Program-made: the position numbers and the translations under genes | Part shown: in pieces, positions 1 to 64,000 of the stretch | Numbering within the stretch: the first letter of the stretch is position 1 | Layout: the number at the start of each line of letters is the position of its first letter | Notes under the pieces: model-generated | What the model saw: the letters and a program-made list of their open reading frames with translations, nothing else | What the model was told of the DNA's origin: nothing | Database searches by the model: none | Source: Sipunculus nudus | Taxonomy: Eukaryota; Annelida; Sipuncula; Golfingiida; Sipunculidae | Length of the DNA stretch: 64,000 nucleotides | Assembly (NCBI GenBank): GCA_026874595.1 | Contig: CM049306.1 | Span: forward strand, 19,585,019 to 19,649,018 | Reading direction: 5' to 3'

Positions 1-666
1 ATTGTACTTCGTTTCCCTTAGATTGACACTTTATCATATGAAAATAGTATAAGAATAGAGATGTGCATATAAATATGAGAAGGCTGTATTACGGAAATTC
101 AGCTCAGGGATTAGCTACCCAGGATATTTCTCATTATTATAATCTGGATATAATACTGCATGCACATTTATATTTTTCTGTGGTCGATCTATCATGTAAA
201 TGCACAGTAGAGGGAGACATTTATTATCTAGTATGCCATGTGTAGTTTTTGTATTTTTATATGGTACCTTGACTCTTAAATATAGATGTAATTAAACAAT
301 AAAATGACAATCATCATATCTCACACTGTTCATTAGCCCTACCTTTATTTAATACCGGTGTATTATTTTTATGTTTTCACAGAGCCATTCCAGCCACGGT
401 GTCGGCCACCTTTAACTTTAATTTTTACTTGGTTTAAAACCTGCACTTTCAACCTTTATACTTAACCTTGACCTTAACCTTGTGCTTCTGCACTTGATGT
501 ACATGATACCAGAAAGTTGTATTCTGCAAGGACTCTAATTATTCATAAACAAGTATGACACTCAACACCACTGTACTTAATCTTTATGTACTACGAACCA
601 CAGTAGCACAGCTACAAGTGGTTTTAATATTAGGCAGTCCTGAGATGTGAGAATAGGTTTTAAATG
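1..666. other. AT-rich DNA without a clear gene; fragment of type I body at its end
   Basis: No convincing gene is seen. Bases 617-662 match the type I body segment containing AGTGGTTTTGATATTAGG (also near 7320, 24480, 25160 and 56035), so a short relic of that element abuts the next one. A possible plus-strand splice acceptor at 381-382 is listed separately. Confidence 0.6.
383..415 (+). CDS. weak candidate terminal exon
   Basis: A pyrimidine-rich tract ending TTTTCACAG (374-382) is followed by a locally GC-rich stretch. Read from 384 with a stop near 414-416 it would give SHSSHGVGHL; all three frames stay open for at least 30 bases. No donor or partner exon is visible, so only the splice-acceptor-like context and the GC shift support it. 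It may be chance. Confidence 0.15.
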   Translation, partial: SHSSHGVGHL

Positions 667-984
667 AACAAGGCCTACAGGCCTTATGCAAACCTGTGCA
701 AAGTTTGGGAGTATGAATGAAGGTTTAGTTTAAAATTTAATATTGATCCTCTTAAGTCCTGCATATCTACCTTAGTCATCATGATTTCAGCAAAATGAAT
801 GTTTCGGACCTGCAAGTTTCAGACTAGGACATTTTAAAACTAGAATATGGGTAGTCATGCAACAAGCAACTATGTGTATCCGCAGAAATCAGAGTGGGAC
901 GGGTGAAGTGAGGCATGGATTAAGCGGCAAGGGGAATAGAGTGAGGTGTGTTGCATATTAGCATGGATGTCTGCAGCGTAAACG

Positions 985-1900
985 TGAATGTAGGTAGTGC
1001 CACCTGTCATAAAATAGAGAAAATTGTCCAGGATGTATAAACCTGCAAAATTTCTGGTGGATAAGTCAAACCACTGCTGAGATATGAGTGATTTTATCCC
1101 AAGGCAGATGAACAGATGGATGCTGTGCATAAGTGGTTGCAGGTGGCACCACCAGTTTTGCCTATGATGAAGAGCTATGTGAGATCTATACACAAGCAAA
1201 ATGTTGGCCCAATCGGTCAAACGGTTACCAAGATATGAGCTTGGATGTCTGCAGAGTAAACCTGAATGTAGGTGGTGCCACCTGTCAAAAATCGAGAAAG
1301 CTCTTCAGGATGTATTAACCTGCAAAATTTCAGGTGGATAAGTCAAACCACTTCTAAGATATGAGTGATTTTATCCAAAGGCCGATGAACAGATGGACGC
1401 TGTGCAAAAATGGTTGCAGGTAGCACAACCAGTTTTGGGTATGATAAAGAGCTATGGGAGATCTATACACATGCAAAATTTTGGCCCAACTGGTCAAACT
1501 GTTCCCGAGATATGAGCTTGGATGTCTGCAGCTTAAACGTGAATGTAGGTGGCGCCACCAAGAAATCAAGAAAGCTGTCCAGGATGTATACACATGCAAT
1601 ATTTCAGATGGATAAGTCCAACCAATGCAGAGATATGAGTGTTTTTATCCCATGGCAGATGAACAGATGGACGCTGTGCAAAAATGGTTGCAGATGGGGC
1701 CACCATTTTCAGTGTATGTTATAAAGCTTTCCAAGGGCTACATTTGTGCAAAATCTTTAGCCTTATCGGTCAAACAGTTCCCCAGATATGTGGGTTTATG
1801 TGTGGAAACAGACGCACAAATGGACGCTGGGCAGAGAGGAAAGGTCAGAGGTCAACCAAAAATGAGGGCGCAGCAGTTCACATGTGACCAATCATAATTC
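985..1900 (+). repeat. tandem array, ~277 bp period made of two ~140 bp monomers
   Basis: Landmarks at 991, 1271 and 1548 (palindrome followed by TGTC or a variant) and at 1141, 1418 and 1689 (palindrome followed by AGTTTTG-like) repeat about every 277 bases, with the two series offset by about 140. Both monomers continue into a GCAAAATTTCAGG-like segment and then AAGTCAAACCACT..GAGATATGAG, so they appear to share an ancestor. Short open frames through the array have no sign of being genes. Confidence 0.8.
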
Positions 1901-2264
1901 TGAATTTAAAAAATTCTGCCCGGTGGTTATGGATGAGTTCTCCAGAAACCTATGCGGTGATGGCGGCAGCGTCGGCGTTTCACTGAAAACATAGTATCGG
2001 CAACACTCTGTTTTGGCGGATACAATATGATTGTAGCTGGCACACCAGTCTTATATACAAAGAAGAGGTATATACATATGCCCAATGTCAGACTGATGTG
2101 TCAAACCCCTCCTGTGAAATAAGCAGGGACATACACTGCAAAAGTCAATGTAGGTGGCACCACCTGTCTTGTAAATGAGAATACCATCAAAGACGCATAG
2201 ACTGGTCAAAATATCAGTCCAATACACCGAGTGACCTGTGACAAACTGCTGCCTCAAGCTACTG

Positions 2265-2365
2265 CACTGAGTGAACTCTTGACCTGCACCTGGCTAGACT
2301 GAGTGAACTTTTGCCTGTACCTGGCTGCACTGAGTGAACTCTTGACCTGTTGCATCATCTGACAC
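2265..2365 (+). repeat. 31-32 bp tandem repeat (TGAGTGAACTCTTGACCTG unit)
   Basis: Three consecutive units of about 31-32 bases carry ACTGAGTGAACT..TGACCTG.ACCTGGC. The same array follows the same upstream monomers at 48395-48480, so the order of modules is conserved between two element copies 46 kb apart. Confidence 0.75.
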
Positions 2366-3652
2366 AGCTGGCAGTCTGCCAAAGCTATAAATAGATTCAG
2401 GCTGAACTTTTGTGCCAAATATGACGCAGTGAGCAGTCTGCCAAAGCTATAAATAGAATGCAGCTACTGCACTGATTGAACTCTTGACCTGTACCTGGCT
2501 GCACTTCTTCCAATCCTGGCACTGTGCCAAAACTATTTATAGAGATGACATCATCTTGGCTAATGGCCAACATCAAAGCACTGGCAATCTGCCAATGGTA
2601 AACCAAGTGCTGCCATCTGTACACAAAAGTGGTCCCTACTTGAAATAACTTTGAAATTTATTTTCCCAATACAAAATGCTTTTAAGCTGAATTTCTATAA
2701 AAAAAAGAAATTAGGAATATATGTAAAATTATTACGGATGCATACTGAATGCAAAATTAAAATACAGATATATCTCACTGATGGCAAATTCTTGAATTAA
2801 GTTGAGTAGGGATACCAAAAATTTATAATCCACATACATTTGTGTTTATATAGCCACAGAGAGCTGAATATCCATAATTGTAACATTGCCTGGTATGATG
2901 AATAACTTAAATCATAATCTAAATTTTTTAAAAGCTATTAAAAAAACTTTCTTGTCAATATTAACCAAAGATAACCTGAAATCTAAATGTCTAGTGGCAA
3001 AATGTAATAGATGCTGATAAACTGGTGCCAGGCTAGATGTAACAGCATCACACAGCTAAAATATATGGTAAAATGACTCAATTCAATCTGCATAATTCAG
3101 CCAAAAATCATTCATGTGGAACCATTAATGACAACTATTATAAGAATTATTGTAGGGATTATTCTTGTAAAATATTTAACAAACTGGCTTCAGTGGCATC
3201 AGTTGAAAAACGTTTCGCAGGTTTATAACTCATATAGGAAGATACATCAAACTGGCTAAGTTCAGCTTCCCGTAACTCAGCCAAAAAGCACTGAACCAAA
3301 ACAATTTGAACAAACTTGAATTATCAACATCTGAGGATAATTAATGTGTGAGATTTAGGAATTTGGCCCAGTGGTTTTTGAGAAGAAGATCTTTGTAGCC
3401 ACTGAGCTAAAATGGGCTGTTATGGCATATGACTAAATTCAGCTTCCCATAACTTAGCCAAAAGTCACTGAAAAGAGACGATTTGAACAAACTTCAGAAA
3501 GCACTACCCTAGGATCATTTCTGTGTGATATTAAACATTTTGGCCATATCAGGTTTCAGAGAAGAAGTTTTTTGTAGCCACATCTACAGACGGACGGACG
3601 ACGGACAATGGACCAAGACTATAGCTCAGATGACTACAGTCAGCTAAGCTAA

Positions 3653-3977
3653 AGAACATAACAATCTTTCCCCTCAGAATGCTGGCTTGCACATATGTAA
3701 CAATATATTTGTACTTGTTCCAAATAAAAAAGAATACAAATGCTACCTTGTATTCTGATTTTCCTACAAAATAAAAATAATCATACATCTACTGAATACT
3801 GAAGAAAACAGCGAGTTCATGTACCAGTAACAAACTTGAAGAGATTAAACAAAAGAAAAAAATACAAACAGAACAAATGACAAATACAGTAACTGCTTAT
3901 TAGACAACTTATGTAACATGTCTAACTATGCTGGTATGTCAAATAGTATACTTTGGAGAAACTGACAGAAAACTTAC
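3653..3977. other. AT-rich DNA, nothing recognised
   Basis: This lies between the end of the type IV/I chimera and the candidate exon on the minus strand. If that exon is real, this is the start of its downstream intron. No repeat or gene signal is seen. Confidence 0.6.
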
Positions 3978-4136
3978 CTGGACTCAAAGTGGTTGCACTG
4001 CTCCTCTGAGCAGTCATGCTCCTCGATGAATACTTGTAAGTACTCATCCGAATCCGATCCGGAAGCCTCTCCGAGCAGATCCAGCTCATCCTCCCCAAAT
4101 GTACAAAAGCACTGACGAAGCATATTCCTGTCCCCA
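3978..4136 (-). CDS. candidate internal coding exon, unknown protein
   Basis: The exon reads on the minus strand. The donor is CCAG|GTAAGT, a consensus 5' splice site whose intron begins at 3977. The likely acceptor is TATGTCACAG just above 4136. Length is 159 bases (53 codons, phase-neutral), with no stop in the chosen frame; the first base completes a codon and the last two start one. The peptide contains NMLRQCFCTFGEDELDLLGE, then a Ser/Asp/Glu-rich stretch SGSDSDEYLQ and a Cys/His/Glu-rich end HDCSEEQCNHFES. GC content is visibly higher than in the flanks, as expected of a coding exon. The acidic, serine-rich composition suggests a soluble or cytoplasmic linker, but the family is not recognised. 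The frame stays open to about 4174 if an upstream AG is used instead. Neighbouring exons were not found; repeats surround it. Confidence 0.6.
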
Positions 4137-4886
4137 CTGTGACATATCAAGTAAGGGTGACCATAGCAACAGTGCTTTCATTCCGTTAACTCTTCACGCT
4201 GACACCGCCTGTCTTTGGCGATTCCATTTAGCACAAGTAAAGCACTGATTGATTAAAATCCCTTAACACTGGGTAAGGAAGACAGGATACGAAGACCTGA
4301 TTGTATCCCCCCTAAAACCACTTAATCTTGTTGTTCCCTCTGAGAAGTGTTTCCTTAATTAATTATTCAGCTTTGTGGGCTCAATGAAGCTTAATAACAC
4401 ATTTTAAGCACTTTCCTGGATGAGGATAAAATAAGACAGCTTATTTATACAATGTGAACCGTATCTCCGAAGTCGCGATCCATAAATGTCACAGCACCCA
4501 TGGGAATACGTTATCCTTATTTCAGGCTATATTTCCTGCTTAAAGTGCCTGTATTGGTGGGAACAAGTTATTTTACCTTGTTGTTATGCACTGGGCTGGA
4601 TTGAGAGTTTGGTTTGACACTTTTCCTGCAAAAGGATAAGAGCTCATTCATTTTAGCACTAACTGAAATCCAGATGATATATTACTCGATGAAAATAATA
4701 AAGAGTGAAAACCAACCCTTGCCTTTCTCTGGTCCTTTCAAAACTATCTACATTAACAACCGGTATTTAATACATGCCAAAGAGCCCAATTAGCAAATCT
4801 GTAAAAGACATTTTATATCATACCTATGTTCCTACTTCAAAACTCCTGCTGCTGTGTATGCCATATGCCTCAAAGATTTATTAAAC

Positions 4887-4929
<43 letters not shown>

Positions 4930-5946
4930 ATACATACACTATAGATATATTACAGACACCTTTACATTAAAGGTGCCAGCAACCTTATATGTGCTTCATT
5001 AAAAGTCATTTGCCACCTTTAATGTGTAGTTTATACCATTATTAGTTCATTTTAGCTGAATACAAACTTTCATAGTGAAACCATCTGTTGAAACTCGTCT
5101 CTTTTTTACCTGATTTGAAAATCGTTTGGTTCTGTGTATTGATAAATACAATCCACCTGCATTTGTTTACTATAAAAAGACCAAGTAACCAGGTACAAAA
5201 ATGCACACGTGCAAAATATTGTACTCAAGAAAGGAAGTTTTACTTGCCATGAATTACAATTAAATTACATTTTTACTGTTAGTCTTGATTTATGACAGTA
5301 GTGCAAGACACTATGTTTATGTTTTTATTCATGCCACTGATTACTCCCTGAGAAAGTTTATTTCTTCTTTGTATAGGTGTAAGGAATGTTTTCAGAGTGA
5401 TAATAATCAAGAAGGATATTTTTATGAGTAAATAAGTAAACAGTGTTTGTCATGTATACCTAAATATGCCTAGTAAAATAATGGACACCTTTAATACAAA
5501 CACCTCTCTATTACAGACAAAAATTCAGGTTCTGGCAAACCAATTACTGGTTGGTTTCACTTTCAATATATGTCTTACATTTACTAACTCCACTATGAAT
5601 CTTGAAATAAGCTTTTTATGAGATATGGTTATTATTATGGTATAATTATATAATTATTTCATGATTATGTCTATTTAGTTTCCTTAGGATCAAATTATCC
5701 TTAATTTTGTATTTCTTAAACTGTTATTTTTACTTTCTGTTTATCACAGATAAATATCCATTGAATCTTCTTCTATACTTAAAGTTTAAAATTGTATCAA
5801 AAATCAAATCAGCATAGATCAAATACTGCCATGCTACTAAACCATGAGCTGTAACATGGGTGTTATCTTATTATTTAATCTAAATTCAGTTTGTAATTTG
5901 AGCTTTTCTTCAATATAAATGGTAACAGTTATCCACATTAGAGAAA
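4137..5946. other. unique-looking AT-rich DNA
   Basis: No repeat family of this window and no gene are seen, apart from the (AT)n tract at 4891-4924. If 3978-4136 is an exon, this is its upstream intron. Confidence 0.55.
4891..4924. repeat. (AT)n microsatellite, about 17 units
   Basis: This is an uninterrupted AT dinucleotide run. It may be length-variable between individuals. Confidence 0.95.
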
Positions 5947-7581
5947 AACAAGGGACCCATGGGTCAAATCGCTCAGCTGAATTTTGGAAAATATTAGTAA
6001 CTGCAAAATATTTTTATTTCTTTTGGTTTTTCATGTTTATTATCATTAGAAAAGCTATGAGAAAACGGCCCTGCTAAAATGAAACTCTGTAAATTATAGA
6101 ATAATGGACATGAGCTAAACCATTTAGTGATGCACCAAGGGAACAAATAGGCCTACGGTAAGTGTTATATAAAAGTAACATTTCATAAACAAATAATGTG
6201 TGAAGGTAATTAAGTTTTTTTTTTAAAAGTTAAATATATGGCAATATGAGTTAATAATTAATCCCACAAAGTTTGACCAATATTCTTAATTTTAATACCA
6301 AGTTAACAGTGTTATTTACACCTAGGCCCCGCCAACTTTAATATATGAATGAAATGCTACAAAGTATTTATATCTTCTTAAATCATGTCATTTAGCACTT
6401 ACAATAGATCCTAATATTTAATCACATTTGAATATTAGGATTAAATTCCTGAAATTTATTTTCTTTAAAAAATTCAAAATTGTCCAAGTCTCATCAAAAA
6501 GAATTTATTTAACATTAAAATTATAAGATTCATCTTGTTTATTAGTCCTGTGTATTGAAGGGGTGGGTGGGGGAGGGGTCTTCGTTGTTACTGCTCATTG
6601 CTGAAAAAAATGTTAATTTTAAGATTCATCCAGTTCATAGTACAGGTCTGTCAACGGAAAGGGGGGGGGGAGAGAAAAAGGCTCCCTGTGGTATGGTATT
6701 AACTGCAGACAGCCTGATCAAGCTCAACTCAGTGGAGAGAGGGCTTGCCCTAGTGATAGGATTGCGTAACATTATGCCAACAGCCTGGGGGGGGGGCATA
6801 GAGAGTTGCACTGAATGACCTACAGTGACCAAAGTGGACTGCTTGACAATGTAAGGGAATACAACAAGAGCCTCCAAAAAAATTCAATAACTAGCCTAAT
6901 TTTGCAGCTTTTATTTTAAATTTCAGATTTTAACAGATTAAATCCTTATGTGCAAATGCTGTGAAAATTAAATCAACAGTACTAACAGGAAAAAAATGTG
7001 CCGTGACCAAAGTTGGGCAAAATTTAAGGTACCAATTTTTTATTTTTGCTAATACTTTAAAAAATTTAAAAGATTTTGATCTGATTTTGGGTATACAATT
7101 TAATTTTGATTAATTAAAGTTATATTACTGGAAAAAATGTCCTTAGTTTTAACATGTTTTGTGTTAAGTGATCAAATATCTTTCATGATTTTTTACAAAA
7201 TGCATTATGTTTGAGCCCATAACTTTTTAAAATTATTTAATACAGACTTAATTTCTTGCATGTACATAGGAACTATATAGAGAAATATATTTTATGGCAA
7301 ATATGAGGAAAAACAGATGAGTGGTTTTGATATTAGGTGGTCCTGAAGTGTGAAAATAGCTTTTCAATAAAAAATTAAGGTTTTTCCTTAATTTCTCAAA
7401 GGTACGAAGTCAGAAGGACCCAGTTTTCGGCTTGGTAGTAGATCTTGGGGACATCTAACATTATGCCGAATTTTGGATTCCTAGGTCTTACGGTTTCAAG
7501 ACGTGCCACATCTACGGACGGACGGACGACGGACAATGGACCACGACTACAGCTCGGATGACTTATAGTCAGCTGAGCTAA
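5947..7581 (+). mobile_element. type I modular element, complete
   Basis: The head is AACAAG + GGACCCATGGGTC (5947-5966), then GCTCAGCTGA. The body has variable G-rich patches (about 6555-6580, 6661-6670 and 6787-6796) and an AT-rich segment with landmarks TTGGGCAAAATTTAAGG (7014) and TGTACATAGGAAC (7261). The tail has GGACGGACGGACGACGG, then hairpin AGCTCGGATGACT/AGTCAGCTGAGCT, ending CTAA at about 7581. Motif GCTCAGCTGA near the head is the inverted complement of TCAGCTGAGC at the tail. No reading frame longer than chance occurs. It resembles non-autonomous Helentron-type (HINE) elements in layout; that is inference. The flanks show no obvious target duplication. Confidence 0.75.
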
Positions 7582-9898
7582 TTATTAAGATATTTTTTTG
7601 CCCTATATAACTGAATGATTCTATAGACTCCATGCTCTTCTAATTCAATATTATACCTGTAAAATGTCCTCATATGAATCTCTCCTGTATTCTTGTATAA
7701 ATTAGCTTAATTATGAACATATAAACATACATATCTAAGTAAATACAAATAAACCTTTATCTTATGAATAATCTATGCATATGCTATATTTCCCTAATGC
7801 TAAAATGTTTTACACTGATTGAAGAAATAAGAACTGATACGTTGGTCCTTTGCCATATTTTTTGTTCCTATAAACTGTAAACCAAAATAACTCACTGGAT
7901 ATAGTTAAAACTGCATGTTACATTTTAAACATAAGCATAACCATGTTGTCTGTGCTTACACAAAATAATAACAATAATAATCAGTTCTCTACCAACAAAT
8001 TGATGAGAGGAAAAATGATAAATAATATGTTAATTATTACATTTTTTGTCAATACAGCCAATAGAGTACTTGGAAACACAAAGGAAGCAGTAAACAGAGC
8101 TCAACATGTGACTGGAATTGGACATAGGTATACAGTCTATAGTGTAGGTGAACATACTGGTTATAGGACCATGTGACATTGAAAATTACTCAGTTCCTCA
8201 AAGGATCATTCACCTGAAACAAAGTTTTTTTGCTGCATCTTCATTTCTGGATGAAGACATCACTCTGATAATAACTTGTAAATGATAAGCTTAATTAGTT
8301 ACTGCATCACAACAATGGCATATTTATATAGAGTGGTTATAGATATGTTATAGGTATAGTTAATGGTATTGTAACAGAAAAAATCCAACTATTATTTTAC
8401 TCACTTCCTTTACAAATACTCTGTTCTATAATCGTTGAGGTCTCAAAAATGTCTCCAAATGTTAGTATATATGAGCAAAATGTCAGTTCTCTAATATTCC
8501 ACAAACTTCTGCTCCAGGATCCTTATATTTATGTTCAGAAAGCTGAAAATATGCTCTACACTAGCTGGAGTATTATTAAACTTTGGATTTTCTATTATTT
8601 TCTGATTTTCCAATTCTGTTTGATATTATTTATACTTTTATACATTTTTAATAAGTTCATGTATATTTCACTAAAGGTTGTTCATTTCAGCATTTCTGCT
8701 ATTTTAAAGATAAGGAATACCTCTACCATGGGTATTCCTAGTTTTCACAGCAACACCACAAATTAGACTAGTGATTGCTGACCTCATTATATACTTATGT
8801 GCATGGATTTTGATGCAAGCTGAACTTAGTTGCAGTATTTTATTACATTATTAATATATTTGTCAAGTTTCATCAAAATCCTTCATATTCCAAGTAAGTG
8901 ATCATCATGACACAAAGCCTGATGACCTCTGACCTCATTAAATATGCATGGATTTTGCCTGTAACAAAACTAGTGTGAGATAATCTATAGGAATGTAATT
9001 ATGATTTTTGTGAAAATCCATCAAACCCTGATAAGTTATCATGGTAACACTAAAAGTTAATGGATCCATAGATGGACAGGGACCATACCATATAATACAT
9101 CCTGTCTAAAACAGGCATATTAAAACTTAAAAGTGCATGTTTGTACAAACTCCTGAGACAGTTCTGACACCTTGAGGTGGAATTTGACAGGGATATTGCA
9201 GTAACTATAATTACATAATCAATGGTCATCCAAACACTGTGGCTGTGTTTACAAAGAACTCTTATACTGATACTACTGGTAATATGCCTAGCTGTAATTA
9301 TCCTCCTGTGTCCTAAGGGACAGACAGTTAGGACATAGATATGGCTTGGTGCCCGTCTTAACTGAAGTTTCATGTATTTGGCTCCATATCATTTTCTGTT
9401 CTTAAATATGACCATAAGGGTTTTAAGGCAGTATCTAGATGTCTACCAGTTAACATCTAGAAATAAGTTTGTGTCATTGGCTAATGTTGGCTGAGTTTTA
9501 AGGTAATTATAATAACAAAATAGTGCATGGTCACTATTTGGGCTGAGTCCATTTAGAAATTATAATACTGATTATTAAAAAGGAACTTGGATAGACAACA
9601 AATATTCTTATTAAAAGAAAAGTAAGAATTTCTAAAGAGGCAACATAGGGATTGGATTACACCTGCTTCGAACAAAAATTCCCTGGACCATCTGTTAAAA
9701 TTCCAGGATCTGCCACTGTATTAATGCACAATCCCTGTCTTAAAGCCTGACAGTCCCACAACACTTTTCAGCAAATATTTACAGTGATGTTAGTAAATCA
9801 GAGATCTTTTTTTCAGGAAAACAATCATGTGCCTACACCTATGGGAACATTTTAACGGCACCATACATTTAATCATTATTGCTGTCCCCAAACATTAC
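7582..9898. other. AT-rich DNA; one faint repeat relic
   Basis: No gene is seen. Around 8770-9060 two segments share GCATGGATTTTG and TCATCAAAATCC-like words about 130-150 bases apart, probably an old element relic. Open frames at 8449-8766 (plus) and 9050-9373 (minus) have AT-driven composition and no splice or start context, and I do not regard them as genes. Confidence 0.5.
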
Positions 9899-9958
9899 CA
9901 CGATCGTTATGACTTCGTTGTAGACTTTATTACCCTCTTCTTGTATGCTATGAATTTC
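9899..9958 (-). CDS. candidate small coding exon, unknown protein
   Basis: Read on the minus strand, a strong acceptor (ACTTATCTTCTGTTTAG) ends just above 9958 and an open frame follows: EIHSIQEEGNKVYNEVITIV. A GTAATG donor follows directly below 9899, giving a 60-base exon. If the donor is not used, the frame runs nine more codons to a TAA at 9869-9871 and the exon would be terminal. The amino-acid composition looks protein-like, but 20-29 codons are too few for certainty. It has the same strand as the stronger candidate at 3978-4136, roughly 5.8 kb away. The product is not recognised. Confidence 0.3.
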
Positions 9959-11149
9959 CTAAACAGAAGATAAGTTACAGATTTTGAAAATTTGTCACAA
10001 ACATTTTCTTCCTGCCTGAGCTGAGAGCACTAGCCCTGGAAATCCAGAGACATTTACAAAACATTTAAGAATAACTAGCAATGCAATGGACAGGAACACC
10101 TTAAGAATAAGTGAAGAGATGACATGAAAGTGCCTGTTTATACTTGTTTTCCAAGATACAATATAATAATAAACAAATTAAGGTAATTTATATGGGTCTA
10201 TTATAAAAGTGATGAAAGTATTTGCTAAAAATTTTTTATTTTTTAAACAAATATTACAACAGTAAATTTTAAAACTAATCAAAACCTCGAAGCTATCAAA
10301 GCTATTGAAAGCATGACTTTGACTATATTTTTATAAAGTTTAGCAACCAAGTTAGATATCTATGATTAAAAATTCTAGGTATATGTATATTTGAACAAAA
10401 TCAAGACAAGTAAAAGCATATACATTTGATAATATACATGTCAACAGCAGATAAGGCAACAAGTTTGGTTTAACTTACAAAATTATTTGAATGTCACTGC
10501 AAAGTTAGTGGAAATGAAAAATACTCTTTTTGTTTGCTCTATCAGTTAATGGCATACTTCTAATAATATACAATGTTCCTGCATGGTTAATAATTGTTAT
10601 GCTGACTTAAACAAAGTGTTCTGACTCTCTTGTCACGAAAAATATCAATATTTTATAGATAATCACCTAACCCAGGTCAATAATCAATATTAACATTTAT
10701 CCCAATATTCCTAACAAATAAAACAGACCATGAATCAGTTTACAATAGTCTGCACTAGGCCACAAATCCACATCAGTTCAGTTTTCTTTAATCAGCTTGG
10801 AAGATGGTCCACAGTAGTTAGGTTTAGTCTAATCCACAGCAGACTGGTTCCTAGTGTATACAGGCAAATCAGTTTCTTGTCTGGATGAGGCCAGTGTTGC
10901 TACCATTTGACCGATTCCTTCAAACAAAATACTGCTTTTTGTAACACATACAGTAAATCAAATAAAAAAAAAGTGTGACAGCAAACTCATTTTTGTTGAA
11001 TAAACTGATGTAGGCTTTTGTAAAACAAACTACAGAGCAGACACAAAGCATACAACTTCAAGTTTAAAGTCTACTGTTTTACTGTAATCTGATTTAGGTG
11101 CAAAAATAGGGCTGGAGGGTAGACATGGCCAATACAAAGAGTTTATACC
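9959..11149. other. AT-rich DNA, nothing recognised
   Basis: No repeat family of this window and no gene are seen. If the exon at 9899-9958 is real, this is its upstream intron. Confidence 0.5.
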
Positions 11150-11254
11150 AGGGGTACCCATACAAAAAATTTTTGTACTGGAAACGTTCCAGGAAAGTTC
11201 TGGGAACTTGAACGCTCCGACAACACATCTTATGTAGCCACAGCATGTACAAGC

Positions 11255-11406
11255 TATCCGGGACGTTCCCACTAGCTCCTATGCTGTGTTCCCACAATGT
11301 TCCAGAAACGTTTCAACTAGCTGGGACATTCCCACTTGCTGCTACATTGTGTTCTCGCGAGGTTCCGGAAATGTATCAACTAGCTGGGATGTTCCCACTA
11401 GCTGGT
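11255..11406 (+). repeat. 63-64 bp minisatellite, ~2.5 copies, frame-preserving
   Basis: GGGACGTTCCCACTAGCT-like blocks start at 11260, 11322 and 11388. With a period of 63-64 bases the open frame 11245-11427 carries a 21-residue repeat (QLAGTFPLAATLCSREVPE in the second copy). Five of the differences between copies 1 and 2 are synonymous, but many are not, and there is no other gene context. I treat it as a minisatellite. Confidence 0.6.
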
Positions 11407-11897
11407 ACAGATGGCTTTGGCATATAATTTTATAGGGTGCCAGCAGCATACTGAATGGCAACTTCTGTCTAGCTGTGCTGTGATTGGCTAAACTGATTTA
11501 GGATGGAAAAGCAGCCATCTTTGCAAAATTGAGAATATGTACTATGTCAGCTCTTGTAAAATTATGGAGAACTGTGCCAAAGAGCTCAAGTAAGAGTAAT
11601 ATTTAACAGATCCAGCATGTTCAGAGGACTCATTGGATTAATTAGAACATACAAACACTTCATAGAAACACAGCTAGGGAGGACCAGTAGAGCTAGACTA
11701 TTTGTTACAGCCATCATGCAGTAAGTTTGAACTACAGAGCTCATAGTTCTATAAGCTGGTATAGATAGAAAATAATTTAATATCATAAACACAGCAATTT
11801 TTTTCAACCATAAATGATATCTCCTTGCTTATTTGGTTTATATCATTAATAAAATCAAGTTGAACAGTTTGCTTTTTCGAAAGCTTCCTCAAAAGTA

Positions 11898-12825
11898 CTG
11901 TGGTTGCCTTTATATTGGCGGGGCTGAATTTTTCGCGGTTTTCGTATTTTCAAAAGTTTCATGCAGTTCCAATTTCGCGCTCTCATTAGTCTAGTAGTAT
12001 ATTTTATTATCAAATATGAAACTATGAACTGTAATGACCAAATTATTTCATGACCCGCAGATTTCTCTTTTATCTAGGTCTACTATTTCTCTGTCTGGAT
12101 ATCACATGTTTGAACAGTCACAGACGGCTGAGCTGACAGGTGCGGAAAGCATTGACCCAGCTGGTTGTTATTAGATATGGGTCAAGGCTAATTCTAAAGA
12201 ACTCTTTTTCCACTGTTCTACAGCAATTTGGCCCCATAATGAACTGTGACAATTAAAATATATATTTAAAATTCACGTCATCACTAGCCAATCAAATATC
12301 GTTTTGGCGCATCATGATTTCGGAAGTGACAGAATTAGTCCTTTATACAGTTACAAGGTGGCGCTACCCTAGCGACTACGTTCACTACTTCAGTGGCAAA
12401 TTTTTCATTAACAATAACTTAATACAGCACAATGTGAAAGAATACCTTCTACTAACTATTCTTTTAAGCGGCACTGGATGTCATCTGTCATGTACCAGGG
12501 GTAGGAAAAACTGCCAGGCACACCTACCAGGTCAGCACATCCCTGCAAAGGATCCCGGTTTTTTGCATCTAAGCCAACCGATATAATTTTAAGTAGACCC
12601 TGTTATTCTCCCTGAATCACGTTAAAGTATATGCACCAGGCTCGATGGACATCACTACATAACTAAAAATTAATTTCAACTGTCGCCAACTATCGCAGCT
12701 TCTGAAATTAACGATAATAGCCTGGTATGTATGCATTCAAAACTGCGTGGTTTCAATTTCGCGTTCAGAGAGCGACCGTGAATATTGCAAATTTAAAACC
12801 ACCGCAAATAAGAAGACAACCACAG
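11898..12825. mobile_element. 928 bp MITE-like element with TIRs and TA target duplication
   Basis: Inverted termini are CTGTGGTTGCCTT at the left and, reverse-complemented, CTGTGGTTGTCTT at the right. The similarity continues with gaps through GGCGGGG / TGCGGTGG and TTCGCG-type words. TA flanks both ends (11896-11897 and 12826-12827), as for Tc1/mariner-type insertion. No transposase frame is present; the open frame 12314-12586 inside is not recognisable. The right TA lies exactly at the breakpoint of the 957 bp tandem duplication that follows. Confidence 0.65.
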
Positions 12826-13782
12826 TATATATTGTTATATTTTATATTTATTTAAATAATTTAAAATATTCCACCAGACTGCATTTTCTTTATTTGTTAT
12901 TTAAAAGATTATTTAGTTTTATAACCTTGTTTAGTATTTCACCACACTGGCTCTTTATAATGGCAGGCATTCTGGAAATATTCAAAGTGTATGTAGTCCA
13001 TTATACAAACTATTTTGATGTAAATCATAATATAGGATATGTTCCTGGATTTTAATAACTACAGTTATTTCTGCTATTATAATACTGCAAATATACATTT
13101 CCTATGGAGTTTACACTCAAGATGTGTACAATATTTAGATTTTTATTTGGATCTGGTAAATATTATGTTGATCTGACCAAACCAGTTAAATCTACAAATA
13201 ACATTGTTGTTCTTATTAAATTAAATGTTTGTTTCCAATGATATTGAAAATATATCGACAGAACGAGATATAATTATAATTGTTGTAAACAAAATAAAAG
13301 TCTCTTCACCAATACTTGGTTGGTATCCTCTCGGCAGGAATACGTCTACATGGTCCATATGCACTTGTCTTTGAAAAAGTACAAACAAGTAGCAATACAA
13401 GCAATTTTAAATTTCTCTTGTTAACTCCTTTTTGTTGATTCAATATATGTATGTACTTTGTCAGAAAAAAATTGAAACATTGTATTTAAAATCTTGCAAT
13501 AGTGAAGATGTTCATGTTATAAACACAAGATTTGTAAGTTTTTTTTCTTGTTCCGAGGGATGTCGATGATGAAAAAGAGCGTTATAAATAAATATCTAGT
13601 AATACTGAGACATCCAAAAAAAGAAGAAAAAAAAAAAAGCTCACAGGTTCGATAAAAATATCTTTGCAGCTATTTGATAATAATTTCATTCCCATTTATT
13701 TATTAATATTGTCCTGGGGATTTTGACTTGATCTAGTCAGTTGTATACATAAATCCTGCCATCTCCCAACAACAACAGACAG
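12826..13782 (+). repeat. first copy (A+B) of a 957 bp tandem duplication
   Basis: Part A (12826-13130) recurs at 13783-14092. Part B (13131-13782) recurs at 17767-18371, nearly identical by eye. The first B has an extra ~45 bases ending in an A-rich run (about 13587-13632) that the second lacks. ACAGTA is present at the left edge, at the internal junction and at the right edge of the second copy, consistent with duplication by microhomology. There is no gene in it. Confidence 0.85.
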
Positions 13783-14092
13783 TATATATTGTTATATTTT
13801 ATATTAAATTAAATAATTTAAAACATTCCACCAGACTGCATTTTCTTTATTTGTTATTTAAAAGATTATTTAGTTTTATAACCTTGTTTAGTATTTCACC
13901 ACACTGGCTCTTTATAATGGCAGGCATTCTGGAAATATTCAAAGTGTATGTAGTCCATTATGCAAACTATTTTGATGTAAATCATAATATAGGATATGTT
14001 CCTGGATTTTAATAACTACAGTTATTTCTGCTATAATATTACTGCAAATATACATTTCCTATGGAGTTTACACTCAAGATGTGTACAATATT
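13783..14092 (+). repeat. second copy of part A of the tandem duplication
   Basis: It follows 12826-13130 at high identity, with a few substitutions near the start. The match ends at ATATT (14088-14092), after which the sequence differs from the first copy. Confidence 0.85.
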
Positions 14093-14999
14093 CATTAATG
14101 AATAAAAAAATTTGCACGACCTTTAAACTAATTGTGAAAACTTCAACAGAAATAATTGGTATTTGCCTTCCTGTTTAGAGGGACCCCCTTCATATGAATA
14201 AAAAGCTTGCAGGTACACTGCAGGAACATTCAACATACCAGCAGCCTCTGTCTGGTATCCCACTGACAAATCAAAAAGCTAATATACAGCCTCATGAATA
14301 CTGTCCAAAAGTTCCCGCTACGTACCAGCATTCCTGTTGGGATGCTGCGGGAACTTATCTGCTGTGAAAATTTATGCCATCTCTGTCTCCAAACAATCTG
14401 TGTCCATATATATAACAGTGGAAAACATAAAAAAGTACGCAAAGATTGTTCATTGAACTTGAAAAAATATAATGTTAACAAACACCTTACATTTGAAATG
14501 ATATAGTGTAAACAAACACCATGTAAAAACATTGCATCAAAAATGATAAAAAAAAATCAAACCATACATCTATTCCATCTTTCTCATGTTTACAACTGAT
14601 CTTTTCCTTTTAAAGAAAACAACAAATTTATTCTCTCAGATTCCACACTCTTCTAAACTAACTTCATATACTGCTGAGGTATAGCCAAAGTACATTGTAA
14701 CTGAAATTTAACTGTAAAGGCAATATCTGATGCAAGCATGTTTGGAACCACACAAACTGACATTGCCATGCAAGGACTTTGCAGGCCACATTAATTTACC
14801 TGCAGGCCATAGATTGCCCATCCCTGGTATATACACTTTCCCATTTTCTAAGAATTTCTAGGACTGTCAAGTCATTACCACTATGCCAGTTGTACAGAAT
14901 TACAAATAAATACGAGTCATCAGTTAACAATCTTGATCACAGGTCACAGACTCATTCACTTGCAAAACAGAAACAAGTATTGTATGTCGTTTAATTTTA

Positions 15000-15986
15000 A
15001 ACAAGGCCTACAGGCCTAATGCGATCCTGTGCAAAGTTTAGGAGTATGAACGGAGGTTTATTTTTTAAATTTAATATTGATCCTCTTAAGTCCTGCATAT
15101 CTACCTTAGTCATTATGATTTCAGCAAAATGGACTTTTCCGACCTGCAAGTTTCAGACTAGGACATTTTAAAACCAGAATATGGGTAGTCAACAAGCAAC
15201 CATGTGTATCCGCAGAAACCAGAGTTGGACAGGTGAAGTGAGGCATGGATTAAGTGGCAAGAGGTAGAGTGAGGTGTGTTGCAAATTAGCATGGATGTCT
15301 GCAGCTTAAACGTGAATGTAGGTGGTGCCACCTGTCATGAAATCGAGAAAATTGTCCAGGATGTATAAGCCTGCAAAATTTCAGATGGATAAGTCAAACC
15401 ACTGCTGAGATATGAGTGATTTTATCCAAAGGCAGATGAACAGATGGACGCTGTGCATAAGTGGCTGCAGGTGGCACCACCAGTTTTGCCTATGATGAAG
15501 AGCTATATGAGATCTATACACAAGCAAAACATTGGCCCAATCGGTCAAACGGTTCCCGAGATATGAGCTTTGATGTCTGCAGAGAAAACATGAATGTAGG
15601 TGGCGCCACCTGTCATAAAATCGAGAAAGCTGTCCAGGATGTATAAACCTGCAAAATTTCAGGTGGATAAGTCAAACTACTGCTGAGATATGAGTGATTT
15701 TATCCCAAGGCAGATGAACAGATGGACGCTGTGCATAAATGACAGGTGAAGAAAAAGATTTTTAAAGGTTTTTAAGCTTTTTCTCTATATAATCTAAATT
15801 AATGCAGATACCCAATAACAAGCTCCAGGGCACCAAGTCTCACATATGAATAATTCTTAAATGTAATTTCAAGCTGCTAGCTCCGACGGTTTCTGACATA
15901 CAGCCATGGACGGAGGAATGCCAGCCCTGGAAGGCGGACAGCTGACAGCGGACGGACGACGCTGCGCCATTACATAAGCTCACAGG
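15000..15986 (+). mobile_element. type IV modular element with its own tail, compact
   Basis: The head is AACAAG + GGCCTACAGGCC at 15000. The monomer array has palindromes at 15321 and 15599 and a variant at 15470. The 3' module contains AGCTGCTAGCTCCGACGG (about 15870), followed by GGACGGACGACG and tail TACATAAGCTCACAGG ending at 15986. The head motif CCTACAGGCCTAATG and the inverted tail CCTGTGAGCTTATG match apart from transitions and one gap. It is non-coding. This is the shortest copy showing both the type IV head and its matching tail. Confidence 0.75.
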
Positions 15987-16008
15987 CAAAGATATTAAGC
16001 AAAACCTC

Positions 16009-17669
16009 ATCATGTATCATGTATTTTTATTTACTGTACTCGAGAAATTTGGGTTTGGAAATGATTTTATTAGATGGATAAAGTTAATGCATAATGGGTT
16101 AGAGAGCTGTGTAATGAATAATGGTTTTACTATGGGTTATTTAAAATGGAAAAGGGCACAAGACAAGGCAACCCCATTGCACCATACTTATTTTTATTGG
16201 TTATTGAAATAATGGCAATAAAGGTGCGACAAACAAATAAAGTGAAAGGAATATTGATAGGTGATACAGAAATAAAACAATGTCTATTTGCAGATGACAC
16301 TACATTCTTTTTAAGAGATGTTGACTCAATGATTGAAGTAAAAAAAATATTAAATAAATTTGCAAAGTTTGGTTTGGACAAAAACCAAAGATTAAATATG
16401 GGGTATTTGTAAGTGAAAAAGAAAATGGTGGTATAAATATGCCAGACATTAATGCCATATTGAAAAGCCAAAGAATTATGTGGATGATCCGAATGAAAAA
16501 GTTATCAAATGCAAAATGTATAGTCATACCTAATATGTATCTAAGAAATATTGGCGGTGTAGAAAAATTTAATGCCAATTTAGATTTTTTTAATATGAAA
16601 AGAAAAATATCTAAATTTTATTCACACTGTTTAAAAATTTGGGATAAAATTGCTACATTTTGGCCTACGAATCCACAACAAATCTTATTACAACCCGTTT
16701 GGAACAACAAATTTGTCAAAATAGCAGGAAAATCAGTATACTCTAGATTTTTTTATAACATTGGAATTAAATGCATCCATGATTTATTCGGAAAAATTTC
16801 ACCTTGAAAATAAACTCTATAAAAAATACCTGATGTTCTGGTATTCAATACAACAAGCGGTACCAAAGGAGTGGAAATTAGTTCTAAAATCAGAGAATAT
16901 GAGTGATATTTACATAAAAGACACTTTATTATTGAATAATAAAGCTCTAGACTAGAAAGTCAATTACCGCAAGGTGTATAATATGGTTATAAATGACCAT
17001 ACAAATGAGCCGGCTAATAGAATTAAACTAGAGGAAAGCTTACCTCAGGTATTTTCCTGGAAAGATGCAATTGATTATATATATAAAACCACTATGGATA
17101 TGTTTCTGAGGCAATTTCAGTTTAGAATTATTCATAATATATTGTCTGTGAATGTAAAGCTATACATATGGAAAATAACTGATACCAATATGTGTTCATA
17201 TTGAGAAACAGAAACAGCAGTGCATTTATTCTGTGACTGTGACACAGCTAAACCATTTTATAGACAAATTAGTCAGTAGGCAGAATACGCTGGAATAAAA
17301 ATGCCTGCACTGACTCCGCTTCTTTTATATACAGGATGTGACAAAGACAATGCCAGTAAACGTATAATAGATTTGTTATTATTGCTACAAAAATATGTAA
17401 TTTTTAAAAATAAAGAATTTTCCATCTTTCACTGTATATATATCACATGTTAAGAAACTGGAAGGATTGGAAAGAAGAGTAGCTGAAAAAAATAACAAAA
17501 TATATCATATTCATAAACAAAAGTGGGGTAACCTGCTTAATGTTTTTAAAGAGTGAAGAATTTTGAGAATTAGCTGTAGATATCATTTTGAAATGTGTAT
17601 AAATATGTAGGTAAGAGTATGTGCATGTGTGTGCATGTATATGTGTGTATATATTTGGGTGTATATATG

Positions 17670-17670
<1 letters not shown>
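16009..17670 (+). pseudogene. Tx1/L1-like LINE ORF2 fragment (reverse transcriptase to C-terminus), decayed
   Basis: This is a 5'-truncated non-LTR retrotransposon. Frame 16012-16145 gives FLFTVLEKFGFGNDFIRWI (RT palm entry). The frame then shifts to 16146-16412 with GTRQGNPIAPYLF and the catalytic FADD box (CLFADDTTFF, about 16280-16310). At about 16405 the RT jumps directly to SEKENGGINMPDI, a segment that in this family lies well over 100 codons further on, so an internal deletion is inferred. The rest continues to 16806, then in another frame from 16761, with stops at 16953 and 17202. Around 17190-17250 MCSY, a stop, ETETAVHLFCDC shows the C-terminal Cys/His motif with its second Cys codon turned into TGA. 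It ends near (TA)n. It encodes no functional enzyme. Clade assignment is from family knowledge. Confidence 0.85.

Positions 17671-17671
<1 letters not shown>

Positions 17672-17719
<48 letters not shown>
17672..17719. repeat. (TA)n microsatellite, about 24 units
   Basis: It lies at the 3' side of the LINE fragment and may have grown from its tail. Imperfect GTATATGTGTG and GTATGTATG repeats flank it. Confidence 0.9.
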
Positions 17720-17722
<3 letters not shown>

Positions 17723-17766
17723 GAGAACGCATGATCCTTCATGGATGTATATATATGTATGTATGT

Positions 17767-18371
17767 ATATTTAGATTTTTATTTGGATCTGGTAAATATT
17801 ATGTTGATCTGACCAAACCAGTTAAATCTACAAATAACATTGTTGTTCTTATTAAATTAAATGTTTGTTTCCAATGATATTGAAAATATATCAACAGAAC
17901 GAGATATAATTATAATTGTTGTAAACAAAATAAAAGTCTCTTCACCAATACTTGGTTGGTATCCTCTCGGCAGGAATACGTCTACATGGTCCATATGCAC
18001 TTGTCTTTGAAAAAGTACAAACAAGTAGCAATACAAGCAATTTTAAATTTCTCTTGTTAACTCCTTTTTGTTGATTCAATATATGTATGTACTTTGTCAG
18101 AAAAAAATTGAAACATTGTATTTAAAATCTTGCAATAGTGAAGATGTTCATGTTATAAACACAAGATTTGTAAGTTTTTTTTCTTGTTCCGAGGGATGTC
18201 GATGATGAAAAAGAGCGTTATAAAAGCTCACAGGTTCGATAAAAATATCTTTGCAGCTATTTGATAATAATTTCATTCCCATTTATTTATTAATATTGTC
18301 CTGGGGATTTTGACTTGATCTAGTCAGTTGTATACATAAATCCTGCCATCTCCCAACAACAACAGACAGTA
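17767..18371 (+). repeat. second copy of part B of the tandem duplication
   Basis: It is almost identical to 13131-13782, differing mainly by lacking ~45 bases before AGCTCACAGGTTCG. The right edge is ACAGTA, as at the other breakpoints. Confidence 0.85.
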
Positions 18372-18519
18372 AACAAATCATATCAGCCTCTTGCTAGCAT
18401 CCATACATGTAAATAATAATGGAAAATTGATAATTTAAGTAACTGTCTTAAGATATATTTAACCATACTACCATGGGTTCTATTTAACTTGTACAATTGC
18501 TGTCATCAGTCAGTCTCAA

Positions 18520-18837
18520 ACAAAGAGAAAATTAAAATGTATAAAAATTAGAAAAAATACAGGTAGCACCACGGGTCTCTCAGGCAACTGATGAAAATGT
18601 CCATGATTAACATGTTAAACAAATTTCCAATTTTCAATAATTTCTTGGATGTCAAAACAAGCCTCATACCTGTGATATTGAACATAGGTCACAGTGACCT
18701 AATTTCAGATTTTGATGGAGATTTTTCAAGGACCTCCCTGGATCAGAAGTTAAATGTTTCTAGGTAAAATGGTAACCATTTGTGTCCTACTAATGAACAG
18801 AAAGAGATTTATCACTTGACAAAGTCAGCTGAGCTAA
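18520..18837 (+). mobile_element. type II element, 5'-truncated
   Basis: It begins within the unit at a degraded palindrome (AGGTAGCACCACG, about 18563) and runs through the CCTAATTTCAG block to a worn tail ACTTGACAAAGTCAGCTGAGC and CTAA at 18837. No head is seen. Confidence 0.65.
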
Positions 18838-21318
18838 AATAGCCGAATTATAAATAGAGCACAACTGGAGTACATTTCACATATAGTTCTATATAGGGAT
18901 AAATAATGGAAAACATTTGCAGAATAGAAGGGTGTCTGTGTAATACCTAATTAGCAGTGCATATAATCAATATCAGTGACAGAACTGCAAATGTTTTTGC
19001 AGCCCACCCCTGGTGCATCCATGGTACCTTGCAATAAATGATAGTGAGAAAGTAATTGACAAAAAAAGTTGTTCTTTATAACCCCTGGCTAGGCCACACA
19101 TGGACAAGAGGTCTATTTACTATAATTCATATGGGCATGTTGTCATAATATGGATCACAAATTCTCCTCTGCATGCAGGGGCAAGCAGACTTGACTAATC
19201 CATTTTGCTTGATGGTTGTGACATCATAGATCTATCTGTAGATGTTCTGCACCCTGAGTCTATGAGCCTGGTTCCTATGATAGCCAAAAATCAATTATCT
19301 GCAATTCTTCTTTCCATGATAGTTTCTTTGAAATATAATTTTTCTTGCATTCCAGAAATGATTTCTAACTGAAATTCTAATCAGCAGACACACAGTCTTT
19401 CATGCAGCTAAATCAATCAGCTCCAAAACCGGTTGGCCACACATGATATATTTTTTTGGTGGAGATAATTATATTTAATGGCTTATATTTCTGTTCAAAA
19501 TGTTTTAAATGGCAGAACATTATAAGCACTCTGGAATTATAAAATGAAACATTTTATTCAAAATACTTTTGTAATTATCAGAAAAGTACTGTGAAAACTT
19601 CATTTTGAAAATAATTCCAATTAACATAGTATTCATTTAATTACCCTTGCTCAAAGGAACCCTTGTATAAGGTTTAAAGGCTAAAGTACTTGTTCTTATT
19701 TACTGACATATTTGAATGAAAAAAGAAAAGACTATTTTGGATCACAGAAAGTGGTGACATATGCAGCTGATACTCATATGTCAGTTATGTGTTAGTGTGT
19801 CTGCAAAATATTGTGAAAATTAAAAAAAAAACATAAAAAGAAGGGGGCAGGATGGACATATGCACATGGACTGTTAGTCTTTTTGAAGGAATTTCTGACT
19901 ACACTGAAGGAAGCACAAAGTTCCATCCATGGCCAACTAGAAATTAGCCTAGTTTTGTTTATTCAATTAATTTAATTTAAAGAACAAAAATAAATTGTTG
20001 TGTTTCTCAGCAGACCATCTGTTTTCAAGGAGTAGGACACATGACTACTTGATTCCAGTGTAGCTCTCCCAGTTTGAAACTGCTAGTACCTCCCAGGAGA
20101 ATGGAGAAATCTGACAGAAACTCCAGACCCCTCGGCATTTAAAACCCCATAATTATCTAGAAGGCCTATTAGAAACATATCATTCCTACCACATGGTCAT
20201 GTTCATCCTGATTCAACAGAGTGCCATGAACAGACTACAGACCTATGCTCTAAATTAAGATGTTTTGAAATATAAAAAGTTAAATTTTCAGGTATTCTCA
20301 ATGAAGATGATATTACTTTCTGCAAGGCCAAGAAGGCCTATAGCTAGCTTGGGTGTGATTCAGTTCTCCATCATGATGTCACAGTGAAGCACAGCACAGG
20401 TAATGGTAAAGGACATTCGACAACTTCTTTTTCCCCCAAGTTTCAGTTCTGGTAGGGTCTGAATTTAAAAATTAAAGATGAGCCACAAGGTTTTAGTGCT
20501 TTTCCCGACAAGATCTGAAATTTTCCGTGACAACCTGCAGAGACTTCAACACCATTTACCACAGCCCACACATCATTCCCCTTCCCAGAAGGCATTTCAC
20601 CAACTACTTAACCTGAATTCCGCTGGAATTATCTATCAATATTTACTAACCAAGGACATGCTAAACAATTTTCGCTGGAGTCTTTGAACAACATACAATA
20701 TCAGTGTTCAACATACTGAGTTGAAAAAAGAAATTCTTCTAACATAAAGCATAGTCTTTCTGTGCTGATTTATTCAAGGTCTATATAAGCCATGTCTGAA
20801 CTTTTGACCCCTAGTAATGGAACTGAAGATGCAGCCATCAAGCCCTCTCTCACCTACAGCTTGATACTTTTATTGCATTCTCAAGAAAAACCTATGCAAG
20901 CTTTACAATGCTGCTTTTTGTCTAAGGAATAGGCTATTTGTATGCTTTGAGCAAGGTGTTGGATATGGCAATGAAATATCTTTACCACTGGAGTGTTGTC
21001 ATAAATTAATGCACACTGGTACCACCTAAATCCATATAGTGTTAGCTGCGTGGATTTATGCATGGAGTCATTCATAATTTGATTCAACTGCATGGATAAA
21101 TATGTTTGTTACACTGGTGCTAATTTTTAGGTTCAATCAAACAACTATTTAAAATATATTAATAAAGATCTCCTGCATCAATTTTCACACCTATGCATCC
21201 TGCACAATGTATTAATTCATACATGTATTCCTAATTAAATTTAATTTGATATCATTATGCTTAATATATATTTTTTTTATCATTATTAATTAAATTCTAA
21301 AAATACAAATTCAAATAC
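18838..21318. other. unique-looking DNA; one minor repeat
   Basis: No gene is supported. Bases 19655-19745 resemble 57255-57365 (shared words AAGGCTAAAGT and TTCTTATTTACTGA), an unnamed short repeat. At 20398 CACAG|GTAATG looks like a splice donor, but no supported exon precedes it. Confidence 0.5.
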
Positions 21319-22300
21319 AAACAAGGAGATAACGAACAAATTTACTATAAACTAGAATATGGGTAGTCGGCAAGCGACTATTACGTGTATCCACTGAAAT
21401 CAGAGTGAGACGGAAGAAGTGGGGTATATACATTGAATTGAGTTCATGGCGAGGGGAAATAGAGTGAGATGTGTTGCATATTAGCATGGATGTCTGCCAT
21501 GTACACATGATTATAGGTGGCACCATCTGTTATTTGAAAAAGAAAACTATCCAAAATGAATACATATGCAAAATTTCAGGTGGATAAGTCAAACCAGTCC
21601 TGAGATATTGGAATGAATGTCTGCAGGGTAACCATGAATGTAGGTGCCCTACCTGCCGCTAATTTGAGAAAAATATCCAGGATGTGTACACATGCATAAT
21701 TTAGGCAGATAAGTCAAACTACTGCCAAGATATGAGTGATTTTATCCCACAGAAGACAAACAGACAGATGCTGTGCAAAAACGGTTGCAGATGGTGCCAC
21801 CAGTTTTTGCGTATGATGAAGAGCTATGTGAGATCTATGCACATGCAAAATTTCTAGAGGATACGTCAATTAAACCAGTCTTGAGATATTTGTGAGGTAG
21901 TGCCACCTGTCATAAAATCAAGAAAGCTATCCAGGATGTATACACATGCAAAATTTTAGGCAGATAAGTCAAACCACTGCCAAGATATGAGTGGTTTTAT
22001 CACAAGGCAGACATAATATGATATATGTATGATATAAAGCTATCCAAGAGCTACACTCATGCAAAATTTCAGCATGATTGGTCGAACAAATCTGAAGATA
22101 TGTGGGTTAATATGTGAAAACAGACACATAGATGGACGCACTGCAGAAAGGAAAGGTTTGAGGTCGATGCAAAATGGTTAGGTACCAGGCCACATGTGAC
22201 CTGATTATGGGGTCAAGTTTTGGAAAAATAAGTCCAGTGGTCTCAGAGAAGTTCTCCAGAGACGAACACGGCGGTGGCGGAACCCTGTCAAAAACATATA
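21319..22300 (+). mobile_element. type IV element, worn head
   Basis: It begins at AACAAGG with a decayed palindrome, then matches 855-990 (AACTAGAATATGGGTAGTC). Monomers at 21515, 21790 and 21895 carry variants of the GGTGGCRCCACC palindrome. It ends in GAGAAGTTCTCCAGAGAC..CGGCGGTGGCGG, as does 1935-1975, immediately before the next element's head. It is non-coding. Confidence 0.7.
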
Positions 22301-22302
22301 AA

Positions 22303-25300
22303 AACAAGGGACCCATGGGTCACGGCGCTCAGATGATCGTGATTGAACTATAAATGTTTCTCCACTGTGATACTATATCGAGTCGATAAAGCTTATGAAT
22401 ATCATGGACATGTTGGGCTATTATAAAGGAATGTAATGTAATATGTGAGTAAATGATAAATGAAATTACCTGACTGATGGATTAAAGAGTCAAATATAGT
22501 GGTTTATTTTTAATTTATTTAGGAGGGGTTGAAAATTATGATATATTTGAGCAAATATGAATGCAATGACAGCAGTAATAAGCAGTAGTAGAATGATGAT
22601 AAGGCTATTTGTTGAAGGATCTAAAGTGTATGGTAGTCTGCAAGCTTTCAATTTGACAGATATGATGTTATGAATAACAATGCTGATGAAGTGATTTATG
22701 AATTTGTGACTGTATGACACAATATCTCTTTAGTCTTGACAAGGTACATTATTGTGATGCCCACTATGTCTACATATTACACAATATTGACATAATTTCT
22801 GGCATGTACATAGGTACCTATGGACGAATAGTAATACAAAATATTAAATTATGAATATATCTGATTCATCTTGTTCTTGTTTACTGAGGCTGACTTTGGG
22901 ATGGGGTTTGGAGAAGGGAAAAGTGAGGGCAGCACGAAGGTGGATGTAGAAATATTCTATTGTAATGTTTTTCATTTATATAAGAATATGAAAAGCTAAG
23001 AGGAAAGGAGCCCTCCTACTTCGTTATAGTAAAGTTTTAAATATATGATTGCAAACTAATACTCTGACAAGACTGTCATGAAGAAAAACAGTAAAATTTT
23101 GAGATACTGTGATGCATATGAAAATTTACAGATGGACAGGCAAGTGGACAGAATGGACTAATACCTTTATTTCACTTTCAAGGGAATAATGCATTTAAGT
23201 TTATATATAATCCTATTTTCTTAAGCATATCCACTTTTTCCATTAAGAAGTTTTTATCTGAATCATTTTTTTATTTACAGGTTTTATAAATTTTTAATAA
23301 AAAAAACTGAAAATATAAGTTAAAATATTAGAATTGTTGCAAAAGTTGCAATCATCATATATCCAGAGTGTAGCTCATATTGGGTCATATTATGCATACA
23401 CATATATTTTATTATTTTTAAATCATAAATGTTTAAACTGAATTTAAAAGAAATTAATGCCACAACATGGCATCTACAAGAATATTCCTTGAATCACTAT
23501 TAAAGTTTTGCACATTGGAGTTTTCAGTACATGCTTAATTTTATTCACCAAAATAAAATAAAAGTAAATTTGATAAAATAAAACATCTTTTCAAATAAAG
23601 TGTACACACTGTTGGTTGAATGAGGGACAAACAATATCATTGTGCTAATTACTATCCCAGTTTTAATTTATTACTGGAATTAATAGTCAATTTCACACCT
23701 GGTGAAGTTTTCACTCTTCTGAAGTAAGGAATTACTTATCTGATGAACATCCATACTTTCATAACAATACACCACTTTGTGGACACAATTAAATGTACAC
23801 TTTAATCATTGTAACCCTGGTGGTACAATACAAAATCTAAAATGTAGCATAGCCTAGAATAAGAATGAATCAAATACAGAAAATAATAACATTCATCTAG
23901 TTTATGCACCATCTGGGGGGGGGGAGTGCAGGGCAGAGGGGAAGCCTGCAGGTAGTGGCCAGGCTGACCCAAGGCAAGCTGCCTGGGGTGGGTTACATAA
24001 TGCAAGTGAAGGCTGTACTACTAGGTGGGCTAGATGTAAACAACACTTGACATGGTGTATGAGAACATGAATAAAAGCTAATCTTTCCAATCAATTTCTT
24101 TGAAATTTCAGATTTTAAAGACTAAATCCTTATGTATATATGCTGTGAAAATTAAATCAACAGTGCCAAAGTTGGACAAAATTTAAGGTATTGATTTTTT
24201 ATTTATGCTAATAACTTGAAAAATTTGCAAAATTCAGATCTAATTTTGGGTAAACAATTGAATCTTCATTAAATAAAATTATATTCCTGAAAAAAAGTCT
24301 CTAGGTTCAGCAATTCTCATGTTAGGTGAGTAAATATATTTCCTGATTTTTTTAAAAAACTGCATTATGTTTTGGCCCATAACTTCAAAATAATACCCAA
24401 TACTGACCTAATTTTTGGTATGTTCATAGGAAATGTATGAAAGAATGTGAATACTAAATACGATCAAAAACAGATCAGTGGTTTTGATATTAGGCAGCCT
24501 TGAAGTGTAACAATGGCTTTTTTTATGGAAAACAGAGTTTTTTTTCCTTATTATCTCAAAGGAACAAAGTCCTAATGACCCAATTTTCAGTATGGTAGGA
24601 GATTTTGGGGACATCTAAAATTATGCCAACAGCCTGGGGAGCATACAGATGTGCACTGAATGACCTACAGTCATCAAAGTGGACTGCTTGACAATATAAG
24701 GGAATACAACAAGAGCCTCCAAAAAAATTCAATTACTAGCCCAATTTTGAAGCTTTTATTTTCAAATTTCAGATTTTAACAGATTAAATCCTTATGTATA
24801 CATGCTGTGAAAATTAAATCCACAGTACTTACAGGAAAAAAAACGTGCCGTGGCCAAAGTTGGGCAAAATTTAAGGTACAAATTTTATATTTTTGCCAAT
24901 ATTTAAAAAAATTTAACAGATTTTAATCTAATTTTTGGTATACAATTAAATTTTGATTAATTAAAGTTGTATTACTGGAAAAAAGTCCCTACCTTTAACA
25001 CTTTTGGTCTTAAGTGACCAAATATCTTCCTGATTTTTTTACAAAGTCCATTATGTTTTGGCACATAACTTTTTTAAATTATATAATACTGACTTAATAT
25101 CTGGCATGTACATAGGAACATATAGAGGAATATTTATGGTAAATATGAAGAAAACCAGATGAGTGGTTCTGATATTAGACAGTCCTGAGTGTGATAATAG
25201 ATTTCTAATAAAAAATTGAGGTTTTTCCTTAATATCTCAAAGGAACGAAGTCCTATTGACCCAATTTTCGGCATGGTAGGAGATTTTAGGGACATCTAAC

Positions 25301-25450
25301 AGTATGGTGAATTTCAGATTCGTAGGTCCAACGGTGTCGAAACGTGCCAGTCTTATGGACAGACATCCGGACAGACGGACGGACAGACAGACGGACGACG
25401 GACAATGGACCATGACTATAGCTCAGATGACTTATAGTCAGCTGAGCTAA
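22303..25450 (+). mobile_element. type I element, long form with two internal body copies
   Basis: The head is AACAAG + GGACCCATGGGTC, then GCGCTCAGATGA. The AT-rich body appears twice (about 23890-24640 and 24640-25330), marked by CAAAATTTAAGGTA at 24178 and 24868 and by GACCCAATTTTC-like blocks. A G run lies at about 23916. The tail has interrupted GACG/GACA repeats (25350-25400), the hairpin AGCTCAGATGACT/AGTCAGCTGAGCT and CTAA at 25450. Internal tandem growth parallels type II 43654-45477. It has no coding capacity. Confidence 0.75.
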
Positions 25451-28400
25451 CAATAAATGATCTCTAAAAAAAACCAGAATATTTCATTAAAGATAAAGGT
25501 TCAATGTATGTCACTGTAAAAGACTTTTTTTATTATTGTTGTGCTAGTCTTTTGTTTGGGGTAATCTTTTTTTATTAACGTTCCAAATACCATGGCAACC
25601 ATGAAACTCAAAACCATTTTCTTGACATATGGTATAATATTTATCTAGCAACACAGGACATTCATGACACAAAAAAAACCTACCTCTTTAGACAATCTAT
25701 AAACAAGCTACATATCCATAAATGGGAAGGCACAGAAGTGATCTAATTGGGTATCAAATTGAGAGTGCCCTCTTAAAACTAGGGTCAACTGAATGCTTTT
25801 CATGTTGCCTAAGATCCAAAATATTACATGGTCATGCAGTCAAGAATGATGAATCAAAACTAATTATCTGGTCTATACACTTTTCACAGCCCATATCTAC
25901 TTGAGCAGTGATATTTCTAACTTCATGAAACTGGTGCTTGTCAAATTTGTCCAAATAATTGTTATGTAAATAACAATAAAATAAAATTTCATTGCTGTTT
26001 AGTTAATACTGTATAGTCATATCACTATCAATTTGAAATTATAAAAAGATTAATGATGGATTTGACTGCCTTTCAAACTACATATGTCTCTTATAGCAGG
26101 TAATCTAAACTGCTATAGTCTGACTGCTTACAGCCAGTATGTATGGCCGTTTTATTTTCAGGATACATGTGCTGCACTAAAGCCACACTTACTGTGAAAA
26201 ACTTAAAGTAATTATCAATTAAAATTATTACTTAATATAGTAGTACTCATATATTAAACCTGAGAGCTTGAATAAGCTTTAGTAGTACATTAAATAATCC
26301 AAATGTGTTATAAAACTGTTTGAGAGATGCCTTTTGCAACAATTTAAACCTAAAACTTTAGCCATGTAAACTCAGATTTAAGTATTTCAGGGGGCAAGAG
26401 GGTTTCACTGGCCAGGAAGGATTCATTCTATTACTGCAGCAACACACTGATACACTACAGAAAAGAGTCTGTACTGTTATGTTAAAAAAATTTGATCATC
26501 CAATGACAAGGAATATTCAAAATTTAATAATTACAGTAAACAGACTCTAGGTGCCAGAGGCAGATTAAAGGTCAAATATGTGACTGGCAAAAAACAAGTA
26601 GAACAGCAACTGACTGGCTGTAATGACTGTACAGCCATTAAACTAATACGATAGGCTGTGTAAGATGCATCTTTTTTTTTAATTTTTATCCCTGAAGTGT
26701 TAACACTCAAGTAAAATTATGGTTTTGAAACGTATTTCAATTATTAGGGGAAAAATTTGGTTATATTTCTTGAAAGAACATTACCTTGGATTATATAATA
26801 CACCCTACATATATACCATATCATGAGCAAGCAAATCATACCTTATGTTTTGGAAGATTATATATATCCTTGCAGCAAAAATAAGTGAGCTGGTTTATCT
26901 GCTTTCATCTTACTTCAAAGAAAACACAAAATCACACCGAATCCCTCCTAACAAATACTCAGTCATTGAAACTAGAGAAGCCTAACACAGAAAATCATAT
27001 TAAAATCTTTAGTGATTTAAATTTCAATCAGAAGTTTGCTGTTCATATTTACAAAAGGGAAGGAAAGAAGTGATGTCTTTGGTCTACTGTTTACTTAAGG
27101 TTTTTCAGCTGAAACTGCATGGAAAGCTGTGGATGCAAAGTAATTGAAACACATGCTACCATACAAAGCCATTGTTAATGTTACACATGGCCAGCACTGA
27201 ACAAAGCGTTTCACTGATAAATTTTGGACATAAGACCATTCACTTAACAAAGTTATCCTTTTTACTCTGGCTGCAAAATATCAAATAATCAGTCTTCATT
27301 ATTTGCCAGCTTTGTGAAAGGCAGTTCTTGTTATTAGCACTGAGTGGATTATAACTGAAGCTACCTTAAAAAAGTGAACATCATTTATCAAATTTTACAT
27401 TCGCTATGTGAAAACCTGTAGTCCTCTGATTGATAAAGCCCCTGAGGGTTTATAGACTCCCTAGAAAACCTTGCACTTCACAAATGCTAATTTAGAGAAC
27501 AGGGTTTTTCTTGACAGGTGTCAGCATCATTGCCCATTCAATCTCTTCATAACTGATGAGATAATTTTTGCACCCAAGATGCCTGGTGATTTGAACAATA
27601 AGTATTTGTCCCATAGTACTGCTGTTACCAATCACAAAGAGAAGATGCTGGCTGCTCTCACATGATGACCTCACTCTGAGCTACCTTCAATGTTCTATGT
27701 AGAAACGTTTTATTAGATTTATGTGTGATATATGAACTATACTACAATACAAGATCTCTGAAAGTGCAGGAATAATAGATTAAATCTATACCATATAACT
27801 GAAGAAAATCTAGACAAAACTAACTAAAAGTAATACTATATATGCACGTCTTATTCTACAGAATCAGAAAAATGCATGATTACAACTTAACAAACCAATA
27901 TTTTTCATTGTATGCTTGGTCAATGCTGACCTTTATATTTTCAAACAGAAGGTCTCACTTTCAATTACTTCCTGTTTTTTTTAATTCATATTTGTTTAAA
28001 ATGTATATAAAACCCATTGTTTAATTTCCCAACAAGTAAAACCATTTTCTGTTTCTGAATAATGAAAATTTCACAGGTAATTGCAATGCTGCCACAAGTC
28101 ATTCCTGTTGTGGAGTACATACCCTTAATAAACTTTTAACAATCCATAATATACTCAAATTAAAACCAATATTCTGGGAGTGGAACATTTGAACTGGCAC
28201 ACAAATGGACATGATTCTGATGTTTCTAAACAGATTATGACAGATGCATCTGGTTATGTGACCAAAGAAGAATTAATACACCATCCAGGAATGGTGATGA
28301 CTTGTAAATGAGAAATCATTATTCCTTATTGACCTAAGCTGTCCAGACTTGTGCATCAGACTACCCATCCAGCACAGAAGAGAATACTTTTTAGATGATA

Positions 28401-31400
28401 AAACCATGACTGTCAAACTGGTTCGAGACGCCATCATCATAAGATGCTTATTGCATGGTGTGAATTCTGTCCATATCCTGTATAAATGATGAATAACGAA
28501 AAGACAACCGTTTATTCAGGTCTGACAGCCTCCAAGGCACAACGATGGATGCCTGCATGTATCTACCACTGCCAGATGCAATTATATCCATATTCGTATA
28601 TAAACACATAAGCAATCTTTCTCGTCAGATTTTCTACGGATTTCATGCTCTAAAATCCACTATGCAATTATTCCATTATAAACCTAGATAGTTAAGACAG
28701 TCCCTCTTACTTCCATATTCAGTTGCAACTAACATTAATTTCTACAAGACTTAAGATTGCTCTGCTGTGTCACATGATTATTTCCACAGGAACCTACCAG
28801 GAAAACAGAAGTTGCACTTTATCTCTAAAACTGATAGTGATAAAATTACCTGAGTTTAATGTATAAAGTCCATGAAATACACTTCATGCTCGAGGGGTAA
28901 ACTATGAAACTCCAGTTTCAAAGTGCCAAATCTCACAATTAGGAACCACATCACTGTTAAGTCATTACTTTCCTTTCATGTATGACAATCAAAATACAGT
29001 TCTTGTAGCTTACAGTTTTGAAGTCCTCATTGTCATCACCAGGTAACTGTTTTCTCTGTACATGTACTTTCCTTTACTGTATTACAAGATGCATGTCTTG
29101 TCTGAACCTTTTTGAATGTTTGATCCTATTGCTATGAACTTCATATCAATAACTTCTGGTGGGCAGTTATAGGATGTATTAAGTCAGATACCATACTTCA
29201 GGTCACTCCTTTTCACCTCTGTTCAAGAAGAAACTATTTTCTTATCTAAGATACACTCTGTATGTTTCACCATGGTGACTAAGTGAGTGAGTTTCTGATC
29301 AATAACCCAGTTGCTTCTACTATATTATGTATGATGTTATAAAGATTGGTACAAACCTTCAACAAACCAAATTTTGAGGACATTTCCCGGTTCATTGTGC
29401 TCTTCCATGAATTTTCCAAACATTTTCTGATGGATTAAATAGAAAATGTTTGTTCTTTGGATGTGATGGGAAACTTTGTAAAATAAAACCAAGAGATCAA
29501 GACAATGCATATATAATGATGGAGGATAGACGCAGGAGTCACACATATATTCCTCTTTCAGGATTCAAATCTCTGACAAACTAAGCCTGAGGACTCATGG
29601 ACCTCCCTAGTTTTCCTGGGTTGTAACCTTCATTTTCCAATATATTAGACCTGCCCCTGAACCTGGCATCTCTAAAACTGTGATTTTGACACATCTTCCC
29701 TGGCCCTGCTCTATTAAAACTTGTTCTGAGCAGTTTGTCCAATTAGTGTTAATTAATGTCCAAAGAGGAAACACGAAGTTTGTCATCCTGGTTATAAAGC
29801 ATGTCTCAAGTCACCAAATTAGTTTAATGAGATGTCTCTCAAATAAATACATTCTTAATCTGAGTTAAATCCTCAGAGATCTGGCTTTATAATCAAGGAC
29901 GTGACTATTCAAACCTGCAAATGTCCAATTAGTTCTATCTACAATTAAGAAAATTATATAAATATATGCACATTTTACAGTGACATCATCATACCTTTCT
30001 GTCAGCTAATTAGTATTAAAACCTCTAATAATGTATATACTTTTCATGCTTTTGAATGCTATAAATCATATGATGCTTAGGTCATGTACAATTATCAAAT
30101 ACAACATCAACCTTAGGCAACATACCTATAAAAGAAGGAAGACTTTGCCTAGCTCTTTGAAGACTGCATGGTGCCAGCCAACAGGAAATCATGCATTACT
30201 TATACCTGAAACCTTCCAGAAACCCAGCAAAGCCTTGTGACATTTTAAGTAAAAAATTTAAACAAATATAGGTTTTGGGCACTTTTGGTGCCTAAAACCT
30301 GTTTTAGACGGGGCAGTTTTAACCAGGTTATAACCTATGGTTAAAACCTTCATGCCTAAAACTTGCCAACCCTGCCTTTAGTTGATCCCATGCAGTGCTG
30401 TCCTGGTAACATAATTGTGACTGCACGACTTATTAGACAAAACTTGACTTTCTCAATTGGTCAGTCCACTTTCATGGCTGAAATTGGCAAGAGCTCAGCT
30501 GACTTCAAATGGGTTTGAAAGAAATGGCATTTATTTGGTAATGTGTCATATTTTATTCTTACTTTTTACATGTTTTGTCTTTGATTTTTAAAAAGTTGGT
30601 TGTCTATTTTCAGTCAAAATAAATTTTACTGTCAATGAATAGTCCTTATTTATATATTAGTAGAGCTGTTATCTTGGTGGTTTCATACCATCAGCCAAAA
30701 AATTTGCATGATGTACATGGCCCTATTTGTGGATTTTAACAATTGTTCATAAGTTTGACTATGGTAGGTTGTGAAAAGTTAGTCACTTTAGCTCCATGAC
30801 AGTACCACAATAACCAATAAGAAACCAGGCTCAGATTGAACTGAACCGTACTCAGATGGTGATGTGATATGGAGGCAGCATCAGGCTTTATAAACTTAAA
30901 AGCAGACAGTTCCTATAACCCTGTACATTAATTAATCTTGATATGCAGAAAAACCAATGATTATAAATCTTTCCTATCATATGATTCTCTTCATACTAAC
31001 CCGATAAGCAGTGACACCTACTTTGAGCATGGACCTGTATCAATCAACCTCTGCTTTTAAACAAACCCTCCCAAAATTATTATTTATTAATGATGGACAT
31101 ATGAGGATCTGATCTTCATTATATATTGTTAGACTTAAACTATCATACCAATATCATAGGGATATATCATACACATTATATCTTCTGATTTAAAGTAAAT
31201 TATACGGATGTCTATATTCTTGTAATATATCTCTAGCTCTATCTCTTCATAAAACTACTCAAAATGTGAATACATACCCCTGAATTTATTACTGGCTACA
31301 ACAAAGCTAGTATAACTCCTAACAATTGCTTGGTATGAGTGAGTTAGACTGCCTTACATAAGCCTTGTTACTCTGCTTCCTGAGAAGTAGATTCCTTATC

Positions 31401-32954
31401 TTGAGATTCCAATGATTCAACAATCTCTCGGGTGTCTGGGAAGGTCTTTGGAGACAGATCAGTTAAGCTCCTTCCAGCAAGTTCTTATCTTTATTTCTCC
31501 AACTTTTATAAACTCTATCCTGCCTTTCCAGTATTTCATGCTCCAAACATATGTGAAGACAGAACAGACTTGTTTGATAACTTATTCAGGTTATCATCAC
31601 TGATGTAGAATTCCTTTTAAATTCCTCAGTTCCTCATTCCATTCTCCTTATTTTCTCAGTTGTATGCTCTAAAATAAATCTATATTGAGAAAAGAACATA
31701 CTCCTCAGTATGGCTCAATGTTCATTTTAAATGATTTTTTATTCCCTTGTACACAGATTCATCATAAACTTTCCTCCTTTTTGGGTTTATCCACCAAAAA
31801 ATGTATGGTCAGTAGATTCCTTGACTATGATTACATAATCATGTTAGCTTTTGTATCTACAAGTATTTTATCAAAAGTATAATCTTTGCTCAAAGATATC
31901 CGAGACACTGATCTTATTTTTTATTTTGTAGTAAAACTTTTTCCCTCCATATTCTATATACTGCACCAATATACTCTATGGTTGGTAATGATTTTCCAGG
32001 TCATATTACAAAATTCATAATATCACCTTATGATCTACTGTTTAGTAATGAGCACAAAACATGTCGATTCACTCTCCATAATTACACATTCATCTTATCC
32101 CGAAATAATTCAAAGACATTGATTTTCCTTATAATGCAATAAAACATCTATTCTTTTGGACATTTAATGCCAACAGGATGTGACCTTGATATCCATCGTG
32201 CTAGGGCTTTAATTTTCTGCTCACAATGGGTGAGATATTGCTCGAGTGCACTGCAGCTTCCAAACTGCAAAATTCCTAAGCACTACCAATCAGGACTCGA
32301 TGTAATTTCGATGCCACTTGGGTACACTCTCTGGCTGTGCTTTTACCTAACCTGGTGCAGCCAAAGCTCGCAACTGTCAATACAGCTTGTAGAATACATC
32401 AATCATCGCAGAACATGCCCAGGCTTGAACTTACACCTGTGTTTAATCTGACATACTCTACAGCATCTTGAAGTGCTGAGAGTTTGCTGGTACAGCGCTG
32501 TCCAGAGCTGGTCCCTAAACCTTTAGAAGTAATCTGCTAGCTGTACCCTGCTGATGGAGACACATGCAGCCTCCCAGTTCTCCTTGTTCCTCTCCCATGG
32601 GAGCCACAAGATGCTGTTTTGAGTTCTTTGAGCCCCTACCAAGTTGGCGTGTTGCTGGGCTCCATACCGTTGCAGAATCTATTGCTGAAGTTGGCATGTA
32701 TGCACCGGTCCCTTGCTGGTGGGTGATTGAAGATTAAATCAGTCATGCAAAAATACCCTCCGTCCTCATTCTATCTGACTGCTGACCTACAGCCAGTATG
32801 GATGTGAATTTGCCACAAGTGATTTTATCAGTTTGATACATTTGGCATGTCTTTCTTTCAGCCTAATGAACAAACCTGGCACTCCAGCCTAAATCAATGT
32901 CACGACAGAGGGTTACCATGCATATCAGCCAGTTCCTGGGTCCTTTCCTCAAAC
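25451..32954. other. about 7.5 kb without a supported gene or named repeat
   Basis: This is the longest stretch free of the element families. Open frames on both strands look AT-driven and have no paired splice sites. A palindrome lies at 30317-30347. Bases 32160-32954 are richer in GC than the surroundings and have open frames on both strands (32167-32451 plus, 32515-32697 minus), but no recognisable protein. Confidence 0.5.
30317..30347. repeat. nested palindrome (cruciform-capable)
   Basis: TTTTAACC and GGTTAAAA flank the perfect palindrome AGGTTATAACCT, separated from it by two bases on one side. Nearby GCCTAAAAC words repeat. The block is probably part of an unidentified short element. 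Confidence 0.6.
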
Positions 32955-33690
32955 TGGCCATGCATCGCTGAGATCACCAGCCAGCCTTCCAAGCTGAGAA
33001 GTACGGGCCATGCTAGCCAACCAACCAAAAACCACAAATATCTCAGGCATTATATCACTGGTATAGCCTGCTCCAAAGTAATTTCTACAATACCGCTTGG
33101 TAATATTTGGCTTAAGAACGGATGATAAATGGTAAATCAATAACAATTGACCTCGCAGTTTCCTCCTTCATGATAACAACAGGGTGCAGGCACCAAGAGA
33201 AGTTAATTATACAGAAAAGTTTATTTATGGCAGGTTCTTTCTATTAGCTCTGTCATGTCATATATACATCCAAGAATCATATACACAAGGTCTATAGCAT
33301 GACTTACAAACATCTATTGAAATTAGCTCTTCTATTATTGAACTCTATTTTTTTTGCTTTGTGTCCACTATAAAGCAGTCCTGGAAATAAAATGACTTTT
33401 TTTCTGGGAAAAGCTGGGTTTCTGGCCATAAAGCACTGATTAATGTATGATTAACAATGGTTAATGTATACATTTTGCCAGTACCTCAGAAAAATTATAG
33501 ACCAAGAAAATGAGCACCCTAAATGGGTTGTTTGTGGCAACAGAATAATGCAGACTTATTAACATTTTAAAACTTTTCATTATCTGATGAAAGCTAACAA
33601 ACACTCAAACAGATAACATGCGTATGTTGGGCAAACATGGTAATAAAAGTCCCAGTGAAGGCTGGGATATGTATATGTCCCCATCCTGAG
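32955..33690 (+). repeat. first copy of a diverged direct duplication
   Basis: Matches 34119-34905 in the same order: CTGAGATCA, GGGCCATG..AGCCAACCAACC, TATCACTGGTATAGCCTGCT, AATTTCTACAATACCGCTTG, GTTCTTTCTATTA, ATGACTTACAAACA, GAGAAAATGAGCAC-like and GCTGGGATAT. Divergence and small indels are spread throughout. No gene is recognised in either copy. Confidence 0.8.
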
Positions 33691-34118
33691 TTACAGTGAA
33701 TCCTTAAGTCTGGAAATATGGGTTAAAGTTTACTTATATTTCCTAAAGTTTTCTTTTTTAGAGTATGTGTAATTCATATTCATTATTCCATTCATGTTGA
33801 AATTATTGCATATTTCATACTTTCATTATTTAAACTTGCAAAAAAAGTATAGTATTACTTTAGTTCATCTTTTTGGGTAATTTACATTTATCAACTTGTG
33901 CCATTTCTGCTTGTAAGAGTCTGTTCCAGGTGTAAATATTGTTATATATGTATCACACTGCAAATTATTGGACCAGCGTAAAGGTCTGCTCAGATTTGTC
34001 CAAGGACCTACGTTCATTATCCCACAGACAAAACCCTCACATCATTTGGTACAGTTTAAAAAAGTCCCTCACAAGAATTTTTACTTGAACAAGAATTTTA
34101 ACAAGTTCTCTCCGTAAA

Positions 34119-34905
34119 TTGGCATTGCTGAGATCATTACAATAGCCAACCTTCCGAGCTGAGAAGTATGGGCCATGTAGCCAACCAACCAAGAACCACA
34201 CACATCCCAGGCATAGTTATATCACTGGTATAGCCTGCTCTAAAGTAATTTCTACAATACCGCTTGGTAATGTTTGGCTTAAGAATGGCTGATAAATGAT
34301 TAATGAATACCAATTGACCTTATAGTGTTCTCCTTAATGGTAACCACAGAGTGTGGGCTCTAAAAGAAGTTAATTACACACAGATAAGTTAATTTATAGT
34401 ATGTTCTTTCTATTACCTCTGTAATGTCATATATACATCCCAGAATCTAATACACAAGGTCCATAAAGCATGACTTACAAACACCTATTGAAACTAGCTT
34501 TTTTATTTTTGAAGTCTACCCCTGTTTCCATACTTTGAGTTCATATAGAAGCAGTCCTGGGATTTTTTAATGGAAAAAAACTAGATTTCTGACCATTAAG
34601 GCATCGATTAATGTAGGCATCAATGAACTACTGGTTACTTAATGTTCCTTGGTCATGCCTGAGAAGTACATAAAATGAATAAACAACCATTAACTCATAC
34701 AATTTACCAGTTCATCAGACAAAGTATGGATTGAGAAAATGAGCACTCTAAATGGTTGTTTGTGGGGACTGATATAGATATATGGACATTTTCCAGATTT
34801 TTTAAATGTTCATTCCCTGATGAAAGCTCAAGAATGAAACGCATATGTTGGGCCAACATGGGACACCAGGTCCCATGGAAAGCTGGGATATCAATGTCCC
34901 CTAGC
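34119..34905 (+). repeat. second copy of a diverged direct duplication
   Basis: It lies about 1.16 kb downstream of the first copy, with about 430 unrelated bases between. It has local additions (e.g. about 34600-34690) relative to 32955-33690. Open frames over its end occur on both strands and are not conserved in the other copy. Confidence 0.8.
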
Positions 34906-35392
34906 TTCCTCATTAGTGAACTGGATGCATCCAACAGTTGGCAAGTGTTGGTTTACTTTTTTTTCAATCTAATAGGTTCTCTTTATTTGTGTATAAAATT
35001 TATATCCTCCTGGTGATATTACTGTATATACATGTATTTTTTTATCATGAAACAAGACCTACAGGCCTAATGCAAACCTGTGCAAAGTTTAGGAGTATGG
35101 ATGTTCATTTATTAAAATTTAATATTGATCCTCTCATGTCCTGCATATCTACCTTACTCATTATGGTTTCAGCCAAATGGACATTTTGGACCTGCACTTT
35201 CGGACTAGGACATTATAAAACTAGGATGTATCAGTCAGGATATTTTGGATATGTTCTTTTTTCCCTATAAAATCTAAGAACAAGTCCCTATTTTAGCCTT
35301 GGTATTGAGTCACACCTATTAATGCATCCTGGCAATGGAGGCTCAGCTTTCCCCTGGTCAAGGGTAACTAATGTGCCACATGTAACCCCACC

Positions 35393-35473
35393 ACTGGCTC
35401 TTACAGATTGAAACTTACAACTGGCTCTTACAGATTGAAACTTACGACTGGCTCTTACAGACTGAAACTTGAC
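35393..35473 (+). repeat. 27 bp minisatellite, 3 copies
   Basis: Units start at 35393, 35420 and 35447 (ACTGGCTCTTACAGATTGAA). On the minus strand it encodes a nine-residue repeat by arithmetic only. Confidence 0.85.
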
Positions 35474-35579
35474 ATGACCTGTTGGCAAATCTGAAATGGT
35501 TGGCAGTCTGCCAAAGTTATTTATAGATACAGAGCATAACTTGACCTATTGTAAAATCTGACACAGTTGGCAGGTTATA

Positions 35580-35635
35580 GACGTCTAGGCGATGTGTCTA
35601 GATACATCGTCTAGATGTCTAGACTGTATCTGGAC
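35580..35635. repeat. cluster of TCTAGA/GTCTAG palindromes with hairpin
   Basis: CGATGT and ACATCG pair across an 8-base loop, flanked by repeated GTCTAG and TCTAGAT words (five TCTAG in about 55 bases). It sits inside the type IV element and is not present in its other copies. Confidence 0.6.
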
Positions 35636-36430
35636 ACCAGGCAGAGCCAAGTCAAGTGCCATGGTGATGTCTGGACTGCACCTGGGTGCACTGATTGACC
35701 TCTTTACTTAATTGACAAGTTGAAACTTGCCATGCTGTCAAATCTGTTTTCAAACACTGAAAGCCTTTTTCAATTGGCCACACTGCTTTTTTAAAACTGC
35801 ATTTACCCAATCTATTCTTATAAAACTGACAGAACAATACCATAGAACAATTCTTGTAATGTTTAAACCAATCAGCTTAACAGTTTCTTAAAAAAACAGT
35901 GTATAAGCTAGAAGAGTCTAAACTTACATTTTTGCTTGTAAAAAACAGATCAATGTAGGTAGCACCACTAACAACTCAATTTCAGATATGACTCATGTGA
36001 CAAACATTGGCATAAAATTTGGTGATGACAGCTCCAGCTGTTTCTGAGATTTTAAGTTTAGTATGCTTATTTGCACAGATGACTAAGTTAAACCTCCTCT
36101 AACTCAGCCAAAAATCACCAAACTGGAGCTATGTAAACAAATTTGCAAGAGATTGTTCTAGGGATCATGTACGGTGAAATATTGGACAATTTGGCTTGAC
36201 AGTTCAGATAAGATCTTTAAAGGTTTTTAAGCTTTTTCTCTATAAAATCTAAATTAATGCAGATACCCAATAATAAGCTCTAGGGCCCCAAGTTTCAAAT
36301 GTGACTAATTCTTACATGTAATTTAGAGCTGCTAGCTCCGACGGTTTCTGACTTTCAGCCATGCATGGCGGATGGCCAGCCATGGACAGCGGACGACAGA
36401 AGGACAATGCCAAGCAATCGCATAAGGGAC

Positions 36431-36687
36431 CTAAAATTTTACACCAAACTGTGAATAACTTTTTTGACCTTTGACCTCCGGACCCCAAAATCGATAGGGA
36501 TCTTCCATAATTGATGGTTAATACATATTTCAGGTTTGAACTCAATCCTTCAAATCTAACTGGAGTTATCATCCGGAAAAGAATTTGTGGACGGACGGAT
36601 GGACAGACAGACAGACGGCAGGACAGCTAGACAGACGGACAGGTCTATTACTATAGGGCACCCGCTTTTTAAGTGGGGCCCTAATTA
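36431..36687 (+). mobile_element. type III element, 3' end only
   Basis: One unit carries the DR1-like TGACCTTTGACCT (36465-36477). Then come GGACGGACGGATGGACAGACAG and the tail hairpin CCCGCTTTTTAAGTGGGG, ending CTAATTA at 36687. The same tail ends the copy at 47413. Confidence 0.7.
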
Positions 36688-36754
36688 GTTGAACGGAAAC
36701 AAGGTGCAGTGCATGTTTCATTTGGAGAGACCATAAACAGAAGGTGACAATCAG

Positions 36755-37694
36755 AACAAGTGACCCATGGGTCATGATGCTCAGCCGACTGACATGTCGA
36801 TAATATGTCCTTGCACAGGCATCTAATTAAGATAGGTGGCAAAATTGTTCATGTATATTAGCTTAAGTTCATCAAGACCCATAAGCACAACAAGTTTGAT
36901 GAAAATCCAACCAGCCTTTCATGAGGATTCTGGCAGTTTGTATTTTGCATTATTTCTGGGGTGCTCAAACATACCCCAAAACTCTGAGAATATAGGTCAA
37001 TGTGACCCAATTTCAGGTTTCTGGGGAGAACTTTTGAGGAACTCTCAGGATGTCAAGGTAGAAGATTCTGGGCCCCATGGTTATGATTTGTGCCCTACTT
37101 TGGTATCAAATTTTCAATTAAACTGGGGAGTACTTCTGAGCCCCATATAGCTCAAACAATATGGGTAACAGAGACCTAATTTCAGGTTTCCAAGGAGACT
37201 TTTCATAGGCCTCCCAGCATGTTAAGAAAAAAGATTCTATGTCTAGTTGTTACAATTTTGTTCCCTGTTAAAAGATGACCGCATCTTTAAATCTCAAAAA
37301 TAGATTAAAAAAAGGAAAAAATCGAAAAAATACAGGTGGCACCACCAGTCTGCAGAAACTGATGAAACACTCCATGAAAAATATCCATGCAAAGAATAAT
37401 GGTGACCAATGCAGTAGTTGTTCAGATACTTTCTGGGGGGAGGTGGGGGGGGGGGGGGTACTTGGAAGCCCCATAGCTCACAGGTTTTGGTTAACAGAGA
37501 TGTAATTCAAAGTTTCCAAAGAGACTTTTCATGGACCTCTCTGGATGTACAGTGAGAAGATTCCAGGTCCAGCAGTTACCATTTGTTCCTTGTTAACAGA
37601 CAGCAGCCAGATGGCTGGATGGCAGGACGGCTGGACGGACAATGGAAAAAGAGTGATCGCTATAGCTCAGATGACTAACAGTCAGCTGAGCTAA
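36755..37694 (+). mobile_element. type II element, complete, two units
   Basis: The head is AACAAG + TGACCCATGGGTC, then GCTCAGCCGACTG. Units contain GACCCAATTTCAGG / GACCTAATTTCAGG, AGGTGGCACCACCAGTCTG (37333) and a 14 G run (37445-37458). The tail is GGACGGACAATGG, TGATCGCTATAGCTCAG and CAGTCAGCTGAGC, ending CTAA at 37694. It has no coding capacity. Confidence 0.8.
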
Positions 37695-38548
37695 AAATGT
37701 AAGCAGGAGTAATGAGGCAAAAAGCCATGGTTTATACTGTAGAGCCATTAAATACTAGCTACTCAAAGAATGTTGAGACTGAAATGTTGGATCTAGGTCA
37801 ACGAAGGAGGGCCTAGGTCATTTTTGCAATCTGTAGGATAAAAGACAAATGGGATATATTAAGGGTAAAATGAGGCTAGAATATGTGAGAACATTTAAAG
37901 ACTGACACCACAAGGGCTAAGTGTGGGTTACTGGTAAATGATGCAGGGAACTTTGCAACCTTCCTGGTTCAAGTGACCACTAGCTAGTTAGACAGCAATT
38001 GTATGATTTGATTACAACATTTTAATATTGACAAATCTATATTCATTATACATATATATATATATATATGTATATATAAATCTCTTTATACTGAAATTAA
38101 CAACTGCTAATGCGTTCTATCATTAGACAGTGCTACGTGATGATTGCAACAACATGCCACAAAATTTGATTGCTCTTTATTTGTAAAACTGTGTGTATAT
38201 ATATATATGTTTATGTGTGTGTGTGTGTGTTACCACCATAATGATTACAGTAACGAAAAATATTTGTGGTACCTCATACACGTTTAATATTCTTGTGTGG
38301 AGCTGTCTGAAGCACAATATGTTTTACATATAGAACAAAGTTAGATTTTTGATTGCTTAATTTAAACTCATTTTAGGAAAACAAAAGTTCTTATTGGAGT
38401 CTTTGACAAAGTTGCTTGGTTCGGCTGACTGGAAATATTATCTACAAGTCATCATTTATCACCACAGAACTGCTGCAGATCATATCAAGCCAGCAAGTCA
38501 GCCATGAATAAGCTGTTTAAGAACTCTTTCAGATGCTGAACAGATGCC
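37695..38548. other. AT-rich DNA with two microsatellites
   Basis: (TA)n at 38050-38078 and mixed (TA)n/(GT)n at 38192-38230. TTTATT at about 38176-38181 reads AATAAA on the minus strand, some 370 bases beyond the stop of the candidate exon at 38549-38712. Confidence 0.6.
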
Positions 38549-38712
38549 TCAAATGGGACCAACAAGGTATAAGACTGAATCCTTTTTAATCATCTGCTTT
38601 GGAATCTGCCTCTTCAATTCAATCACCTCATCTGTGTTCATACAAAGCACCAAATGAGTTGTGTTTTTTATCCGTAAGGGACTTATTTCTCTAACAATAT
38701 AGGCTTCAATCT
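38549..38712 (-). CDS. candidate terminal coding exon, unknown protein
   Basis: The exon reads on the minus strand, with 53 sense codons to a TGA at 38549-38551. The peptide contains EISPLRIKNTTHLVLCMNTD, then EVIELKRQIPKQM and ends KKDSVLYLVGPI. Composition is protein-like (alternating charged and aliphatic residues), unlike the AT-driven frames nearby. A possible acceptor is TTGGAAGTAG just above 38712; others up to about 38731 would also fit, and none has a good pyrimidine tract, so the left edge in the gene is uncertain. A minus-strand AATAAA lies downstream. The family is not recognised; a chance open frame cannot be excluded. Confidence 0.35.
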
Positions 38713-39810
38713 CTACTTCCAATAAACTTTCACTTTAACACATGCAGTCAGCCTCTAGTCAAATGCTCCAACAACAGAGTGTAATTTCTGTAAAATTCCC
38801 AATATATTATTTTAATGTAAACAAAAAGTATGACTCTGATTGTTATTATTTCAACTCTATATTAACTTTTATCCCACTGGGGTCCAAAGGATTAAACTGA
38901 CAGATAGCTCTATAGATATTCATGATTGGATAGGTATTTACTTGGCATTAGGTACCAGGTAAACACAAATGACACATTTAATATTGGACTTATTCAACAT
39001 GTTATACAATAAATGTAAACTTAAGTTAATTTTTTTCCACCAAAAAAAAAATCTCACAGCACACACTAGTTCATAAATCAAAATCAGAATTACACATACA
39101 CCTATCCAACTTTATTTATTTAGAATATACAAACTGAGATAGCACCACACTGTGACAAAGTTTTATGGATCAACCCTGAAGATTTATATTTACTGCATAA
39201 TCAAAATGCTATAAATGGAAAATGTTGTCCCTTACATTGACCTTGTCAGGCAAACTTCAAAATAACACAAAGCAGACCAATATAATAAATAGTGACTGTA
39301 ACCTTGACCCTAACAAGGTCACCCCGCACTACATGTGATTCAGCCATTAGGAACCACAAATCTACCAGGATGCATCACACAGTCGGAGAATGCTGAAAAT
39401 ATTATATGGCTTAACATAACAAGTCCCAGAGCCTCTGCAGCCCTTAATTCATAAGGTCCTCCAAAGCAGTGGCCCATTTATAGGGACTTATTGATTTTAT
39501 GACTATTCTATTCCTCTCCTAGTGGTTTTATTCAGAGCCTGGGCAAGCCATCCATAAAATGTGACAGGAACATGCAACCTTTTAACCAGTAGTTTTTTAC
39601 ATGGAATTATTAGTGGCTGAATAAGGCACTATGGCACCTTTCAATTTTTCACTCCTGTTTATATTAGCAATACATGGCAAAAAATTATTCTTCTAATACT
39701 CTATATTTTATAAATAAATCAAATAAATTATACAAGGTGATTGTGAGAAGTCACTATTTTTTAAGTAATAAAATAATCGCTGATGATTATTAAAAAAAAG
39801 GTTCAACTTA
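38713..39810. other. AT-rich DNA, nothing recognised
   Basis: No repeat family or gene is seen. It would be the upstream intron of the candidate exon at 38549-38712. Confidence 0.5.
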
Positions 39811-40453
39811 AACAAGTGACCCAGGGGTCATGACGCACAGCTATCTAGGAAGACATTCACAAAATGAATTTTATCATCTGAATGCCAAATATTGTAGGTG
39901 GTATCCTAAATCAACTGAACCATAGCTCACAGGTTATGGGTAACAGAGACCTAAGTTCAAGTTTCCAAGGAGATTTTTCATGGACCTCCCTGGATGTCAA
40001 GTATGAAGATTCTAGGTGCAATGGTTACAATCTGTACCCTGTAAAACCGACAACCACATCTTTGAAGGTCTCAAAAATAGAGAAAAAATGCATAAAAATT
40101 CGAAAAAATCAAGGTGACTTCACCAGTCTGCAGGAACTGATGAAACACTCCATGATGAATATGCATGCAAAGAATCATGGTGATTAATGCATTAGCTGTT
40201 CAGATACTGGAGCTTTTGTGTCCTAAATTAATTATTCTGGGGGGTACATCTGAGCCCAATATCTCAAAGAAAATAGGTTACAGAGACCTTATTTCAGGTT
40301 TCCATGGAGATTTTTCATGGACCTCTCTGGATTTCATGTTAGAAGATTCCAGGTCAAGCAGTTACAATTTGTGCCTGATTAATGGTCAGACGGACGGACA
40401 ACGGACAAAGACTGATCATTATAGCTCAGATGACATACAGTCAGCTGAGCAAA
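39811..40453 (+). mobile_element. type II element, complete, shortest copy
   Basis: The head is AACAAG + TGACCCAGGGGTC, then CGCACAGCTAT (one base off the family motif). There are two units with GACCTAAGTTCAAG / GACCTTATTTCAGG and a worn palindrome GGTGACTTCACCAGTCTG (40114). The G run is six bases here. The tail is GACGGACGGACAACGG and ATAGCTCAGATGACATACAGTCAGCTGAGC, with CAAA in place of CTAA. Confidence 0.8.
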
Positions 40454-41254
40454 TAATGAGGTAAAAATTAATGCAACTTAAAATATGACATGTGTGACAA
40501 AGATCAAGGAGCGAATGACACTATTTTCCAAAATCTGATTCCTGCAAAAACTGTTCAGAACTTCTGATTTAACAGAACTCCATAATGATGAACATGAATG
40601 CACTCAAAGTGTGCAGACCTGGCCTATTGTCCAACCTTCTGCAAAGTTTGTGGATATTGGTTCAGTAGTATTTGCTTACCTAATCCTGTTAAAAGATCAA
40701 CAAACAAATGAATGGGGTTGAAAATATAACCTCCTTTGTGGAGATAATGAGGTTATGTAGGGTAACAGAGGGAGTGAAAAGAAAGCTCTCAATGAATAAA
40801 GAATTGATTCTTGAAGAATGAAGATCAACCACAAGGAAGAACAAGTGCATGGGATGATCACTGAATGGGGGATGAAGTGTCCAACCTTGTATTTTCTTTT
40901 GTAGTATTCTGTAGAATTCTCTGACTAGGTTGATTAATAAGCTACTTAAGTGAGGGTGCTGAACCCTTTTAAACACAGCAGAGTCTGTCTAATTGGACCA
41001 ATAAAATACCATTGTCACGACTAATTAATCATCAAACTCTTTTTCTTCCATAATTACCAAAAAAGAAACTCTGATACCAGATCTGATGAGCTGACAAAAT
41101 AAGGATTGTACCTATAGTTGAGGTGATACATCCTGCAATATATATCACAAATATACCGCTGCATTCTAATGATATTTTATATATCCCAATATTTAAATAT
41201 TGGATGAAGGAACAATTATATCATCCTTATATGCTGGTTAAAAATGCATCACAT
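40454..41254. other. AT-rich DNA with a weak repeat relic
   Basis: Bases about 40600-40680 carry a GTGGATATTGGTTCAGTAGT block of the same type as the 3' blocks of type IV. No gene is seen. Confidence 0.5.
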
Positions 41255-42063
41255 TGATAATGGTTGATGTGAGGAACACTACCTTCAATTAAATGTAAAG
41301 AAGACTAAAGAAGTAGTCTTTGATTTAAGGAGATTAAACTCTGTAATTACCCCAATTGTTAACAAAAATGAAGATGTAGATATTGTAGATAATTATGAAT
41401 ACTGAGGATGTATTACTGACAAAATCTGAATTGGAAAGAACATGTGTTGAATCAACTCAAGGAAGCAAACAAAAGATTATATTACCTATATTATCTAAGA
41501 AAGCTAAATACTGAAGAAAAAAAACATAATTACCATGTTTTATAATTCAGAAATTTTCCAGTGTCCTAACTTATGCCCTGGAGGATGGTTTACAAATATA
41601 TATAAGTTAAAGATACATTTAAATAATACCCGGAAGAGAAGTTGTAAAATAACTAGTACTTCTCTTGCCACAAACCAGGAAATCTGTGAAACAAAATCAA
41701 TGGCCTTCATATCAGAGGTCGTGAACCAACCAACACATCCCATACATTCAGAGTTCAGTATTTTACCTTCAGGTAAACGCTTAGACGCAACATTCTGCAG
41801 AAAAACTTGTTTTAAAAATCTCTTGAGTCATTCAGTATTCAACTTTTTAATTCACAACCCTCTAGATATCTAATGTTTTGATTTATGTGTTTTACCTGCA
41901 GAATTATCTGTTTTATCATTTTTACATGCTTATTTTTATATGCAAAGTCAATACGTTATGTGTTATTTTTATGTATTTTTATGTATTATTTTTAAGTATT
42001 TATTAATTTTCATGTAATGATTTGCTACTGGAACCGAAAGCTAATAAATGTTATCTTATCTTA
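41255..42063 (+). pseudogene. Rex1/L2-like LINE 3' end, decayed
   Basis: 5'-truncated. From about 41265 the frame reads CEEHYLQLNVKKTKEVVFDL, then PIVNKNEDVDIVDNYEY with TGA where the family has the Leu of YLG, and further stops at 41429 and 41447. A shifted frame 41535-41873 gives the C-terminal block HPIHSEFSILPSGKR and FKNLLSHSV, characteristic of Rex1/L2/CR1-type ORF2. The 3' UTR ends AATAAATGTTATCTTATC, the short-tandem tail usual in these clades. It is non-functional. Confidence 0.85.
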
Positions 42064-42300
42064 TAATTTTTCTCCGCCATGAGGGCATGCATTCATTACT
42101 GACCATGTGTGTGGTTGTGTGTGTGTTCACAACATAGTTCTCAGGCAATCATGAGCAGAATCTCATGAAATTTTCAGGGAATTTCTGGAACGGGCCAAGG
42201 AAGAACCCAAAATATTTTGGTGTGGATCTGGAAGATGATCCAGATTCAGTAATGCCGTCAAGGAATATTCACAAACGTACAGTCACTTTTGTACTAATGA
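42064..42300 (+). repeat. unclassified dispersed repeat relic
   Basis: CTCCGCCATGAGGGCATGC, then GTGTGTTCACAACATAGTTC, TCATGAAATTTTCAGGGAAT, GGACCAAGGAAGAACCC-like and TTTTGGTGTGGATCTGG form a word order I associate with a repeat common in aquatic invertebrates. It is a single copy here, so the assignment rests on recall. Confidence 0.4.
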
Positions 42301-43653
42301 ACCTGAGAATACAAACACGGGTTGATGAGCATCCTACAATATGAAGGCTTGCATTAATTCCTTTGAATGTAGATTTCTGGTCCTATAAATATTATTAAAC
42401 TATCTATATTATGCCATGAAACCTCAGCTACTGCAATTATGCCATCTGAGCAAACCCACTGACCTACTTCAGCATGGGTGAGCAATTATTTTTCTAATGT
42501 GGCATCATCTACAATTACAGAAACATGGTTAAAACAGCTTGAGACTGGTGAACTGTAAAAGGAAAATTACTAAAATACCAGGATTCCAGGTTCTGTCTAG
42601 ATAATTAAAGTTCAAGCAAATAAAAATACAGCTGCTTCAAAACAGCTTATCTTCAAATAGTGAAGTTCAGCTAGTGTTGATTAGCTCATATCTGACAAAC
42701 CCTTGGTTTCTCTGTCAAGGTTTTTAAGACGTCCTATAGTTTGATTGTTCATAAATGAGCATTTCAGTGTTCTATGACAACCTATACAATCCATCCTGCA
42801 AATTAAAAGGCCACTGCAAAGAAATGCAGGTTGTATACATGTGAAGTATCATTTTCTCATTACCCAAAGATTACTTCGTGAGCAACTGAGTACTCATGTT
42901 CATTTACCTAATACAATAAGAATTCATATTACTAATATGTGGGAATCTGTTCTGATATTACAAATTAGATATCTATGCTGCAATTTAGATATCTGACCCC
43001 TAATCAACCAGATTTGGCAGGATATTGGAAACTGAGAAACTCCAGTGAAAACACTCTGTTCCAATTTACAATTAGAAAGAAGACCCTTGTGGAAAATTCA
43101 TTCATTCATTCACCCATGTGTGAACCTTAAAGCTCATGTAGAAGTGACCTTGTGTTGTAAACGTTTAGTCATACTTGCATAAACCTTTTTCAATTTTTAA
43201 AATGTTAAAATTATGTTTAGTTAATTAAATAATTTAATTATTTCAGCCTAACACAACAAAACTTCCTCACTGATCTGCCTGTCCTCTCCACACTACTCCT
43301 TTATACAGTTTTCTAAAAGTAAGCACTATGGCGAATGACCAATAGAATTACAGCTTACAAAGTATGACCAAGACAATCAAGTATAACATAACATTAAGAG
43401 TGAACCTTAACTGCCAATAGTATTTCACACATCATGATGTGCTTGATTGCCCATGCCTTTTAAAGTAACCACTTCTGGCAGACGGGGTTAATTAAGAGGT
43501 CATCAGAGATTCAGTTAATGCAAAGCCAGATGAACACACTAATTATCACAGCAAACTATAGAGGCTATTCATGAGGTCTGGAGGAGTTAAGAAACATGCT
43601 TGTATTTGCTTGAGAATTCAACTTTAGTTTGTAACATGTTGGCATCTGATGAA
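42301..43653. other. AT-rich DNA, nothing recognised
   Basis: No repeat family or gene is seen on either strand. Confidence 0.5.
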
Positions 43654-45477
43654 AACAAGTGACCCATGGGTCATGACGCTCAGCTGACTGGGAAGAGATT
43701 TGCCAAAGGAAATTTTATCATCTGAATGGTAGTTTATACCCATTCAACTGAAGCATCAAACAGATTAACCAACAGGCCAAGATTGTGACTGTATTTATAT
43801 ATCTCAAAAATTGAGAAAAAATGCATAAACTTTAAAAAAAATACCAGTTTGCAGAAACTAATAAAAACACTTAATCGTCAATATCCATGCAAAGAATGAT
43901 GGTGAATTCTGCATTAGTTGTTCAGATACTTCAGCTTTTGTATCAAATTTTCAATTATTCTGAGGGATACTTTGGAGTCCTATAGCTTGAAGGATATGGG
44001 TAACAGAGACCTAATTTCAGGTTTCCACAGATACTTTTCATGGGCCTCCTTGCATGACAAGAATGAAGATTCTAAGTCCTGTTGTTACAATTTGTGCCAC
44101 GGTAACAGATGACAGCATCCTTAAAGGTCTCAAAAATAGAGAAAAAATTTGTCAAACAACCTGAACAAATACAGGTGGTGCCACCAGTTTGCAGAAACTG
44201 ATGAAACACTCCATGATCAATATCGATACAAACAATTATGGTGATCGCTGCATTAGTTGTTCAGATACTTCAGCTTTTGTATCAAATTGTCCATTATTCT
44301 GAGGAATACTTCGGAGACCTTTAGCTCAAAGGATATGGGTAACAGAGACCTAATTTCAGGTTTCCATGTAGACTTTTCATGGGTCTCCCTGTGTATCAAG
44401 AATGAAGATTCTAGGTCCAGTCGTAACAATTTGTACCCTGTTGACATAACTACATCCTTAAAGGTCTCAAAAATAGAGAAAAAAAATTGTAATTCATGAT
44501 CAATATGTATGCAAAAAATAATGACCATCAGTGATGTAGTTAATGAGATATTCAAGTTTTTGTATGAAATTTTTGACTATTCTGGGGGGGGGGGGTAATT
44601 TGGGGCCCCATAGCTTGAAAGATATTGGTAACAGAGACCTTATTTCTGGTTTCCATGGAGACTTTTCATAGGTCTCTCAGTGTGTCAAGAATTAAGATTC
44701 TAGGTCCAGTCTTTACGATTTGTGCCCTGTTAACAGATGTTCACATTTTTATAGGTCTCAAAAATAGAGAAAAAAATTCGTAAAAAATCGAAAAATACAG
44801 GTGGCGCCACCAGTCTGCAGACACTGATGAAACATCTCATGATAAATATGTTTGCAAAAAATAATGACCATCAGTGATGTTGTTAATGAGATATTGAAGT
44901 TTTTGTATGAAATTTTTGACTATTCTGGGGGGGGGGGTACTTTGGGGCCCCATAGCTTGAAGGATATGGGTAACAGAGACCTAATTTCTGGTTTCCATGG
45001 AGACTTTACATAGGTCTCTCAGTGTGTCAAGAATTAAGATTCTAGATCCAGACTTTATGATTTGTGCCCTGTTAACAGATGTTCACATTTTTAAAGATCT
45101 CAAAAATAGAAAAAAAATTGTAAAAAATAAAAAAATACAGGTGGCGCCACCAGTCTGCAAGAAGTGATGCAACTTCTCATCACTAATATGTATGCAAAAA
45201 ATCATGACCATTGATGATGTAGTTAATGAGATATTGAAGTTTTTGTATGAAATTTTTAAATATTCTGGGGGGTACTTTGAGGCCCCATAGCTCAAAGGAT
45301 ATGGGTAACAGAGATCTAATTTCTGGTTTCCAAGGAGATTTTTCATGGACCTCTCAGAATGTAAAGTTACAAGATTATAGTTCCAGCGGTTACGATTTGT
45401 GCCAGGTTAACGGACAGACGGACGACGGACAAAGAGTGATCGCTATAGCTCAGATGACTTACAGTCAGCTGAGCTAA
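43654..45477 (+). mobile_element. type II element, complete, five tandem units
   Basis: The head is AACAAG + TGACCCATGGGTC, then GCTCAGCTGACTG. Five units are marked by TAACAGAGACCTAATTTC or variants at 44001, 44340, 44629, 44971 and 45306, spacing 289-342. Palindromes are at 44174, 44800 and 45140; the unit lacking one (about 44480) is shorter by about 50 bases. Poly-G runs at the same unit position measure 12, 11 and 6. The tail is GACGGACGACGGAC and AGCTCAGATGACT/AGTCAGCTGAGCT, ending CTAA at 45477. The head GCTCAGCTGACTG is the exact inverted complement of the tail CAGTCAGCTGAGC. It is the best-preserved copy of the type. Confidence 0.85.
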
Positions 45478-46533
45478 AAAAATTATAAAAAGTTCCCTTT
45501 TTGTACTTAGACTTGATCGACTACCAGTATAATACATGGTGCAGACATAAATAATAATTACAATTAGATATTACTTTCAACTAAACTTATGTCACCAGTT
45601 TCACTTGGTGATATTTTAAACTGAAGGTTTAACCCATTCTATTACCTTTTATGAATAAAAGGTTTATATTTTAATTTTTTCTGTGACAGGATTAAGAAAA
45701 GAGCACCAATTAGCAATATTACCATACACCTGGTGTTCATTTACTTTTAAATATTGATTAATGAAAAACAGGAGAAGCAGCTACATTTTTTCCCCTTTGT
45801 GTGGCCTCATGAAGGTTTTCAGTGAAGAAAAATTATTTACTTTATGATGACTTATCCTGCTTGTCGGCTGGGCACAGACACTCCGATATTTCAATATTGG
45901 CTGCACAAGTTCCAAGTAAGAATGTTTGAGCCTGACTATCCTCCATTTTTTAAGACAACATGACTTTTTTATTCATTTTTGCAAAGCCAAATTGGATGTG
46001 TATTTTGTAGATATTGGTTCTTCCCCTGAACTGCTTTGACAAACAAAAAGCAGCTGACTCTGAAGACTTTTATCAGATGGCCTGGCCAAACTTTTTCAAA
46101 GCCTTGGTTTTTTCCTAATTGATATTTCTGCCTTTCTGTAGAAAATATGTCCTATGTTATCTTTTTCATAGCTCTTGTTCTTGATTTTCTGATTGCCATT
46201 TTCTGTCTTTCTGTATATTGCATTTCAAATCTTTCTGTTGGAAATAAATGTCATCTGCTTTCCATTCTAAATACTTCTCTTCTTTTAGACCCTTCTTTTC
46301 TGAAGCTGAATACTGGTGTGCACCATAACAGCTTTATCTTTCTTTCTGTATAATCAGGACATGTTCTACGGTCCTGTCATTCTTCAGACTTCAAGGGTGG
46401 AAACACATGGTTACAATTACCATAAAATCTAACACTTTTCAAATAACAGAGCAATTTCACTTAATTTTGCTTAAGACTACTTACAAATGTATGAAGCACA
46501 ACTCTTTACCATAAAACAGTGTGGAAACAGTAT
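45478..46533. other. AT-rich DNA, nothing recognised
   Basis: A 34-codon open frame from an ATG on the minus strand (45842-45946) was noticed but has competing frames and no splice context. No repeats are seen. Confidence 0.5.
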
Positions 46534-47413
46534 AACTAGGGACCCATGGATCTCAACGCTCCGCTTAATTTGTCTATAAGGGTGTTAATGAGCTTTTTCA
46601 ACATGGGTCCTGTGATCAGTTTGAAGCCAATCTGTCTAACCAAACTGGAGTTAATTCTCATCCATAAACTAATTTGTGAATGGATGGGCCCTGTGACCTT
46701 AACCTTTGACCTACAGTGACCCCAAAATCAAAAGGATATACTTCCCCTATTGGCAGGTGCGCCACATGTGGAAGATGGAAGGTTTGCGATGAAAAGTTTG
46801 GCTTAAAATGCATCCACAATCATTCTCAAGTAGATGGTCCTGTGACCTTGACCTTTGATCTCATGACCCATGAATCAACAGTTCTTACTTTGGTGGTGGG
46901 CCATATATAAGTCAAATTTGAATCCAATTTTCAGTCCAAACTGGTGTTTAATCATCTGGAAACTAATATTTGTAAAGATGGCCCTGTGACCTTGATCTTT
47001 GACCTTGTGACCCAAAATCCATAAATGTCTTCCAATATTGGCAGGTGAGCAATATCTGGAAGATGAAAGGTTTGGGATGAAAAGTTTGACTTGAAATACA
47101 TCCACAATCATTCTCAAGTAGAGGTCCTGTGACCTTGACCTTAGACCTCAAAATCAAAAGGGTTCTTACATTATTGGTGGGTCATATATACAAGTCAAGA
47201 TTGAAACCAATATGTCAATCCAAACTAGAATTATCATCTGGAAACATATATGTGGACAAATGGCCCACATGACCTTGACCTTTGACCTTGTGACCCCAAA
47301 ACCCAAAAGTTATTATTAGGAAACAATTTTGATGAACATATAGAAAGACGAACAGATGGACAGATAGGGTGATTAATATTGGGCATCCGCTTATTTAAGC
47401 GGGGTCCTAATTA
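46534..47413 (+). mobile_element. type III element, complete, array of DR1/ERRE-like units
   Basis: The head is AACTAG + GGACCCATGGATC, then CGCTCCGCTTAATT. Units of about 140-147 bases carry TGACCTTGACCTTTGACC variants at 46701, 46843, 46987, 47130 and 47270. After a short GACG/GACA-like tract comes hairpin CCGCTTATTTAAGCGG and CTAATTA at 47413. CCGCTTAA near the head pairs with TTTAAGCGG at the tail. It is non-coding. Confidence 0.75.
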
Positions 47414-47496
47414 AACATCCTGGGTTTTAGGACACAGTTGAAACCACAGTTGCAAATCTGATAGTATCAATATGATTTGGCAATCTCAAAATAAAG

Positions 47497-49170
47497 AACA
47501 AGCCTACAGGCCTAATGCAAACCTGTGCAATAGGATATACATCAGGTATTATGCTTCCATGCTAGACCGTTACTTTTAAAGTACAGGTGTAACATGTATA
47601 TGTGCAATGTAAGCACTGCACATTTTGAACCCAAGCACATGCACCAATTACACAAATATCACTGCTGAAATACTGGCATTGGTGCATATAACACAAAAAT
47701 GACTGTATGTGGCACCACCAGTCATGTTTACGACCAAGCCATCAAAAATGTATGGACATGCAAAATTTCAGGCATATACTTCAAACTGATCTTCAGCTAT
47801 GTGCACATGCAGAGCCATGAAACAATTGTAGGTGGCACCACAAGTCTTGTATATAACAAAACTATCCAAGATGTATCAACAAGTATAATTTGAAGCTGAT
47901 ATGTCAAATCACTCCCAAAGAATAAGCAGGAGCATACACTGCAAAAATTATTGTTGGTGGCGCCTCCTGTCTTCCATATGACAAAGCTATCTGATATGAA
48001 TAAATATGCCCAATTTCTGGCTGAAATATCAAATCCCTCCTGATAAATAAGCAGGGACATACACTGTGCAAAAATTACTGTATGTGGCGCCACCAGTCTT
48101 GTATACGGCAAATCTATCCGACATGTATACATATGCATAATTTCAGGCTGATTTATCACATCCCTCCTGAGAATTAAGCAGGTATATACACTGTAAGTCA
48201 TTGTAGGTGTCAACACCAGTTTTGTGTACGAGAAAAGTTGCATCAAAGCTGCATGGACAGGTCAAAATATCAGGCCATTACATCAAACTACTCTTGATTG
48301 AGTCAGGTGCACTGGGCTGACCAGGCATAGGTGGGAAAGGCAGTTGCCCTAATGAAGCAGAACAAATTGCTAGCTTCAGCTACTCCACTGAGTGAACTCT
48401 TGACCTGCACCTGGCTGGACTGAGTGAACTCTTGACCTGTACCCGGCTTGACTGAGTGAACTCTTGACTTGTTGCCTAATCTGATACAGCTGGCAGTCTG
48501 ATCCAGACTGACCTTTGGCCTGTTGCCATATCTAAAATAGCTGGCTGTCTGCCAAGCTATTTATAGATACAGAAACATCCTTGGCCTGTTGGTGAATCTG
48601 TTAACACATACTGAAAGACTTTGGCTACGATGCCTTTTTTCCCAAGACACATTCATAAGATTTTTTTATCAAAATATTAAGAATAATAAAAAAAGCAGTC
48701 ATTTCGCTGTTAAAGGTCAAATAATCCTGCCAAAAATCATTTAAGTAAACTTGAACAAAGGCCTCCTAAGAATCATTTTTGTGCAATGTTACAGAAGTTG
48801 AAACAACAGTTTTGCAGAAGAAGAATACTGCAGCCCTCAGTTTGTAATAAATTTTTTGAAAAAAATCAACGAACCAAAGTTATTCTTATACAACTGAAAG
48901 AACCCTACCCTAGGATAATACCTGTAAAAAAAAATAAACATTTTTAAGCTGATAGAGGCTAAAATTATGAGGTTTTTGCCTGAAAAAAAAACAGCTCAAT
49001 GTAGATTGCCCCACAAAAACTGCAATTTCAAATATGAGTCATGAGCCCAACATAGCACAAAACTTGATGATGCTAGCTCCTGTTGTTTCTGAGATTATGT
49101 TAGTATGCCTACTTGGCCAAATGACTAATTTAAAATACTGTAACTAGATCCATCAAAATTCATCAAACCC
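47497..49170 (+). mobile_element. type IV element, long array form
   Basis: The head is AACAAG + CCTACAGGCCT at 47497, truncated after about 35 bases. Five ~125 bp monomers open with palindromes at 47705, 47832, 47956, 48083 and 48207. Then come the TGAGTGAACTCTTGACCTG tandem (48395-48480), the GGCAGTCTG..TATTTATAGATAC module and the GCTAGCTCCTGTTGTTTCTGAG block (about 49073). No proper tail is seen before the next head at 49183. An open frame of 149 codons on the minus strand (47797-48246) spans the monomers and is a by-product of their period. Confidence 0.7.
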
Positions 49171-49182
49171 AAACCATTGAAA

Positions 49183-51039
49183 AACAAGGGACCCATGGGT
49201 CACTGTGCTCAGCTGAAGTTGACCTTGAAGGTAAAAATCTAAAATATCAAATGAAGATAAAGTGTAAGAGGAAGAGGTAATAAAGGCTATGGTTGGTTTA
49301 TATGATTGGTTTGTATTGATGAGCAAGAAATTGTTGCAAATAATATTTTTGTGACCTGACCATGTGTTTCCTAATGTTAAAACTGAAGCATTTGAGCAGT
49401 TTGTGAACAAATGATCTGTACTATTACCATGATCATTAATTGGCTTTTTTATAAACTGTTACACATTTGTTCAACTGAATCTATTTTTTGTATAATATAT
49501 ATTATTAAATATATATGTATTTTTTTAATGTATACAGTTGAAATATAACTAATTAACAACATAAAACTGGGCAAACAAAGCCTGATCTCAAATTTTGCTG
49601 AGGCAGGAAAATAATGAACAAATGTTTGTATTAAATCCTCATTTTTTTATCACATCAATTTTTTTTAAATTTAAGTTTATATTTCTATACATTTCCAATA
49701 TAACATATATATCTGAATATAAAAGTTGATTCATAATTCTCAACTGCATCATCATTAATCTCAATCTTGTCAGATAGCACCACATCACGCATACAAATGT
49801 TTATTTATTTTTTACCACAAAAATTATCTTTTAAATCTGCAAAACAATAAATATCTAAAAATAATACTTGATTTAGATTTCACAATTTTTAATTGTGTCT
49901 TTATTTATCCATAATGTGCTTCATATTTTATAAATTTAAGCATACTGATGGGTTCAATTATATTTGTTAAAATCATTTAAAAGAAAACTGATTTCTTTAA
50001 AAATGCTACATTACACAACATTGCATCTTCTGGATTACACCTTGAATTACTTTTTCAAGGGGAGTTTTTGCATATCAGAGTGGAAACAGCATTACAATTA
50101 AGGAGATACAGTGAAAACAATAACAATTACTGCATAACGCTTGGTGGGTTGGGTTTGCCGGGAGGGGGGGGGGTGATTGGGGTGGTGATATGAGAATAAC
50201 TGTACACCTGTCACAGCAGGGGATCTCCCCCAGTGACTGTAACAAATCAGAAACCCTGGCATAGCTGACTTCCAGTGACCTGGAGAGGGACCCTGCATCT
50301 GTAATCTGTAATCAAAGCAAATGACTACAAAAGAGCCTCAAGAAAAAATTCAATAACTAACCTACTTTTCAAGCTTTTATTTTAAGATTTAAACAAATTA
50401 AATATTTATGTTTACATGCTGTGAAAATTAAATCAATGGTACTAACAGAAAAAAAACGTGCCATGGTCAAAGTTTGGCAAAATTTAAGGTAGTGATTTTA
50501 TTTTTATGCTAATGACTTAAAAAATTTACAAAATTCAGATATAATTTTGGGTAAACAATTGAATCTTAATTTAGTTATATACTTGGGGAAATAGACTCTA
50601 TTTTTTAAATTTTCCATGTTAAGTGAGTGAATATTTTTCCTGATTTTTTACAAAGTCCATTATGTTTGGGCCCATAACTTAAAGAATTTATACTTAACAG
50701 ACTTAATTTCTGGGATGAACATAGGAACTATATAGAGGAATATTTATGGTAAATATGAGGAAAAACAGATGAGCAGTCCTGAAGTGTGAAAATAGGATTT
50801 TAATAAAAAAAATTGAGGTTTTTTCTTAATTTCTTAAAGGAACAAAGTCACAAAGACCCAGTTTTCGGCTTGGTAGGAGTTCTTGGGGACATCTAACATT
50901 ATGCCAAATTTTGGATTCCTAGGTCTCACGGTTTCAAAATGTACCACATCTACGGACGGACGGACGAACAGACAGACAGACAGACGACGGACAATGGACC
51001 ACGACTATAGCTCAGATGACTTATAGTCAGCTGAGCTAA
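49183..51039 (+). mobile_element. type I element, complete
   Basis: The head is AACAAG + GGACCCATGGGTC, then GTGCTCAGCTGAAG. A G run lies at about 50164-50173 and body landmarks TTTGGCAAAATTTAAGG (50468) and GAACATAGGAAC-like (50715). The tail is an extended GACG/GACA tract (50953-50993), AGCTCAGATGACT/AGTCAGCTGAGCT and CTAA at 51039. A type IV 3' module begins at once. Confidence 0.75.
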
Positions 51040-51736
51040 AACCTAAAGAGAGCTGGTCTCTGGGATAATTTCTGTAAAATATTGAACAATTTGGCTGAAT
51101 GTTTTGCAAAGGATTTTTAGCTTTTTCTCCATAAAATGTAAGTTATTGCAGGTGGCACCACAAAAAGCTCAAAACCACAACATTTGATATGTGACAAATT
51201 TTTGCATAAAATTTGGGGATGCTAGCTCTTGCTATTCCTTAGAAATTATGGATTATTGTACTCATGACCAATGACCCCCATACAAAAAATATTGATGAAG
51301 GTGGTGCCACCAATACCTAAATTTTAATTATGAGTCATGTGACCAACATTTGCATAAAATTTGGTGATGATAGCTCCAGCCATTTCTCATACTGTAATTT
51401 TTGTATCCTTTTTTGGCCGAGAGACAAAGTTTAGCTTCCTGTAACTCAGCCAAAATTCACGGAACTGAAATCATTCAAACAAACTTGAGAAAGAATGTTT
51501 CTGGGGTTATATTTGTAAATTATTTGACTAGATGGTTTCTGTGAAGTAGATTTTTAAAGTTTATTTAAGCTTTTTCCCTTCACAAAAAAACAGCAAAATC
51601 CAATAGAATTGTTTAGATAAATGATTAATTACATAATTGATGCTAGCTCCTGCCATTTTTGAGATAGCATGGGTTAACTTAAGGACAATGGATGACAGCG
51701 GATGGAGGACGCTGCGCCATCGCACAAGCTTACAGG
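51040..51736 (+). mobile_element. type IV element, 3' part with tail
   Basis: Modules with palindromes at 51150 and 51302 are followed by TTTGCATAAAATTTGG and GCTAGCTC. The tail has GACGCTGCGCCATCGCAC and AAGCTTACAGG, ending 51736. The head is missing; it starts flush with the end of the type I copy. Confidence 0.65.
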
Positions 51737-51933
51737 TTTGCTCAAAATACTGTCTCCTGCGATATTTATTTGAATGAATTACTAAAATATTTGACAAAGT
51801 ATGGTTTTGGTTTCATTCTAGTTAATTAGGTCTATGCCTCATTCTTCTACCGTTTACTTCCTGAATCTGACTTGTGAGTTTAAGCAAAGGTTAAAAATTA
51901 ACAGTGGCACCCCACTGTGGAACAGGCTACAGT

Positions 51934-52340
51934 AACAAGTGACCCAGGGGTCATGACACTCAGCTGACTGGGAAGACATTCACAAAAGAAATTTTACCAT
52001 CTGAATGCCAAATTTTTTTAGGTTGTATCCCCATCAACTGAAGAATTACTTGGAGGATATGGGTAACAGAGACCTAATTTCAGGTTTCCATGGAGATTTT
52101 TCATTTTTCAAGTACAAAGATTCTAGGTGCAATGGTTAAGATTTGTGCCCTGTAAACAGACGAACTCATCTTTGAAAGTGGCGCCACCAGACTGCATGAA
52201 CTGATTAATCACTCCATGATTAATGTGCATGCAAAGAATCATGGTGACAAATGCATTAGTTGTTCAGAAAGTGGAGGTTTTGTATCAAATTTTTAATTAT
52301 ACTGAGAGGTATTTACAAGCCCTATAGCTCAAAGAATACT
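51934..52340 (+). mobile_element. type II element, 3'-truncated
   Basis: The head is AACAAG + TGACCCAGGGGTC, then ACTCAGCTGACTG. One full unit has palindrome AGTGGCGCCACC (52177); the second unit fades after TAGCTCAAAGAATA (about 52340). No tail. Confidence 0.75.
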
Positions 52341-53458
52341 TTTTGAGAGTTGAGTGCTTGCCACATTATACAATGATGTAAATATATGGTCCTAGAATAA
52401 AGGTTGTGGTATATAGACTTCATAGAACAAGTCCATCAATTAGAAATACCAGAACCTACCCATTTAAAATGATCCAAACTATGAATAACTGTGAGCTAAG
52501 CATGTTCATTGTACAACCCCTTATCTTTTGAATAATGATAAAGTGATATAACAGCAGCCAGGTGGCATGAACAGTATGATACTAAAACTGGTCACAACTT
52601 TTCTAAAGGAAGCAATGCCACTTTGCTTACTCTTGTGGGAACATCAGTGGCACATTATACCATAAACTCTACCACAAAAAGAAACTTCAAAGCGTTGCAG
52701 GGCTTTCAGTGGATTATGTGTTACAAGGATGGGTTAATAGTTCATTTCACACTGGGTTGATTCCAGCCTTTTACACCAACAGATGCTGGCATGGAAGGGA
52801 TGTAATACGGTACAGTAATAAATACAGCACTTAATGATACACAATACCTTCCTTATTGGTGTACCTTACTTCATGTGCCCCGGGAGGATACGCCAATGAT
52901 TACTTCAAATAAATATAACACCACAGTGAATGAGCTATCAGCCCACCTTAATACTGGTATGGGTGATCAGGATTTTTTTTCTTTGAAGTAAAACTCTTTA
53001 TTTGGCCCAGACAGATGTGCCATTGATTACTTCAGGTATGTTACATATAACTATGACTGCACAAGATTCCACTTCTCTGGGTTTTTTTTATTTCTGAAGT
53101 ATCAAGAGAGGGTCATAAATAGTCCAAAAGGATATCCATTCCTGGAATATCACTCCTCAGAGATTCATTTATGAAATATGTAAGACTAATATAAAAACAC
53201 ATAAAAGTGCTTGTCTGAGGTCTAATCATAACTTTCATGCAGATCACACAACAAATTGTAATCTTGCAGTTGAATATTATAGACCTAAACAAGGGCCTAG
53301 AGACACAAATAGCCATCCCCAGCCAACAAGTGTTTAACTAGGAAAGTATATGCATCAGTGATACCCAAATATCCCAAAACCTTGGCATGAAAGAACCCCT
53401 TTTAAACTCAAAATACATGCCAAATACAAACATGATTTTAAAACAGAAAATGTATGAT

Positions 53459-53518
<60 letters not shown>

Positions 53519-53939
53519 ATATTTAGTTTTCCTGATGACCCTTTTTAAACTGGGAACATTCAGGGATGCCACTTGTAAACTATAAACAGATTTGAACAAG
53601 AGATACCAAGGACAGGTTATCAAAACTAGATGACTAGCTGTCATGGTTGTGGCCATGAAATATGCCTGCAACATTTTATATGTTAACAGCTCAATCTTGC
53701 TGTTGTTGGGATATCTGGTACTAGATTTAACATCATGTATGCAAACACCTAAATCTTATAAATTTTGTGATTGGTAGCATTATGAGACTAGATATTTCTT
53801 GGCACTGCAGGTGCCATAGTATCCCCAGACAATTAACCCCCAGCCTCAAAGAATAGGATGCCATCTTGAATTCAGATGCAGAGACTGAAACTTTGCAAGC
53901 CACCATGGTTTCTTATAAGTATGGGCATATTTAAGGTAA
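52341..53939. other. AT-rich DNA with a long (AT)n tract
   Basis: (AT)n spans 53461-53514, about 27 units and the longest in the window. No gene or named repeat is seen elsewhere. Confidence 0.6.
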
Positions 53940-54346
53940 AGGTCACTCTCATAGGAGAGGTCATGATCCAAATATGAATCAAACTTGTGGGTTTGGTGGC
54001 TGTACCTCAAATTCTTACAAAGTTATTCCGTTTAAAAATCATTTTAGCAAGAAAACAACATAAAGTGGCGCCACCTGTCTTCTGCAGAAAACAATGCTAT
54101 CAAAGATCTTATGTCAATTTGATTTTTGGACCAATCCATCCATCCCTAAGTGAGATATTAAAGTTAACATCATTTCAGCATTATCGCCTCTGTGACCTCG
54201 AAAAATGCATCAAGGTCATCCATATTCGAACTTGGCCTAGCCCTTGATAAGATGCATCTAAACTGTAGGTTTGGTGACTGTACCACAAATTCTTTTTGAG
54301 TTTTAGACTTTATATCATTTTAGCATAATCGCTGATGTGACCTTGA
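53940..54346 (+). repeat. repeat relic with GTGGCGCCAC palindrome
   Basis: Two similar half-units (GTGGGTTTGGTGGCTGTACC at about 53988 and GTAGGTTTGGTGACTGTACC at about 54267) enclose AGTGGCGCCACCTGTCTT (54064). Both continue into TTTTAGCA..AA/CATTTTAGCATAATCGC. It ends at the next type I head. Confidence 0.6.
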
Positions 54347-56690
54347 AACAAGGGACCTATGGGTCACGGCGCTCAGCTGTTATATATGATAAAAAAATAT
54401 GATTTAGAAATGAGGCACATGCTGGTTTTGTGTGGTAATTAGTATAAGCTGTTTTATGAGTTGTTGTTGTTAAGCTTATGTATGATTTTGATAGTACCTT
54501 TGGAGACAGAGAAGAGAATTGATTTCATTTATTTTATTAACAAATGGAGTACTATTGTCACACAGATTTTGACTTGGCCATATAACATATAAGCAGAACA
54601 TATAATATAAGAGTTTAACTATTTATTAAAAAAAATTACAAATATTGTCCCAGATATAATTTTTATTAAAAATAATAAGAGGATATCGTATGATGTTTAA
54701 AATGAAATATAACTGAAATGATTATTAAAATAATATTAAAGAATATATTCATGAATGCATTCATGAATACATTTGGAAAGTATTTGCACTGGTATTAATA
54801 TACTTTCATTTTTACCTGAATTCCCATTCTTTATGCAAGAAATTTTATAATGGAGTACATATTCATATAAGTATTTAAATACAATTGGAAAGTATTCCCA
54901 CCATGTCTGGTATTTATTCAGTTTTCACCAAACAATGGTGTTGAGAATCCAGAATGTACAAAATTCACACATTTAAATAATGATCATAAGTACCTGGTTT
55001 TATGGCTTTTATTTATATTAAAAAAAATAAATGTGAAATATTTATTTTGGACTAATTTCACATCAATGTACACACTAGACACAGTAGGAATCTAGATTAA
55101 TAGTATCAACTGCATCTTTGTCTATCATTAATTTCCTTCATATGATCCCTAATGATTAGTAATGAATAATATGATTTACTTTTTTATTATTAAAATTGAA
55201 CTGAAAAATGCCATAGGTGACTGCCTGGTGTTATTTGGACTACGTGACATTCTATCCATCGATACAAGATTCTTTTATCGTCAGTAACTGCAAGTTAATT
55301 CCCTATTATTATAAACTAACAAATTCCTTTTCTATTTTTCTTTAATTTGTTATTAAAAACCAATAAAAATTGATTAATTTATTGTTTATTGTTATGTTGT
55401 TGGTTAAAACTACTAGATGAATTGGGTTGGACACCTGGATCAACTGTGGCTGGCCATAAGCTGCCTTGCTGCCCCAGTATATGCCTAGCTTCAATTGTGC
55501 ATAATTTGCTGAAAGTTCAACAAGGTCAACATACAGGTGACTCAAGAGTGGCTGACTAGAGAGCCAAGGTCTGACATGGTCTCATAAAAACATTAATAAA
55601 AGCTACAATTTTTGGCCAATTTCTTTCAGCTTTCTAAACTAAAAAGCTGAAATCCTTCTGTGTGCATGATATGAAAATTATATAAACAGAGCTCACATGA
55701 AACAAAAGTGAAATGGTCAAAGTTGGGCAAAATTTAAGGTACTAATTTTATATTTATTCTAATAACTTATAAAATTTAAAAAATTCAGAACTAATTTTGG
55801 GTATTCAATTGAATCTTGATTAAAAAATGTTACATCCCTGACAAAAATCTCTAGCTTCAGCAAGCCCCTTGTTAAGGGAGTAAATATATTTCTTGATTTT
55901 TTACAAAGTGCATTATGTTTGGGCCCATAACTTAAAACAATTACGCAATACTGACATCATTTCTGGCATGTGTACAGAGAATGTATAGAAAAACATGTAT
56001 ATTATATATGGTTAAAGTCAGATCATTGGTTTTGATATTAGGCAGTATTGAAGTGTAACAATGGGTTTTTAATTGAAAAATAAGTATTTCATAAATATCT
56101 CAAAGGTATTAAGTCCTAGTGACCAAATTCTGGGCATGGTAGGGAATTTTGGAGACATCTAATTGTATGCCAAATTTTAGGAACTGAGAGCTTAAGCTGG
56201 GGAGCTGAGCTCTTGTAAACTGCATAACACTAGCCTAATGTAAACAATGTTACATGGTGCTTGAAAACTTGAAAAAAATCTACAGTTTTTGATCAACTGG
56301 TTTCAAATTTTTGGTGTTAACAGACAAAATGCTAACAAAAACATGCTGAGAAAATGAAATCCACAGTACTTACAGGAAAAAAACGTGCCATGGTCAAAGT
56401 TAGGCAAAATTTAAGGTACCAATTTTACATTTTTGCCAATATTTAAAAAATTTAACAGATTTTGATCTAATTTTTGGTATACAATTTAATTTTGATTAAT
56501 TTAAGTTATATTACTTGAAAAAAAGTCCATAGCTTTAACAAGTTTTGTGTTAAGTGATCAAATATCTTTCCTGATTTTTTACAAAATGCATTATGTTCTG
56601 GCCCATAACTTTCTTAAATTATACAATACAGACATAATTTCAGGCATGTACATAGGAACTATGTGAAATCAGAATATTTTCTTATTATAA
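54347..56690 (+). mobile_element. type I element, 3'-truncated, two body copies
   Basis: The head is AACAAG + GGACCTATGGGTC, then GGCGCTCAGCTG. Body landmarks TTGGGCAAAATTTAAGG and a variant are at 55723 and 56399. The second copy breaks off after CATGTACATAGGAAC (about 56660) and there is no tail. The first copy's end (about 56190) is also incomplete. Confidence 0.7.
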
Positions 56691-57673
56691 AAAATTCTAA
56701 GTCCTGTGGAAATAGAGCCCAGTGCCACTGTGATTTTGCGTGGCCACCAGTCAAGTTACGATAAAGCCGAGCCTATCGAGTTTATCAGGAGGCGCCGCCA
56801 GTGTTTCATAGCCTTAATGAGCCGATTTTGTGCAGCTCAGTAGGGCTTGAGAAAAAATTATAATACAAAAAGATAAAATCTTTTACAATAAAAAATTCAT
56901 GGAACAAATGTTCAAGTATTGTTTTTTTTCTTTGTTTCTTGTCACTGAACGGAACAGGTGTTGGATTATGAAACTGCCAGGATAAACTATACTTGATATT
57001 AAATCCCAAACAATATGTAAAATGGATGCAATATGTCACACATAATAAAGATAACCTGTTATGATAAAATGGATTCTTTAATTGTAACATTGTCAAATGA
57101 ATAGGCTTTCAGGTCAGTTTAAGCCTGCAAATATTTTGCAAGCCGAGTCATGCCACGAAACTTGGCTTACTACTAAAGTCAGCCAGCTTGTTTGTGTGTC
57201 TCATTCGGCTCTGGGCTCTATGTGGAAACATCAGTCATGCATTGAATTGCCCTAGCTCCAAGGAATCCTTGCATATGTTTTAAAGGCTAAAGTGTTCTTA
57301 TTTACTGAATTATCTGAAAGAAAGTAAAAAAGACCATTCTGAACCGCAGAAAGTCTGTCAAATTTTGTGAAGAAAGCAGGGATTTTGGAGATATTTGATA
57401 AAAGAATATGGTGGGACAGACAGATAGAAGTACAGACTGAAGGACAGGCAGATGTGGGCCATTTTATTATTCCTCCTTCCTTACAGCAGTGCCCTGGTGA
57501 GGTCACTCGATCCCATCGGAACAAGCAGTCACAGCATGAAAACCTTCACTTACCAAAAGTGTAGTAGAGACTGTCATAGCAGAGTGGAACAACTCAGTTA
57601 CCTCAGATGCTGCTTAGAGAATGACTAGACTAACCAGGGTTCTACCATTGACTCTTAGTACACAAGGATGCTA
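56691..57673. other. mixed DNA; short repeat and candidate 3' UTR
   Basis: A degraded palindrome AGGCGCCGCC lies at 56791. Bases 57255-57365 repeat 19655-19745. TTTATT at 57463-57468 reads AATAAA on the minus strand, about 206 bases beyond the stop of the exon at 57674-57860, and could be its polyadenylation signal. Confidence 0.45.
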
Positions 57674-57860
57674 CTACTCATGGCTATAGTGGTGCTCTAA
57701 AACCTTCAAATCCTCAATGAACTCGCACTGCGGCTTTAGATAGATGATTCTCTTGAAGTCATCATCGTGGTATGGACGTATGTAGGTTATAATGGGGAGC
57801 TGATGGTCATCCTTGAAAGGAAATATACCAAAAGACCAATTCGTTTTAACTACATGTACT
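57674..57860 (-). CDS. candidate terminal coding exon with 3' acceptor, unknown protein
   Basis: Minus strand. The acceptor is GATGTGTTACAG just above 57860. One base completes a codon, then 61 sense codons run to TAG at 57674-57676. The peptide includes NWSFGIFPFKDDHQLPIITY, then IRPYHDDDFKRIIYLKPQC and a C-terminus ending LEHHYSHE. Its Pro, Trp, Cys, Asp and His content and normal codon use differ clearly from frames in the AT-rich flanks. No transmembrane or signal segment is evident. A possible AATAAA lies 206 bases downstream. It could be a gene's last exon; a retroposed or relic exon is not excluded. Protein family not recognised. Confidence 0.5.
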
Positions 57861-57984
57861 CTGTAACACATCAAGACAGTATGACTGTAACCCATTGCGA
57901 GTCCATGATAGCTATGCATTCTAAATACTTTTACAAGGCTAAAACAAGGGCACCGCAAAGTGGAGCTTCCCCTTACACTAGGCC

Positions 57985-58710
57985 ATAATTAGACTGGGTG
58001 TATTACAGTGTGAAAATGAGGAGGGCAGCTCTGTGGCCTTGACCTTTGACCCTGTGACCTCATACTTAATAGGATTCTTCATCCATGGGTGCAGAATGAG
58101 CCATATGAGCAAGATGAAAGGTTTTGTTCAAACTCTTTGGCCTAAAATGGGTCCACCAGGTTTTTCAAGAAGTGGGTCCTGTGGCTTTGACCTTTGACCC
58201 TGATGACCTCAATATAGATAGGGTTCTTCATCCATGGATGGGTGAGCCATATGTGCAAGATGGAAGGTTTTGGTCAAATGGTTTGGCTTAAAATGGTTCC
58301 ACAAGATTTTCATGAAGTGGTCCTGTGGCTGTGACCTTTGACCCCATATTACCTCAAAACTGATAGGGTTCTTCATCCTTGGGATGGGTGAGCCATATGT
58401 GCAAATTAAAACAGTTTGGCTTAATATGGGTCCATAAGCTTTTTCAAGAAGGCAGTCCAGTGTCCTTGACCTTTGACCTCAAAATTGAAAGGGTCTTTAT
58501 CTATTGGTGGGTGAGCCGTATGTCCTAGATGAAAGGTTTTGGGGAAACAGTTTGGCTTAAAATGGGTCCACAAGCTTTTTCAAGAAGGCGGTCCCGTGGC
58601 CTTGACCTTTGACCCCGTAACCTCAGAATTGAGAGGGTTCTTCATTCTGGAGAGGGTTCTTCCACAAGCCAATACTGGATGGACAGATGGACGAACGAAC
58701 AGATAATGAC
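57985..58710 (+). mobile_element. type III element, array without head or tail hairpin
   Basis: Five units of 136-149 bases have TGACCTTTGACC at 58040, 58188, 58331, 58467 and 58603, each followed by GGGTTCTTCATC- and GAGCCATATGTGCAAGATG-type words. It ends GGATGGACAGATGGACGAACG near 58695; no CCGCTTAA hairpin follows. It begins about 125 bases beyond the acceptor of the candidate exon at 57674-57860, thus inside its putative intron. Confidence 0.75.
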
Positions 58711-60489
58711 AATAATAATATTCAGGTGGTAAAGATTAAGGTAAATTAATTCAGCAATCAGTCTCTGTATTAATTATTTAAAATATGCAAAATTCATTTT
58801 TTTATTACATGTGTTTTTTTATAGTGTAACTATATACCAAAACATTAATTTATAAACACAAAATTAAATGTTAAAAAATAAAATTCACATTTTTTTTTAA
58901 ATATGCTATGTGGAGTCTCACAACTGTAAACAACTACTTGCAATCAAGCAATACATTCCACATAATTCATATATTTTCCAAGAAGTTTGGAATAAATTTA
59001 AGTTTCACTATTAAACAATAGAATGGAGATAGAGAAATTACCTTTTAAAACATCACAAAATGCTATATCCTCTGCATTTCCCAAACTTTAAAATTCTTTA
59101 CACTATATGGAGACATAAGGATATTGCAAATTAGCTTTTATTTCAAACTACATTTGAATCTATATACTTAACCATATGACAAGTGTTTACAAATCTATCA
59201 TTTTACAAGGAGAAACAGAAGGCAGGCCACCTTAAAGGACTTTATTCTAGTGCCTTTATGGACTACACCGGGATAAGGACCATGATAGATTTATATTCCT
59301 CCACTAATCAGCCATTTAGGGCCCCAGCAGACCCTAAGGACAAATCCATGTGGACATTGATTTAAGCTTCCAACTAGACCTGGTAGTCTCACAGAGCTAT
59401 CCCACAGAGGATATTCCCTAAATGGCAGTTGTCAGGTCTGAGCACATTTTACACTAACTGCTATAGAAAAATGCCACTTCTTTTCTGATTCCTGTTATAT
59501 CTCTATGTCTGTCTTTGTGTTTCAGAATTAGAATAAGGAATCTCCATTATCTTAAAACTGATCTTTAACAGTGGTGTGGATTTATGTTATTGGGTGGGGA
59601 GATGACTGCACAGACACGCAGGAGGCAAATCAAAGGTGGAGACACTGTCACCAAACATCAGACTGGGGAATTAACGCCAAGTGAGGATAACACTCCTGGT
59701 ATTAGTTGAATTTAATTCTACTCTGATTGCAATATCTACATCAAATAATAAAACACAGTACAAACAAATGTCTGTAATGCTGAATCTTAACCACAGACAG
59801 CTGCTACAAAGGTATTGATGACTAAAGCTCCAGCACCAGAAACCATCTTGCTTTCACTTACAAAGATATAAACTTACATGTTACCATAATATGTACAAAC
59901 TGTGACTCCCTGGAAACTATAAAATATAAATTATTGGTATGTTTGGTCCTGCCTGATGAACACATAATAGGTAAACTCTGATCAAGTGTGGCAGGCATTC
60001 AAACACAGCTTTGTTACTAATTCCCATTTATAGTACCTGACATTTATAACTAACTAATTCAGAGTGAACTTAGAAATTTAGAAAAAAATATGAATAAATT
60101 TAATATCAATACACCCTGCACCCTGTCACAATACAATATTTTAAATATACAAATTGAGAGAAGAGAGAGAATTGGGGACTACATGCAGAATCTTCCCTGG
60201 ACAAATGAGAATAATATGTTAGTATGAGAGAAAGAGATAATTTAGTAATGCATTCAGAAATATATATTTAACATATTTTTTAAGTCAGGAGACTGGTGTT
60301 AAGGACGTTAAACTGCTGACACAACACTGAGCCACCTGTGACACATGGAGAAATCATACATAGTATGGATGTTAAAGAGTTCTACATTACGTAAGTTTTG
60401 AGATAATGACTTGTTGAGCATATTGGTAAGAATCTGAGTAAATTAATATACTTGTGTTACTGGAATAACAGCTTTTTATCTATGTTAAG
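58711..60489. other. AT-rich DNA, no supported gene
   Basis: An open frame at 59183-59365 (plus) is in a locally GC-richer patch but has no start or splice context and I do not recognise it. No element families are seen. Confidence 0.5.
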
Positions 60490-60531
60490 TTTTTTTTTTT
60501 TTTTTTTTTTTTTTTGGGGGGGGGGGGGGGG
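60490..60531. repeat. T26-G16 homopolymer junction
   Basis: 26 T followed directly by 16 G. On the other strand it is C16-A26. An assembly or sequencing artefact in length is possible. Confidence 0.9.
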
Positions 60532-60666
60532 AGTGTTAGACTTTATTATGTTACAGATGTAACAGTTAATCTGAAGGCATTTATGTATTTATTAAATTTT
60601 TTTTGTTTATAAACTGATTAATTTTTCCACTTCCTGGTAAAATCAAATATTCCTATTTTCCCCCAG

Positions 60667-60829
60667 ATTAATGAGAACTAGAAATGACAGGGATTGTTTT
60701 TGCAGTCACAAAAACAGAAGTCTCATGGGTTCCATCTCCAAAGTTGAGGGAAAATATGTACAACATGTACTTGAAAGTTCATGTATTTACAGTTATCAAT
60801 ATTTCTACAGATCTGACCTTGAAGATTAA
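60667..60829 (+). CDS. weak candidate terminal exon
   Basis: A good acceptor (TATTCCTATTTTCCCCCAG, ending 60666) precedes an open frame of 53 codons to TAA at 60827-60829 with peptide NDRDCFCSHKNRSLMGSISK and, later, YSYQYFYRSDLED. No family is recognised. The 3' part may belong to an old repeat (GACCTTGAAGATTAA), and the strand is opposite to the other candidates, so confidence is low. Confidence 0.25.
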
Positions 60830-61788
60830 AATCTAAGTCAGTAGTTTTTAAATCCTCTGTGCACTTGGTCAAAACAATTAGTACATCATACTGGAGGGGA
60901 AAAAATATGCCATACTTTAATAGTTATGGGGTTCACCAAAATTTGAGATGTCTGCAAATTTTTTCTGAGATTAACATCAAAGTTATCAGTCTTTAATGAA
61001 CTCATACAAGTGCTGTAATAAGGCAGACTCAAAAATAAAAGTGAAAAAAAATGAAGAAATCTTGCTCTATTGTTTAAATTACAAGAACAATAAGTATACT
61101 AAGTTTCAGGAGTCAACTGCTGAGAAATTAACACAAATTGCTATAATCTGTCAGTATTCAACATTTTTTTTTTAAACTGGATGAATAAAAAAGTAGTGCC
61201 ACTTGTGTAATATCAGCAATAATGCTTTCCAAGATGAAAATACAAGCACAGAACATTTCATATAAATCAATAAATTACTAAGATATTGAAGATTTTAGCT
61301 CATCCATCTGATATCATGATAAATTGAATTCTAAACAATTATATAAGCACATGCATGTATTCCTGTTTTGCATGTGCTGTTCTGTCTTTGTTCAGCATAG
61401 TTTCTCACACTGCCACCAGATGTCACATCATGCACAGGGATGTGGCATTCTGGCCACATACACATCTCTGTTCTCTTGCTCAAAACTGTAATTTATAATT
61501 CCTTAAACCCTTGGATGAATTGCTATATTTTATAAGCGGTAAAGCTAAATAATAAATTTTCCCCCTTTGTTTGTCTGTTTACCTGAACTGTATGCAAATA
61601 TTTTTTAACAGAGTTTGATGACATTTTGATTTTTTTTTATCATATTTGAATATTTTAATTTTTTAAATAAATGTATCAGAAAAAAATCAAAGTAATCTCA
61701 GCTATGAAATCATTATATGTGTAAAAAAATAACCCAAGGATAAGAACATCCTATTGTATTCAAAGAGCAAACTTGAGATCAGACATGG
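60830..61788. other. probable old repeat relics
   Basis: AAGTTTCAGGAGTCAACTGC-like and AGTAGTGCCACTTGTG (61193) resemble type IV monomer parts in worn form. No gene is supported. Confidence 0.4.
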
Positions 61789-61790
61789 GG

Positions 61791-61930
61791 TAATAGTAAT
61801 AAGTAATAGTAATAGTAATAGACTATTACAGCTTTTTCTATGTAATAGTAATAGTAATAGTAATAGACTCAAAAATTTGAGCTGTAATAGTAATAGTAAT
61901 AGAAACAGAAGGCAAAGTAATAGAGTAATA
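61791..61930. repeat. (TAATAG)n hexanucleotide repeat, interrupted
   Basis: Three blocks of TAATAG units are separated by short spacers; the flanks include inverted CTATTAC words. In one frame every codon is a stop; in another it reads Ser-Asn repeats (open frame 61754-61957), which is trivial. Confidence 0.85.
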
Positions 61931-61935
61931 CATAT

Positions 61936-62948
61936 TACTTTCTATTACTTCCTGTGAGCCCCTTGATCATGAAGCGTATCAGCAAATAATGCTGAACAGA
62001 CTGTTCTTATCCAGTAATTGCCCAGGATGTGCCTATTGTTGAGGCAAGCATGGGCCAGCTTCCACATGCTGGTGACCACTGGTGCTAATTACATAAGAGT
62101 ACTGGACAAAGTAGGTCACAGCCAAATGAGTTACCTGGCATAATCTGACCTTTGATTAATAAATCATGGATAAACAGAGGCATGTTTGATGTTAAGAGAC
62201 AGATTAGTGTATTATTATTGTGACATGTGCATCTTATCTCACATCCATCAATCCATAGGCATATTTTGAAATGAACCAAGCCATTTTGCATTTTAATCAT
62301 ACAGATTGCAATACCACACATTTAAATAAAATATGATATGGAACCAGATACAGTGCAGACCCAAAATGTTCATGATAAGCTTATGGTGTTTTCATTACTT
62401 AAGCATAATGTATTGAAGCCTACAATGCTATAAACTTACACAAGTACTACAGTCACTTGGATAAAGTCATACTGCAGACACATGTATTATCTAGTTAATT
62501 TATATACATATTCTTTTAAAACTATTCTTTTAATACATGACTGTTATTTCATAGTACCAATTTTACAGACCATTCAGTATGTAAAATTATGTTAATTTAT
62601 ATTTTGAAAATTAAATGAACCATTTTTATCTCGATTTTAATTTATTTGATTATAAAATATGAGAATATAAGTAACTGTAAATTTTTTATTATTTAATATC
62701 TGAAATTTTGATATCAAATAATTAGATCCCGTTATATACAAAATTTAAAGTACAAGATTGTTTAATGCCAAGTTTATTGTGAAAGTGCTTTAAAATCATA
62801 TGGTATTTGTTTTGTAAAACTGATGTAAGTTTAAATCACTCTCCATATTCCTAAATTATCCTATGCTGGTTTTGCTGCAATGAAGAAGGGCATGCCTGAA
62901 GAATAAAAGCCATGCATGCTACCATTTTTGTAAAGGATTACGCATTAG
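61936..62948. other. AT-rich DNA, nothing recognised
   Basis: No repeat family or gene is seen. Confidence 0.5.
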
Positions 62949-63229
62949 TTGGATGGGTGCCAGTTGCACGGGTTCCATTTAGACAGTCCCATTTGGATGG
63001 GTCCGAGTTAGACGGGTCCCAGATGGATGGGTTCCGTTGAGAAGCTATGTTATATTTACGTGACTTTATTACACACAAAAATAGCCAGGGATTGAAGCCT
63101 TCAATATTTCTGAAACCCATTCGTTATTGTCAGGGACCCGTCCAACTGGGACCTGTCAGGCTGGGACCCATCCAGATGGGATCGAAAATATCCAACCTGT
63201 CTATCAGAAACCCATCCATTTGGGATGAC
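62949..63229. repeat. 15 bp minisatellite in inverted arrangement
   Basis: Six units (14-15 bases, e.g. TTGGATGGGTCCGAG) occupy 62949-63038. After about 95 unrelated bases, units of the inverted complement (e.g. CTGGGACCCATCCAG) occupy 63131-63181 and 63209-63229. The period of 15 gives five-residue repeats in translation on both strands without further sign of a gene. The arms could pair as a long imperfect hairpin. Confidence 0.8.
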
Positions 63230-64000
63230 ACCTTGTAAAGTTTACCACCTCTGTTCACTCTCAAGATGTACTATGTGGTGGTATAAAACATGGCATCACA
63301 TCCAAATGAACATATATACCAGAGAAGAGGGTACTTTTGTCTCCAGTTTGGTTCTGTCCAGAATCTTGAAGTAAACAGTATATTTATTGGATATATTTAT
63401 AACAATGGAAACATGACACAGGCCTACATAAATTCCTCTCCTGATACATACATAAAGGACTAAATTTTCAGCTTTGATACTAAATAATAATATGCAATAA
63501 TCATGAATAATTCCTCTGGAGACAATTTTTAGTTACATTGAAAATCTTTATTTATTAACCATGAGAAATAAAGAAAAAATCTAAACGGAACTATGTACTA
63601 TAAAATAAACTTATGTGAAATATAAATGAAAATAATATAAAATGTACAAGTATGCATATAATTATACATCAATATTTTACATGTGCTAGGGCTTTTACAA
63701 TAGGTTGATTTTAAATTACATCTATTCAAGAGTTCATACAATTATCTTATAATTTTAACTTGAAAGCCTCAATAATGATCATTAAGGTTTAAAGATATAA
63801 AAAAAAACAGAATTAAAGAAGCTGAAATAATTAAGGTCTCCAGTATCTTTAGGCTTCTTGTGAATGACAGACACAGTATAATATAATTGTGTAGGTAACT
63901 GAATGATATAGGTGCTTGTTATATTATTTAAACATGTGATTGTGGTGCTAGTTTATAGCACTCATGGCTGTGCAATGTCTAGAATCATCCCATCAGTTTA
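63230..64000. other. AT-rich DNA, nothing recognised
   Basis: No repeat family or gene is seen to the end of the window. Confidence 0.5.

What the first reader, a model, noticed from the sequence alone, without database searches (positions are those of the whole stretch)
43654..45477. Element type whose head and tail motifs are exact inverted complements, with a palindrome behind AACAAG
At 43654 the head is AACAAG + TGACCCATGGGTC + GCTCAGCTGACTG. The tail is AGCTCAGATGACT..AGTCAGCTGAGCT. GCTCAGCTGACTG and CAGTCAGCTGAGC are exact inverted complements, and the tail also forms its own hairpin. The same layout recurs at 5947, 22303, 36755, 39811, 49183, with truncated copies at 51934 and 54347. 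This matches the logic of Helentron/HINE elements (asymmetric terminal inverted repeats, 3' hairpin, internal microsatellite), but no such bivalve family with these motifs is known to me.
Basis: partly seen in the sequence, partly recalled or inferred. Interest (0 to 1): 0.8.

Follow-up and report, generated by a model that had tools for sequence, protein, structure and literature searches.

The report
HINE family and its autonomous Helentron
The repeated DNA pieces are members of a known kind of copy-and-paste jumping gene (Helentron-dependent HINE elements), written on the opposite strand from the one first read, and a gene-carrying parent element with the same ends is present in the same genome.

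Summary
The motifs are real. Read on the minus strand, window 43654-45477 has the published HINE anatomy: T-run, 5' subTIR, its inverted repeat, GTCY microsatellite, ~340-bp tandem repeats, 3' subTIR, 14-bp palindrome, CTTGTT end. The 3' end motif occurs exactly 6,533 times in the 1.43-Gb genome (reversed control 0). Flanks outside 38 fetched 5' ends differ (2 of 703 pairs alike). Joined flanks hit sites without the element in 12 of 43 queries: 7 strong, 2 weaker, 3 set aside. One carries an open frame of 2,342 codons with Rep, PIF1 helicase, a herpes-tegument-like domain and a weak endonuclease match. Window HINE and partner share 64 of 65 bp at the 5' end, 34 of 35 at the 3' end. Class right, strand wrong, kind known, also in oysters. 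Less ordinary: compound units with two 5' ends and one 3' end (two read in full; serial 5' ends at six loci). Host not verified.

The parts
43654..45477 (-). HINE element (family A), 1824 bp; 5' end at 45477, 3' end at 43654
   Evidence: ends shared with the autonomous Helentron
43654..43659 (-). 3' terminus CTTGTT (AACAAG on +)
   Evidence: column identity 1.00 at the first base, 0.37 one base outside, 24 motif-selected heads
43660..43673 (-). 3' palindrome TGACCCATGGGTCA
43678..43690 (-). 3' subTIR CAGTCAGCTGAGC
43843..44484 (-). central tandem repeats, period 339
44502..45411 (-). central tandem repeats, period 342
45410..45430 (-). GTCY-type microsatellite (ACGG/ACAG on +)
   Evidence: read; the same kind of stretch is seen in the copies
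45447..45459 (-). inverted repeat that pairs with the 5' subTIR; 5' hairpin -10.6 kcal/mol, z -3.79
45462..45474 (-). 5' subTIR GCTCAGCTGACTG
45476..45482 (-). T-run at the 5' terminus (A-run on +), not separable from the target's Ts
39811..40453 (-). HINE copy, family A, short
36755..37694 (-). HINE copy, A-like
49183..51039 (-). HINE copy, sister subfamily B (3' end GGGTCCCTTGTT)
22303..25450 (-). HINE copy, subfamily B
5947..7581 (-). HINE copy, subfamily B
51934..51983 (-). solo 3' end (A); no 5' end paired in the window by the scan
54347..54383 (-). solo 3' end (B); no 5' end paired in the window by the scan

Best explanation
The element is a HINE: a non-autonomous Helentron derivative mobilised in trans by an autonomous Helentron of the same genome that has the same two termini. 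Shown: anatomy, sharp ends, T-rich target without other duplication, termini shared with a Rep/helicase element whose copies are still 94-99% alike at the 3' end, thousands of copies of the 3' end. Inferred: the partner's HUH-type Rep nicks at the T-run before the 5' subTIR, the PIF1 helicase peels off or copies one strand from 5' to 3', the 3' subTIR and palindrome act as the stop signal, and the single strand is joined into another T-run.
For: Layout on the minus strand matches the published HINE parts one by one (passages; sections). Edges: the 38 fetched copies were chosen by a match to the 5' end, so their start is given; their 100-nt outer flanks are alike in only 2 of 703 pairs (L020/L021, L037/L041). 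24 motif-selected heads: column identity 1.00 at the first base, 0.37 just outside; 25 tails: 0.92 three bases beyond CTAA, 0.36 at the fourth. Sites without the element: 12 of 43 joined-flank queries had a hit across the join; 7 strong (L019, L027, L038, L039, L042, L043 inner end, L046), 2 with a short left arm (L023, L048), 3 set aside. Autonomous partner: 143 PF14214 matches (150 of 195 candidates scored), 0 of 14 control genomes. C17:35630192 lies in a 2,342-codon open frame with Helitron_like_N 5.1e-27, PIF1 6.5e-23, DUF6570 1.7e-16, Herpes_teg_N 1.8e-11, Exo_endo_phos 4.4e-4. Its 3' end is the HINE 3' end (34 of 35); the C1 copy's 5' end is the HINE 5' end (64 of 65). Six further places match the last 524 bp at 94-99% and stop at 521-528 (40 scored of 1,562 candidates). 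Five of five copies read begin at TTAGCTCAGCTGACT and end at CACTTGTT with different flanks. Site without the C1 copy: L034, 133 of 166; 40 of 40 scored genome places span the join (764 candidates). 3' end motif: 6,533 exact, reversed control 0.
Against: The endonuclease match is below Pfam's curated cut-off (20.5 vs 24.5 bits) and the frame stops soon after it, 1,022 nt before the 3' end; whether the protein is full length is not known. Of three Rep elements sampled, two (C11:50385293, C13:9109249) showed no such ends in the stretches read. The window HINE shares only the last 35 bp with the partner at the 3' side. As single strands the three 3' ends folded are not better than shuffles (z -0.93, 0.56, -1.37), and one of two 5' ends is weak (z -1.76). 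31 of 43 joined-flank queries found no site without the element in the loci held, as expected for unique flanks in one assembly. The palindrome of the C10 partner copy has a mismatch. No transposition was observed.
Confidence: 0.94

Rival explanations
1. A cut-and-paste MITE with terminal inverted repeats.
For: Exact 13-nt inverted motifs near both ends.
Against: The inverted motifs are subterminal and asymmetric; no target duplication other than Ts in the 9 kept sites; the partner with the same ends encodes Rep and PIF1, and no DDE transposase family was among its Pfam matches.
Confidence: 0.02
2. Helitron2-type element (asymmetric terminal inverted repeats, palindromes at both ends, no endonuclease).
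For: Palindromic sequence at both ends; endonuclease match weak.
Against: Exo_endo_phos match at residues 2124-2306 of 2,342 and a Herpes_teg_N (VTD) domain; [quoted passage not shown]
Confidence: 0.06
3. A dispersed satellite array spread by recombination, with ends that only look like those of a transposon.
For: Central repeats of about 340 bp; compound units could arise by unequal exchange between repeats.
Against: Sharp ends in different flanks and sites without the element.
Confidence: 0.01

Closest known systems
Cg_HINE elements of Crassostrea gigas (PMC7492417; passages and section 7 seen)
   Same: 5' subTIR + complementary IR + GTCY/GTCC microsatellite, satellite-like central repeats, 3' subTIR + palindrome, in this order
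   Different: Letters of their ends could not be compared (supplement not read). Repeat period here is about 340 bp; one related oyster repeat is given as 164-166 bp (C. angulata CanSat01, PMC11136912 passage). An autonomous partner with the same ends is shown here
HINE/DINE-1 and Helentrons of mites, Culex and Drosophila (PMC4067079; passages and section 6 seen)
   Same: subTIRs near the 5' terminus, 3' palindrome, T-rich targets, variable T number, no target-site change, Rep/helicase/endonuclease partner
   Different: Here the autonomous element itself carries the tandem repeats and an internal second 5' end (read in the C17 copy)
VTD-bearing Helentrons (PMC9741609; passages seen)
   Same: Herpes-tegument-like domain in a Rep/helicase protein with a C-terminal endonuclease match; molluscs are named among hosts
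   Different: Catalytic residues of the VTD domain not checked here; endonuclease match below cut-off
CvA, CvE and CvG of Crassostrea virginica (named in a PMC11136912 passage; the family name pearl is recalled)
   Same: Helitron/Helentron-type ends with central tandem repeats
   Different: Sequence not compared

Membership tests
HINE (non-autonomous Helentron) | 5' subTIR 2-4 nt from the 5' terminus | tested here: met
   TTTTT, TTATT or TTTT then AGCT[C/A]AGCTGACT in the 38 fetched copies (copies selected by this end)
HINE (non-autonomous Helentron) | IR complementary to the 5' subTIR after a short spacer | tested here: met
   13-bp arms with one mismatch, 3-nt loop
HINE (non-autonomous Helentron) | GTCY-type microsatellite and central tandem repeats | tested here: met
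HINE (non-autonomous Helentron) | 3' subTIR followed by a palindrome near the 3' terminus | tested here: met
   palindrome 6 nt from the end; not better than shuffles as a single-strand fold
HINE (non-autonomous Helentron) | insertion in T-rich target without target-site duplication | tested here: met
   7 strong and 2 weaker sites of 43 queries, each with 4 or more Ts in a row; C1 partner copy
HINE (non-autonomous Helentron) | shares both ends with an autonomous Helentron | tested here: met
Helentron (the partner) | Rep + PIF1 helicase | tested here: met
   catalytic residues not checked
Helentron (the partner) | AP endonuclease domain at the C-terminus | tested here: inconclusive
   PF03372 at 2124-2306, E 4.4e-4, 20.5 bits against cut-off 24.5
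Canonical Helitron | 5' TC, 3' CTRR, insertion between A and T | tested here: not met
   ends are T-run/AGCTC and CTTGTT, T-rich targets
HINE (non-autonomous Helentron) | rolling-circle movement | not testable with these tools
   no transposition assay or circle data

The most novel reading that the evidence does not exclude
Nested insertion builds new mobile units: a HINE that lands in the repeat array of another yields a unit with two 5' ends and one 3' end, because copying that starts at the outer 5' end stops at the first 3' palindrome. Such 5'-stacked units are themselves mobile and would make the repeat array longer at each round, a ratchet for satellite growth and a natural record of the polarity of Helentron replication.
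Probability: 0.3. Interest if true: 0.55.

Novelty: new member of a known kind. Interest (0 to 1): 0.36.

Why it matters
It turns an unnamed repeat into a defined HINE family with an autonomous partner in hand, so ends, target and enzyme can be tested together. The compound units give a sequence-only handle on where Helentron copying starts and stops; the experimental work seen here (PMC4778049, passages) was done on a canonical Helitron.

Tried and rejected
Canonical Helitron reading (CTAA as a 3' CTRR end): rejected, because the partner's frame and 3' end run the other way and targets are T-rich. Candidate 5' end TTTTTCAGCTCACC at C17:35635406: rejected, conservation runs through it in five other places. 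Candidate 5' end at L055 minus-strand position 362: an internal second 5' end, since copies stay alike upstream; the true 5' end was then found. Rep elements C11:50385293 and C13:9109249: no matching ends in the parts read (for C11 the first ~300 bp behind the frame were not read). Search of IMG/VR for the head pattern: 0 hits. Papers: three head strings hit 7 papers, unrelated by title; five end motifs hit none. First flank-joining attempt gave no clean site without the element. The sister head type AACAAGGCCTACAGGCC (667, 15000, about 35050) was not resolved. My notebook (second checkpoint entry) gives 128 nt between stop codon and 3' end; that was wrong, it is 1,022 nt. Not reached because the search machine did not answer: genome count of 5' ends, count of 3'|5' tandem junctions, and a haemocyanin search to place the host.

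Full report
Observation. GCTCAGCTGACTG with up to 2 mismatches occurs 21 times in the window; shuffles give 0.80. All eight named heads were recovered; six are paired with a tail and two are solo. In 43654-45477 the two inner motifs are 13 of 13 inverted complements; in the other five pairs the match is imperfect.

Orientation. On the minus strand the 1,824-bp element reads: T-run - AGCTCAGCTGACT (with the next G the 5' subTIR) - GTA - AGTCATCTGAGCT (IR) - GTCC/GTCT microsatellite - repeats of about 340 bp - CAGTCAGCTGAGC (3' subTIR) - GTCA - TGACCCATGGGTCA (palindrome) - CTTGTT. This is the order given for HINEs in mites and Drosophila (PMC4067079, passages and section 6) and for Cg_HINE in the Pacific oyster (PMC7492417, passages and section 7).

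Edges. The window lies in G000, contig C1, a genome of 1.4265 Gb in 153 contigs; a search with 81 bp of the 5' end gave 40 scored matches out of 312 candidates. I fetched 38 of these 40 places (the other two are the window itself and C6:21486969). Being selected by this query they all begin with a T-run (TTTTT, TTATT or TTTT) and AGCT[C/A]AG; the informative part is the flank, which is alike in only 2 of 703 pairs: L020/L021, two places about 100 kb apart, and L037/L041. In 24 heads and 25 tails selected by motif, with identical flanks dropped and L001-L008 left out as duplicates, column identity falls from 1.00 to 0.37 at the first base outside the head and from 0.92 to 0.36 at the fourth base beyond CTAA. 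The 3' end motif occurs 6,533 times exactly (3,299 + 3,234), with 0 for the reversed control.

Sites without the element. For 43 element spans I joined the two flanks and searched all loci held. Twelve had a match across the join. Seven are strong (L019, L027, L038, L039, L042, inner end of L043, L046; more than 30 nt on each side of the join), two have only about 15-20 nt on the left (L023, L048), and three were set aside (two in L012, where an element abuts its neighbour or only one side fits, and the outer end of L043). An example: L019, filled ...GCGCCACCATTT[TTAGCTC...CTTGTT]TGTGTATG, against L047 ...GCGCCACCATTTTTGTGTATG. In the nine kept sites the target holds at least four Ts in a row and I see no other duplicated base. 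One such site is in the window itself (23383-23221, for L027).

Autonomous partner. PF14214 gave 143 matches in the genome (150 of 195 candidates scored) and none in 14 control genomes. I sampled three long frames. Two showed no such ends in the stretches read. The third, C17:35630192, has the HINE 3' end 1,022 nt behind the stop codon of its frame. The frame is open over 2,342 codons, first Met at 45, and holds Herpes_teg_N 63-210, DUF6570 681-805, Helitron_like_N 959-1112, PIF1 1621-1839 and, below cut-off, Exo_endo_phos 2124-2306. The last 524 bp recur in six other places at 94-99%, all stopping at 521-528 although the query ran on for 38 bp of flank (40 scored of 1,562 candidates). Following conservation upstream led to the 5' end: in C1, C5, C10, C9 and C17 the alike sequence begins at the T-run before AGCTCAGCTGACTG, after five different flanks, and all five end at CACTTGTT, the C10 copy with one palindrome mismatch. 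By coordinates the five span 15,938 (C1), 16,130 (C5), 15,731 (C10), 16,278 (C9) and 14,887 bp (C17); interiors were read in large part only for C17. The window HINE and the C1 copy share the first 65 bp at 98.5% and then leader and repeats at about 79%; at the 3' side only the last 35 bp are shared with C17 (97%). The joined flanks of the C1 copy match L034 over 166 columns at 80% without the element, and 40 of 40 scored genome places span the join (764 candidates).

Compound units. L029 and L030 each hold two 5' ends and then one 3' end, with the same inner junction (repeat ...CATCAG|TTTTTAGCTC); 500 bp of outer flank on either side show no similarity between them. The 120-bp junction was found at 40 of 40 scored places (849 candidates), ten at 100% and three more at 99%. 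A query across the outer 5' end of L029 found 40 places (2,148 candidates): 37 start at the element edge, three include the flank. Combining the two lists, six junctions have an outer 5' end upstream in the same strand, at 1275-1288 bp (five) or 937 bp (one); L037 has a tandem at 1613. In the five besides L029 the match begins at the edge, so their flanks differ from that of L029; their flanks were compared with one another only as far as holds them, and a single 3' end was read only in L029 and L030. The C17 autonomous copy also has an internal second 5' end, and copies in C1, C5 and C10 match across it. This is expected if copying starts at any 5' end and stops at the first 3' palindrome; for a canonical Helitron the 3' hairpin was shown to act as terminator and the 5' end to be essential (PMC4778049 passages). 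It is not proof: unequal exchange between repeats could make such units, and any enzyme using the outermost ends could then move them.

Verdict. A new family of a well-known kind, with an autonomous partner identified.

Noticed in passing
L029 (minus) 2060, 3395, 5949; L030 (minus) 1048, 2384, 4611: Compound HINE units with two 5' ends and one 3' end, same inner junction, different outer flanks; serial 5' ends at six loci by coordinates.
   Followed up: partly
L056:1203-8228 minus strand, residues 63-210 and about 377-530: Herpes_teg_N (VTD-type) domain near the N-terminus of the Helentron protein, followed by a 21-residue tandem repeat (motif ARQ[N/I]ET seen 7 times from 377 to 524).
   Followed up: partly
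window 667, 15000, about 35050: Another head type, AACAAGGCCTACAGGCC, with a different palindrome and no clear 3' subTIR; the 667 head may pair with a B-like 5' end at 3652.
   Followed up: no
L012 plus strand 820-900: 3' end of one element and 5' end of the next are separated by only a few bases (GGGTCCCTTGTTTATTAGCTCAG), a tandem arrangement.
   Followed up: no
L064 (C10 autonomous copy, 3' side): The autonomous 3' end is followed after 45 bp by the 3' end of a B-type HINE; the 5' flank of this copy gave no B match.
   Followed up: partly
L020 and L021 (C16, about 100 kb apart): Two copies with alike flanks shifted by 11 bases (85 columns, 96%), perhaps a segmental duplication.
   Followed up: no
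G000 contigs C1-C17: The genome matches listed fall on contigs C1-C17, 61-111 Mb where the length was shown, which suggests 17 chromosomes; host not identified.
   Followed up: no
window 58031-58645 and 47827-48194: Further tandem arrays (periods 146 and 127) outside the six paired elements.
   Followed up: no
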